NCBI GenBank assembly: GCA_030065755.1
Contig: JASJDA010000003.1
Coordinates: 1 to 64,000 of the forward strand
Source: Prochloraceae cyanobacterium
GTDB lineage: Bacteria > Cyanobacteriota > Cyanobacteriia > Cyanobacteriales > JASJDA01
Direction: 5' to 3'
DNA: 64,000 nt
Positions 1 to 64,000 of the stretch are shown here, in pieces. The position numbers and the translations under genes are program-made. Below the pieces are notes generated by a model. It saw only the letters and a program-made list of their open reading frames with translations. It was not told the origin of the DNA and ran no database searches. Within the stretch, counting starts at the first letter, position 1. The number at the start of each line of letters is the position of its first letter.

Positions 1-9703: not shown

Positions 9704-9912
9704 AGTTTGACTGCGACGTTGGTGACTGCCAATATAGTTTGTTGATCTATGCTTGATTTATAAGGGAATCGACTACTTTCGCAGCCGTAGACCGAGCTTA
9801 GTACTCGGAAACGATAAGCGAACAGCGTGGGTGCCCACCTGGAGTATCCAGGTCATAAGCTGAGGTAAAACGGCGCTGCGGTCAAATTATTAATTTGAGA
9901 GAGATTGTTTTT
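9704..9912 (+). ncRNA. ssrS: Probable 6S RNA
   Basis: Immediately downstream of purK, the conserved cyanobacterial location of 6S RNA; closing stem GACTGCG (9709-9715) / TGCGGTC near 9880; GTGGGTGCCCACCTGG core; T-run after 9906. Ends approximate. Confidence 0.7.
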
Positions 9913-9924
9913 TTAGTTGTCAAT

Positions 9925-11001
9925 CTATTGGGTTAAAAAAGGGCTAACTTTGACCAATATTTTTCGGAAATTTCGGTAAGGCACTAAACCTTTATATTGA
10001 AGACGACCGATAATTATAGCTGGATGTCTTTTTTGAGTTTGAGCGAAAGAGTTAATCTTTTGTCCCGAAAACTTAGGTTGGGTTTGAGCAATAAAAGATT
10101 CTAGTTCCCTTGAAGGAATTAGCCATTCACAAGCTAGTTTATTAGCTTCTTCTTCTCGAGCGTTTTGGTCTAGTTTATCGAGATTGTCTAAATACAAATC
10201 TTGATGCCCCGCAAATATGTGACCCAGTTCGTGCATTAAAGTAAACCAAAACCAATCAATGCGATCGTATCTTAATGTAAGAGCAATAACAGGACGATCG
10301 TTAAAATAAAACATACCACCGTCAATGTAAGTTTTGTCCAGGTTAGGAACTATAATGAAATGAATCCCTAAGCGATGAAGCAAAGAAGGGATTTGAGCAA
10401 CATCATCTTCCTTTTGAGAATAGGTAAGAATCTCAGGGATAGCTTGTTTCAATTTTTCTAGTTGAAAAACTGGTAAGCTTTGTTGTTTAACTAAAAATTC
10501 TACTCGTTTGAGCCAAGCAATTTCTGATTTAATTTCTGTTTGTTTTGCTTGACTTTGACGATAATTAACGTGAAGTTGTGGTGTTTCTTTTGGAGAACTA
10601 ATTCCTAAAAAATCACAGACGAGTTTTTCTAATTCCTCAATAGGTGTAGAATCTGTTGCTGTAATCCAGTTACGCTTCCTTATTTCAGAAATTGGTGCTA
10701 ATTCATACAAGCGACTGCGACGAGTTATTTCTTCTTCTTTGCTCTTTTTTTTTGCTAAGTGAAGGCGATAATTGTCTTCTAAGTCAAGCCAAAATTTTTC
10801 GGAAATACCTAAAGCTGCTGATAGTTCTCTTGCTGTTTCTGGAGTAATTTTCTTGTGACCTTGTATTATTTCGCTAATAACTTGGGGCGGACGTTTTATT
10901 ATTTCTGCTAATTCTTTTTGTGTCAGATCTCGCGCATCCAATTCTCTTTTTAATATAGTTCCAGGTTTAATTATTCTCGCAGGTGTTAAATTACTGGTCA
11001 T
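9925..11001 (-). CDS. HigA-type XRE antitoxin fused to ImmA/IrrE-type metallopeptidase domain
   Basis: N-terminal HTH TQKELAEIIKRPPQVISEIIQGHKKITPETARELSAALG; HELGHIFAGH zinc-peptidase motif. Confidence 0.9.
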   Translation of the reverse strand: MTSNLTPARIIKPGTILKRELDARDLTQKELAEIIKRPPQVISEIIQGHKKITPETARELSAALGISEKFWLDLEDNYRLHLAKKKSKEEEITRRSRLYELAPISEIRKRNWITATDSTPIEELEKLVCDFLGISSPKETPQLHVNYRQSQAKQTEIKSEIAWLKRVEFLVKQQSLPVFQLEKLKQAIPEILTYSQKEDDVAQIPSLLHRLGIHFIIVPNLDKTYIDGGMFYFNDRPVIALTLRYDRIDWFWFTLMHELGHIFAGHQDLYLDNLDKLDQNAREEEANKLACEWLIPSRELESFIAQTQPKFSGQKINSFAQTQKRHPAIIIGRLQYKGLVPYRNFRKILVKVSPFLTQ

Positions 11002-11013
11002 GTTACCATCCCC

Positions 11014-11316
11014 CTAATGATAATCTTCGATATCTACAATTAGTAAATATTTTCCTTCTTCATCTATTTCTAAAATAATAATCAAACGATATTGGTCGTT
11101 CAAACGTAAAGATCTTTCTCCACGATTACCTCGTTTTCCTGAAAGTTTTTCAAATCTTAATCCTTTAAAAGTATACAAATCTTGTTCGCTTTCAATTGAT
11201 TCAATAATCGCTATGATTTCAAAGAAATTATCTACAACATTTTTTGGATATTTGTGTGCATCTTTTTCCTCTGTGTACAGCTTCTCTATTTTCTTTTTTT
11301 TAAAAGAAAATCTCAC
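11014..11316 (-). CDS. HigB/RelE-family toxin
   Basis: 100 aa; FKGLRFEKLSGKRGNRGERSLRLNDQYRLIIIL; directly upstream of the HigA-type antitoxin. Confidence 0.88.
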   Translation of the reverse strand: MRFSFKKKKIEKLYTEEKDAHKYPKNVVDNFFEIIAIIESIESEQDLYTFKGLRFEKLSGKRGNRGERSLRLNDQYRLIIILEIDEEGKYLLIVDIEDYH

Positions 11317-11730
11317 GGTTCACCTCCTCAGTTGTATTTATCATCTATTAATTATAGTTTGATAGAATTCAACCATTGGGTGAATCGCTAATTCTAGATT
11401 AGCATTTTTTTGCTAAATTTGCTTGTTATTTTATTCTTTGATATTATTAAAGTTTATGCAAATAAAACTATACGCTATAGGTAGCGTATTAAAGACTTTT
11501 TTAATTGTATACATATGTACTATAACACTAAATCTGGATGGTTTAAATTTTTATTAAGCTGAGATCGTAGTGTTCCGAGGTTCTGTTGCCAAAACTATTC
11601 GATGGAGAATGTTGACAAAATACAATAATTATGTGTCGGTGTTTTACCGACTACTCAATAGTGGGAACGTAGTTACAATAGGCAAAGTCTATTAAAAACT
11701 AAACCACTAATAACTGAAGACTAGCAAAAT

Positions 11731-12996
11731 ATGCAAACCAAAACAGACAAACAAGAGCATCAGAATATCGATCGCCTTGTTTTGGATAATGGAATTACTT
11801 TAATCTCGGTAGAAAATCAAACCGCAGATATTATTGCTAGTCAAATTTTTCTCAAAAATGCGGGTGCGAGATGGGACTTAACCCAAACTGAAGCTGGACT
11901 TTCTCATTTAGTAGCTGCTGTAATTACTAAAGGCACTCAAAATCTATCTTCTGTTGAGATTGCCGAACGGGTAGAATCTATTGGAGCTAGTTTTGGTGCA
12001 AGCGCTGCAGCAGATTATTTTTTAATGAGCATTAAGACTATTTCTGCCGATTTTGCCGAGCTCTTGAAATTAGGTGCAGAAATATTGCGATCGCCTAGTT
12101 TCCCAGAAGCTGAGGTAGAACTAGAAAAACAATTAGCCCTACAAAATATTCGCTCTCAGCTAGAAATCCCCTTTAATATTGCTTTTAAGCAATTAAGACA
12201 AGCAATATATCAAGACCATCCTTATGGAGTATCTATTCTGGGTACTCCAGAAACCGTTCCTTCTTTAAATCGCGATCGCCTGACTCAATATCATCAAACT
12301 TACTTTCGTCCAGATAATCTGGTAATTAGTATCTGTGGTCGCATAACTCATCAAGATGCCGCTAGTCTAGTAAACGAAGTATTTGGGGATTGGCAAGTTC
12401 CCGAAACTCCTATTCCTACTCTGAAATTGCCTCAATTGAACTCTCAGCCGCGAGATGTGAGAACTCATCAAGAAACCGAACAGTCAATAGTCATGCTTGG
12501 TTATCTCGCGCCAGAGGTGACGAGTAGGGATTATTTGGTGCTAAAGTTATTGAGTACCTATCTCGGTAACGGTCTCTCTAGTCGTTTATTTGTCGAACTG
12601 CGAGAGAAACGGGGATTGGCATATGAAATTTCTGCTTTTTATCCTACTCGCTTAGATTCTTCTTGCTTTGTCACTTATATGGGGACAGCACCAGAAAATA
12701 CGGCGATCGCTCTTGAAGGACTTCGCACTGAGGTAGAACGTCTTTGTCTCGTCGAGTTAACACCAGAAGAACTGCTTACTGCTAAAAATAAATTATTGGG
12801 GCAATATGCTTTAGGTAAGCAAACTAATGCGGATTTGGCTCAGGTTTTTGGTTGGTATGAGAGTTTGGGACTGGGAATAAAATTTGATTCTCAATTTCAG
12901 GAAAGTATCGCCGAGATTACTTTAGATATGGTACAAACAGTTGCTAGTAAATATTTCCTCGAACCTTATATATCTATAGTTGGAACTAGAGTTTAG
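11731..12996 (+). CDS. M16-family peptidase-like protein, zinc motif degenerate
   Basis: M16 architecture (NAGARWDLTQTEAGLSHLVAAVITKGTQ; LREKRGLAYEISAFY) but HxxEH absent. Confidence 0.9.
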   Translation: MQTKTDKQEHQNIDRLVLDNGITLISVENQTADIIASQIFLKNAGARWDLTQTEAGLSHLVAAVITKGTQNLSSVEIAERVESIGASFGASAAADYFLMSIKTISADFAELLKLGAEILRSPSFPEAEVELEKQLALQNIRSQLEIPFNIAFKQLRQAIYQDHPYGVSILGTPETVPSLNRDRLTQYHQTYFRPDNLVISICGRITHQDAASLVNEVFGDWQVPETPIPTLKLPQLNSQPRDVRTHQETEQSIVMLGYLAPEVTSRDYLVLKLLSTYLGNGLSSRLFVELREKRGLAYEISAFYPTRLDSSCFVTYMGTAPENTAIALEGLRTEVERLCLVELTPEELLTAKNKLLGQYALGKQTNADLAQVFGWYESLGLGIKFDSQFQESIAEITLDMVQTVASKYFLEPYISIVGTRV

Positions 12997-13130
12997 AGGG
13001 GCGATCTTTTAAAGGGAACAGGGAACAGGGAATAGGGAACAGGTAATAGGGACGATAACCTTGAGGATATAGTGCGCTTACAGGCAATAGTTTTGTTATT
13101 CTATTGTCTGTATGCCTGTAAATTCCGCTA

Positions 13131-14081
13131 ATGAGTCAGATTTCGTCTGCTAATCCCAAAAATCCTTTTACTGAACCTATTTCCTGGCTTTATAGCTTTT
13201 GGAAGTTTGCTCGTCCCCACACGATCGTCGGTACTAGTCTAAGTGTCATTGCATTGTACGCGATCGCTATTGCAACTACTAGTAACAGCATCACTACTGA
13301 AAATTTCGTGCAATTTTTAGGGGTTTGGATTGCTTGTTTGTGCGGTAACGTCTATATTGTCGGCTTAAACCAGGTTGAAGACGTAGAAATTGACAAGATT
13401 AATAAACCTCATTTACCGATCGCTGCTGGGGAGTTTTCTATCCAGACAGGAAGGTGGATTGTAGCAATTACAGGCATACTAGCCCTAATTTTATCAGGAT
13501 GGCTGGGAATCTGGTTACTAGCAGTAGTAGGGTTGAGTTTAGCAATTGGAAGTGCTTATTCTTTTCCACCAATTAGATTGAAAAGATTTCCTTTTTTAGC
13601 GGCTTCGTGTATTTTTATAGTGCGAGGCGTAGTGGTTAATCTGGGAATATTTTTGCACTTCGGACAAAAGTTACAAGGAAGGGAATTTTTACCTCTTGTC
13701 GTTTGGGTGCTAACAGCTTTTATCGTAGTTTTTACTGTGGCGATCGCTATCTTTAAAGACGTACCAGATCTCGAAGGAGATAAAAAATTCAATATCTCTA
13801 CTTTTAGCATCATTATAGGCAAGCAAGCGGTATTTAATTTGGCTCGCTGGCTAATTACTATTTGTTATTTAGGCACAGTTTTAGTTGGTATTTTCGGACT
13901 TGATGGGGTTAATTCTTTATTTTTAGTTGTTTCTCATTTAAGTTTATTGGGATTGTTTTGGTGGCGATCGTTCAGGGTGAATCTAGAAGAGAAAAAGTCG
14001 ATCGCTCAATTTTATCAATTTATCTGGAAACTCTTTTTCTTAGAATATTTAATGTTTCCTATTGCTTGTTTGTTAGTTTAA
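13131..14081 (+). CDS. hpt: Homogentisate phytyltransferase (UbiA family)
   Basis: FWKFARPHTIVGTSLSV, NQVEDVEIDKINKPHLPIAAGEFS, KDVPDLEGDKKFNISTFSI. Confidence 0.92.
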   Translation: MSQISSANPKNPFTEPISWLYSFWKFARPHTIVGTSLSVIALYAIAIATTSNSITTENFVQFLGVWIACLCGNVYIVGLNQVEDVEIDKINKPHLPIAAGEFSIQTGRWIVAITGILALILSGWLGIWLLAVVGLSLAIGSAYSFPPIRLKRFPFLAASCIFIVRGVVVNLGIFLHFGQKLQGREFLPLVVWVLTAFIVVFTVAIAIFKDVPDLEGDKKFNISTFSIIIGKQAVFNLARWLITICYLGTVLVGIFGLDGVNSLFLVVSHLSLLGLFWWRSFRVNLEEKKSIAQFYQFIWKLFFLEYLMFPIACLLV

Positions 14082-14215
14082 TTTGGTTAGTTATTAATGA
14101 GTGAAATTCAATAAACTTCTTGCAGAAGTTTAGAGTAACGAGTATAGATATTACGTTTTTTTACAAGACCCATTTCCAGAGCTAATCTCTTGCCGATTCT
14201 TTCTTCCTTATCATC

Positions 14216-17200
14216 TTAGTAGACTTCTAGCATAGCAATTGTTTCTCGTGCTCGATCGTGAATTTCTTGTCCCACCTGTTCATTTTGCAACAAACCATTT
14301 AATTGCTGTCTTATTTGTATTGTAATCTCGTCTTTGTTATTTTTAGAAACCCAGCTTCTATCTAATACACATTTAGCAGCCAAGAAAAGACTAGAATAAT
14401 TATTTTTTTCATTTTTTTCTTCGATCAGATAATCCATGAGTTTAACAAAAAAACGTCTGTCGAGCATACTAGCAGTAAAACTAAGTGTTTCGTACCAAGA
14501 ATCATCGTCCAATCGCTGGCTAAAAAGATTAGTTTTTAGATATTCAAATTCTATTTCTCGTTTTTTCTCAAATTTATCAATCCAAGACCAAGCACAGAAA
14601 AATTCTAAAAAACTACGATGAACAAAACCATACTTATCATCACCATAAAAACAAAGTATAAAGCTGCGAGTAGTTAGTCTTTCTCGCAACCTTCTGGCAA
14701 GCAATATTGTATTTTCTAAATATAAGTATTTGAGATATTCAATGATAATATTGTCTAAATGTTGTTGGTTAATATATAAATTTTTCTGGTGATTGTTCGG
14801 AATGCTATCGGCTTTATTTTGAATTTCGTACGCTACTTGACGCAATATTTCTTGTTTATCTTTGTCGTCCAGTTGGTCTATAGTTGAATCTGAACCTCGA
14901 TAGTCTTGGGGTAAATTTTTGTCATTTTCCCAACGATGTAACAGTACCTTAGATGCTTCTTGATAAAATCTTACTTTATCTATAGCAAGTACGTCGGATC
15001 GACTTAAAATTGCCATCATTGTTAATAGCAAAGGATTTCCAGCAAGTTCTCTTAAAGCAGGAGAATTGTCAATATAATTTTGTAGGCGATCGCGTTTTAA
15101 TTCTGCTTCAGTTTTATCTTCAAAAGAAGAATCATGCCATTTTTCAAGAAACTCTTCAATTTGTTCTTTGTTTAAATCTTGTAACTTAAAATGGCGAAAA
15201 TTAGCATTTTGTAATCGCTGTCGCTGTTTTTGATAACCAATTATTCGCGATGTAATTATACTTCTTGCTTTGGGATATTCAACAGTAAAATTAATAATAT
15301 CAATAACGACATTTTCTCTTTCTCGCTCGCTCAACACTTCATCTAAACCGTCAAAAATCACTAAAGACTGGCGATTTTTAAGCCATTGATGTAGTCCTTT
15401 TTGATTTAAATTACCCCCAATTACTCCTGTTCCTTTCTCTAAATATTCTAGAAAATTTTGGGATAATTTTTTTTGTTTATTTTGGATATATTTGCGCAAT
15501 TGAATTAACAAAGGCAATTCTGATTTTGGCAAAGTACTTAGTGATTGTCGCGCCCATTCCAAAATTTTATACTGAATCAAAGTAGACTTGCCAGAACCAG
15601 TATCCCCTAAAATTACTACATATTTATAATTATTATCTGGATTAAATAAATCCAAAATTGAACAAATATTATTCGATCGTTGGCTATTTTCCTCACGGAC
15701 ATTTTGAGGAATAAAAATTTTCCATAACTTTAAATTATAGTTGGAGCCATCAGTAGCCAAACTATCTAGCCGAAGTCTACTATAAGCTTTTTGGATACCT
15801 TGCTGATAACGAAGTAGATCGAAATCAGGTGAAATAGGAGTAAGTCGATCGGGAATTTTGGTAATTGTCTTAAAGAGTTCTCTTAATTCATCAGACTCTT
15901 GCAGAATAGGTTTTACTTTTCTAACATAGCGCTTTGCTAACCTTTCCCAGTTAAAATCAGTTGGTAAAGACTTTAAATTAAGGTCATTCCAAGTTGTTTT
16001 TAGTAAGACAGTATCGAGAGGTATAGTTTCATCTGAAGAATTCCCCAGAGCTTGACTTATAGGTTTACCTAAAGCTTGTAATATTGATTTATCACGTATG
16101 AATTTATTTAGTGAATCGCTATAATATTTGACTTCATCATCATTGAGATCTGCATCTTCTAATTCTTGCTGCACTAATTCTAAGAAAAGCTTTTGCGCTT
16201 GACCAAAAGCCTTTTGCAGAGGTTTTTCTTGAGCTAGAGAACCCAGACCTTCAATGCTGTCCTTAAAAAAATCTTTAACAAGATCTTTCAAAGCATCCTT
16301 TGTTATTTTGCCAAGAACCTCTTTAAAAGCAAACCCAGCAGGAAATTGAATTCCCCACGCGACCAACAACCAATTTAAATTAGCTATAGTCTCGTTGCTA
16401 GTGTCTTTCAACTTTTCAGCCAACTTAGCGTAATCTCCCCCCAATCCCTCTAATACTTCTAGAGATATTCGAGCATAGGCTTGTTGAACTACCTCCTTTT
16501 TTCCCTCTTCTTCATCTTCTGATGAGGTTTTTAATAAACAGACGCACTCTTTCAAAGATTTTCTTAAATGGCTTTCAATATATTTTGATATTGTATTAAA
16601 AATAAAGACAGAATCACTCAAAGGAGCATCATTTAATAAAATCCTCCTGATGTCTTTGTGCATTACATCAAATAGAACTAGATCGGGATTAGTATCTGTA
16701 CTAATCTCCGTTAATGGTTTCAACAATCCTCCTAAAAATACTTCTGCTACATGAACTGATTGAGACTGAGGTAACAAAGTTTTTTGAATTAAGCGAACCA
16801 CAGGTAAAGTTATAACAGGTGCAGCCATTAATAACCCTGCTAATTTCCTTCCTAAAGGAGAAGATATTCTCCGAAAACGCTCTATTAGTTGTTCTGCGCT
16901 TAATTGACTAACTCGATTTTGAGGTAACTGGGATGGTGGAGTAAAATCGGATGCTGAAGGAAAAACAAAACCAGCCATTATTTTGTCGTGTTTTCCTACT
17001 AAGAACTCACTCCAACGACTGGCAAATTCTTGTTCTAAGGTTAAAACAGGAATTTTTGACCCTTGTTTTAAGTCAAAATCTTTCCATAGAAGCAGTTCGT
17101 GAATATGTAAATTTCGATTGGCAACTCCGCGATCGGCAACTACTGGTATTAAATTAGCTAATTGCACTGCAGCACCTATTCGTAATCCGCTTCTCAACCA

Positions 17201-18088
17201 CACGGTATTGGGTAAGATTTGCACAATAGCAACAGGCTGATGTTTTGTCCAATTTGTAAAAGTTGACAGAAGCTTTCCATCAAACCACATTTGAGCCACA
17301 CAATCACTAACAATTAAAATTAAACGACGACCTGTGAGATCTATTAATTCTTGAGGATTTTTAAACTGTACTTGTTTGCTAAATTTAGTCCTAATAGTAA
17401 TTTTTCCCTGATTATTAGTGGTTAATCCCCAAGTGCGAACTTGCCGAAAAATGCCGTAATGTTCTAAGAGTTCCTTTAATTCATTAATAAGATGTTTCCA
17501 AAGCACCATTGATGAATTGTCATCCACTACTAAAGCGAGATCCAACCAGGGTTCAGTTTCACTTTTGAGAATAGGAATACAGATACTTTCTTCGACCGTG
17601 CGTTTTACTGTTTCTACTTCATCAAGGATGGTTTTTCTTCCAGACTCCACTCGACGCATCAAAGGACGTAAAGCTTTGACCAATTCTAAGGGGTCTCTCA
17701 AGGAAGGGGGATCTGTATATTTTAGGGGTAAAGTTTTTCCATCTGGAGTTGGTGTTGTATTGGCATAAAGTGGAGTTGAGGGTTCCTTATCTTGAGTTGA
17801 GCGTTTGTCTTTATCACCCTCTTTATTAGTACCTGTGGGAGGAGGAATCGTGTCCGATTTATCTGTGGGAGGAGAAATCGTGTCCGATGTACCTGTGGGA
17901 GGAGGAATCGTGTCCGATTCAAAATCTAAATCTAGGTTATCAGATATGGATTTTCGTTTGTCCCCTTCTTGTAGTTTTAAAGCTAACCAGAGAACATCCG
18001 CAATCTCTTTTCCCGTCAAATCAAAATTGACATTTAAACGACAAATTAATTCTTTTAGTTTCTTATTTGCTAATTTTTCTTGAGCCAT
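14216..18088 (-). CDS. vWA/SAV_2336-like domain fused to NACHT STAND NTPase (VMAP-type conflict system component)
   Basis: N-terminal helical domain; vWA-like LDLALVVDDNSSMVLWKHLINELKELLEHYGIFRQV; NACHT P-loop VVILGDTGSGKSTLIQY and Walker B LVIFDGLDEVLS. The 18127 start is TTG; ATG at 18088 gives MAQEKLANKKL and seems likelier. Confidence 0.82.
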   Translation of the reverse strand: MAQEKLANKKLKELICRLNVNFDLTGKEIADVLWLALKLQEGDKRKSISDNLDLDFESDTIPPPTGTSDTISPPTDKSDTIPPPTGTNKEGDKDKRSTQDKEPSTPLYANTTPTPDGKTLPLKYTDPPSLRDPLELVKALRPLMRRVESGRKTILDEVETVKRTVEESICIPILKSETEPWLDLALVVDDNSSMVLWKHLINELKELLEHYGIFRQVRTWGLTTNNQGKITIRTKFSKQVQFKNPQELIDLTGRRLILIVSDCVAQMWFDGKLLSTFTNWTKHQPVAIVQILPNTVWLRSGLRIGAAVQLANLIPVVADRGVANRNLHIHELLLWKDFDLKQGSKIPVLTLEQEFASRWSEFLVGKHDKIMAGFVFPSASDFTPPSQLPQNRVSQLSAEQLIERFRRISSPLGRKLAGLLMAAPVITLPVVRLIQKTLLPQSQSVHVAEVFLGGLLKPLTEISTDTNPDLVLFDVMHKDIRRILLNDAPLSDSVFIFNTISKYIESHLRKSLKECVCLLKTSSEDEEEGKKEVVQQAYARISLEVLEGLGGDYAKLAEKLKDTSNETIANLNWLLVAWGIQFPAGFAFKEVLGKITKDALKDLVKDFFKDSIEGLGSLAQEKPLQKAFGQAQKLFLELVQQELEDADLNDDEVKYYSDSLNKFIRDKSILQALGKPISQALGNSSDETIPLDTVLLKTTWNDLNLKSLPTDFNWERLAKRYVRKVKPILQESDELRELFKTITKIPDRLTPISPDFDLLRYQQGIQKAYSRLRLDSLATDGSNYNLKLWKIFIPQNVREENSQRSNNICSILDLFNPDNNYKYVVILGDTGSGKSTLIQYKILEWARQSLSTLPKSELPLLIQLRKYIQNKQKKLSQNFLEYLEKGTGVIGGNLNQKGLHQWLKNRQSLVIFDGLDEVLSERERENVVIDIINFTVEYPKARSIITSRIIGYQKQRQRLQNANFRHFKLQDLNKEQIEEFLEKWHDSSFEDKTEAELKRDRLQNYIDNSPALRELAGNPLLLTMMAILSRSDVLAIDKVRFYQEASKVLLHRWENDKNLPQDYRGSDSTIDQLDDKDKQEILRQVAYEIQNKADSIPNNHQKNLYINQQHLDNIIIEYLKYLYLENTILLARRLRERLTTRSFILCFYGDDKYGFVHRSFLEFFCAWSWIDKFEKKREIEFEYLKTNLFSQRLDDDSWYETLSFTASMLDRRFFVKLMDYLIEEKNEKNNYSSLFLAAKCVLDRSWVSKNNKDEITIQIRQQLNGLLQNEQVGQEIHDRARETIAMLEVY
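17823..17920. repeat. About 30-bp tandem repeat, 3 copies, encoding DTI(P/S)PPT linker
   Basis: (GTACCTGTGGGAGGAGGAATCGTGTCCGAT)-like units in the vWA-NACHT gene. Confidence 0.85.
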
Positions 18089-18372
18089 TTTTATTGTTTC
18101 AGTCGCTCTGATTTTAATGAGGTACAAATTTCAACTTTTTAAATAACTTCTTGAATCAACAAAATAATTTTTTTATGTGCTAGATAAATATGACAATTAT
18201 TATAGAGACCTTTGGGTTTTAACACCTTCACTTCCGTCAGTGCAAACTTTATGAATTTTAACTTCTGCTCTCGCAGTAAGCTGCTATTTATTTAAATTGC
18301 ACTTTACTTTTTTAGTGCTGTACCCCTTACGGTCAAACAATAAAACTAGAAAATTAAATGCATAACAGCGTA

Positions 18373-19542
18373 TTACCAATCACTTTCAGTAAGTGGTTTC
18401 ATTAACAAATCTCGAAGTCTATCTTTTTGGTCTCGATCTTGAGGACTATTTTCATGGGTAATTATATAAATCGCATTTAATAGTTGATCCGTTGCTTTAT
18501 CCATTGTCTCTCCTTGCTCCGGAACAAAGTGCTCAATTAATTGATTGATTTCGTCAGTTTTTTCGTTAAATAAATCTTCTGTAAAATGAGCTTTGACAAT
18601 ATTTTCTAGTTCCGGAACTGTAGGATCTGGCATTTTCACTCGTAAACATCGCCTTTTAAAGGCTTTTGGAAAATCTCTCTCTCCATTACTGGTCATAACA
18701 ATAATAGGAAAAGCATAACATTTTACTCGTCCTCCTTTAATCGTGACATCAATATCTTCATCGCTCGTTTGCACTGTAAATAAATTATCTTTTTGTTTAT
18801 TTTTAGATCGTCTAACTAATTCAGCAATTTCAAATTGTCCTTCTTCAAATAAATTTAATAAATCGTTGGGTAAATTAATATCGCTTTTATCAATTTCGTC
18901 AATTAAGAGTACCCTAGGTAAAAAAGACGGTAAAAATGCTGTTCCTAATGCTCCTAATTTAATATATTGTCCAATGGGTTGTTCTTCACTATGAGAACCA
19001 TCAGGATTAGGAGAATTATTAGGAATATGATTATTATTAGCATCTTGGAGTCGAGCTATTGCATCATAGCGATATAATCCTTCTTGTAAAGTAGAACGAG
19101 CAGTAATTGACCAAGACAATACTGAACCTAAATTTAATTCATAAGCGATCGCATAAGCTAAAGATGTTTTTCCAGAACCAGGTCTTCCTGTTACCAATAA
19201 AGGTCTTCTCAAATAAATAGCTGCATTAACAGCATCTCTAACTTCGGTTGCATCCTTAGAATCAGAAAGTCTAAAATTTTTACCTTTTTTTATCTCTCTT
19301 TCTTTCTTATTTGCTCTTTCAATTAATTGCTCGAAGCGGTTTCTGTCTATATCTTCAGGAGTTTGTTTTTTTTCTTTTTCCTTGTCTGTCTCAGACTCAC
19401 TAATAACAAAATCTTCTGTTTTTCCAAACTGTCTCCAGGGCGGAGATTCTATCTTTTTAATATTGTCTCGTAGTTTGTGAATGTCCTCTTCAGTTAATTC
19501 TTTTTCTCTTCCTTTTCCTTGGAATAGATACCATTCAGCCAT
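18373..19542 (-). CDS. MoxR-like AAA+ ATPase, VMAP-associated
   Basis: Walker A VTGRPGSGKTSLAYAIA, Walker B RVLLIDEIDKSDINLPNDLLNLFEEGQFEI. ATG at 19542 (MAEWYLFQGKGREKEL) has an AAGGAG RBS; ORF-track start 19575 is earlier. Confidence 0.92.
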   Translation of the reverse strand: MAEWYLFQGKGREKELTEEDIHKLRDNIKKIESPPWRQFGKTEDFVISESETDKEKEKKQTPEDIDRNRFEQLIERANKKEREIKKGKNFRLSDSKDATEVRDAVNAAIYLRRPLLVTGRPGSGKTSLAYAIAYELNLGSVLSWSITARSTLQEGLYRYDAIARLQDANNNHIPNNSPNPDGSHSEEQPIGQYIKLGALGTAFLPSFLPRVLLIDEIDKSDINLPNDLLNLFEEGQFEIAELVRRSKNKQKDNLFTVQTSDEDIDVTIKGGRVKCYAFPIIVMTSNGERDFPKAFKRRCLRVKMPDPTVPELENIVKAHFTEDLFNEKTDEINQLIEHFVPEQGETMDKATDQLLNAIYIITHENSPQDRDQKDRLRDLLMKPLTESDW

Positions 19543-19571
19543 AATGAAATCTCCTTGTCTGTATTTATCTA

Positions 19572-21752
19572 TCAAAATCCAGTAAATATATCATCTCCTG
19601 GATTAGTAAATTTATCATCTCCTAAATTTTTATCAAATTTAGAATGTAATCGATGAGGATCGTCAAATAAAAAACCAAGATGATATCCTAAATATTCATT
19701 TTGTTTTTCTTCTGGTTCTACATAAGCATTTTCCCTAATAATCCTAATTGATTCAAATAGGTTTTCAGGCTTTTTAATATTATCAACGGTTAAAACATCT
19801 TCAAATTCATAATTGTCTATCTTTTCTTCCTCTCTAAGCTTTAAATTTTCCAAGAAATTTCCTCTTAGCCAAAATGCAAAAGGAATACCATGACGAAAAA
19901 TACTAGTTAAAAATTCTTCAATATGACAAGTATAACTTTCTTCTAGTAAAGGACAATTAATATTAATGTTAATGAATTTAGTTAGTTGTTTTCCTAATTT
20001 TTTCCAGTTGTAGTTTTTTTCTAGTTTCTTCAGACAGATTACTCTCTTTTTAATAGTTTCTGGGGTCAATGAGTCTTGTAAATCACTCAATTTCTTCCAT
20101 TTACTTAATAAACTATGATGATAACTATAACTACCACTATAGCGATCGTAAGAACGGAGAACGAATTTGTATCTAGAACCAAACCACTCAGGATCGGATT
20201 CATTAATAGGAATTTTTTGAATTTCAGGGGCAAAAACAACCAAATATTTTTTAGGCAAAAATAATTCTATTGTCAATTCATTTACATTTTCATAAAAAAC
20301 TAACTTTTTATTACTTTCTTCAATAAATTGATAAACCTTTGAGCAAATATATTCAATATCTTCTGAGTTTACATCAATAGATTTATCTTCTATTAAAGTA
20401 ACTGTTTTTCTTTTGACTTCTTGGGAGTCAGACATTTCTTCAAAAATCAATTCGGCTTTAAATTCCAATTTAGACTGGTGATGAATATTTGGCTCAACTA
20501 AAATAAGTAAGTAAGGTAACCCAATCTTACAAATAGTTTCTTCTTGCCTGTCATGTTTAACCTTTGATAACTGATTTAAAGTATTGCTATCTATTCCCAG
20601 TTCTTGACTTGTTTGATTAATCCATTGATTTAGCTCATTTTTAATGGCTAATAGATCGGATTGCTGAGATTCAAAAAGAAATTGAGCAAATTCTACGACT
20701 AACGGTAGATTAGATTCATGATTCCGATCTAGTTTAATTTCTAATAAAATCTCTTTGAGATAATCGAAATTGTTTTCTTCGGATAAATGAAGATAGTTTC
20801 CTTCAGGATCCTTACTATATCTATATAAAAATTGATAACAATAACGAGATATATTGTGCCATTTAAGAACATTTATGATTTTAACAAATTCTTGCCATTG
20901 CGAATCTAAAATATCAAATTGTTTTGCAGATTTAGTCAAAGCAATTCTTGACGGTCTATTACCATATTGATCTTCGTAAGATAAATAAATAGGACCTGGA
21001 TCATTTTCATGATCTGTTTTAAAAATATCTTGTACATTTTCTATGATTTTATTTATAGATTCAGTAGATAATAAGTTATCTTGTTTATTTAGCTCTTTTA
21101 GTAATATTTTTGAAAATAATCCTGTTTTTTCCTTATCAAGATTTATACTCGGATATCCTTTTTCGGTTGCTAGTAAAACAACTTGTTTACGTTTTTTATC
21201 TTGTTCTCCGGAAGGAAAATCATAATTTGGTAATGATACCAATTCCTCAGAAGAATAATTAGCATAAGAATAATATTTAGCACAAGCATCAAAGATCAAT
21301 ATTTGCTGATATAAAATACCAAATAACTCTGAGTTTAAATATTCTAATAAAGAGTTTAAATTGAGATTTTCATTTCCATCATCATAGTAAAATCTACGGT
21401 CATTACGGCCAATCATAACACCGTGTCCACCCCAAAATATATATAGTAAATCTCCTTTATCTTTATTCTTTGGAATAACTTTAGTAATTGCTGTGCGAAT
21501 ATTGTCAAAGGTAGCTTTTTGTTTTTTATCCCATAGTGATTGTAAAGATTTTTTATCCTTTACTATGTCTGGTTTAGATAATTCAGAAATATACAGTTCA
21601 ATATTGTTAATAGGAACTTTTCTTGTCAACAGCCAATCTGCAAATTTCAAGGCATCTGATGCGGGTCCATCTAAGTCCCAGTCCTGACCCCGATCGTATT
21701 TTTCTATACCAACAATCAGTGCGTAAGTTTTTTGAGGCTCGGGTACATTCAT
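19572..21752 (-). CDS. Caspase-like peptidase fused to VMAP-C-like domain
   Basis: Peptidase C14 N-terminus YALIVGIEKYDRG, His motif IFWGGHGVM, Cys motif ILIFDACAKYYS; C-terminal region with LTIELFLPKKYLV and a late F-W/H-rich segment typical of vWA-MoxR-associated proteins. Confidence 0.82.
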   Translation of the reverse strand: MNVPEPQKTYALIVGIEKYDRGQDWDLDGPASDALKFADWLLTRKVPINNIELYISELSKPDIVKDKKSLQSLWDKKQKATFDNIRTAITKVIPKNKDKGDLLYIFWGGHGVMIGRNDRRFYYDDGNENLNLNSLLEYLNSELFGILYQQILIFDACAKYYSYANYSSEELVSLPNYDFPSGEQDKKRKQVVLLATEKGYPSINLDKEKTGLFSKILLKELNKQDNLLSTESINKIIENVQDIFKTDHENDPGPIYLSYEDQYGNRPSRIALTKSAKQFDILDSQWQEFVKIINVLKWHNISRYCYQFLYRYSKDPEGNYLHLSEENNFDYLKEILLEIKLDRNHESNLPLVVEFAQFLFESQQSDLLAIKNELNQWINQTSQELGIDSNTLNQLSKVKHDRQEETICKIGLPYLLILVEPNIHHQSKLEFKAELIFEEMSDSQEVKRKTVTLIEDKSIDVNSEDIEYICSKVYQFIEESNKKLVFYENVNELTIELFLPKKYLVVFAPEIQKIPINESDPEWFGSRYKFVLRSYDRYSGSYSYHHSLLSKWKKLSDLQDSLTPETIKKRVICLKKLEKNYNWKKLGKQLTKFINININCPLLEESYTCHIEEFLTSIFRHGIPFAFWLRGNFLENLKLREEEKIDNYEFEDVLTVDNIKKPENLFESIRIIRENAYVEPEEKQNEYLGYHLGFLFDDPHRLHSKFDKNLGDDKFTNPGDDIFTGF

Positions 21753-22960
21753 AATTTTCTAATCCTATTTGCAATTGCTTCCCATGTAGCATCATTTTCC
21801 CAATAACCACCATGAGAGTGGGGAAAAGGAAGCTTATTATCAACAGGAATATCTTGCACTCTGTTCGGAAAAACATTTCCGCCAATAAAACTAAGAAAGT
21901 CATAGCGATCGTAGATATTTAACCATTCAGGAAAAGCATTAGAATCAGGTAATGGGGTACCAAATTTTAAACTTTGCAGTGCATTAATTTCATAAAAATA
22001 AGGAACTTGAGAGCCAACTGTTACTAAGAGCTTAACTTTAGGAATTTTATTTTTAATTAATAAATCAACACTAGCAATTCCTCCTAAACTATGCGCAAGT
22101 AAAACTACCGGAGGTTGAGCATCTTTAATATAGTTCTCAAGCAAATCCCTAATTGTTTGACCATGCCCTTGATAGAGTAAAATATCTCCAATCATTGGGG
22201 TCGTAATATCTGAAATTAGCCCTCTTTTTCCTGCTAATCCATAGGTGGGTAATTTTAAGATTTGTTTTATAAACCAATTTCCAGGACCACGTTCTGAAGG
22301 CATAATTTCACTACTAATACTTTTAATAATTTTCTCTCTCTCAGTTGGGTTTTCCTCAATACTAGGGGGAGATTTTTTTTGTATTTTGTAAATAGAAATT
22401 GACTCAGCAATAATAGCTCTCGATATTATATCTCGATATTCAATTAAAGTATCATCTGAAACTTGTTTGAGTGCTTCTCTATAAGAATTAGAGCTAACAA
22501 CATTTTGATGAGCTTGACCAAAGACATCTGCAATTTCACTTTCTTTTAATTGATTTTCAAATGATGTATTATTTGAAGGATTTAATTGTCTTACCTTCTC
22601 ATCTATTATGTCACTGGGTTCTTTCTCACCTGGCCTAGATCTCTGTTGCTTCTTTGCTATTATCGAGAATAAACGTAATTCATAAAAAGAATCTAGAGAT
22701 AGCTCCATCCAACGAACAGTATCTTCATTTACTGTAAAATCATTTCTAGTTGAATCATAGAAAGGGATAGAAGCCCCATTAGCATTCAATTTAGCCCCTA
22801 GATAATTTCCCCACGAACAAGGAACCACTTCAATCTCTGGTAGTCTTTTTTGAAGTTCTAACTTAACTTTTGGAAATATTGTTTTTGATAATGATGTTTT
22901 TGTTTTTGATAATGATGTTTCTCTTACCGATATTCCATGTACAAATATTACTGTTGCCAT
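21749..22960 (-). CDS. Alpha/beta-hydrolase (lipase-like), first gene of the conflict operon
   Basis: VIFVHGIS oxyanion region, VVLLAHSLGGIAS nucleophile elbow, C-terminal HSHGGYW; 4-nt ATGA overlap with the caspase gene. Confidence 0.85.
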   Translation of the reverse strand: MATVIFVHGISVRETSLSKTKTSLSKTIFPKVKLELQKRLPEIEVVPCSWGNYLGAKLNANGASIPFYDSTRNDFTVNEDTVRWMELSLDSFYELRLFSIIAKKQQRSRPGEKEPSDIIDEKVRQLNPSNNTSFENQLKESEIADVFGQAHQNVVSSNSYREALKQVSDDTLIEYRDIISRAIIAESISIYKIQKKSPPSIEENPTEREKIIKSISSEIMPSERGPGNWFIKQILKLPTYGLAGKRGLISDITTPMIGDILLYQGHGQTIRDLLENYIKDAQPPVVLLAHSLGGIASVDLLIKNKIPKVKLLVTVGSQVPYFYEINALQSLKFGTPLPDSNAFPEWLNIYDRYDFLSFIGGNVFPNRVQDIPVDNKLPFPHSHGGYWENDATWEAIANRIRKL

Positions 22961-23303
22961 AATTATTCTTTACTATATGCAAGGTAGACAAAACTGTTAT
23001 CAGTATACATAATACTTGTGCAAGAACAAAAGTCTCGATCGAGATATATTTCAACTCGATCTCTCTTTCATTGACCAGAACGCCAAAGCCTTGCCGAAAG
23101 GTCAATTAGTTCCAAAAAGAGCGATCGGTGTGGAGTAAATCTATATCAACAAAATTTAACAATATCTTTTATATTTTTTTAATGGCAATTTTTTTCTTAA
23201 CACCTTTTTCCTAACTAAGAGTATTAACTTTTCTAAAGGGAAAATAACAAAAGAGAGAATTTTACAGGTGTTATATAGACTTAGGGATACAGATAAAAAA
23301 ATA

Positions 23304-23323
23304 AGCACCAAGATCTTGGTGCT
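23304..23323. promoter_or_regulatory. 20-bp perfect palindrome upstream of hisD
   Basis: AGCACCAAGATCTTGGTGCT. Confidence 0.6.
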
Positions 23324-23349
23324 ATTTCTAGTGTTCCCAGGAGGAAGGC

Positions 23350-24669
23350 ATGACAAGAATTCTGCGACTGGCAGAAATGACACCAGAAGACCTGGCTTCG
23401 TTAAAAAGACGAGCAGAATTGGACATCGAAAATGCTCTTTCAATTGCTAAAGAGGCGATCGATAAAATTAAACTACAGGGCGACTCAGCAGTTATAGAAT
23501 ATGTCAGGAAATTTGACTATCCTGGGGCAGAAGTAGGTAACATCAAAGTTACAGAAGAAGAATTCGATCGCGCGCAACAAGAGATCGAACCAGAAATAAG
23601 AGAAGCGATCGCCCATGCTTACTCTAATATTAAGGAAGTTCACCAACGCCAAATGCCTGAAGAAATGAGCATGGCGGAAATAGACAAGGGTGTCTTTGCA
23701 GGAGAAAAAGTAACTCCAGTCCCCAACGCAGGGTTATACGTCCCCAGAGGTAAAGGCGCTTTTCCTTCAGTAATGCTAATGCTTAGCGTCCCTGCTGTGG
23801 TTGCTGGGGTTCCTAGAGTCATGGTATGTACTCCCCCCGATAAAAATGGGAATGTGGAACCAGCATCTTTAGTTGCAGCAGCGATGGCTGGTGTCAAAGA
23901 AGTATATAAACTGGGAGGAATTCAGGCGATCGCTGCAATGGCTTTGGGAACCCAAACTATTCCTAAAGTTGATAAAATTACTGGACCTTGCAATGTTTAC
24001 GGTTCTGCCGCCAAACGCTTACTATACGGTACAGTAGACGTAGGATTACCTGCAGGACCTAGCGAATCTATTATACTCACCGACGAGACTACTGACCCCC
24101 AATTAGCCGCTCTAGATCTATTAATTGAAGCAGAACACGGACCGGACTCAGCAGCACTTTTAGTGACTCACAGCGAATCTTTGGCTACAAAAGCGATCGA
24201 ATACCTCTCCGAGTATCTCAAACGACTTCCAGAATGGCGCAGGAAATTTTGCGAGAAAGGACTCTCCTCCTACGGTGGTATCTTGCTAACTTCCAGTTTG
24301 GAAGAGTCGATCGCTTTTCTCAACGACTACGCACCCGAACACTTAGAAGTTTTGGTTAAAGATCCTTTTAGCATTTTAGGAGAAATCAAAAACGCAGGAG
24401 AAATCTTACTAGGAAATTACACTCCTATTCCTACTGCTAATTACTGTTTGGGGGTAAATGCTATTCTTCCCACAGGAAGTTTTGCTCGTTCCTATTCTGC
24501 TGTGTCGGTCTTTGATTTTCTCAAGCGATCGGGTATTGGCTATCTAACCCAAGAAGGATTTGAGAAATTGAAAAAAACAGCCTCTACTTTAGCAGAGTAC
24601 GAAGGTTTTCCCGCTCACGCAATGGCAATTCGGGAACGAGATGTTTTGTTAAAACCCGATCGTTCCTGA
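23350..24669 (+). CDS. hisD: Histidinol dehydrogenase
   Basis: GPCNVYGSAAKRLLYG, DVGLPAGPSESIILTD, LIEAEHGPDSAALLVT. Confidence 0.97.
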   Translation: MTRILRLAEMTPEDLASLKRRAELDIENALSIAKEAIDKIKLQGDSAVIEYVRKFDYPGAEVGNIKVTEEEFDRAQQEIEPEIREAIAHAYSNIKEVHQRQMPEEMSMAEIDKGVFAGEKVTPVPNAGLYVPRGKGAFPSVMLMLSVPAVVAGVPRVMVCTPPDKNGNVEPASLVAAAMAGVKEVYKLGGIQAIAAMALGTQTIPKVDKITGPCNVYGSAAKRLLYGTVDVGLPAGPSESIILTDETTDPQLAALDLLIEAEHGPDSAALLVTHSESLATKAIEYLSEYLKRLPEWRRKFCEKGLSSYGGILLTSSLEESIAFLNDYAPEHLEVLVKDPFSILGEIKNAGEILLGNYTPIPTANYCLGVNAILPTGSFARSYSAVSVFDFLKRSGIGYLTQEGFEKLKKTASTLAEYEGFPAHAMAIRERDVLLKPDRS

Positions 24670-24671
24670 GA

Positions 24672-24835
24672 GATGGGGAGAGTGGGGGAGTGGGGGAGTG
24701 GGAGAGTGGGGGAGGTCAGAGGTCAGAGGTCAGCCAACAGCAAATAGCAAATAGCAAATAGCAAATAGCCAACAGCTAACAGCAAATAGCCAACAGCCAA
24801 CAGCAAATAGCAAACAGCAAAGAACAAAAAGGAGC
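24672..24835. repeat. Heptamer-type short tandem repeats (GTGGGGGA / GAGGTCA / AGCAAAT / AGCCAAC)
   Basis: Runs of 7-8-mers typical of cyanobacterial STRR, directly between hisD and the kinase gene. Confidence 0.9.
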
Positions 24836-24840
24836 AAAAT

Positions 24841-26067
24841 TTGTCAGATATAGAGTTACAGCAAATCCAGGCTATTCAATTTAGCGATCGAGCCACTGCA
24901 AATCGATTGCTTAAAGATTTTTTCAATGCTAATTTACCTTTTGGGGTGAAAGAAGTTACCGTGCGTCCTTTAGCTGTTTCTCTGAATTCTATTAATGGAT
25001 TTATCTTTACAGAAGAGGGAGAAAAGCTATTTTTTAAAACCCACGTGGAACCTCAAAGTATTATTGACGAATACTATAATTCTGGCATTTTAGCGGAAGC
25101 GGGTTATCCAGTAATTCAACCAATTTTTAGTTCTACGGAATGGGGAAAGCAACTACTAATTTATAAGTTTTTTGACTCCCCTTCTTTGTTTAATGTCATC
25201 CGCGATTTGGAAACTAATAAGAGAACAGATGCAGAAAAAATAGTTGACATTCAACAGGAAGCAGACGAACAATTGTGGGATATATATCTCAAAACACTGC
25301 AATCTTTAACAGCAGCAGAACACGCTAAAGTTCCCGTTCACCAGTTATTTTATCATCGCTTAACTGGAGGACGTTTTACTAGCTTTTATCAAAATAAAGA
25401 GATCATTTTACCAGGAGAGAAGATCGACTTCGATCGCTTGGCCCAATTGAAATGGGTTATTAATGGAATTGAATTTAAACACACTTTGGACGAATTAGTA
25501 GAATTAGCAATTCAATATTTAAATCCATCTAGTCAAGATACGTCGTCAGTAGTCGGTCACGGAGATGCTCACAACGGTAACGTATTTATTGACGAACAAA
25601 ATAAAAGTTTAGTGTATTTCGATCCCGCTTTTGCAGGTCGTCACTCGCCTTTTTTGGATTTGACAAAACCTCTATTTCACAACGTTTTTGCTATCTGGAT
25701 GTATTTTCCTCAAGAAGTTGCTAGCGAATTATCTATTCAAAGCAAAATACAAGAAAATACTATTGTTGTAGAGCATAATTTTGTGCCAGCAAAAGTGAGG
25801 ATTGATATATTGCGATCGAAACTGGAAAGAGTCCTCAAACCTCTCTTGAAAGAACTCAAAGCGAGGAATTTACTCGACGATCGCTGGAGAGAATATTTAA
25901 AATTAGCACTGTTTTGCTGTCCTTTTTTGACTATGAACCTGAGTGACTCGAATAAATTTCCTCCTGAAATTTCTCTGTTAGGTTTTGCCATGTCAGTAGA
26001 AATGGGAAGTACAAACACGGGAGAAAAAAGAAGTTTACTCGATTCTGAATTGGATAAAGTTATATAG
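24841..26067 (+). CDS. Small-molecule kinase of the aminoglycoside/choline/methylthioribose kinase superfamily
   Basis: GHGDAHNGNVFID and VYFDPAFAGRHSPFLDL; TTG start. Confidence 0.8.
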   Translation: MSDIELQQIQAIQFSDRATANRLLKDFFNANLPFGVKEVTVRPLAVSLNSINGFIFTEEGEKLFFKTHVEPQSIIDEYYNSGILAEAGYPVIQPIFSSTEWGKQLLIYKFFDSPSLFNVIRDLETNKRTDAEKIVDIQQEADEQLWDIYLKTLQSLTAAEHAKVPVHQLFYHRLTGGRFTSFYQNKEIILPGEKIDFDRLAQLKWVINGIEFKHTLDELVELAIQYLNPSSQDTSSVVGHGDAHNGNVFIDEQNKSLVYFDPAFAGRHSPFLDLTKPLFHNVFAIWMYFPQEVASELSIQSKIQENTIVVEHNFVPAKVRIDILRSKLERVLKPLLKELKARNLLDDRWREYLKLALFCCPFLTMNLSDSNKFPPEISLLGFAMSVEMGSTNTGEKRSLLDSELDKVI

Positions 26068-26072
26068 AGAAA

Positions 26073-26633
26073 ATGACTAATGGTTTCGCTCCATCTGTAA
26101 CACTAGAAGAGTTTTTGAGACTACTAGAAACTAAACCTGCATCTGAATTTGTTCGCGGAGAAATTATTAAAAAACCAATGCCTCAAGGGGAACATAGTAG
26201 ATTACAATCTAAATTGTGTGCTGCTATTAACGAAGTTGCTGAATCGCAGAAAATAGCTTATGCTTTCCCAGAGTTACGCTGTAGTTTTGGCGGATATTCG
26301 ATCGTTCCCGATATTTCTGTGTTTCTTTGGGAGAGGATTCCTTTGAGTTTTTTGGGTAGAATTGCTAATCGTTTTGAGATTCATCCAGATTGGGTAATTG
26401 AAATTCTTTCTCCCGATCGAAAACAGACAAAAGTGTTAGAAAATTTGCTTCATTGTTCTCAGCATGGGACAAAATTAGGTTGGTTAATTGACCTAGAAGA
26501 AGAAAGCATTCTAGTTGTGTTTCCCGAACAAAGGGTAAAATTATTTAGAAAAAAAACTCGATTACCAATTCTCCGACCGATCGAATTGGTGTTGACAGTA
26601 GAAAATGTTTTTAATTGGTTGAAAATGAAATAA
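26073..26633 (+). CDS. Uma2-family endonuclease (DUF820)
   Basis: FVRGEIIKKPMPQGEHSRLQSKLCAAINE, PELRCSFGGYSIVPDISVF, PDWVIEILSPDRKQTKV. Confidence 0.9.
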   Translation: MTNGFAPSVTLEEFLRLLETKPASEFVRGEIIKKPMPQGEHSRLQSKLCAAINEVAESQKIAYAFPELRCSFGGYSIVPDISVFLWERIPLSFLGRIANRFEIHPDWVIEILSPDRKQTKVLENLLHCSQHGTKLGWLIDLEEESILVVFPEQRVKLFRKKTRLPILRPIELVLTVENVFNWLKMK

Positions 26634-26658
26634 TAAAAAGTCAAAAATAGCGATCGCA

Positions 26659-27834
26659 ATGGAAAAACTTAATTTAGAACGACTCAATACACTGATTTTT
26701 GACTTAGATGGGGTCATTACTAGCGAAAAAAAATATTGGAATACTGCCAAACTCACTGTTTGGGAGTTAATTTGTAGCGAAAATTACTTGGGAATTAGTC
26801 AATATTTTGGCAACAGTCCCGACGTTTCGACGAGATTGGTTGACGTGGGAGACAGAGTTATACCCAATAGCTTTATTTACCAACTCAAAAGTCGCGCAAT
26901 TAACTCTAACTGGGATTTAACTTTTTTTGTTATTTGCTTACATTTAGTAGCTATTCTCGGCGAATTTAAACGAGTAAAAGGAAATAGTTGGAATAATATT
27001 CTCGATAGCAACCATCTCTCGATCGCCGATAAATTAAAACAGTTAGGACGACACCTACAAGATATCGAATATAGCGCACCGCGTAGCGGATCTCTTCGAA
27101 ATCGTATTAGTAATAGTGTCATAGAAGAGTTTTGGCAAGAAACAATCGAGCTAACTGGTACTGCAGTACTGGATTATGTGAATTATTTCAGTAACAAAAA
27201 ATTAGGTGAGACTCTCCCCTCTTTAGATCCGAAAGGAGAATTGTGGCGATTGTGCTATGAAAATTTCCAAGCATGGTATGAAGGTAAAAAGGGATACGAT
27301 CTACCAGATGACGAAACAGTATTAGATTTAGAGAAGATAAAAGCTACATTACACACCTTAGGGAACGAGGGTCATTATACCTTAGCGATCGCCACGGGAA
27401 GACCGAGGAATGAAGTTATTGAACCTCTGAGTGTTTTAGGACTGCTGCAATATTTTGACCCCAAACGAATTGTTACTTATGACGAAGTTTTAGAGGCTGA
27501 GTCGAGTTTATCCCACTCGCAGACCCAAATAAAACTAGGTAAACCCCATCCCTTTGTTTTGTATAAAGCAATTTATCCCGATAAAAGCGCAGACCAATTA
27601 TCTAGCGATCGATTTCAACTCGCAAATGGTCAGCAAATAGCTTATATAGGAGATGCTGGTAGCGATGTCGTCGCTGCTAAAAAAGCAGGATGTATGTCGA
27701 TCGGAGTTTTGACGGGTTTTGCAGAAGGGAAAGCTAGGGAAAACAAAAAAAAGATGTTAGCAGATCTCGGTTGTGATGTTATTTTAGACAGCGTAGTTGA
27801 GTTACCGCAATTACTGGGAGTAAAAATCAATTGA
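26659..27834 (+). CDS. HAD-superfamily hydrolase with long insertion
   Basis: TLIFDLDGVIT, LAIATGRPRNEV, KLGKPHPF, AYIGDAGSDVVAAKKAGC. Confidence 0.88.
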   Translation: MEKLNLERLNTLIFDLDGVITSEKKYWNTAKLTVWELICSENYLGISQYFGNSPDVSTRLVDVGDRVIPNSFIYQLKSRAINSNWDLTFFVICLHLVAILGEFKRVKGNSWNNILDSNHLSIADKLKQLGRHLQDIEYSAPRSGSLRNRISNSVIEEFWQETIELTGTAVLDYVNYFSNKKLGETLPSLDPKGELWRLCYENFQAWYEGKKGYDLPDDETVLDLEKIKATLHTLGNEGHYTLAIATGRPRNEVIEPLSVLGLLQYFDPKRIVTYDEVLEAESSLSHSQTQIKLGKPHPFVLYKAIYPDKSADQLSSDRFQLANGQQIAYIGDAGSDVVAAKKAGCMSIGVLTGFAEGKARENKKKMLADLGCDVILDSVVELPQLLGVKIN

Positions 27835-28904
27835 AAGAGAAAATAGATAGTTTAATTAACGAAAATATCAAAGCTTTAAACCCCAAGCAAGCATTACCTA
27901 AAGCAGAAAATGCTATTTACTTGAATAAAGGGGAATTACCCTATCCTCCCTCTCCTGAAGTAGTAAAGGCGATCGTCGATGCTGCTACCACTGTCAACAG
28001 ATATCCAGATGTATTAGGAGGTAATTTAAGAAAAGCATTAGCTGAATATACTGGCAAAAAAGTCGAACAAATTATTATCGGTAATGGTTCGGACGATTTG
28101 ATTGAATTAATCATTAAAGTGTTTGTCAAACCAGGAGAAGAAGTATTACTTCCAATTCCCACTTTTTTCGTGTACGGTTTGGCAACTCAAATTATTGGAG
28201 GGGTACCAGTTTTTGTCAACAGAAACGAAAATTTCGATCTAGATATTGAAGCAATTATAGAGAAAGTTACACCTAAAACTAAGATTTTATTTATTGCCAA
28301 TCCTAACAATCCTACTGCTAAAATTACTGCTAAAGATACTATTGTAGAAATACTCGATCGAGTCAATTGTTTGGTAGTTGTCGATGAATGTTACTATGAA
28401 TTTTCTCGAAAAACTGTAGCAGATTTACTAGAAAAATATCCAAATTTGATTATTTTAAGAAGCTTGTCTAAGAATTTTGGATTAGCAGGACTTAGAGTCG
28501 GCTATGGAATAGCAAGTGAAACTATTATTGACTATTGTTATCGAGCAGCTCAACTATTTCCAGTTAATAAATTAGCATTAATTGCTGGAGAAATAGCTTT
28601 ACAAAATCTAGAATATGTTCGAGAAAAAATTGCAGAAATCGATCGGGAAAAAAGCAATTTAACTAAAGAACTAGAAAAACTCGGCTTTATTGTCTGTCCG
28701 TCTGCTGCTAACTTTCTATTTGTCAGAACCAAACCTTTAGGAATAACTTCTAAAGATTTAGTAGAAGTATTGGCAAATAAAAATATCTTTGTAGCTGATT
28801 TTGGCTTAAAACAAGGATTAGATGCCTATTATTTTAGAACAAGCGTAGGCACCCCACAAGAAAATCAAGCCTTACTGAAAGCTTTGAACCGGAGTTTAGA
28901 CTAG
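27831..28904 (+). CDS. hisC: Histidinol-phosphate aminotransferase-like PLP enzyme
   Basis: LPYPPSPEVV, IIGNGSDDLIELI, NPNNPTA, RSLSKNFGLAGLRVGYG; 4-nt overlap with the HAD gene. Confidence 0.88.
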   Translation: MKEKIDSLINENIKALNPKQALPKAENAIYLNKGELPYPPSPEVVKAIVDAATTVNRYPDVLGGNLRKALAEYTGKKVEQIIIGNGSDDLIELIIKVFVKPGEEVLLPIPTFFVYGLATQIIGGVPVFVNRNENFDLDIEAIIEKVTPKTKILFIANPNNPTAKITAKDTIVEILDRVNCLVVVDECYYEFSRKTVADLLEKYPNLIILRSLSKNFGLAGLRVGYGIASETIIDYCYRAAQLFPVNKLALIAGEIALQNLEYVREKIAEIDREKSNLTKELEKLGFIVCPSAANFLFVRTKPLGITSKDLVEVLANKNIFVADFGLKQGLDAYYFRTSVGTPQENQALLKALNRSLD

Positions 28905-28929
28905 TACTCGGTGCAAAACTCAAACCTTT
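28894..28929 (+). repeat. Direct repeat, copy 1, flanking the glycosyltransferase gene
   Basis: GTTTAGACTAGTACTCGGTGCAAAACTCAAACCTTT versus copy 2 at 30050-30086. Confidence 0.8.
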
Positions 28930-28960
28930 CCCACATAAGCTTTAGGTTGCACTAGTCCAA

Positions 28961-29962
28961 TCATAGCAGCATCATGGAAATAAAATTTTCTTGAAAAAAT
29001 TTATTGTTATCCTCAAACCATTTCCTAGCAGCAGTAGACTTTTTATTTTTTTCTTGTTGAGTATCTTCAATAACTTGAAAAACCTTTTTCTTTAGATCTA
29101 AAGGATCGAAATAAAACGTATCATGCAAATTTCGCTCTTTTCGCTGAATTTTAGAACACTCTACTAAATATCCTCTATCCGATTGAACTAGCTCATTCAT
29201 AGGTTTACCGTTAGTTGTTACGATCGATGCACCGCAACTTAAACCTTCTACAATAAAGTGACCAAAACCTTCAGCTTCGGATAAACAAAGATGTACTCCA
29301 CATCTATTCTGTAAATCTAGAACCACTTCATCGGTTACGTATTCATCTAGTATCTCAATATTGTGACAATTTTTATAATCGCTCTTATTGACTTGACGTG
29401 CTATTACAGTAAGTTTTGGAAATTCAAAATTATTTTTCCATAAATCTAATATCTGATTAGTTCCTCTTCGATAAGAACTCTTTCCAGCAAGATGAAGAAA
29501 ATGATTATAATTTTTTCTTATTTTAGTATTTAAATTATCTTTTGATGAAAAACTTATAAACTTAGAATTACAGCCAAGATTACTAAATATTTTCTGAGCG
29601 TATTTGGTCTTGCATAAAACACAATCAATAAACTCAAGTAAATGAACATTGTTAGTTGAAAACATCTCATGATTTGGAATTAAAATATTTTTTTCTGCAT
29701 ACCCTAAAAATTCGGGTCTAATTTTTTCTAGAAATATATTGATTCCAAATTTACTGCCTCTAGTTTTTAGATATGTTTTGATTTTAGATGTTAGGCTTTG
29801 AGGTATACCTAATTTCTTAAAAATACGGCGTTCCGTTATTTTATAATGATTGACTTTATAAGCAGATGATTGTAACAATTGCTGTATAATTTCAGCATCT
29901 TGTTCTAAACCAGTGGTTCTATTCAGAGCAGCTTTGTAAATCAGATTAACTGTTTTTTTCAT
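28961..29962 (-). CDS. Group 1 glycosyltransferase-like protein
   Basis: EILDEYVTDEVVLDLQNRCGVHLCLSEAEGFGHFIVEGLSCGASIVTTNGKPMNELV; likely start MKKTVNLIYKAALNRTTG at 29962 rather than 30097. Confidence 0.85.
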   Translation of the reverse strand: MKKTVNLIYKAALNRTTGLEQDAEIIQQLLQSSAYKVNHYKITERRIFKKLGIPQSLTSKIKTYLKTRGSKFGINIFLEKIRPEFLGYAEKNILIPNHEMFSTNNVHLLEFIDCVLCKTKYAQKIFSNLGCNSKFISFSSKDNLNTKIRKNYNHFLHLAGKSSYRRGTNQILDLWKNNFEFPKLTVIARQVNKSDYKNCHNIEILDEYVTDEVVLDLQNRCGVHLCLSEAEGFGHFIVEGLSCGASIVTTNGKPMNELVQSDRGYLVECSKIQRKERNLHDTFYFDPLDLKKKVFQVIEDTQQEKNKKSTAARKWFEDNNKFFQENFISMMLL

Positions 29963-30049
29963 ATTAGGTTGAACAATTTGTTTATTTTCTTTATTATATA
30001 GATTAAACGATCGAGCAAAAACAGCAAAAAAAAGTTGGATAATACTTTG

Positions 30050-30086
30050 GTTTAGATTAGTACTCGGTGCGAAATCCAAAACCTTT
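30050..30086 (+). repeat. Direct repeat, copy 2, flanking the glycosyltransferase gene
   Basis: GTTTAGATTAGTACTCGGTGCGAAATCCAAAACCTTT. Confidence 0.8.
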
Positions 30087-30096
30087 ACAGTCAGCA

Positions 30097-30117
30097 CCCC
30101 GCACTAAAGTGACGGGG
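30097..30117. repeat. Imperfect hairpin resembling IS200/IS605-type end remnants
   Basis: CCCCGCACTAAAGTGACGGGG. Confidence 0.5.
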
Positions 30118-30194
30118 TTTCATGCCTCAAAACTTTAATTAGGTGAGACACCTTACTGCAAATGATTTGAAGAGGTTATGGGGTGTTGTGACCT

Positions 30195-31250
30195 CTAACG
30201 ATCCCAATTTTCGAGATAGTTCATAGCTAATTCAGCAGGTGTATCATTTTTGAGTGTAATCTTTTTATTAAAAGTCGCATAAAGATTATTTAATATCGAT
30301 ACATCTTCAAAAATGAACCGATCGCGGAATTTGTTTGCCTTTTCGGGAATGTTGAGAAGTTTTTGCCACCAGGCAAATTCAAAATCCAAATAACTATTTA
30401 GAGAAACATTAGTTTTTTCTGGCGATTCTGGATACATAGAAACAACTCCTACAACAAGTTGTCCTTTGAAATCTAAAGTAGCAACTGTCAAACTTGGTAA
30501 AAATGAATTTAAACATTGAACCATTACGTCTTCAAGTAATAGATTATTTTGATTTCTTTTGGCATCTCGATCGTTCCTTTTATACTGAGTAAGTTGCCAA
30601 GAAATTTTATTCTCATTCTGAACTAGATTATCAATTTTGATTTCTTTTGTAAGAAAGGTATCTCGATGAGTCCCAGCAAAATGTTCCCCATCGTGTAGAT
30701 TCCATATAGGTTGGAGAATATTACAGTTAACTGATTCAGAATGAAAATAAATATGGTTGAGTTTGTTCAGATGCAATTGGGAATGAGATTGAGTTAAAAA
30801 AGGAACATTACTATAATCTGGAATAGGTAGTAATGGTTCAATTGGTTCGGAAACTAATTTTCCTTCACTTTCTTTCCAATGAAGGCCATAAGTCCAAACT
30901 AAACCGTCAATAACTTGTAAAGGTAAAACTTGTTGTATTGCTTGACTGGAAAGATTTCCTTCTACAATTACTTTCCCATCGCCTAAAAATTGGACTTTAT
31001 TACCGTGATAAGGACAAGCCAAACAACTTTTTCCTTTAAACTCTAAAATGTAACCGCCTTCAGCTAGATTGGCTCCAGCATGAGGACAGATATTATCTAA
31101 AGCATTTAAATTACCTTCTTCATCTTTCCAAATTACATAATCGTGACCCAGAAGAGTAATTAATTTGGGTTTATTAATTTCAAAACTGTCATATCTACCC
31201 AAACACCAAGGCGCGCCTTCATACATTTGTGTTTTAGTTTCAACTTTCAT
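30195..31250 (-). CDS. Rieske [2Fe-2S] aromatic ring-hydroxylating oxygenase-like protein
   Basis: ICPHAGANLAEGG...CLACPYHGNKV Rieske ligands. Confidence 0.9.
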   Translation of the reverse strand: MKVETKTQMYEGAPWCLGRYDSFEINKPKLITLLGHDYVIWKDEEGNLNALDNICPHAGANLAEGGYILEFKGKSCLACPYHGNKVQFLGDGKVIVEGNLSSQAIQQVLPLQVIDGLVWTYGLHWKESEGKLVSEPIEPLLPIPDYSNVPFLTQSHSQLHLNKLNHIYFHSESVNCNILQPIWNLHDGEHFAGTHRDTFLTKEIKIDNLVQNENKISWQLTQYKRNDRDAKRNQNNLLLEDVMVQCLNSFLPSLTVATLDFKGQLVVGVVSMYPESPEKTNVSLNSYLDFEFAWWQKLLNIPEKANKFRDRFIFEDVSILNNLYATFNKKITLKNDTPAELAMNYLENWDR

Positions 31251-31346
31251 TGTGGCTGTTACTCTCTTTGTATTTTTCTAATGACCAGTATGAAAAGTTT
31301 GCCGAGTAACTAGCTTGTACATTTTTGCTATTTTTGGATATTCTTG

Positions 31347-32279
31347 CTATTTATTAAACTGTTTTGAAAAAGTTTTAGGCGTAATACCCACTAGACGCTT
31401 GAAATAACGATGAAGATGACTTCGATCTACAAAACCCACTTCCATTGCTATATCATCTATGGATAATTTTCCCTGTTTTAATAAATCCTTAGCTCGATCG
31501 ATACGACAGCGAATCACATATTGATGGGGGGTAATACCTGTAGTTTCCTTAAAAAGCCGAGAAAAATAATGGGGGCTCATTTGCACGACATTAGCTAATT
31601 CCTTTAAGCTTAAGTCGCGATCGAGATGAACGTAAATATAATCTATTACATGTCGTAATTTATATTGAGGCAGTTTTCCTGCTACACATTCAGAGGAATT
31701 GCCAGGAACAGAATAATGTTCTATTAAATGGACGATGAGTGTATTAACTAAAGTCTCTGCATAAAGACGACTGGTAGAACCACCTTTCGATAAAGCAGAT
31801 TTAAGTGCGACTCCGATTTGGTAAACGAGTGGATCGGGAGTCGCAAACTGCGGTAAAAGTTCAATGCGATCGGGATCGACTACTTCGTGAATAGTTTGAG
31901 CAAAAGATGTAGGTTCGATCGCGATCGTGACTGCGCTACCTTCGCGATCCCATACTGCTTGATGAGTTGTGTTAGCAGGGACAATAATAATATCTCCTCG
32001 AACATTTTGTTCTTGCACCAAACGTCCGTCGATTTTTCTTTCTGTTTGCGCGAGTGATGAAGGTATATCGGTCAAAATTGCTATGCAATGTTGTTTTGCC
32101 GAAGTCTTAGGCATTTCAAATGGAGGCTGTCGATCGTAAGCAATACCGAGATCTTCCCAGCCAACAGATATGCTAGAAACAAGAGGAGATCGCCTATAAA
32201 TACGTTTATAACCTTCTTCTTTCTCTTTAGTAAAATCTATTTGTTTTAAAGTTTTTAATTCTTCCATTACTGTTTTCAC
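31347..32279 (-). CDS. AraC-family transcriptional regulator
   Basis: LSLKELANVVQMSPHYFSRLFKETTGITPHQYVIRCRIDRAKDLL...IAMEVGFVDRSHLHRYFKRLVGITPKTF. Confidence 0.95.
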   Translation of the reverse strand: MKTVMEELKTLKQIDFTKEKEEGYKRIYRRSPLVSSISVGWEDLGIAYDRQPPFEMPKTSAKQHCIAILTDIPSSLAQTERKIDGRLVQEQNVRGDIIIVPANTTHQAVWDREGSAVTIAIEPTSFAQTIHEVVDPDRIELLPQFATPDPLVYQIGVALKSALSKGGSTSRLYAETLVNTLIVHLIEHYSVPGNSSECVAGKLPQYKLRHVIDYIYVHLDRDLSLKELANVVQMSPHYFSRLFKETTGITPHQYVIRCRIDRAKDLLKQGKLSIDDIAMEVGFVDRSHLHRYFKRLVGITPKTFSKQFNK

Positions 32280-32402
32280 AAATAATAAAGGATGACAAAT
32301 GAAGGATGAATTTTTTGGGTTTAAGCTCCTTGCTAATGTTTTAGATATTAACGAGGTCTAAATCCTTATCCGTCATCCTTTTACTTTCATCCTTACCTTT
32401 TT
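32280..32402. repeat. Dispersed imperfect palindromic repeat, copy 1 (AAGGATGA...TCATCCTT)
   Basis: Resembles 49177-49303 in order and spacing of AAGGATGA, TTGGRTTTAAG, CTTATCC and TTTCATCCTT blocks. Confidence 0.7.
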
Positions 32403-32428
32403 TTAAAGCTAGCTAACTTTCTCCAGTT

Positions 32429-33499
32429 CTATTGTGGTTTGGCGATATCTCCCACTTGGAATGTAGAATTTGAAGATACGATCGTGCCTTCGCTAGATTT
32501 GCTGTCTACGTCGGTCAACTTAATCTCGCCAATTTTTTCAGTTACTTCCCTAATTACTTCACCTGTCTCGGGATCTTTTACTTGGCGAACAACTCTCTCA
32601 ATTGATACTTTCATTCCGACTCGGAAACCATCTGAGGAGCCTTTATTGATAATAACTTGAGTGCCAGCAATGTCTGCAACTAATGCTTTGACGTTACTCG
32701 ATATTGTGCGAGGACTATTTCTTAAACCTCTAGGGGAAGCAGCAGTATTTTGATAGCGAGAGTTTAGCTGAGTCACGACCTGGTCGATCGCTTTTTCGGT
32801 TGCTGTAGCAAGTAATTTATCCGCATCGATACTGTCAGAACTTCCACTAAATCCGTAAACGCTTATGCTACCTCGATCCGAGTCTTTAGCTTCTCCTTTT
32901 CCTTCAGCCACCATCAGAATCTCTCCAGTGGTTGTATCAACTACCCTGACGTTTAATCTAACGTTAGCTTGCGTGCTGTTAGACGAACCTCCATATCCCC
33001 AAACGCTAAATCCTTCTCGTTTGGTATCGGCATCAAATTCAGTAACAGAGCCGATTATTATCATTTTTACACCCAACAGCTTGCCAATCTGAGCTGCTGT
33101 ACTCGCATCGACTCTTCCAGAAGCGCCTAAATTTTGCTCAGTGAGAACGGCTTCAATTTTACTGCGTTCAATTACTCTATACAGACCGCTTTGCACTAAC
33201 TTGTTGGTGAGGATATCGCTGACTCCCCTCGATCCTCGCCTAATTGAGCCAGGACTGCTAATACTGCTAAAGTCAAAGTCTAATACAGCAATTCTCGGTC
33301 TTCCTTGTTTGCTTTGAATTTTGCTATTGTCTGGCGAATTCTTGTGCAAAGCACCAGCTAAATTAAGATCGGAATCTAGCTCTTTGGCTTTGACTGGTTC
33401 GTTATAGGCGATCGGTAAGGTAAATAGTACAGCTGTAGCGCTAAAACAAATTCTATATAGCAGTGACGAGTTTTTATTTCGATCGCTTCTATAGTTCAT
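32429..33499 (-). CDS. CsgG-family / curli-assembly-like secreted protein
   Basis: RPRIAVLDFDFSSIS...SDILTNKLVQSGLYRVIERSKIEAVLTEQNLGASGRVDASTAAQIGKLLGVKMIIIGSVTEF; N-terminal signal-like segment. Confidence 0.88.
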   Translation of the reverse strand: MNYRSDRNKNSSLLYRICFSATAVLFTLPIAYNEPVKAKELDSDLNLAGALHKNSPDNSKIQSKQGRPRIAVLDFDFSSISSPGSIRRGSRGVSDILTNKLVQSGLYRVIERSKIEAVLTEQNLGASGRVDASTAAQIGKLLGVKMIIIGSVTEFDADTKREGFSVWGYGGSSNSTQANVRLNVRVVDTTTGEILMVAEGKGEAKDSDRGSISVYGFSGSSDSIDADKLLATATEKAIDQVVTQLNSRYQNTAASPRGLRNSPRTISSNVKALVADIAGTQVIINKGSSDGFRVGMKVSIERVVRQVKDPETGEVIREVTEKIGEIKLTDVDSKSSEGTIVSSNSTFQVGDIAKPQ

Positions 33500-33626
33500 T
33501 ATTTCTAGTATCTCCTCTGCGAATCTTCGATTTATAATTACAAAAGTACTACTAAGATTTTACTTTTTTTTAACATATCTAATAATTTTACTAATTTTTT
33601 TCAGGGAAAAGTCAAGTTTTATTTTA

Positions 33627-35126
33627 TTATTTTGATTTTAAAGTTAAATAATTATTAGAAACCGAAGAAGAGGTCAGGGGAAAAGTCACGGTGAAAGTGC
33701 TTCCAACTCCCTGCTGAGAACGTAGAGAAATACTGCCCCCCATTCCTTCAACTAGGGTTTTAACAATTGAAAGACCCAAACCAGTACCCCCAGTAGCGCG
33801 AGAGCGATCGTCGTCAACGCGATAAAAACGCTCGAAAATACGAGCTTGTTGTGCTAAGGGAATGCCAATACCGCGATCGCTAACTTGAATGGCAACTTTT
33901 GCTCCTTGCCGAGCTAATTTGACCGTAACTGGCTCTCGATCGTCGGAGTATTTAACAGCATTGTCAATTAAATTGAGCAGTACTTGTTTGAGGCGATTTA
34001 TATCTGCTTTGACAATCATCGTCTTAGAACTAGATTTCACGTTGACAGTACGATTGCAATATTCTCTCGCCATCCCTACTATTTCTTCGATGAAATCGTT
34101 GAGTACGATAGCCTCTATCTGAAAGTGCATCCTACCACTATCTACTCTTGCTAAATCTAATAAATCTTGCATTAATTGGATAGTGCGATTGGCTTCTGAA
34201 GATGCTATTTCCAGTGCTTCCCGTTGAGGTTGTGTCAAGTTATGACCTCGGCGCAAAGTACTTTGTAAATAGCCAGAAACAATAGTTAGGGGAGTGCGTA
34301 ATTCGTGGGAAACATTGCTGAGTAATTGCTGTTGGTGTTCCCAAGCATCCGAGAGACGAACTAACATTTTCTCGAAGGTTTGTGCCAATTCCTTAACCTC
34401 GCTAGGAGGATTTTCTAAGTCTATGTGCGCTTCTTTGAGATCTTCAGCGGAAATTTTTTCTGTTAGTTTAGAAATCCTCTGCAAAGGTTGAAGAGATCTC
34501 CCCACGTAAATGGCGAGCGCCACTGTTATTCCTGCAATTGACAGCAAGCTGGCTATACTCAAATTGCGTATCAGGCGCAAAAACATGGTTTGATCGCCAG
34601 TGATATCCTGAGCGATATAAAATTTCCCCAGCCTATTTCCTTTGACCTCTAGAGGAGTAGCGCAGAGCAACCAGTAGCGTCCTTCAACTTGCTTTATTTC
34701 GGGAATTGGGGGGACTTGTGTCAGGCTTAATAGATCCCTACCTTTAATCCCCATTTCAATGGGATCCGATTGAGCGAGAACAATACCATCTTGATTTTTT
34801 ATCCACAGTAAAATGTTAGCGGTAGTCCGGCGATCGATGGCTTTTTGCATCGCATTTGGAAGCAAAACCATATCGCTGTAGATTTCTACATCGTGGGGGA
34901 AGCGATCGGCAATGTATTGAATATTTTGCTTGTGAGTAACAACTAGAATATTTTGCATCCTCAAACTCGTCCAGATGGCAACACCTCCTAGTCCGAGTGC
35001 TGAAAGGGTAACAACACCAACCGTTAACCTCATTCGTAAAGAAGACGGATCGATCTGCTTTTTAAATTCACTTATTTTTTTACGCAGATGCGTGAAGAAT
35101 TTCATAATATTTTTGTTAGATGCCAT
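33627..35126 (-). CDS. Membrane sensor histidine kinase (HAMP, HisKA, HATPase)
   Basis: LLSNVSHELRTPLTIVSGYLQ H-box; NLIDNAVKYS N-box; DRGIGIP and GGTGLGLSIVKTLVEGMGG. Confidence 0.96.
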   Translation of the reverse strand: MASNKNIMKFFTHLRKKISEFKKQIDPSSLRMRLTVGVVTLSALGLGGVAIWTSLRMQNILVVTHKQNIQYIADRFPHDVEIYSDMVLLPNAMQKAIDRRTTANILLWIKNQDGIVLAQSDPIEMGIKGRDLLSLTQVPPIPEIKQVEGRYWLLCATPLEVKGNRLGKFYIAQDITGDQTMFLRLIRNLSIASLLSIAGITVALAIYVGRSLQPLQRISKLTEKISAEDLKEAHIDLENPPSEVKELAQTFEKMLVRLSDAWEHQQQLLSNVSHELRTPLTIVSGYLQSTLRRGHNLTQPQREALEIASSEANRTIQLMQDLLDLARVDSGRMHFQIEAIVLNDFIEEIVGMAREYCNRTVNVKSSSKTMIVKADINRLKQVLLNLIDNAVKYSDDREPVTVKLARQGAKVAIQVSDRGIGIPLAQQARIFERFYRVDDDRSRATGGTGLGLSIVKTLVEGMGGSISLRSQQGVGSTFTVTFPLTSSSVSNNYLTLKSK

Positions 35127-35738
35127 TTAAAAATTTTTGGCGCTATGATTTTGTATATCGAATTCAAATCGTTGTTGGTAATTTGTTTCGCCGTAAAGAT
35201 TAAAACTAATAGTCGGTTCTTCTGATATTGCTTCTACACTGTGAATAGCATCGGCAGTAAAGCTAATAATATCTCCTGGCAGGAGAATTTTTTCTCCAAC
35301 TTTTTCAATGCGATCTCGATTTTCACGATCGCCACTGCGCTGCCAAAAAGTATTTTTTTCTTCGCCACTAATTAATGCTACTACTCCCCAGGTAGCGTGA
35401 TTGTGTATGGGAGAGACTTTTTTTGGTTCCCAGACTACAGTTTGTACGGTTAAAGGAAAATCGATCTCGTCATATAGCATTAAAACCGACCAACCTGTTT
35501 CGGGATTGGGTTCTCGATATTCACCTTGCAGCCAGTAGGAACTGGTAAGTAAGCGACGCACTAGGGGACGAATTGCTTCGAGACGCTGGCGATCGTCTTC
35601 AACTGTCTCGATAATATCTTCTAAGTCAGTGAGGAAGCGATAGAGTCGATATGGTTTTTCTGACCATTCCCAGTTATTTGGTATCTCACAAGCAATACAG
35701 CTACCGTCATCTTGCACTAACCAATCCGTATTCTCCAT
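35127..35738 (-). CDS. Cupin-fold (cysteine-dioxygenase-like) protein
   Basis: KKVSPIHNHATWGVVALISGEEKNTFW; PGDIISFTADAIHSVEAISEEPTISFNLYG; adjacent upstream of the kinase. Confidence 0.85.
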   Translation of the reverse strand: MENTDWLVQDDGSCIACEIPNNWEWSEKPYRLYRFLTDLEDIIETVEDDRQRLEAIRPLVRRLLTSSYWLQGEYREPNPETGWSVLMLYDEIDFPLTVQTVVWEPKKVSPIHNHATWGVVALISGEEKNTFWQRSGDRENRDRIEKVGEKILLPGDIISFTADAIHSVEAISEEPTISFNLYGETNYQQRFEFDIQNHSAKNF

Positions 35739-35970
35739 TATCGATCGCCCCTAGCTCAATTTTTGTTGCCTCAATCTTAATTTAGTAGAAAAACATCTGT
35801 TTGAGATGATTTTTACCCTAGCTGCACCTAAATTTTTCCTGAGAAAATAAAGTTTTTAGCCGCGATCGCCTTTTTTAGTCTTAAATATTTTTTAGTCGGT
35901 TCTCAGTGAAAACTCAGTTTAATCTCGTTAAATTAAATATTAGATATCAATTTCTATTTGAGAGATAAAT

Positions 35971-36192
35971 ATGAAAATCAAATCTGTTACTATGCTCGCG
36001 ATCGCTCCTATTTTATCTTTGGCACTTGTAACTGCGTGTACTAACCCCTGTGCTGCTAAAGAAAAACCTGCTGGCGATCGGACAGAAAACCCCTGCGCTG
36101 CTAAAGAAAACCCCTGCGCTGCTAAAGAAAATCCTTGCGCTGCTAAAGAAAACCCTTGCGCTGCTAAAGAAAACCCCTGCGCTGCTAAGTAG
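35971..36192 (+). CDS. Putative lipoprotein built from NPCAAKE heptapeptide repeats
   Basis: Signal peptide with lipobox ALVTAC; TNPCAAKEKPAGDRTE(NPCAAKE)n; 21-bp DNA tandem repeat AACCC(C/T)TGCGCTGCTAAAGAA. Confidence 0.8.
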   Translation: MKIKSVTMLAIAPILSLALVTACTNPCAAKEKPAGDRTENPCAAKENPCAAKENPCAAKENPCAAKENPCAAK

Positions 36193-36436
36193 TGGTTTAG
36201 GTATTGGTAAAAATCTGATTTCTTCTAGTTTGAACTTTGTCTGGGTGCGCGATCGAAGTCTTGTCACAACAGACAAAGTTTACTGTTTTAATATCTTAAG
36301 TTTACTGTGTTATTTGTGAATTGACTGCGATCGCCTCAACTTTGCTTGCATAATCTATTTCTTTATATCTACTCCATATATACTTTGAGAGAAAGTAATA
36401 AAATATTAATTACTCAGTAAGACAAAAGTAGAAAAT

Positions 36437-36781
36437 ATGAACTTTGAGGAGCTGAAATTAGAACAATGCAACTTTATTCCTAAAACTAAAACTAATGTAA
36501 TGGAATTACTTGTTGCACAAGAAATAAAAAAGCAAATAGAGCACTATCCCGCACAAATTAAAGAGTATATCAACGAAGTAGAAGTAGCAGCTTATGCTTT
36601 GAATCGTTTACCTCCTCTGTACGCTTCTAGTGAAGAAGGTGTTTACAGACAAAAACAAATCGCACTAAGAGAGTACAGACATCAAATTAGTAATGTCGTA
36701 CGTCAATCTTTGGAAACTGTACAAGCACAACCCCTTAGATTTTCCACGCCTTTAGAAGAAACACGCGAATCAATTGAATAA
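36437..36781 (+). CDS. ComFB-family late competence protein
   Basis: NVMELLVAQEIKKQIEHYPAQIKEYINEVEVAAYALNRLPPLYASSEEG. Confidence 0.88.
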   Translation: MNFEELKLEQCNFIPKTKTNVMELLVAQEIKKQIEHYPAQIKEYINEVEVAAYALNRLPPLYASSEEGVYRQKQIALREYRHQISNVVRQSLETVQAQPLRFSTPLEETRESIE

Positions 36782-36917
36782 CCCTGGATTAGATGAAGAT
36801 TTTTGGATTTTCCTAGTAGTTTTTGCGATTAATTATCAATTAACTTAATTTGTTGCAGATAAACAGTAATGAGAATTATGATTGTCAATAGATTTAGTTT
36901 ACTGACAGTAGGATAAT

Positions 36918-37451
36918 ATGTCGCCCTTGTCTTCTTATACAGCCGCTTCACTCAAAGCAGAGTTGAACGCACGGGGCTGGCGCATGACACCCCAAAGAGA
37001 AAAAATTCTGCACGTTTTTCAAAATCTTCCTAAAGGTAATCACCTGAGTGCAGAGGAACTCCACAATCTCCTAGAACGCCGAGGAGAATCGATTAGCTTG
37101 TCTACTATTTACCGAAGCGTTAAATTAATGGCGCGCATGGGTATTTTGCGAGAATTGGAGTTAGCCGAAGGACACAAGCATTATGAAGTCAATCAACCCT
37201 ATCCCCACCATCACCATCATTTAGTCTGCATTCAGTGCAACAAGACCCTCGAATTCAACAACGACTCTATATTGAAACACAGTCTCAAACAGTGCGAAAA
37301 AGAAGGATTTCAGCTTATTGACTGCCAACTTACCGTTATGGCTATTTGTCCGGAAGCTTTGCGCATGGGATGGCCTTCTGGTCTCCCCAGTAATTGGTCT
37401 TGCAGTCGTTCTATTTCACAAAGCGAACCTTTAGAACAAGAAGAAGAATAA
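36918..37451 (+). CDS. Fur-family metal/redox regulator
   Basis: LNARGWRMTPQREKILHVFQ, SLSTIYRSVKLMARMGILREL, HHHHHLVCIQCNKTLEF. Confidence 0.93.
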   Translation: MSPLSSYTAASLKAELNARGWRMTPQREKILHVFQNLPKGNHLSAEELHNLLERRGESISLSTIYRSVKLMARMGILRELELAEGHKHYEVNQPYPHHHHHLVCIQCNKTLEFNNDSILKHSLKQCEKEGFQLIDCQLTVMAICPEALRMGWPSGLPSNWSCSRSISQSEPLEQEEE

Positions 37452-37554
37452 ATTTTATTTGCAATCTGCTTGTCTTACGGTCTGTCAAAATTCTTCAAAA
37501 TTCTAAAGATTTCTCTTTAATTTACAAAAGTCAATAACAAAGAAATAAAGGATT

Positions 37555-37995
37555 TCAAGAAGAAGTAGCAATTTTAAAACCTAGTGCTTTTTTCTTCATA
37601 GTTTGAAAAATATTGTAAAATCCATTAGCACGGGAAGGTGTGAGACTTACCTTAAGACCAGTTTCTTCAATAAAATCGGGGGTTACTTGCAAGATTTCTT
37701 CTGGGGTTAAACCATTAAGTCCTTCTATTAATAAAGCGACTAAACCTTTAACCAACTGAGCGTCGGAGTCTCCTTTGTACAATATTTTTCCATCTTCGAG
37801 ATCGGCAGTAATATAAACCTGAGAAACGCAGCCATTAACTTTATTTTCTGGTGTTTTGAATTCTTGCGGCATTTCTTGAAGTTTTTTGGCATACCACAGT
37901 AGTTGTTCGTAACGTTGCTTGGGATTTGAGCGACGTTTGAAACGTTGGACAATGCGATCGAGGTTTGGAGGTAGAGGTGTTGCAGCAGATGACAT
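37555..37995 (-). CDS. sufE: SufE-family cysteine desulfurase accessory protein
   Basis: RYEQLLWYAKKLQEMPQEFKTPENKVNGCVSQVYI; DSDAQLVKGLVALLIEGLNGLTPEEI. Confidence 0.95.
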   Translation of the reverse strand: MSSAATPLPPNLDRIVQRFKRRSNPKQRYEQLLWYAKKLQEMPQEFKTPENKVNGCVSQVYITADLEDGKILYKGDSDAQLVKGLVALLIEGLNGLTPEEILQVTPDFIEETGLKVSLTPSRANGFYNIFQTMKKKALGFKIATSS

Positions 37996-38215
37996 AATCT
38001 AGGTTTAATCTGGAAAATGTTTGTCAGTAATTGCTTTTCTTAATAGTGAAAAACCTGGGAACAATGTTCTGGTATTTTCAACGGCGAGGGTTGTTCGCAA
38101 ACTAAAATTCTGACATACATATATTACCATAAAAAACTGCTATTTTAGTAGTCCAGTGGCTTATTTTTCTTGTCTTATAAATTTCGAGCATAAAGCAAAT
38201 AGAAAAATTTAAAAA

Positions 38216-38677
38216 TCAAATTAGTTTAAATTCTTTAAGGGCTGGTAAAAAATTAAGATTTTCATGTTTAGAGCGACTGAGTTTAATTAAAGCAAAACGC
38301 TGAAGGTCATTCAACTTAAACCATTGTTCTGATGTAATTTGACAATTAAATTCAAGAGCTTTTTCTCGTACTTCGTTAGGAATAATTAGATGGTTTTTCC
38401 AAGGTGGTAAAGGGTTGATTTCAATATTTTTAGCTATTTCTCCGGTATATTTTTGGACTAAGTTTTGCAGTAATTCGCGATAATTATTTATTTCTAAATT
38501 ACTTTGACAAGGTTGTTTGACAAGAATAAGGCGTTCTTGTTGGCTAAATTTATTCCAGTGCGTTAATTTTAATTTAATCCCACAAGTATCTAATTTTAAA
38601 CGAACAATCATAGGAATACAATGTAGAGAATCGACAAAATCAGACTCGAATTTAAAAAAATCGCTATTTTGATTCAT
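38216..38677 (-). CDS. narM: Nitrate reductase associated protein
   Basis: FKFESDFVDSLHCIPMIVRLKLDTCGIKLKLTHWNKF; next to mobA. Confidence 0.88.
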   Translation of the reverse strand: MNQNSDFFKFESDFVDSLHCIPMIVRLKLDTCGIKLKLTHWNKFSQQERLILVKQPCQSNLEINNYRELLQNLVQKYTGEIAKNIEINPLPPWKNHLIIPNEVREKALEFNCQITSEQWFKLNDLQRFALIKLSRSKHENLNFLPALKEFKLI

Positions 38678-38702
38678 AATCTTAAAATTGACAACTTAAA
38701 AT

Positions 38703-39311
38703 TTAATCTATTGTTTCTTGCTTTAAGTCAGAAGAAGTATTACAATTCCACAGCATTAAATTTTCTTCAGAAGACATAAATATTGGTTTGACGGATACAG
38801 ATGACAACCAAACTTGAAAAGAATTACCCCCTCGATCGATAAATTTTTCTAAGTCGGATAAAATTTTTGGGCGGTAAAAAGCGCATAAAGGTTCCCATTG
38901 ACGATCTTTATTTTGAGGTACTAAAGCCACGATATTAGCTGGAAGCCCGTCTAAGTATTGTATCCAACTTTGCAGAATTTCTACTTGCAATTTAGGTAAA
39001 TCGCAAGCAAGAAGTAAAATCCAATCGAAATAGGAAACGCGATTTATTTGAGATAGTCCCTCAGCAAAAGCGATTATTGGTCCTCGACCCTGGCTAGACT
39101 CTTCGAGAAAAAAATAATCCTGTTTTAAGATAGTTTGATATTGAGTAACTCTAGGAGTAATAATATAAACGCGATCGCAACAAATATTCGCGGTAGAACA
39201 AACGCGATCGAGCATGGGAATACCTTTCCAGGGAATTAAGGCTTTATCTCGACCCATGCGCGAACTTTTCCCTCCGGCTAAAACCAGTGCTGCTATTTTT
39301 GTTTCCATCAT
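38703..39311 (-). CDS. mobA: Molybdenum cofactor guanylyltransferase
   Basis: ALVLAGGKSSRMGRDKALIPWKGIPMLDRV; LLLACDLPKL. Confidence 0.93.
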   Translation of the reverse strand: MMETKIAALVLAGGKSSRMGRDKALIPWKGIPMLDRVCSTANICCDRVYIITPRVTQYQTILKQDYFFLEESSQGRGPIIAFAEGLSQINRVSYFDWILLLACDLPKLQVEILQSWIQYLDGLPANIVALVPQNKDRQWEPLCAFYRPKILSDLEKFIDRGGNSFQVWLSSVSVKPIFMSSEENLMLWNCNTSSDLKQETID

Positions 39312-39393
39312 TGCTTTTTATGGAACAAAGAAGAAGCCGAGCGGATTGACTGAGAAAAGTCCACTGTGCTGGAATTAAAAAAGATCGCCAAAG

Positions 39394-39714
39394 TCACCAA
39401 ATATCGCCAAAGTCAGCGAATGGTAACGAATCACCAAAATCGCCAAATCCAGGACCGATTAGATCGCCAAAGTCACTAAATGGTAACGAATCGCCAAAAT
39501 CTCCCCAAAATGCTAGTAAATATTCTTCTAACTCTGCTTGAGAATTAAGTGATGCTTGTTGGTGTTTTTCGCGAAGTTTTTCATGAATGGTTACCAGACG
39601 CTCTGAAATAGTTTTCTTCGGCGATGAAATTTTAGCCTCAGCAACAGCAGGATTAACTGTTGCTAGAGCCATTAATATTCCTAAATAGCCAAGCTTGGTG
39701 TTGACTTTTATCAT
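39394..39714 (-). CDS. grrA: Grr/Osc-type radical-SAM RiPP precursor with acidic aromatic-x-Asp core
   Basis: Signal-like N-terminus; core WGDFGDSLPFSDFGDLIGPGFGDFGDSLPFADFGDIW; adjacent to radical SAM/SPASM and substrate-binding genes in grrP-grrM-grrA order. Confidence 0.8.
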   Translation of the reverse strand: MIKVNTKLGYLGILMALATVNPAVAEAKISSPKKTISERLVTIHEKLREKHQQASLNSQAELEEYLLAFWGDFGDSLPFSDFGDLIGPGFGDFGDSLPFADFGDIW

Positions 39715-39902
39715 TAAATATCCTCAACTAAGACAAATTGGTTAAAACAGTTATCAGTTATCAGTTATCAGTTATCAGGTCTCCGTAACCCATTGTTTGG
39801 GAGAGAAAACGGAACAGCCTTACTTACTTGTTATTTTCCCCAAAAAACCTACTCTTGCCTGTTCCCTGTTGCCTTTTCCCTCTCCCTTCGGGAGATAACT
39901 GT

Positions 39903-41099
39903 TCAATGTTCGCTGATAACTGTTAATCCTAAGCGGCTTTCTAAGTTTTGTAAAATTATATCAGCAATTATCTGTTTGTTATATTGACAAGCCATTGTTT
40001 GCGAACAGCTAAAAGTGTTATTTTCCCAATATTTATTACTGGGCGCACCTCCACCACAGAGACAGAAATACTCGCAGGTTTCCTGACATTCCCTTACTCC
40101 CTTATTAATATCATGATAGAGTCTTTGAAATTTATGACTTTGACAAACTGACTCTAAAGAATCTACTCTAAGGTTGCCCAGCACAAAATCACCATATTGT
40201 TCGCTTTTCATTGCCAGTAATTCTGGGGAAAATGTCGAAAAATTACCTTGGCTGTCGATACTAACAATAGAGAAAGGATGACACAACTCATTTTTTATTC
40301 TTTGTTTACCCGAGAGAATCAAAGAACTGATTTGCTCGAACTCTCGAACTTGAAATTCACCTTTAGTTGCTACTGTTAACTCCCAAAACCTCTGAAAAAA
40401 TGCTCTAATCCGCTCTGCTTGATGAGATGAATTTAAGGAAGAATTACGATGAATTCCTTCAATTTCTTCGATATTAAATGCTACTTTATTAATGCCATTA
40501 TCTCGGAAAAAATTAAAAATTTCATCGGGATAATCGAGAGAATTTGCCGTCAAGACAGCAATGATTTGAAAATCTACTTCATTTTTTTTCAGTAACTCAA
40601 TTCCTCTCATCGTTCCGGCATGAGTTCCTAACCCCGTTCGAGTCTTGCGATGGGCATCATGAATAAAATCAGGTCCATCTAAGCTAACCCCAACTTTAAA
40701 AGGATATTGTTGGAAAAAATCACACCACGCTTGGTTAATTAATAGTCCATTAGTTTGCACAGAATAAACTATTTTAGTATTGTCAGAACAGATTTGAAGC
40801 TGTAAGTTATCAATAATCTGTAAAGCTTTTTGGTAAAAGCTCAGAGGAACAGTAAGAGGCTCGCCAGCGTGCCAACAAACGGTAAATTTTTTCCTCATCC
40901 AAGAACTAGTTAGTATTCTTTGGAAAATTGGACTAATTAGCTCCAAAGATAGTTGGTGTTTTGATTGGCGGTCTGGTAAATAACAGTAATCGCAATCTAA
41001 GTTACAGTAAGATGATGCCTGAATAATGACCAAGCGAATCGAGCCAAATGACGAGATTTCTTTCTCATTTAATAACTCTTCAGTAGACTGTACGCTCAT
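39903..41099 (-). CDS. grrM: Radical SAM/SPASM peptide maturase (GrrM/OscB-like)
   Basis: SSYCNLDCDYCYLPD CxxxCxxC; HAGEPLTVPLSFY; SPASM cysteines CQETCEYFCLCGGGAPSNKYWENNTFSCSQTMAC. Confidence 0.9.
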   Translation of the reverse strand: MSVQSTEELLNEKEISSFGSIRLVIIQASSYCNLDCDYCYLPDRQSKHQLSLELISPIFQRILTSSWMRKKFTVCWHAGEPLTVPLSFYQKALQIIDNLQLQICSDNTKIVYSVQTNGLLINQAWCDFFQQYPFKVGVSLDGPDFIHDAHRKTRTGLGTHAGTMRGIELLKKNEVDFQIIAVLTANSLDYPDEIFNFFRDNGINKVAFNIEEIEGIHRNSSLNSSHQAERIRAFFQRFWELTVATKGEFQVREFEQISSLILSGKQRIKNELCHPFSIVSIDSQGNFSTFSPELLAMKSEQYGDFVLGNLRVDSLESVCQSHKFQRLYHDINKGVRECQETCEYFCLCGGGAPSNKYWENNTFSCSQTMACQYNKQIIADIILQNLESRLGLTVISEH

Positions 41100-41101
41100 T
41101 A

Positions 41102-42172
41102 TTAAAATGCTGTCTTAGGTATTCTTTCCACTGAATCAACAATGCCTTGGAAATGATTGGTAAGGACTTCTTGAGAATAAGGAACAACGCCAGATTCTCC
41201 AAACCATCCATCAAACATTTGCTTAAATTCAGGGTCTTCAATAAGATATCCTTGAATCGCCCTTAAAATACTATAATTAACAAAATCTCGCCAGTTAGAA
41301 TCATTTTCTCGTAGCAAGCAGGCGTAGGATTCGCGACTAATTAGATCGTCTGGCGGGACAATTTCCCAAGTATCTGGTTTAGTGGCTCTTTGTTTGAGTG
41401 CCTCCAGAAGAATTCCATCACCAGCATAGACATCAATTTTTCCCTGTTGTAGTTGAGAGAAACCATCCTTACCATTTGCCACAGTAACCAAATTTAGTCG
41501 AGTGTCAAGAACTTTGAGAACATTTTCAGTGGTTGTATTTCGCTCAACCCCAATGCGCAGAGAACGCAAATCTTTTAGAGAATCCAACTTGGTTCCTTTT
41601 TTTACCAATAATTGAGTTCCAGTGACAAAATAACTGAGGGAAAAATCCACATATTTTTCTCGATTCCAAGTAAAGGTAGTCGGACCGCAGGAAATATCAA
41701 CTTTGCCATCCATAACCAAATCAAAACGATTTTGCGTATTGACTTCTATTAATTCCAGCTTGAGGGGCTTTTTTAAGGCTTTTTCTAGTTGGCTTTTTAC
41801 AACTGTCATCATGTCAATTCCGTAGCCTACCCATTTCCCCTTTTCATTGACATAACCAAAGGGTTCGGCATCCTTCCAAGCACCTGCTCTTATAACTCCC
41901 GTGCGCTTAATACGCTCTATAGTAGTTTCTGCGAGACTGGAGGATTGTAGAAAAATACTGAAGACAAATGCTAAAAAGCCAATATAGAAAAATTTGTGGT
42001 TAAAGATTCTGTTCAATATTTTAACTCCTGAAACACTATTATTTTTCGTTTTTGACAGAGTATCTATTTCTCTAGAAATCCTTCTAGCTGTAAGATAACG
42101 ATTGCGAAACAGAAGGGCATTAATTGTTTTTGAAGCTAGTAAAAAATTTCCTTTGCTTGACATAAAATGCAA
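41102..42172 (-). CDS. grrP: Periplasmic amino-acid-type substrate-binding protein (GrrP-like)
   Basis: IKRTGVIRAGAWKDAEPFGYVNEKGKWVGYGIDMMTVV; GPTTFTWNREKYVDFSLSYFVTGTQLLVKKG; contiguous with the maturase gene. Confidence 0.88.
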   Translation of the reverse strand: MHFMSSKGNFLLASKTINALLFRNRYLTARRISREIDTLSKTKNNSVSGVKILNRIFNHKFFYIGFLAFVFSIFLQSSSLAETTIERIKRTGVIRAGAWKDAEPFGYVNEKGKWVGYGIDMMTVVKSQLEKALKKPLKLELIEVNTQNRFDLVMDGKVDISCGPTTFTWNREKYVDFSLSYFVTGTQLLVKKGTKLDSLKDLRSLRIGVERNTTTENVLKVLDTRLNLVTVANGKDGFSQLQQGKIDVYAGDGILLEALKQRATKPDTWEIVPPDDLISRESYACLLRENDSNWRDFVNYSILRAIQGYLIEDPEFKQMFDGWFGESGVVPYSQEVLTNHFQGIVDSVERIPKTAF

Positions 42173-42283
42173 TTAACAACCCTTACTCCATCCGCGCTCC
42201 AAACTATTATCAGAAGGGAAATGAATATTCATCTTCATTACTATACCATCCGTCTTCATCTTTCTCCCTCTAATTATGTTGTT

Positions 42284-42360
42284 ATGCCAATTCTCGAAAA
42301 TAATGAGAGACTTAGGAGAAGGTTAGGGAACAGGGAACAGGGAAGACAGGAATTTGAGCA
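42284..42360 (+). repeat. Truncated copy of the 3649-3791 MITE-like element (left end)
   Basis: CCAATTCTCGAAAATAATGAGAGAC plus GGGAACA heptamers and AATTTGAGC. Confidence 0.75.
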
Positions 42361-42493
42361 GACAAGATGCGATCGAGTGTAATTTAAGTTTATAGTTTTA
42401 TAATTCAATTTATGGATCGAGCGATAAAAATAGAACAAGAAATTAAAGAATTTCGATTATGAATTTATTTCGTATCTGTTATTTTACATCCTA

Positions 42494-42595
42494 TTCTCAA
42501 AAGTAACTGGAAAAATAAGAAATACTTTTTATTAATAAAAAAAGCTCAAATCCCTCTGTTCCCTATTCCCTGTTCCCTGTTCCCTTTCTGAAAAA
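42494..42595 (-). repeat. Second partial, inverted copy of the MITE-like element (right end)
   Basis: Reverse complement GGGAACAGAGGGATTTGAGCTTTTTTTATTAATAAAAAGTATTTCTTATTTTTCCAGTTACTTTTGAGAA closely matches 3715-3784. Confidence 0.85.
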
Positions 42596-42635
42596 CCACT
42601 TTTAACTCACTTTACTCAGACTATATGTTTTAGTT

Positions 42636-45428
42636 CTATTGTTTCTTCTGTGTTTGTTGATTCAATTGTTTTAATATGTTTTCTAGTTGGAGCTGATATT
42701 GACCGTAGCTGACCCAGTCTCCTCTACGCAGCGCCTCAATTCCTTTTTGGTAGGTCAAGAGCGCTTCTTTGCCGAGCCGGAGTACTTCAGACGGTACGGC
42801 TGTGTCTCCTAGCTGTACTTCAGGCATTTGCTGTTGTTGGCTGCCAAAAATGGCCGCAATAGCCTCATCGAGAGATTTTTCCATCACTATCTGATTCTGA
42901 TAAGCGACGATAACTCGTTTCAACTCAGGCAACTCGCTTTGTTCGGCTCGCAGGTAAACTGGCTCGACATAGAGCAAAGAATTGAGTATGGGAATCACTA
43001 ACAAATCGCCGCGAATCACCCTAGAACCTTGCTGACTCCACAAAGTCAACTGTTGGGAAATTTTGGGATTTTGATCGATGCGAGCTTCAATTTGCCTCGG
43101 ACCATAAACTAATTCTTGTTTGGGAAACTGGTAGAGCAGCAACTTACCATAATTCTCACCATCCGATCGCGCCGTCATCCAGGCGATCGTGTTGTCTTTA
43201 TTAGCGGGAGTGAAGGGCAAAATCAGCAGAAATTCTGCTGTTTTTTCTCGCGGCAAGCGCATAATCGCATAGTAGGGCTGCATCAGTTGGGAGTTCCCTT
43301 CATAAATCTGTTTGGGGAAGCGCCACAAGTCCTCTCGATTGTAAAATACTTCGGGATTGCTCATGTGGTAAGTTAGATACATTTGACCCTGGATTTTAAA
43401 TAAATCGCGAGGGTAGCGAAAATGAACTTTCACTGCCGTGGGAATTGACTGGCTCGATTCAAATAGGTTCGGGAAGATTTTGCGATAAGTAGCTAGAACA
43501 GGATCCTTTTCGTCAACGACAAAAAACTTCATGCTGCCGTCATAGGCATCCAGCACAACTTTAACCGAGTTGCGAATGTAGTTAACTCCACCCTCGATAA
43601 TTTGCTGAGCATTTGACTCTCGTAAAATAGATTGAGCATCATTAGTGCGCCCAACTGGCTCGGAATAGGGATAGCGATCGCTCACCGTATAAGCATCAAT
43701 CAACCACTGCAGTCGCCCGTCAATCAGAGCCACATAAGGATCGTTGTCAAATCGTAGAAACGGCGCTACTTTTTGCACTCTTTCTTCAATCTGCCGGTAA
43801 TAATGGATGCGGGACTGGTTAGTAAAGTAGTTGGAAATTAAAATCTTGATACTGCCAAAATCGAGAGCATAAGCCAGGCGATGCCACACAGAGGACAGGG
43901 GAACTCCACCAGTACCGTCGTATTGGGTGAATACGTTTTCACTTCCTTGAGGATAGTCGAATTCGTCAGTTGTAGTGCCAGTAAAGATATAGGATTTTGT
44001 TTTTTCCCCGTAGTAAATTGCTGATGACTTAATTGTCAGGTTGACATTGGATACGGGCGGTATATCTTTAATATAGAGTTTGGGTAAACCATCAGGAGTG
44101 ACTGTGTTGACAGGACTCATGACTAATCCATAGCCGTGAGTATACTTAAGTCGCTGATTGACCCACGTTCGCGCCTTTTGTGGTAATTGTTCGTAGTCCA
44201 GTTCCCGCGCCGCCAGCATCACTTGTCGGTAATTATCGCCGTTTAAGTTGTAGCGATCTACATCTACGTCTTTAAATCGGTAGTAGAGACGAATTTCCTG
44301 AAGCTGGCGATAGGTATTCAGTAAAGGTCTGTAGTCCCACAACCGAATATTATCAATTGTTGGCTGGTTTTCTAATAATACCTGGCGATTTAATTGGTCT
44401 TTAACCTGATAGTTAAACTGTGCTACCTCAGAGAGCCCGTAGGCTTTCTGGGTCAATTCAATATTATGAGCTATGTATGGCAATTCTTTTTCTAATTGGT
44501 TGGGAGCAACGATAAATTGTTCGACAAACCAGGGGTAAATGCCCCAAAGCAGCACCCACGCACAAGCGCTCAAACCAATTCCGATTGCTGGGGTGGTTAA
44601 ATTGCCGCCAAGGGCCGAGAAGACAAATAGCGCTGCTACTACTAGGGCTGCTATGCTCAAAACGTAATAAGCTAAAATCCTAGCTTTAACGTCAGTGTAG
44701 CCTGCTCCGAAAACGACTCCTTGAGGAGAATAAAGTAACTGGTAGCGTTGTAACCAGAAGCCACAGGCGGCTAAGAAAGCGATCGCTGAGCTAAGCCAGT
44801 TCAGATGAGCCCTCGCTTTCTGACCGTAGATAATCCTACTCCAGCCATTGACAAAAGAAATTTTTCCTTTCAATCCGTAAACCGATACCGACAGCAGCAA
44901 TCCCCAAACCACCAACACTAAGAGCCAATTGAGAATTCCTTCGTAAAAGGGTAATTGAAAAAGGTAAAAGCCAATATCGCGAGCGTAGATGGGATCGCGA
45001 TCGTTAAAATAACTGGAATTGAGATACTTTAAGACTATTTCCCAGGCTGAGCTGCTCACTGTTGCTGTGCTGCTAGCGATCAGAAAAATCAGACCCAAAG
45101 CGATATAGTTAATGGTTTTTTTGACTACATTTTCTAAACCGTTCTCGGAGAGAAACTTCAGGGTGCGATTTGGTTTGAGTAAACGCACTGGCTCACTCGA
45201 GCTTATTATCAGAGCCAGTTGATAGTTTCCCCAAAGAAAAAGAAAGTAGAAAATGAAGCTAACCAGCCAAAGTCCAATTTGCCAGCCCACTCTGAGCCAG
45301 AAAACTTCAGAAAAACCGACTCCTTCAAACCACCAGGCTTCGGTAAGCAGGTGTATGAGAGTTTTAGATATAAAGATACCTACAAATAGGAGGAGAACGA
45401 TCGGAATGCTCGCGGTGCGCCAGTTCAT
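42636..45428 (-). CDS. UPF0182-family large membrane protein
   Basis: 930 aa; multi-TM N-terminus; WDYRPLLNTYRQLQEIRLYYRF, YTHGYGLVMSPVN, IYYGE, LAYALDFGSIKILIS. Confidence 0.95.
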   Translation of the reverse strand: MNWRTASIPIVLLLFVGIFISKTLIHLLTEAWWFEGVGFSEVFWLRVGWQIGLWLVSFIFYFLFLWGNYQLALIISSSEPVRLLKPNRTLKFLSENGLENVVKKTINYIALGLIFLIASSTATVSSSAWEIVLKYLNSSYFNDRDPIYARDIGFYLFQLPFYEGILNWLLVLVVWGLLLSVSVYGLKGKISFVNGWSRIIYGQKARAHLNWLSSAIAFLAACGFWLQRYQLLYSPQGVVFGAGYTDVKARILAYYVLSIAALVVAALFVFSALGGNLTTPAIGIGLSACAWVLLWGIYPWFVEQFIVAPNQLEKELPYIAHNIELTQKAYGLSEVAQFNYQVKDQLNRQVLLENQPTIDNIRLWDYRPLLNTYRQLQEIRLYYRFKDVDVDRYNLNGDNYRQVMLAARELDYEQLPQKARTWVNQRLKYTHGYGLVMSPVNTVTPDGLPKLYIKDIPPVSNVNLTIKSSAIYYGEKTKSYIFTGTTTDEFDYPQGSENVFTQYDGTGGVPLSSVWHRLAYALDFGSIKILISNYFTNQSRIHYYRQIEERVQKVAPFLRFDNDPYVALIDGRLQWLIDAYTVSDRYPYSEPVGRTNDAQSILRESNAQQIIEGGVNYIRNSVKVVLDAYDGSMKFFVVDEKDPVLATYRKIFPNLFESSQSIPTAVKVHFRYPRDLFKIQGQMYLTYHMSNPEVFYNREDLWRFPKQIYEGNSQLMQPYYAIMRLPREKTAEFLLILPFTPANKDNTIAWMTARSDGENYGKLLLYQFPKQELVYGPRQIEARIDQNPKISQQLTLWSQQGSRVIRGDLLVIPILNSLLYVEPVYLRAEQSELPELKRVIVAYQNQIVMEKSLDEAIAAIFGSQQQQMPEVQLGDTAVPSEVLRLGKEALLTYQKGIEALRRGDWVSYGQYQLQLENILKQLNQQTQKKQ

Positions 45429-45492
45429 GTTTAGGGATCGATAGCTGTCATTCTTTTAATTTACTAGTAAATTCGATCTCATTAACATCAAG

Positions 45493-45855
45493 TTATTTTT
45501 CTTGTAAAAGGGCTTGACAATAACCGATAAGTTTCTGCGTGCGATCGCTCACTGTTTTCAATCTGGCTTCGGTAGTTGCAGCTTGACGGGAGGAGCGCAA
45601 AAACAAAATATCAGTACCCAGAAGCCTTATAGCTCGGTAAATCTCGGTTTGAATAGATTGCCATCGAGATGCGATCGCGGGATCTACCTCATCACTCGTC
45701 AAAATTGCAACTTGCTTTTGGAAAATTTGCTGTACATTTTGAAAATTTTGTTGTAACGAAGCTGCATCGGTGTTGGAAGCAGTAGAAAGATTTTGTAAAT
45801 CTAGGAGCGTTCTTAAAAATTCCTGATAAGCTTGACGGTGTGATTTAGGTAACAT
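45493..45855 (-). CDS. PatD-family (heterocyst frequency control-like) protein
   Basis: 120 aa; YQEFLRTLLDLQ...QSIQTEIYRAIRLLGTDILFLRSSRQAATTEARLKTVSDRTQKLIGYCQALL. Confidence 0.6.
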   Translation of the reverse strand: MLPKSHRQAYQEFLRTLLDLQNLSTASNTDAASLQQNFQNVQQIFQKQVAILTSDEVDPAIASRWQSIQTEIYRAIRLLGTDILFLRSSRQAATTEARLKTVSDRTQKLIGYCQALLQEK

Positions 45856-46136
45856 CTATAACCAGAATAAGTTAGAATTTTGGTAAATAATACTATCTTT
45901 AATGCACAAATTGAGCTAGGGAAGATCCTCTCCCAAGTCTAGACGTTTAAAAATAATTATCTTAAAACAAATAATAAGACCCTGCCCTAGTACTTAACTC
46001 TGCTGGTAGAGAACGACATAGATCCCGAAACACCAGAGTAAGTTACTACTTTCAGTATTATCCAAGCAATTTTTAAAAACCCAGATTTACAAGCTATTTT
46101 CCTCACTCCTACTTCTATTTCCTCAAACATCTTAGT

Positions 46137-48383
46137 ATGAACTCAACCACATTGACCGCTCCTGAGCAATTTCAATTTCAGGTTCCCCACTGGCTTCAAG
46201 AATGCTTGCTAGCTGAGGAAAAAGGCAATAATGAAGACAATCATCTAGTTTGTAGTGCTTTTCAATTTGCCTATCAATTGCACGAAGGACAGTATCGTAA
46301 ATCTGGGGAACCCTATATAGGTCACCCAGTGGCTGTTGCTGGTTTACTTCGGGATCTCGGCGGTGACAGTGCTATGATAGCTGCTGGTTTCCTACACGAC
46401 GTAGTCGAAGATACCGAAACGACGATCGAAGAAATTGAAGAACGCTTTGGTGCTGAGGTAAGACAGTTAGTAGAGGGTGTCACTAAACTATCTAAATTTA
46501 ACTTCTCCAGTAAAACCGAACGTCAAGCAGAGAACTTTCGCCGCATGTTCCTGGCGATGGCGAAAGACATTAGAGTGATTGTAGTTAAATTAGCCGATCG
46601 CCTCCATAATATGCGCACGCTCCAACCTCTGAGACCGGAGAAACAGAAGCGCATTGCACTAGAAACGCGAGAAATCTTTGCTCCTTTAGCTAATCGCTTG
46701 GGGATTGGATGTTTTAAGTGGGAATTAGAAGATTTATCTTTTAAATACTTAGAACCAGAAGCTTATCGGAAAATACAAGGATTGGTAGCCGAAAAGCGGG
46801 TCGATCGCGAAGCCAGACTGGAAAAAGTTATTGAACTTCTACGGGAACGTTTGAGGAAAATCGGCATCAATGTCTTTGAAGTCAAAGGTCGTCCCAAGCA
46901 CCTTTACGGCATTTACCATAAAATGTATAGGCTGCAAAAAGAATTTACGGAAATTTACGATCTCGCTGGGGTGCGTATCATCGTCAATACAAATGAAGAA
47001 TGTTATCGTACCTTAGCGGTGGCTCACGACGCTTTTAAACCAATTCCAGGTCGTTTTAAAGATTATATCGGCTTGCCTAAACCTAACCGCTACCAATCCC
47101 TTCACACTACAGTAGTGGGTTTACACGGTCGTCCTTTGGAAATACAGATCCGCACCCTGGAAATGCATCAAGTTGCTGAATACGGGATCGCTGCTCACTG
47201 GAAATATAAAGAAACTGGCGGATCTAACTTCACCAAGTCAACCTCAGAAGACGAAAAATTTACTTGGTTGCGACAACTGCTAGAGTGGCAAAAGGAATTA
47301 AAAGACTCTCAGGAGTATATAGATAGTCTCAAAGATAATTTATTTGAGGACGACGTATACGTATTTACTCCTAAGGGGGACGTAATCGCGCTGGCTCAAG
47401 GAGCCACAGCAGTAGATTTTGCCTATCGAATTCACACAGAAGTAGGCAATCACATGAAAGGAGCTAGAATTAACGGACGGTGGTCGGTTTTGGATACTCC
47501 ACTGAAAAATGGGGATATTGTGGAAATTGTTACCAGTAAAAACAGCCATCCCAGTTTAGATTGGCTTAACTTTGCTGTTACACCCAGTGCGAGGAATCGC
47601 ATCAGACAGTGGTATAAGCGATCGCACCGAGACGAAAATGTGGCTCGCGCTCAAAAATTGCTAGAAAAAGAATTGGGTAAAAGTAGTTTAGAAGCACTGC
47701 TCAAATCCGATCCCATGCAAACTGTAGCTGGTAGGTGCAATTATCAAAATGTTGAAGACTTACTAGCTGCTCTCGGTTACGGAGAAATAACTTTAAACCA
47801 AGTAGTTAACAAACTGCGAGAAGAGATTAAAGCGCAACAACCCCCAGAAGAAGAAACAGAATTTCAACCAGAATTACCTCCTCAAACCCAAGCAAAGGAT
47901 ATCAAAAGCGATCGAGGAGATCGATCTCCTATTATTGGTATAGAAGGAATGGTCTATTATGTTGCTGGCTGTTGCAACCCCGTTCCTGGGGAACCGATTA
48001 TCGGTATTGTTACTCGCTCTGCTAAAGGAATTTCCATTCATCGCCAAGGATGTCCTAATGTAGAAGGGGTCCCAGGGGAGCGCCTAATTCCAGTGAGTTG
48101 GAACCGAAGCAATGCTAACGGAAGACCTCAGACTTATCCAGTTGACATTCAAATTGAAGCGATCGATCGCGTTGGGGTACTCAGGGATATTTTGGCGCGC
48201 TTGAGTGATGAAAATATTAACGTGCGTAATGCTGGTGTGAAAACTAGTTTTGGCAAACCTGCTTTGATTTTCTTGAGCGTTGACGTGACCGATCGTCAAC
48301 AATTAGAGTGCAGCATCAAAAAAATCAGAAATATGTGCGATATCCTCAATATTCGTCGGATAACTGAGGCTGATAACCTGTAG
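46137..48383 (+). CDS. rsh: Bifunctional (p)ppGpp synthetase/hydrolase, RelA/SpoT family
   Basis: HDVVEDTETT in HD domain; RFKDYIGLPKPNRYQSLHTTVVG synthetase; TGS and ACT domains. Confidence 0.96.
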   Translation: MNSTTLTAPEQFQFQVPHWLQECLLAEEKGNNEDNHLVCSAFQFAYQLHEGQYRKSGEPYIGHPVAVAGLLRDLGGDSAMIAAGFLHDVVEDTETTIEEIEERFGAEVRQLVEGVTKLSKFNFSSKTERQAENFRRMFLAMAKDIRVIVVKLADRLHNMRTLQPLRPEKQKRIALETREIFAPLANRLGIGCFKWELEDLSFKYLEPEAYRKIQGLVAEKRVDREARLEKVIELLRERLRKIGINVFEVKGRPKHLYGIYHKMYRLQKEFTEIYDLAGVRIIVNTNEECYRTLAVAHDAFKPIPGRFKDYIGLPKPNRYQSLHTTVVGLHGRPLEIQIRTLEMHQVAEYGIAAHWKYKETGGSNFTKSTSEDEKFTWLRQLLEWQKELKDSQEYIDSLKDNLFEDDVYVFTPKGDVIALAQGATAVDFAYRIHTEVGNHMKGARINGRWSVLDTPLKNGDIVEIVTSKNSHPSLDWLNFAVTPSARNRIRQWYKRSHRDENVARAQKLLEKELGKSSLEALLKSDPMQTVAGRCNYQNVEDLLAALGYGEITLNQVVNKLREEIKAQQPPEEETEFQPELPPQTQAKDIKSDRGDRSPIIGIEGMVYYVAGCCNPVPGEPIIGIVTRSAKGISIHRQGCPNVEGVPGERLIPVSWNRSNANGRPQTYPVDIQIEAIDRVGVLRDILARLSDENINVRNAGVKTSFGKPALIFLSVDVTDRQQLECSIKKIRNMCDILNIRRITEADNL

Positions 48384-48407
48384 AGACGTTTCATGAAACG
48401 TCTCTAC
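48380..48407. terminator. 28-bp perfect palindrome at rsh stop, between convergent genes
   Basis: GTAGAGACGTTTCATGAAACGTCTCTAC. Confidence 0.7.
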
Positions 48408-48425
48408 TACAGAATGGCGATCGCT

Positions 48426-48698
48426 CTAAACCGCTGTTTCTACTGGTACGGGATAAACGCTTACTTTCTTGCGTTTTCTATCTCTATGTTCGAAGGTAAC
48501 AACTCCATCAATTAGAGCAAACAAAGTATCGTCATTTCCACGACCTACGTTATTTCCAGGATAGACTTTAGTGCCGCGCTGACGAACTAAAATATTCCCA
48601 GCTCTAACTACTTGACCTCCATAGCGCTTAACTCCTAAGCGCTTGGAATTAGAGTCACGACCGTTACGAGTACTACCAGTTCCTTTCTTATGTGCCAT
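48426..48698 (-). CDS. rpmA: 50S ribosomal protein L27
   Basis: [44 protein letters not shown]. Confidence 0.99.
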
Positions 48699-48725
48699 AA
48701 TTTTCTCCTATATCGCTCTTTTATT

Positions 48726-49133
48726 CTATTCTGAAGCAGTTTCAGCAGGTGTTTCAGTTTCAGCAGGTGCTTCAGTAGTTTTTTCCATCTCTACGGTTGC
48801 AGAAGCTAGTACCGAACCATTCATACTGATAGAATTAATCATCAGTCGGGTTATCTCTTGACGGTGACCCCGTTTTTTACGGGTTTTCTTTTTCGGTTGC
48901 ATCTTGTAGACGATTATTTTACGTCCCCGTCGATGTTCCATTACCGTCCCTTCTACGGTCGCACCTTCTACGTAAGGTTGACCGACACTGATTTCGTTTT
49001 CTTGACGTACCAACAAGACTTTATCAATGGTGTAGTTCTCGTTTGCTTCTACGTGAAGTAATTCTATATCGTAAAATCTACCAGGTTCGACGCGCAGTTG
49101 TTTGCCGCCAGTTTCAATTATTGCGTAAGTCAC
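48726..49133 (-). CDS. rplU: 50S ribosomal protein L21 with acidic/Thr-Ala-Glu C-terminal tail
   Basis: [47 protein letters not shown]. Confidence 0.98.
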
Positions 49134-49176
49134 GATCGACTCTCCTTAAATTGCCGTACAGGTAGCCGTGAATTAA

Positions 49177-49303
49177 TAAGGATGAATTATGAAGGATGAA
49201 TTATGAATTGTTGGATTTAAGTCCCCTACTAAAAATTTAGTAGTCTTCATATAGGTTAGGGTAAGAAGCCTTATCCTTTATCTTTCATCCTTTATCCTTT
49301 CCT
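49177..49303. repeat. Dispersed imperfect palindromic repeat, copy 2 (AAGGATGA...TCATCCTT)
   Basis: Similar to 32280-32402. Confidence 0.7.
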
Positions 49304-49460
49304 TAACTTCGGCTTTTGCTATGTCTCAACCCGATCCGAGCATTAATTAGACACACAATCTATAATTATACCTCGATTATTTAAAGTAAGGTTGACAGAT
49401 ATTTGTTTGGTGCTAAAAATCTATCGTCTATACTATTCAAGAGCAATATGCCAATAACCC

Positions 49461-50207
49461 ATGAGTGAAAATCAATCATTGAACTCAAACGATCGAGCCT
49501 TTGAAAAACTTAACAATGTTAGTGTTTCTGATGGGGAAGCAACTTTTAAAGTAATTGAAGAAGCAGTACTCAGACTTTGGGAAGTAGTCAACGGTTTAAC
49601 AACCATCAGACCGCCAAAACGAGAAAATTATCGCGTTACCATATTTGGTTCGGCAAGAATTGGTAAAGACACTCCCATTTATAACGACGTCAAACTGTTA
49701 GCGACCGAACTTACTGCGATGGGATGCGATATAGTTACTGGAGGCGGGCCAGGATTAATGGAAGCTGCAAATGAAGGTAGCGTCATAGCTGACCCTGAAG
49801 ATAAACTTAAATCCATTGGCATCCGCGTGGCCCTAGAATTTGAACAAAATCCCAATCCTTTCGTAGAGCAAATATATCAGCATCGAACATTCTTTTCTCG
49901 CTTACATCACTTCATTCTCGTCTCCGATGCCTTTGTCGTAGTACCAGGAGGAATTGGGACTACTTTAGAAGCATTAATGATTTGGCAATTGCTACAAGTT
50001 CGTCAACTCAATCATACACCTTTAATCATGTTGGGCGAGATGTGGTCCGATTTGCGGAATTGGGCTACTAAGTACATGGTTAATAGCGAACCGAAATTAG
50101 CCAAAGAAAATGACATGAATATTCCTCAATGCGTGGATACGGTTGAAGAAGCGATCGCAATTTTGCGTCAATCTCAGGGACAATGGAAGAGTAAAACTGA
50201 CGTATAA
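49461..50207 (+). CDS. LOG family protein (TIGR00730-like)
   Basis: GGGPGLMEAANEGS and PGGIGTTLEALMIWQL motifs. Confidence 0.92.
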   Translation: MSENQSLNSNDRAFEKLNNVSVSDGEATFKVIEEAVLRLWEVVNGLTTIRPPKRENYRVTIFGSARIGKDTPIYNDVKLLATELTAMGCDIVTGGGPGLMEAANEGSVIADPEDKLKSIGIRVALEFEQNPNPFVEQIYQHRTFFSRLHHFILVSDAFVVVPGGIGTTLEALMIWQLLQVRQLNHTPLIMLGEMWSDLRNWATKYMVNSEPKLAKENDMNIPQCVDTVEEAIAILRQSQGQWKSKTDV

Positions 50208-50263
50208 TTTAGAGAGTTATACTACATATTTAAAACTCGACATAAATAAATTCCTATAAATTT

Positions 50264-50623
50264 ATGCCAAAGTTAGTCAGAAGCTTGCCATTTATTGCTC
50301 TAGGAAAAAATAAAATTCAAGGACTCATAAGGGTTGATGAATTAGATTTTATATTTGAGTTTGAGGTTGGTTTTTTCAAAAAAAAGGTAAAAGAAATTAG
50401 AGTTTTAATAGATGATATTGAGTGCGTAGAGTTTAAGAAAAATATCTTTAAAAAACTCTTAATTATTACAACTCATAGTTTAAAAATATTGAGAGATATT
50501 CCAGGTAATAATTGTGGAAAAATAGAAGTTTATATACTCAAAGAAAATGTCAAAATTGCTGAAGATTTAGTTAGATTTTGGCAATTAAAATCCTCAGAAA
50601 ATAGCCTAGACGAAATCCTATAA
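50264..50623 (+). CDS. Hypothetical protein
   Basis: 119 aa ORF with no competing ORF; no recognised motif. Confidence 0.6.
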   Translation: MPKLVRSLPFIALGKNKIQGLIRVDELDFIFEFEVGFFKKKVKEIRVLIDDIECVEFKKNIFKKLLIITTHSLKILRDIPGNNCGKIEVYILKENVKIAEDLVRFWQLKSSENSLDEIL

Positions 50624-50664
50624 TTTGATGTCTATAAGAAAGCTAGAAATAGATTGCGAGCGGG

Positions 50665-51858
50665 CTAAAAACTACTAATATTTCCTGCTTCCACAGAGAG
50701 AATTTGAGAATTTTGCAGCCATTGAGCGTCGAAAGAACCTATATGTGTAGTAGTAATTAAGGTCTGAAAGTGGTCTTGAATGGCATCGAGAAGCTGATTT
50801 TGACGATTGAGATCTAATTCGGCTAAAACATCGTCTAGAAGTAACAGTGGTGGTTCTCCTATAACTTCTTCAATTAGTTTTAACTCTGCTAATTTTAGTG
50901 CTAAAACAAGAGTGCGTTGCTGTCCTTGAGAACCATAAGACTTGGCCGGTGTATTGTTAATAGATAACTCTATTTCGTCTCGATGGGGGCCGACAACAGT
51001 AGTACCTAAATTTTTTTCGGCTATACGGCGCTGTTCTATTTTCTCTAAAAAGGCTTGCTGTACTTTTTCTGGCTCGTCTTCTAACCAATTTACATTGGGA
51101 GCATATTTTACTTCTAATACCTCAGTTTTACTGCTAATACTGGCGTGCCACGATCGAGCTATTGGTGCAAGTCTTTCTATGACTCTAGCTCTTCTGCGGG
51201 TTACTCTAGAACCTGTTTCGGCTAATTTTTCGTCCCAGAGTTTGAGTTGTAATATCTGAGGAGAAATTGTTTCTATCTTTGAGGAATAAGAATGTTCAGA
51301 AGTTAAATTATAATTGCGATTGCCCTCTGCACAGCGTTTTTCTAAACCGTCGCGCATTGTTTTTAACAAAGCATTACGCTGTCGCAAAACTTGGTAATAC
51401 TGATGCAAAATATGAGCATAAATCGGCTCTAACTGAACCAAAAGAGCATCTACCCAACTGCGACGACACTCAGGGGCACCTCTAACTAATTCTAAATCTA
51501 AGCTAGAAAATTGTACTGAATTGAGAATACCTAAAAAATCCAGATGACGGCGGAGATTTTCTTTATTGAGGCTGACAGTGCGTCTTCCTTGGCTGCGTAA
51601 AGTGACGGCTAATTCTGCTTCGCCATAAATACGTTTTATGTTAGCTTCTATTTGAGCCGCAGTTTGTCCTTCTTTAACCAAATCGCGATCGCGTCTGGCA
51701 CGGTGAGTTTTGAGTGTAGACAGCAATTCTACTGCTTCGAGTAGATTGGACTTACCTTGAGCGTTGTTTCCTACTAATATGGTCTTTTGAGCGTCAAACT
51801 CCACCTGCTGATTCATGTAGTTACGGAACGATCGCAGGTGAAGAGTTTTTAAGTACAT
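50665..51858 (-). CDS. recF: DNA replication/repair protein RecF
   Basis: LHLRSFRNY, LVGNNAQGKSNLLEAVELL, SYGSQGQQRTLVLALKLAEL, LLLLDDVLAELD. Confidence 0.97.
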   Translation of the reverse strand: MYLKTLHLRSFRNYMNQQVEFDAQKTILVGNNAQGKSNLLEAVELLSTLKTHRARRDRDLVKEGQTAAQIEANIKRIYGEAELAVTLRSQGRRTVSLNKENLRRHLDFLGILNSVQFSSLDLELVRGAPECRRSWVDALLVQLEPIYAHILHQYYQVLRQRNALLKTMRDGLEKRCAEGNRNYNLTSEHSYSSKIETISPQILQLKLWDEKLAETGSRVTRRRARVIERLAPIARSWHASISSKTEVLEVKYAPNVNWLEDEPEKVQQAFLEKIEQRRIAEKNLGTTVVGPHRDEIELSINNTPAKSYGSQGQQRTLVLALKLAELKLIEEVIGEPPLLLLDDVLAELDLNRQNQLLDAIQDHFQTLITTTHIGSFDAQWLQNSQILSVEAGNISSF

Positions 51859-51899
51859 ATATTATCCGGTTTCTATTCCATTGGTAATTTTATCTCTCG

Positions 51900-51981
51900 C
51901 AGAGGGGGAGAGGGGGAGAGGGGGGAGAGGGGGAAGCAAGGGGAGAAATTAATAACTAACAGCCAACAGCTAACAGCTTTA
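51900..51981. repeat. G-rich (GAGGGGGA)n and AGCCAAC/AGCTAAC tandem repeats
   Basis: Low-complexity heptamer/octamer run between recF and an ATPase gene. Confidence 0.85.
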
Positions 51982-53067
51982 ACTTAGGCGCTGGCGCAAC
52001 CATAAGGCCAATAGGGGTAAAGCAATTTTGTAACCTAGTTCTGCACCGTAAATTAAGCCTTTGTTTTGCAACCCCGCGATCGCTCCTTGGAGGCTTCCTC
52101 CTCTGGAAAGATGGTGTCTGTTGATATATTCTTTACTTTGAGGTTTTTCTGTGGGATCTATTGCCAAGCATTCTAATAAATGGGCTTGATTGGCAGGAAG
52201 TAGGGTCAATAAAGATTCAAAGGTGGTCGAAAGGCTGGATAATATTTCTTGTCTGGTTTGCTCTACGTCTTCAGAGTTAATTAAGCCTTTTTCTACCCGC
52301 AAAGTGGTTAATCGCTTTAATAAACTGGAAGCGTCTCCTATATGCCCCTGTACCGCATCTAAGAAGAGTTTTAAAGAGTTCGATCGTGGGTTAAAGGTTA
52401 ATCCTTCTTTTCTCAAAATGTCCTGCGCCCAAGCTGCAACTACTTCATCTGCTAAGGGGGTTAATTGCACTGTTTCTAAGTAAAAGTCTTCCTGGTTGCT
52501 AATTTCCCCTATAGTTGCCACTAGCACGTAACTCACTGCTGTATGATGCTTTATCTCTTTGCGTAAGAATCCCTCCCAAGTTCCCTGGCGATCCCAGTTA
52601 CGGATGTGAGGAAAGCCGTGCAGAATAATTACCATCTGTCTGCCAATAGTCTTTGCTACGAGTTGGGGCAGTTGGAGCAATAGCTTGTATGTCAGCCATC
52701 GTTGTTCCTGAAGGGCTGCGAGTTTTGGTTTGAATTTACCTTTTTCTATCCTCTCAAATAACTCTGCCCCCTCTTCAGATAGCCATTGCTCTACTACTTC
52801 GTGGGAGGCTGCACTTTTAAAGGTTTTGTTCATTCCCTCGCACAAAAGTTGCAAAAAGCGCTGGTTATTGGTTGCTCGGACGCAGTCTATATCTAGGGTT
52901 TTTGCCCCGACTTCTTTGGCTGCACGGCGTACTAATGTTCGCCGTCCGCTTCCAGGTACCCCAGCAATAAGTAAGTCTCCATCGCGAGCAAGTGCTTGGG
53001 TAATTTGCTGAAATTGAGCTTGTCGCCCAAAGATTTCCAAGGAACTAGAAGTTTCTAAAACATTCAT
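51979..53067 (-). CDS. ORC/CDC6-like AAA ATPase
   Basis: IFGRQAQFQQITQALARDGDLLIAGVPGSGRRTLVRRAAKEVG; VIILHGFPHIRNW. Confidence 0.8.
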   Translation of the reverse strand: MNVLETSSSLEIFGRQAQFQQITQALARDGDLLIAGVPGSGRRTLVRRAAKEVGAKTLDIDCVRATNNQRFLQLLCEGMNKTFKSAASHEVVEQWLSEEGAELFERIEKGKFKPKLAALQEQRWLTYKLLLQLPQLVAKTIGRQMVIILHGFPHIRNWDRQGTWEGFLRKEIKHHTAVSYVLVATIGEISNQEDFYLETVQLTPLADEVVAAWAQDILRKEGLTFNPRSNSLKLFLDAVQGHIGDASSLLKRLTTLRVEKGLINSEDVEQTRQEILSSLSTTFESLLTLLPANQAHLLECLAIDPTEKPQSKEYINRHHLSRGGSLQGAIAGLQNKGLIYGAELGYKIALPLLALWLRQRLS

Positions 53068-53190
53068 GCAATATCTCTAGAGTTATTTATTACCCTTGGA
53101 TATAACTTACACCTATAGTTCTCCCATATTGAGTATATTTCTTTACAGATTTATTAGTATTTTCTTTTTTAAAAAACTATTTTTCTTCAA

Positions 53191-53445
53191 TTAAGGATGA
53201 AGCTCGATCGTGCAATAGATCTTTGTTGGCTTTGATATATTTCCAAGATAAGGGGAAAATCTTCTGCCAGCGATTATTTTTTTGCCAGTTGATAAAAGTA
53301 AAATTAATCTCTGTAAGTAGGTTATCTGAGGATTGCTTTTAGGAGAAACAGGAGTTTTTATTTCTTTATTGTTACTATTTGAAATGCTGAAAATAATAGC
53401 TGTTGACAAAGCGGCTGATACCAACATTTTATAAAAAACTTTCAC
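53191..53445 (-). CDS. Small hypothetical protein with signal-peptide-like N-terminus
   Basis: MKVFYKMLVSAALSTAIIFSIS...; AAGGAG-like RBS upstream. Confidence 0.5.
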   Translation of the reverse strand: MKVFYKMLVSAALSTAIIFSISNSNNKEIKTPVSPKSNPQITYLQRLILLLSTGKKIIAGRRFSPYLGNISKPTKIYCTIELHP

Positions 53446-53532
53446 AAAAAAAACTCCTTTGGAACTAAACTTTAATGGATCGATTCGTCACTAAAGTCAT
53501 GTTCACTTCTAGGAACATTGTCAAAGGAATCG

Positions 53533-53568
53533 ACTACCGCGAGTTCTACCTCGGTAACTCGCGGTAGT
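53533..53568. repeat. Strong hairpin, 13-bp stem
   Basis: ACTACCGCGAGTT-CTACCTCGGT-AACTCGCGGTAGT. Confidence 0.75.
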
Positions 53569-53672
53569 TCGTGAGGTTTTTAGTTGATTTTTTGCTTGTT
53601 AGATTAGCATCTCGTAGGAGAATTAGGAGCGATCTCGAAGAGTCCGCGCAGCGGTGCGCGGGGCTAAATTTT

Positions 53673-54713
53673 CTAGACGATCGCTATGGCTTCAGAGAGC
53701 AACTCTTCAGCGCCAAAACGCACTACGTCAGTGCAAGGTAAACCTGTCTCTTGCTTGACTTTATCAATTTCTTTTTGGGCGTTTTCTGCATTCAAATGGG
53801 CAGTATTAAGGGCGATCGCCTTAACTTTCACGTCTCCAAAAATCCCTCCACCAGATGCTAGATTTTCGTATAATTTTATTACCTCTGTTAGCGGTGGAAT
53901 AGCTATCTGTGGTAAATCTAAAAGGTGTTTTTGTCCGGCGCGATGCACCAAGACTAGATCGGTTGGTTGAGAGCCGCGAATAAGTGGGAGAGTAGCCGAG
54001 GAACCTGGATGAAGTATAGATCCTTGTCCTTCAATTATTAGTAAAAAGTATTCGTCAGCAAAATCGAGTACCATCTTTTCTACCGCACCAGCAGCAAAAT
54101 CTACTCGCACCGCATCAAGAGGTACCCCATCACCAGCGATCGCCAATCCCCCTTGTCCAGTTGCTAGAAACTTAGATTCTATTCCTTTCTTTTGCGCTGC
54201 TCTATATAACTCTACAGCTGTGGACATCTTACCTATTCCCATATCCGTACCCACAGTAACGAGACGTTTTCCTGGGAGCGATCGCGCCTTACCCGTTCCA
54301 ATGCTTAAATTTTTCGGTTCTTGGCGAATATCCCAAATCCACTGTCCTGGTTGCAAATTCCCAAATATTAATGCCATGGGGACGTGCAACCCATTCACTA
54401 CCGACAACCCCATTTCTACTGCTTGTTTTATTTCTAGCCACCAACTTTCGGGTAATGACCCCCCTGAAGGAGCAATACCTATTAGGAGAACGTTTGGATT
54501 GTGTTGCAACGCTTCTGATACGCTAGCTACGATCGGTACTTTTTTCTCTATCCCTGTTAATCTTGACAAAGATTCCCCAGCACATTGTTCGTCAATTAAG
54601 GCAACTACTGAGGCTTGGCCATAGCGCAGATATGATAGCCCTGTTTTTCCTTGGTGGCTGCGAATTCCTTCGTGTAGTAAAATAGCAACCCGATGTTCAG
54701 CTAAAAGACGCAC
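53673..54713 (-). CDS. DUF1611 family protein, DgcN-like
   Basis: HEGIRSHQGKTGLSYLRYG, VGTDMGIGKMSTAVELYRAA, IEGQGSILHPGSSATLPLIRGSQPTDLVLVHRAG. Confidence 0.88.
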   Translation of the reverse strand: MRLLAEHRVAILLHEGIRSHQGKTGLSYLRYGQASVVALIDEQCAGESLSRLTGIEKKVPIVASVSEALQHNPNVLLIGIAPSGGSLPESWWLEIKQAVEMGLSVVNGLHVPMALIFGNLQPGQWIWDIRQEPKNLSIGTGKARSLPGKRLVTVGTDMGIGKMSTAVELYRAAQKKGIESKFLATGQGGLAIAGDGVPLDAVRVDFAAGAVEKMVLDFADEYFLLIIEGQGSILHPGSSATLPLIRGSQPTDLVLVHRAGQKHLLDLPQIAIPPLTEVIKLYENLASGGGIFGDVKVKAIALNTAHLNAENAQKEIDKVKQETGLPCTDVVRFGAEELLSEAIAIV

Positions 54714-55752
54714 GGTATTCTACCCCTATTCCTGGTAAGTTATTTGGCAGCAAACGTCCTTGTTGTAAGATTGCTCCCGTAAATGGATCGTCCCTCAAAT
54801 TTAGATGGCTGTCTAGATCCAAATAATCAGCCAGAGGTGCGAGGTGAGACATAGCCGTGTTTGCTAAAGTACTGTCAGAATAGCAACCAAACATTACTTT
54901 CAAACCGCAAGCTTTGGCAATTTGGATCGATCTCATCACCTCGGTTAACCCTCCAGCTTTCATTATTTTGATATTAACGCCACAGACGCAGTTAGCTAAC
55001 TTAGGAATATCTCTGCTGCTAAAACAACTCTCGTCTGCAAAAATTGGCAGTGGGGATTTTTGATGCAACGCGAACAAGTTTTTCTCCTCTCCCACTGCTA
55101 GGGGTTGTTCGACAAATTCTACATTTCCCAATTCTGCCAGCCAATTACACATCGAGTAAGCTTCATCTAAATTCCATCCTCCATTGGCATCTATGCTTAA
55201 GGTAGCATTTGGCGCTTCTTCTTTAACTGCTAACAACATTTGGCGATCGGCTTCAATTCCTTGAGGATTGCCCAATTTCACTTTTAATATTTTGACATCC
55301 ATCAATTGCTGCCAGTCGCGCACTCTTTGTTTTACCGCCTCTTGGGAGTTTATCCCTACTGTTACTGAGGTTGGTACGATGCGATCGCGATCTAACCCCC
55401 ACAAACGCCACAGAGGTAAACCTACTCGTTTTCCCAGCCAATCGTGTAATGCCATGTCGATGGCGCTTCGCACTGATGATGACACTTGTAATTCTTTCAA
55501 TATCTCTTCAATTGACTGTCTTTGGTAGGGGCTGAATTTTTCTAGTTTAGGGATAATTTGTTGCAATTCGGTGACAAGTCGATCGCTACTGTATTTTTCA
55601 CCAACTATAGAAAATGCCGAAGCCTCTCCCCAGCCTTCAATTCCTTCCTCTTTTACCCGCACCCAGATATTCGTTGTTTGGGAGGTGGTGCCGCGACTAA
55701 TAGTTAAAGGAAATCGCTTGGAAATAGTGAAAGTCTCAACTGCAAAATCCAT
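54697..55752 (-). CDS. Enolase-superfamily dipeptide epimerase / N-acyl-amino-acid racemase, DgcA-like
   Basis: KVKLGNP, LSIDANGGWN, VEFVEQPL, FADESCFS, NIKIMKAGGLTEVMR; 17-nt overlap with the DUF1611 gene. Confidence 0.9.
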   Translation of the reverse strand: MDFAVETFTISKRFPLTISRGTTSQTTNIWVRVKEEGIEGWGEASAFSIVGEKYSSDRLVTELQQIIPKLEKFSPYQRQSIEEILKELQVSSSVRSAIDMALHDWLGKRVGLPLWRLWGLDRDRIVPTSVTVGINSQEAVKQRVRDWQQLMDVKILKVKLGNPQGIEADRQMLLAVKEEAPNATLSIDANGGWNLDEAYSMCNWLAELGNVEFVEQPLAVGEEKNLFALHQKSPLPIFADESCFSSRDIPKLANCVCGVNIKIMKAGGLTEVMRSIQIAKACGLKVMFGCYSDSTLANTAMSHLAPLADYLDLDSHLNLRDDPFTGAILQQGRLLPNNLPGIGVEYRASFS

Positions 55753-55838
55753 TTTTTCAACTTAATTTTAAACTATAGTTTTTGTTAAATTAGGTAATGG
55801 TGCTTTACGAGCAAGTCATCTACAAAGTTCTTAATTTT

Positions 55839-56408
55839 ATGACTACTTTAAACAAATGGAAAACCCTTAATTCTCAATTGGTTTTGAACAATAAATGGTG
55901 TCGAGTCAAGCAAGATACTGTCAAATTATCTAATGGGACAATAATTGACGATTATTTTATTAATATTAGACCTGACATTGCTTTAGTTTTCCCAGTAACT
56001 AAAAACAAAGAAGTTATTTTTGTGCGTCAATATCGTCACGGGGTAGAAGAGATATTATTAGAACTTCCTGCTGGCAGTTTTGATGCCGATCGAGAGGATA
56101 GCCTGAGCGCAGCACGTCGAGAATTAGAGGAGGAAACGGGATATATTAGTGAAAAATTGATTCAATTACCGGCATTATACGACAATCCTGTTAAAGACAC
56201 CAACAAAATTTATCTTTTCCTTGCCCTAGATGCCACTCCGATTGGAAAACAAAATTTTGATATAACCGAAGATATTGAAATAGAATTAATTCCGCTAATA
56301 GAAATAAAAGAAAGGATATTTACCGGAGAAATTTGCGTTTCTGGTAGTGTTTCTGCCCTTTTTTTGGGACTAGATTATCTTTCTCAATTAGATTATAACC
56401 AAAAGTAA
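55839..56408 (+). CDS. NUDIX hydrolase (ADP-ribose pyrophosphatase-like)
   Basis: LELPAGSFDADREDSLSAARRELEEETGY Nudix box; likely start MTTLNKW at 55839. Confidence 0.92.
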   Translation: MTTLNKWKTLNSQLVLNNKWCRVKQDTVKLSNGTIIDDYFINIRPDIALVFPVTKNKEVIFVRQYRHGVEEILLELPAGSFDADREDSLSAARRELEEETGYISEKLIQLPALYDNPVKDTNKIYLFLALDATPIGKQNFDITEDIEIELIPLIEIKERIFTGEICVSGSVSALFLGLDYLSQLDYNQK

Positions 56409-56437
56409 TAAGCTTTAAGAAATAACCCAAAAATCAC

Positions 56438-56752
56438 CTAATGTTTTGATTCGTAATGAGGACAATCATCACAAGGGCCAGAGGGATTAACAGCACAGCG
56501 AATATAAGGAGAGCGAGCATTATAGCGACAACTCAGGTTGCCAATAAAATAACTGTGGACTTCTTCTACTTGCTCCCATTCATCATCATCAGGCGGGCAC
56601 GTGCTTCCCCTTCTTCGTCTCTCAAAAGTCATAGGGCGAATATATCTGGGTCTTCTCGGCCATCGCCGCTTAAATTTGGGCAGTAACACCAAATAAAGTA
56701 GTGAAGGAATGAGACTAATGAGCAAAATAATGAGGATAATCTCGATCGCCAT
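56438..56752 (-). CDS. Conserved cyanobacterial membrane-anchored protein (DUF6464-like)
   Basis: N-terminal TM segment; SYFIGNLSCRYNARSPYIRCAVNPSGPCDDCPHYE Cys-rich C-terminus. Confidence 0.75.
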   Translation of the reverse strand: MAIEIILIILLISLIPSLLYLVLLPKFKRRWPRRPRYIRPMTFERRRRGSTCPPDDDEWEQVEEVHSYFIGNLSCRYNARSPYIRCAVNPSGPCDDCPHYESKH

Positions 56753-56929
56753 ACTTTCCGATTTAGGTATTTTAAGTTAGTTACTACAGCCTGGACTTAA
56801 TAAATAGTGGGCTAAGGGTTTTGTATTTTATACGCTGTAGCCTTTTTGATATGCTGCTAGCGCGACATTTATAATCTCATTATCTCAAAAGCTCAAAGAC
56901 CTAAATCTAAAGAGTTTTCAAATTTTTTA

Positions 56930-56951
56930 CCCCGTATCTGAAGATACGGGG
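56930..56951 (-). terminator. Rho-independent terminator of speD
   Basis: CCCCGTATCT-GA-AGATACGGGG, followed by a T-run on the minus strand, just after the speD stop. Confidence 0.85.
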
Positions 56952-56999
56952 CTATCAATTGCAATTGTTTAGTTTATACTATTATTTTCTTGTTGCTCG

Positions 57000-57386
57000 T
57001 TAATAAACGTAAGTTTTCATCTTTTCTGGGTGATTTGCTTGTAAGGAAAATCCCCGATCGATTTCTTTGACAGTAATTTTTTTAGCTTGAAGTGCTGTTG
57101 TAAGAAAGTCTACTGCTTCTTCCGGCTTCCCTTGACCGCAAAAAAATAGATCGGCTGCAAAATAGCCGTATTCTGGCCAAGTGTGAATGGCAATGTGAGA
57201 TTCTGCTAAAGTTGCTGTTGCGGTTACTCCATGGGGACTAAACTGGTGTACGCATAAATCAATCAGAGTTGCTTCTCCGGCACAAACAGCGTCTGTAATA
57301 GCGCTGCGAATGCGATCGGGGTCGTTTAGCAGGTCTGTTGGTGCTTCCCATGCATCTACTACCAAGTGAGTTCCCACTTTTACCAT
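57000..57386 (-). CDS. speD: S-adenosylmethionine decarboxylase proenzyme
   Basis: ATATLAESHIAIHTWPEYGYFAADLFFCG; likely ATG at 57386 (MVKVGTHLVVDAW). Confidence 0.96.
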   Translation of the reverse strand: MVKVGTHLVVDAWEAPTDLLNDPDRIRSAITDAVCAGEATLIDLCVHQFSPHGVTATATLAESHIAIHTWPEYGYFAADLFFCGQGKPEEAVDFLTTALQAKKITVKEIDRGFSLQANHPEKMKTYVY

Positions 57387-57494
57387 TCTTTTCAATCTAC
57401 TCCATCGTAAAAATCCCAAGCTATTTAGGTATAACACATGATTATCTATTCCTCAATAGAACTACCTTAGAGGTTTGGGAGGTCTGAGAGAATA

Positions 57495-58490
57495 TTATAT
57501 TGCTATTTGCGTACCATTAGGCATAATTGTTTTTTCTAAAGATGCAGCTAGAAAATTAGTTTTGCTGAGGTTGGCTCCAATAAGATTAGCTTCATTGAGG
57601 TTAGTTCCACTCAAATTAGCACCCTTTAAATCGCTCAGTAATAAACCAGCTTGGAATAAGTTGGCTCCAGAGAGATTAGCATTACATAGTTTAGCATTAA
57701 GCAAGCTACTTCCTGTTAGGTTAGCTTGAGTTAATTGAGTTTGTTTGAGGTTGGCTGACTTGAGTTTTGCTTCTTGTAGATTCGCTTTATTTAAGTTAGC
57801 ACCAGTTAAATTAGCTCCTTCTAGATTAGTTCCTTCTAGATTAGCTCCTTCTAGATTAGCTCCTTTTAAATTAGCTCCCCGCAGATCGGCTAAACTTAGA
57901 TCGGCTTGCTTTAAATTTGCTTTTTGCAGATTGGCTCGATTTAATGAAGCTCTAATTAATATTGTTTGGGTGAGATTGGCTCTACTTAAATTAGCTTCTG
58001 AGAGTATCGCTTTTGTGAAAATGGCACGCTCTAAATTAGCATCACAAAGAATTGCTCTGGTTAGAGTAGCTGCGGTGAGATTGGCCGATCTTAGTTGAGT
58101 TTCGCTCAGTTGGGCTTGAATTAAACTACTGCTAACTAAACAGGCATTGCTGAGATCCGCTTTGTAGATATTAGCATGACAAAGAATTGCACCACTTAAG
58201 TCTGCTTCTACTAAAATCGCTTCCGTTAGTATTGCATTAGATAAGGTAGTCTCAACTAGTTTGGCTTTAGATAAGTTTCCTTGACTCAAATCTATACTAT
58301 TTAAGTTAGAAGCAATTAATTTAACTTCACTTAAATTTGCTCCTCTCAGCTTTGCTTGGCGAAGATTGATACGATTGAGATTAGCTTTAACTAACTTTGC
58401 TTTAATCAATTTGATTCCAGTAAAATTACGCTCTCCTTTTCTATATCTTGTCAAAATTACATTGCCACTGTCTAGATTGCTGGTATTCAT
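57495..58490 (-). CDS. Pentapeptide repeat protein
   Basis: Long run of A(D/N)LxxA pentapeptides; ATG at 58490 (MNTSNLDSGN), since the track start at 58565 is ATT. Confidence 0.93.
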   Translation of the reverse strand: MNTSNLDSGNVILTRYRKGERNFTGIKLIKAKLVKANLNRINLRQAKLRGANLSEVKLIASNLNSIDLSQGNLSKAKLVETTLSNAILTEAILVEADLSGAILCHANIYKADLSNACLVSSSLIQAQLSETQLRSANLTAATLTRAILCDANLERAIFTKAILSEANLSRANLTQTILIRASLNRANLQKANLKQADLSLADLRGANLKGANLEGANLEGTNLEGANLTGANLNKANLQEAKLKSANLKQTQLTQANLTGSSLLNAKLCNANLSGANLFQAGLLLSDLKGANLSGTNLNEANLIGANLSKTNFLAASLEKTIMPNGTQIAI

Positions 58491-59367
58491 AAAAAAGGTA
58501 AAAACAGTATGTTTTTTACTGATAAAGTTCTGTATTTTTCTCTGATATCTCAAAAATAGAGCCAATATCTTCTACTATTTGGATAGAAACTAATAGATCG
58601 ATAGCTCAGTTTTTTAGTAGTAATAAAAAGTAGATTTTGAAACTATTTAGATATTAGATTTCGTTCCCTCTATTGGAATTTTCTACCTCATTACCTAAAA
58701 ATTTTATTCGTAGAGTTATTTATGATGAGGGCTGGTTGCGAATAGTTTTAATGTTATTTTTTAGTAGAACACTCTACTCCCTTTGAAGACATCGAACCAA
58801 AAGTACTATCGCTATAGATAGTCTGTCCCCAGACCTATACATTCTCTCCAACCAGGTCTGGGCATTAAACTAGAAAAGTCTTTTGACTTAGTTATTCTAC
58901 TCGAATCTGTTTTTTCTTCTAAATCTCTGCTCAGTATCATAAAGTTATGAGCATGTCTATTTTAAGCTTATACTAGCTAAGTTTTAGTTTTTGTAATTGC
59001 ACACTTTAGACTTGACACCTAGATCTTTATAGGCATAAATATCTATCGATGCCAACATTTACTCCAAGGCTAAATTTCCTAGAATTGGTGCATTATAAAT
59101 TACACCTCAAGGATAGTAGATTAAATGAGTATTTTACAAGATAACTCTAACAAATATTCATTATAGCCCAACAACAAAAATGGTAAGATTGTTTTTTACG
59201 CGCACGGTCTGGGATAAAACCCTAGCAGGCGCCATCTTGAGGGGATTGCGATCGCAATCTCGAAGAGGTTCGATCCAAAAACAAACAACAAATAACGAAT
59301 AGCCAATAACCAATAACAATCCAGATATTATAGTTAAGCTCTTTTTACAAACAACAACTAACTAACC

Positions 59368-60456
59368 ATGACCGGACAATACCGCATTACCCTTCTACCT
59401 GGCGATGGCATTGGCCCTGAAATTATGTCGGTAACGGTAGAATTACTGAAAGTTATTGGCGAGAAATTTAATATCCAGTTTGATTTTACTGAAGCAGTTA
59501 TTGGGGGTGCGGCGATCGACGCTACAGGAGAACCCCTACCCGCCAAAACTCTAGAAATTTGTCGCAATAGCGATGCGGTGTTACTAGCGGCTATTGGCGG
59601 TTATAAATGGGATAATTTACCTCGTCACCAACGCCCAGAAACGGGATTGTTAGGATTGAGGGCAGGATTGGGTTTATTTGCTAATTTGCGACCAGCTACT
59701 ATTTTCCCTCAATTGGTCGATGCTTCTACCCTCAAACGGGAAGTCGTTGAAGGGGTAGATGTTATGGTGGTGCGAGAACTAACTGGCGGTATTTATTTCG
59801 GTCAACCTAAAGGTATTTTTGCCACGGAGACGGGGCAAAAACGGGGGGTAAATACCATGGGTTATACCGAAGCTGAAATCGATCGCATTGCTAAAGTGGG
59901 GTTTGAAACGGCACAAAAACGCTCTGGCAAACTTTGCTCGGTGGATAAGGCAAATGTCTTGGACGTGTCTCAATTGTGGCGCGATCGCGTTACTAACATG
60001 GCTCAGGAATATCCGGATGTGGAACTATCTCACCTCTACGTAGATAATGCTGCCATGCAGCTAGTTCGCGCCCCCAAACAATTCGATACTATTGTTACGG
60101 GCAATCTCTTTGGGGATATCCTCTCCGATATTTCTGCTATGCTTACTGGCAGTATAGGGATGTTACCCTCTGCTAGTTTAGGTGCTGACGGCCCTGGCCT
60201 GTTTGAACCCGTCCACGGTTCTGCTCCCGATATAGCAGGTCAAAATAAAGCTAATCCTTTGGCTATGGTTTTGAGTGCGGCTATGATGCTGCGCTACGAA
60301 CTAAATCAACCTCAGGCAGCTAACAGCATAGAAAAGGCAGTAAGTCAAGTCTTAGAAAGAGGCGATCGAACGGGAGATATTATGTCAGAAGGAATGAATC
60401 TCTTGGGCTGTACTGCTATGGGAGAAGCTTTAATAGAAGTTATAAAAATACAATAA
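59368..60456 (+). CDS. leuB: 3-isopropylmalate dehydrogenase
   Basis: [71 protein letters not shown]. Confidence 0.98.
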
Positions 60457-60521
60457 AATTTATCTTTACCTCTTGCCAACAAAAACAAGGTATTATATTT
60501 GGCTAGATCCTACTGGGATCG

Positions 60522-60800
60522 ATGAGACAGAGACAGGTGACTAAAATAATGTCGAGAACCTCAGAGATGGAAATGGATCGAGCTAAAATTCCCATATCCC
60601 TAGATCCAATATTACTAAGAGCAGCGCGAAAAACCTATCAAACTTACTCTCAGTTACACTCTAAATTACCTAAAATTCCTCTAGGCGTAGTCATAAATCG
60701 GTATAATTACCGAGGTCATTTGATTTTTCGCAAAAAACCCATTCTATTGCCAGGGGAATCTTTCATACCCTTAAATCAGCTAGAAGAGCAATTTTATTAA
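60522..60800 (+). CDS. Conserved hypothetical protein
   Basis: 92 aa; no overlap with other genes; likely start at an internal ATG. Confidence 0.55.
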   Translation: MRQRQVTKIMSRTSEMEMDRAKIPISLDPILLRAARKTYQTYSQLHSKLPKIPLGVVINRYNYRGHLIFRKKPILLPGESFIPLNQLEEQFY

Positions 60801-60899
60801 TCCCGATCGACAGTCCGATAGATTGGGGTATAATCACTAGATTAACTTTAAAACCGATAGAGATACCACTGTAAATTTACTGAACTTGTAAGAGATTCT

Positions 60900-62395
60900 C
60901 AATCTCGACAATGAATTGACTGCTCCCCTGCTTAAAAGAGAGGGGATTCTAATAAGGAGGTTTGAGAACGGGTTAAAACCGCATTCTCAAACGCTGTTTT
61001 CTTATTAGCTGACCAAAGTTTAATTCTCTGGGGACGAGTCAAAGCGCCCCTAGACACTCGCTCAAGGCTTACATTGCTAAGAATGCTTGAGGTTGTGCTT
61101 ACTTGTGTTAGTTTGCAAATGATATTTGCTGCTCCATTACAGTCAGCATTGATATACCAGTTGTTAGCGGTTCGATACAAACCGCGCTTAGTTCTTGTAC
61201 CTGATGGTTTCCAATCTTTGGGTTTTTCACCTATGGTTGGCAGATAGTCACCATCTAAAAAACTAGCAATACTTGTATAAGATTCTTCAGTTTCAACGAA
61301 CTGAATTCCGTATTGAGAACATAGTTGTTCAATTCTTTCTTTGAGTCTGGCTGTAGGAATAGGGACAAACTCAGAGTTATTCTTTTTGCCGATATTGATA
61401 CTGTCTTTGTTTCGTTTGTTCCAACCAAAAATAACAGTACCTATATTGTTTTTTAGGCAATGATTAATTACTATTCTTGCTGCTTTATTGATTCCATCTT
61501 TGACTTGTCTATTGCGTTTTTCGGTTATGGCAGCTAACTTATTATTCCAAAAATCTTGAGACTTATTCTCTTTAATAGTTGAGACTTTCTTGTTATACCA
61601 GCGATTCATTGATTTCAGATGCTTACCATCAACAATAAAGCTGGTGTCAACGTTAGACACACAGGTTAACCAGTTATCAACTCCTGGGTCTATTCCTAGT
61701 ACATTATCTGGGTTAACCTGAAATGTTTCTATTTGTTTTTCATAGACAAACTCAAAGTAGAAACATTTATTTCTAGGAAGTATTCTCAACTCTTTAATGT
61801 CAGCAAAGTTAAGGTTAGCAGGTATTGAAATCAAAAAACTATCTATTGCAAACCATCTTTTACAGGTCGTGCCTAGTGGTACTCTAATCTGACCCTCTTT
61901 TAGCTTTAATGCCTGCTTGGGGTAACTTACTGTGGCTAATCCACCTTTTTTTCTATAATTAGGGATTTGTGGTCTTTCAGTTATTTTGCCCTTTTTATAT
62001 GCCTTGATTAGTCCATAATAAGACTTGAAAGATTCCGCGACAGTTCTCAATATTTGTTGTGCCGCTTGAGAGTATAAAACCTTGTAGTGGTTGTTGCTTT
62101 TGTAGACTTTCTCTAAGTCATATTTACCTATACCTTTTTGAGCTTTAAAGTATAGTTGTCTGGCATAATAAATCCCCATGTTAGTGAGTTTATGAGACTC
62201 TTCACATAAGAATGTTAGTATGTTGAGTAGGTCTGGGTTTTGACTTACTAAAACTTGCTGACAACCGTACATATTTTGGGATTTACACTAATAAAATTGT
62301 ACCATGTTTCGAGACACTTAAAAGTGTCTGACCTAAACGGTTCGCTCGTTTTCATCCCCTACTTGAAAGACAGGGGCTTTCAACATCGCTATTCC
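60900..62395 (-). mobile_element. IS200/IS605-type TnpB-only element (ends approximate)
   Basis: tnpB flanked by similar hairpins CCCCT...AGGGG at 60925-60945 and 62356-62376. Confidence 0.75.
60932..62272 (-). CDS. tnpB: TnpB-family RNA-guided endonuclease (OrfB), zinc-finger-less type
   Basis: RuvC-like motifs NVLGIDPGVDNWLTCVSN, VETEESYTSIASFLDGD, INADCNGAANI; IS605 OrfB architecture. Confidence 0.92.
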   Translation of the reverse strand: MYGCQQVLVSQNPDLLNILTFLCEESHKLTNMGIYYARQLYFKAQKGIGKYDLEKVYKSNNHYKVLYSQAAQQILRTVAESFKSYYGLIKAYKKGKITERPQIPNYRKKGGLATVSYPKQALKLKEGQIRVPLGTTCKRWFAIDSFLISIPANLNFADIKELRILPRNKCFYFEFVYEKQIETFQVNPDNVLGIDPGVDNWLTCVSNVDTSFIVDGKHLKSMNRWYNKKVSTIKENKSQDFWNNKLAAITEKRNRQVKDGINKAARIVINHCLKNNIGTVIFGWNKRNKDSINIGKKNNSEFVPIPTARLKERIEQLCSQYGIQFVETEESYTSIASFLDGDYLPTIGEKPKDWKPSGTRTKRGLYRTANNWYINADCNGAANIICKLTQVSTTSSILSNVSLERVSRGALTRPQRIKLWSANKKTAFENAVLTRSQTSLLESPLF

Positions 62396-62409
62396 GGTAA
62401 AAACACTCC

Positions 62410-64000
62410 TTACCATATATGGCGCCCCGTAGCCGGTTCCTGCGGGACAGATGCTTTTGCAAGAGGTCTGTGACAAAGTTGGCGATCGTCTTGCGATCGA
62501 CCCTTAGTAACGCTCTTTTCCGTCGAAAGATTGTTCTGCAAGTAATCTCGTACCCAATTGCAAGCTTTTTGTGTCAGCGCCTCCAAACTCCGATCGATAT
62601 CTAAATTCCAAATAATTACCTTTCCTAAAGAATCTGAAGAGGCAAGTATTTTACCGTCAGGAGAAAAACTAACACTTCTAACAGCCCCATTATGACCCTG
62701 CAAAATTTGAATTTGCTTTCCTTTGGGGTTCCACAGGTTAATAGTGCCCTTATAGGAACCAGAGGCGATCGTCTTTCCGTCAGGAGAGAAACTAGCACTC
62801 CCAATAGAGTCTTGAGGGCTTTTGAGGGTAAGATACTCTTTTCCCTCTAGAGTCCATATTTTAATGGTTCCATCTCTTCCTGCCGAAGCGATCGTCTTTC
62901 CGTCAGGACTAAAACTAACCTCGATCGCCCAATCTTTATGACCTTTGAAGGTACGAATTAATGTACCGTCTAGGTGCCACAATTTTATTGTTTTGTCCTC
63001 ACTCCCAGAAACGATCGTTTTTCCGTCGGGACTAAAATCGATACTAAAAACAGCACCTTCATGACCGATCGAAGTTCCGATCTCTGTTCCCTCTGCGTCC
63101 CACAATTTTATTGTTTTGTCCTCGCTAGCAGAAGCAACAATTTGGCTGTCTGGGCTAAATTTTACACTCCAAACGGCTCCAGTATGACCCTTGAGAATTT
63201 TATTGAGTTGAAATTTACCTTCTGGGTTTTGGTGCCAAAGGGCGATGGTTTGTCCCCAACTGGCGATCGCCATACTACTACTGTCGGGACTAAATGCAAC
63301 ATCCCTAACTGCGGAGTGAAAACCTTCTAATGTTTGCAATAGTTGTCCTGACAGACTCCATAGTTTGACATTAAAATCCAGCCCCGCAGTAGCAAGAATA
63401 TTACCGTCAGGACTAAAAGTAACGTCTCTAACTGCTGCGTTATCTGCTTGAATAATTTTGAGGGTATTGTTGTTGAGCTGCCATAGTTTAATGGTTCTGT
63501 CTTCGCTAGCGCTAGCAATGGTTTGACCGTCGGGAGAAAAACTAACACCCCAAACAGAATCTTGATGTCTTTTAAGGGTTTCTAATTCTTTTCCGTGTAA
63601 ACTCCAGAGTTTAACTGTAGTATCCCAACTAGCACTAGCAAGGGTTTGACCGTCAGGAGAGAAATTGATGCGAAATACGGCTGCATTGTGAGCGGGAAAA
63701 GATACCCTTTCCTTCCCGTCTTTGCTCCACAGTTTAATTGTTCCGTCTCGACTGCTGCTAGCAAGGGTTTGACCGTAGGGACTAAATTTGACACTAAAGA
63801 CCCAGTCAGTATGTCCCTCAATAGTTTTTAATTTTTTGCCCTTTTTACTCCACAGTTCGATCGAACCGTCTGCAGCTGCAGAGGCAAACATTTGTTCGTC
63901 AGGACTCACGTCGAGATCGAATATTCCACCTCGATCGCTCTGAAAACTGTGGATCTCTTTTCCTTGTAAATTCCAAACTTTAATTTTCCCATCCCAACTA
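62410..64000 (-). CDS. WD40-repeat protein, C-terminal part (gene continues past window edge)
   Basis: At least ten FSPDGQ(T/I)(L/I)ASAS.D.TIKLW repeats; frame stays open to 64000 (WDGKIKVWNLQGKEIHSF). Confidence 0.95.
   Translation of the reverse strand, partial: SWDGKIKVWNLQGKEIHSFQSDRGGIFDLDVSPDEQMFASAAADGSIELWSKKGKKLKTIEGHTDWVFSVKFSPYGQTLASSSRDGTIKLWSKDGKERVSFPAHNAAVFRINFSPDGQTLASASWDTTVKLWSLHGKELETLKRHQDSVWGVSFSPDGQTIASASEDRTIKLWQLNNNTLKIIQADNAAVRDVTFSPDGNILATAGLDFNVKLWSLSGQLLQTLEGFHSAVRDVAFSPDSSSMAIASWGQTIALWHQNPEGKFQLNKILKGHTGAVWSVKFSPDSQIVASASEDKTIKLWDAEGTEIGTSIGHEGAVFSIDFSPDGKTIVSGSEDKTIKLWHLDGTLIRTFKGHKDWAIEVSFSPDGKTIASAGRDGTIKIWTLEGKEYLTLKSPQDSIGSASFSPDGKTIASGSYKGTINLWNPKGKQIQILQGHNGAVRSVSFSPDGKILASSDSLGKVIIWNLDIDRSLEALTQKACNWVRDYLQNNLSTEKSVTKGRSQDDRQLCHRPLAKASVPQEPATGRHIW

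Follow-up and report, generated by a model that had tools for sequence, protein, structure and literature searches.

A four-gene VMAP-type operon coupling a caspase-like protease and a predicted alpha/beta-hydrolase in a Prochloraceae cyanobacterium

A four-gene operon of a Prochloraceae cyanobacterium is almost certainly a VMAP ternary conflict system, and it is of the caspase/hydrolase subtype, a kind already known (Kaur et al. 2020, PMC7159879). We consider the odds about even (probability roughly 0.5) that the operon encodes an inducible self-killing device, similar to abortive infection, in which a caspase released by MoxR and the vWA protein switches on the hydrolase. This explanation rests on the intact catalytic and ATP-binding motifs, the gene order that recurs across phyla, the constancy of the hydrolase-caspase pair, and the presence of a whole NNH2-NACHT arm. 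The portability of the pair, the NNH2-NACHT arm on the vWA protein, and an arm swap relative to a Trichormus operon go beyond the text of Kaur et al.

In passages of that paper, VMAP systems are predicted to be NTP-gated and to stay off until an invader is sensed, which is a prediction and not an experiment (PMC7159879). The initial annotation had named the operon its strongest candidate for a poorly characterised system. No experimental work on any VMAP system was found in the literature searched, but the arrangement itself had already been described by Kaur et al.

Organization of the operon

The window is the whole 64,000-nucleotide stretch of DNA that was analyzed. According to its open reading frame (ORF) list, the minus strand carries a unit of four genes, in the order alpha/beta-hydrolase, caspase-VMAP, MoxR ATPase, and vWA-NNH2-NACHT, located on contig C135 of an 8.46-Mb genome in 455 contigs. 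The features are as follows, with the type of evidence in parentheses.

21749..22960, minus strand: alpha/beta-hydrolase gene, 403 aa (ORF, Pfam, conservation, model)
22223..22225, minus strand: codon of Arg246 at the edge of the hydrolase cap, candidate caspase cut site (conservation, model)
19572..21752, minus strand: caspase-VMAP fusion protein, 726 aa (ORF, Pfam)
21018..21728, minus strand: caspase (Peptidase_C14) domain with catalytic His110 and Cys157 (Pfam, conservation, fold match)
20313..20969, minus strand: VMAP middle region, about residues 262-480 (model, locus comparison, domain scan)
19656..20291, minus strand: VMAP-C domain (Pfam PF20028)
18373..19542, minus strand: MoxR AAA+ ATPase gene from its ATG; the TTG-started ORF begins at 19575 (ORF, Pfam, motifs)
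14216..18127, minus strand: vWA-NNH2-NACHT gene, 1303 aa from TTG 18127 or 1290 aa from ATG 18088 (ORF, Pfam, NCBIfam)
16562..18013, minus strand: vWA module with flanking helical extensions (SAV_2336_NTERM), MIDAS-like VDDNSSM (NCBIfam)
15752..16303, minus strand: NNH2, NACHT N-terminal helical domain 2 (Pfam)
15131..15622, minus strand: NACHT NTPase domain with intact Walker A (GDTGSGKST) and Walker B (LVIFDGLDEV) (Pfam, motifs)

The hydrolase and caspase genes overlap by ATGA. The most likely start of MoxR is ATG 19542, which lies 29 nt past the caspase-VMAP stop and is preceded by AAGGAG, and for the last gene ATG 18088 is the most likely start and TTG 18127 a possible one, leaving a gap of 245-284 nt after MoxR. 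This layout agrees with the initial annotation, which had read an ATGA overlap, a MoxR gene about 30 nt after the caspase stop with its own ribosome binding site, and a vWA-NACHT gene 0.25 kb farther on the same strand. The neighboring genes, read from the sequence as a prenyltransferase-like gene and hisD, are both on the opposite strand, and the four genes are thus the entire same-strand unit. A promoter scan returned 50 sites where 37 were expected by chance, and nothing usable was among them. Since the hisD of the sole same-genus genome compared is 42% identical to that of the window, an orthologous flank for an empty-site comparison is absent. In the operon, PADLOC reported weak matches to ATPases and a generic one to a caspase, and nothing more. 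The named relatives of the operon genes are mostly cyanobacterial.

Caspase-VMAP and MoxR proteins

Domain searches recovered VMAP-C, the caspase, MoxR, and the vWA module, in line with the earlier assignment of the operon to the VMAP type. Peptidase_C14 (E 3e-12) and VMAP-C (PF20028, E 3.8e-16; 60 bits against a cut-off of 27) were matched in the same protein, and the catalytic residues are conserved among the caspase relatives (His110 in 83/84, Cys157 in 82/84). In a Foldseek search with the AlphaFold model (pLDDT 72), the caspase part matched the paracaspase MALT1 and caspases (E 9e-9); the matches of the whole chain came mostly from this part and not from VMAP-C, and a profile search for relatives of solved structure returned none. 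The VMAP middle region, which is shared with the Trichormus operon (L063), consists of helices followed by strands, and no catalogued VMAP-M or EAD was detected in it, even when it was scanned alone. An EAD had been expected in the initial annotation, and the domain scan of all four proteins did not find one. The same genome contains another caspase, which is fused to NACHT-HEAT and paired with a hydrolase (contig C266, L038).

MoxR was assigned to AAA_5 by Pfam. Its N-terminal motifs are WYLFQG and PPWRQF, where WxhapG and PsWRxa are expected, and these motifs are described as unique to the MoxRs of VMAP systems in passages of Kaur et al. (PMC7159879). Regular expressions for the two motifs matched 40 and 47 of 55 MoxR ORFs, respectively.

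Hydrolase

The hydrolase was identified mainly from its HSLGG elbow, the conserved Ser-Asp-His residues, and the AlphaFold model. Pfam gave a weak Abhydrolase_6 match (E 4e-4, below the cut-off), and a profile search found no relatives of solved structure by sequence. The predicted catalytic residues are Ser291 (within AHSLGG), Asp354 (or Asp351), and His383, and among the hydrolase relatives Ser291 and Asp354 are each conserved in 88/88 and His383 in 87/88. The model (pLDDT 81) places the nucleophile elbow after a strand in an alpha/beta-hydrolase arrangement and has a large helical cap at about residues 79-252. Its best Foldseek matches in the PDB are esterases, lipases, and thioesterases, an acyl-protein thioesterase among them; all matches listed belong to the alpha/beta-hydrolase superfamily and they are nonsignificant (E of at least 4e-3). 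The elbow, triad, and model uphold the earlier reading of an alpha/beta-hydrolase, whereas its possible identity as a lipase is a superfamily-level guess from the predicted fold.

One could suppose that the hydrolase acts upstream of the caspase and is not the executioner, either as an enzyme that generates or erases an ester or acyl signal by which the caspase is licensed, or as its inhibitor or chaperone. Its gene is the first in the operon and shares the ATGA overlap with the caspase gene, and the thioesterase and esterases among the fold matches would suit such a role; strict conservation of the triad speaks for catalysis, whichever its direction. We regard this arrangement as very improbable.

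Arg246 is conserved in 88/88 hydrolase relatives and lies in a low-confidence, flexible segment (residues 224-256, pLDDT < 50). MALT1 prefers to cleave at Arg, and as MALT1 is the top fold match of the caspase part, Arg246 is a candidate cut site. The assignment is a long shot, and Arg246, being close to the invariant Asp259 and Tyr263, could equally have a structural role.

vWA-NNH2-NACHT protein

In the last gene, Pfam detected NNH2 (E 4.6e-51) and NACHT (E 4.4e-14) and no vWA, and NCBIfam detected SAV_2336_NTERM (E 3e-121). SAV_2336_NTERM is taken as the vWA-containing N-terminal module of VMAP systems from its gene context, because it adjoins VMAP and MoxR in 18 systems. The metal-site motif VDDNSSM is one position off the canonical DxSxS, and the motif is variable in relatives too. 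By eye, the acidic/aromatic spacing of GKEIADVLW near residue 40 resembles [D/E]xxx[D/E]xxx(aromatic), the exact pattern being absent. A single weak match of this protein to pneumovirus M2-1 (E 0.004) in the search of solved structures was judged to be chance.

Animal NLR immune receptors have a bacterial relative in the NACHT switch of the operon. Almost from end to end, residues 584-1300 align with NNH2-NACHT proteins that stand alone (bNACHT proteins of the NNH2 type), with 44-48% identity over about 700 residues; the open frames of these relatives are 726-775 aa, or about 700-775 aa overall. At all three loci inspected, a second NNH2-NACHT gene adjoins the short one. This partner is long and carries HEAT repeats in both complete cases (L168, L170), and is cut by the contig end in the third (L169). 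A similar pair of more distantly related genes is present on contig C354 of the window's genome, its second member being NACHT-HEAT with no NNH2 match. On sequence grounds, the arm in the window is the counterpart of the short member that lacks a sensor, here fused to vWA. Unlike the stand-alone proteins, it sits behind vWA and no long NNH2-NACHT partner gene adjoins the operon; the domain scan found no sensor repeats in the ~300 residues remaining after NACHT. That the fusion of vWA with NNH2-NACHT is common was rejected, as no other vWA-NNH2 fusion was found among the NNH2 matches in 248 cyanobacterial genomes or among the matches listed from 393 genomes of the same order, two sets that overlap.

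These features bear on whether the vWA-NACHT protein itself senses the invader and relays the signal through MoxR to the VMAP-linked caspase as effector, which we think unlikely. A mechanism of this kind is proposed as an alternate one for a DGR-diversified VMAP system in passages of PMC10907252, the arms are variable, and NACHT proteins of other clades function in phage defence in E. coli and are described as phage sensors in the parts of PMC12169576 consulted. However, the NACHT protein in the window is a short form lacking a sensor of repeats, and the long partner that is the presumed sensor of its stand-alone relatives does not adjoin the operon.

Recurrence of the gene order

VMAP-C occurs in 21 of 248 cyanobacterial genomes, and VMAP, MoxR, and vWA are in this order at 18 of the 21 cyanobacterial VMAP loci examined (of the other three, one is truncated at the end of its contig). 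When species-level genomes were scanned with the hydrolase as the starting point, 80 loci in many species were obtained. A caspase ORF is next downstream of the hydrolase at 77 of them, and a 78th (L066) has a caspase fragment. The 80 hydrolase loci were sorted as follows.

Hydrolase-[caspase-VMAP]-MoxR-vWA: 14
The same order, with caspase and VMAP-C as separate ORFs: 6
VMAP-MoxR-vWA(NB-ARC) followed by hydrolase-caspase, actinobacterial (Streptomyces): 12
MoxR present, VMAP-C match absent: 3
Hydrolase-[caspase-NB-ARC], cyanobacterial: 36
Other or truncated: 6
Caspase ORF absent, L066 with its caspase fragment included: 3

Many of the NB-ARC loci come from Nostoc relatives, so these counts are of non-independent events. 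The full order of hydrolase, caspase, VMAP, MoxR, and vWA is present at 20 loci (14 + 6) from Cyanobacteriota, Actinomycetota, Pseudomonadota, and Acidobacteriota. A gene order recurring across so many genomes is not a matter of chance, and a unique four-gene order could be rejected as well. The co-occurrence of the four genes elsewhere, raised in the initial annotation, is thereby borne out by these 20 loci and by the 12 with hydrolase-caspase after VMAP-MoxR-vWA; the position of the pair outside the VMAP genes in those 12 actinobacterial loci indicates that fusion of the caspase to VMAP is not universal. Hydrolases with no intact caspase adjoining were also seen (L067, L070, and G046/L033).

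As far as the passages of Kaur et al. 2020 (PMC7159879) describe them, VMAP systems resemble the operon in the VMAP-MoxR-vWA order, the caspase-VMAP fusion, the neighboring alpha/beta-hydrolase of caspase-VMAPs, the MoxR motifs, the variable vWA arm, and the several paralogous systems per genome; NACHT arms are mentioned as sporadic. The operon differs from them in its NNH2-NACHT arm and in having neither the catalogued VMAP-M nor EAD.

The operon of Trichormus sp. NMC-1 (L063/L171) is the closest sibling among the matches listed, with its four genes arranged identically and the VMAP middle region shared; its hydrolase is 54% and its vWA module 67% identical to those of the window. Its vWA arm, in contrast to NNH2-NACHT in the window, consists of a lectin-like SBD and FGE-sulfatase. 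A vWA module 67% identical and yet joined to a different arm is a clear case of arm replacement, an effector swap. In the other hydrolase-caspase loci with MoxR and vWA, the arms are FGE-sulfatase, trypsin, TPR, WD40-receiver, and EAD2.

A module for developmental or stress-induced death, or for housekeeping, in a large cyanobacterium would be consistent with the 16 caspase-domain matches in the genome, with the caspase homologues discussed for cyanobacterial programmed death in passages of PMC7475262, and with metabolic flanks in place of a defence island. The patchy occurrence of VMAP-C (21/248) speaks against it, as do the swapping of arms, which is typical of conflict systems, and the sole same-genus genome compared, where no relative of vWA-NACHT was found beyond a weak NACHT match. 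A role outside defence is, in our judgment, quite improbable.

A portable hydrolase-caspase pair

The hydrolase-caspase pair is kept while the second half of the caspase varies among VMAP-C, NB-ARC, NACHT-HEAT, and TIR, the TIR partner being found at one locus (L101). In the pairs with NB-ARC from Nostoc and other cyanobacteria (for example L065, L074, and L080), the adjacent hydrolase has ~45% identity to that of the window; NB-ARC (AP-ATPase) replaces VMAP, TPR repeats stand beside NB-ARC in L074 and L080, and no adjoining MoxR-vWA genes were found. In a maximum-likelihood tree built from 62 hydrolases, the NB-ARC label has to change five times, and well-supported branches enforce no fewer than four of these changes; the hydrolases of the window and of Trichormus, both from VMAP loci, pair together, and their sister clade holds NB-ARC and unclassified loci. 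As judged from the tree, this shows that the pair is portable and has switched partners repeatedly. In the passages of the VMAP literature consulted, the NB-ARC and NACHT pairings were not found; Kaur et al. (PMC7159879) record that hydrolase and caspase are paired in VMAP systems and that GAP1-N1 systems have a related hydrolase.

The conservation of the pair under NB-ARC, NACHT-HEAT, TIR, and VMAP makes the hydrolase, not the vWA arm, the constant partner of the caspase. The hydrolase thus probably works together with the caspase itself, whichever switch controls the latter. This matters for the mechanism put forward for VMAP systems by Kaur et al. (passages of PMC7159879), in which sensing falls to VMAP and remodeling to MoxR and vWA, and the vWA protein is the main substrate of the caspase, whose cut would in the present case free an NNH2-NACHT effector, with the hydrolase as an accessory. 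The arms are swapped between close relatives, as effectors would be, and elsewhere the NNH2-NACHT part exists as a whole protein on its own. Against this stand the 36 NB-ARC-type loci, where the pair is kept with the caspase tied to another NTPase, and the retention of the hydrolase catalytic residues; together they make the hydrolase look like an obligate partner of the caspase. We hold the release of an NNH2-NACHT effector to be rather unlikely as the main route.

Proposed mechanism

Under the self-killing reading, caspase-VMAP would be kept inactive at rest through the docking of its VMAP part to MoxR and the vWA protein. An invader would be detected via the VMAP middle region and/or the NACHT arm, MoxR, with vWA as its co-chaperone, would remodel the complex at the expense of ATP, and oligomerisation of the NACHT arm might serve as a second threshold or an amplifier. 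The released caspase would then cleave the hydrolase, perhaps at the flexible and invariant Arg246, which would turn on the esterase/lipase, so that the membrane or another essential ester is damaged and the cell dies or is arrested. The caspase may also cut the vWA protein and release its NNH2-NACHT part. That the caspase acts through the hydrolase as executioner is in our view evenly balanced, and phage-triggered abortive death is the function that we infer.

We tentatively suggest, as a possibility we would not favor outright, that the pair serves bacteria generally as an executioner cassette, able to be placed on any NTP-driven trigger (AP-ATPase, NACHT, TIR, or MoxR-vWA-VMAP), with caspase proteolysis activating a membrane-damaging hydrolase; the trigger here would combine, in one complex, the MoxR-vWA machine and a short NLR of the "helper" type. 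If so, the same pair under at least three switches would give bacterial "apoptosome," "inflammasome," and MoxR-vWA systems a common output. A caspase-like protease that activates a lipase-like enzyme would likewise give bacteria, besides gasdermins, a second way for a caspase to bring about membrane death, and would be an enzymatic counterpart of caspase-gasdermin death. The constant pair also offers a direct experimental handle on VMAP systems, a prediction dating from 2020. The CARD-NLR-like LypABC system of Caulobacter (PMC13236601) is similarly a lysis device built of a peptidase and an NLR-like ATPase, but LypA is a trypsin-like peptidase, and MoxR, VMAP, and a hydrolase are unmentioned in the paper.

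Elsewhere in this genome, further VMAP-type systems or vWA genes carry other arms, Roc-COR (C229) or FGE-sulfatase (C415, C155), following the pattern of paralogues described in passages of Kaur et al. (PMC7159879).

Variant arrangements of the operon parts

The TIR domain takes the place of VMAP-C in the caspase fusion of a Holophagales MAG, and in Streptomyces (L113-L116, L118, L122, L123, L125, L129, L131, L132, L142) the same parts occur in rearranged order, with VMAP-MoxR-vWA-NB-ARC followed by hydrolase-caspase. At another locus, L044, no hydrolase of the window-operon family was found near a caspase-like ORF and its VMAP gene; this locus seems to depart from the published statement that the two "always" occur together.

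L101 8224-12498, hydrolase, caspase-TIR fusion, MoxR (Holophagales MAG)
L044 9047-10015, caspase-like ORF directly upstream of the VMAP gene

Related loci and relics in the source genome

A second hydrolase-caspase pair is carried by the source genome of the window; here the caspase belongs to a fusion of 1670 aa that also contains NACHT and an extended array of HEAT repeats. Additional VMAP-type systems or vWA genes (L062, L057, L160) have Roc-COR GTPase or FGE-sulfatase arms; L160 has a vWA gene, and a VMAP-C match is absent from its contig, C155. Two fragments at other places in this genome share 57-68% identity with the window NNH2-NACHT part and are leftovers of close relatives.

L038 172-6386 (contig C266), second hydrolase-caspase pair
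L158 about 3780-4224 (contig C284 7779-8223), NNH2-NACHT fragment containing stops
Contig C144 21856-21972, NNH2-NACHT fragment

Stand-alone NNH2-NACHT gene pairs

Stand-alone NNH2-NACHT genes were observed in tandem at four loci, a short sensorless member (about 700-750 aa) being paired with a long second member that contains HEAT repeats where complete. This arrangement is reminiscent of helper/sensor NLR pairs.

L168 1503-7877, tandem pair
L169 5667-9272, tandem pair
L170 460-6885, tandem pair
L161 3306-8257, tandem short/long NACHT pair; second gene NACHT-HEAT, without NNH2 match

Window features outside the operon

Between hisD and the operon lies a perfect palindrome with 8-bp arms, followed on the minus strand by a T-run, which may represent a terminator or regulator site. 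A further ORF, read from sequence only, combines an HTH (HigA/XRE-like) N-terminus with an HELGH metallopeptidase motif and is putatively ImmA/IrrE-like.

Window 23304-23323, palindrome AGCACCAAGATCTTGGTGCT
Window 9925-11001, HTH-metallopeptidase ORF
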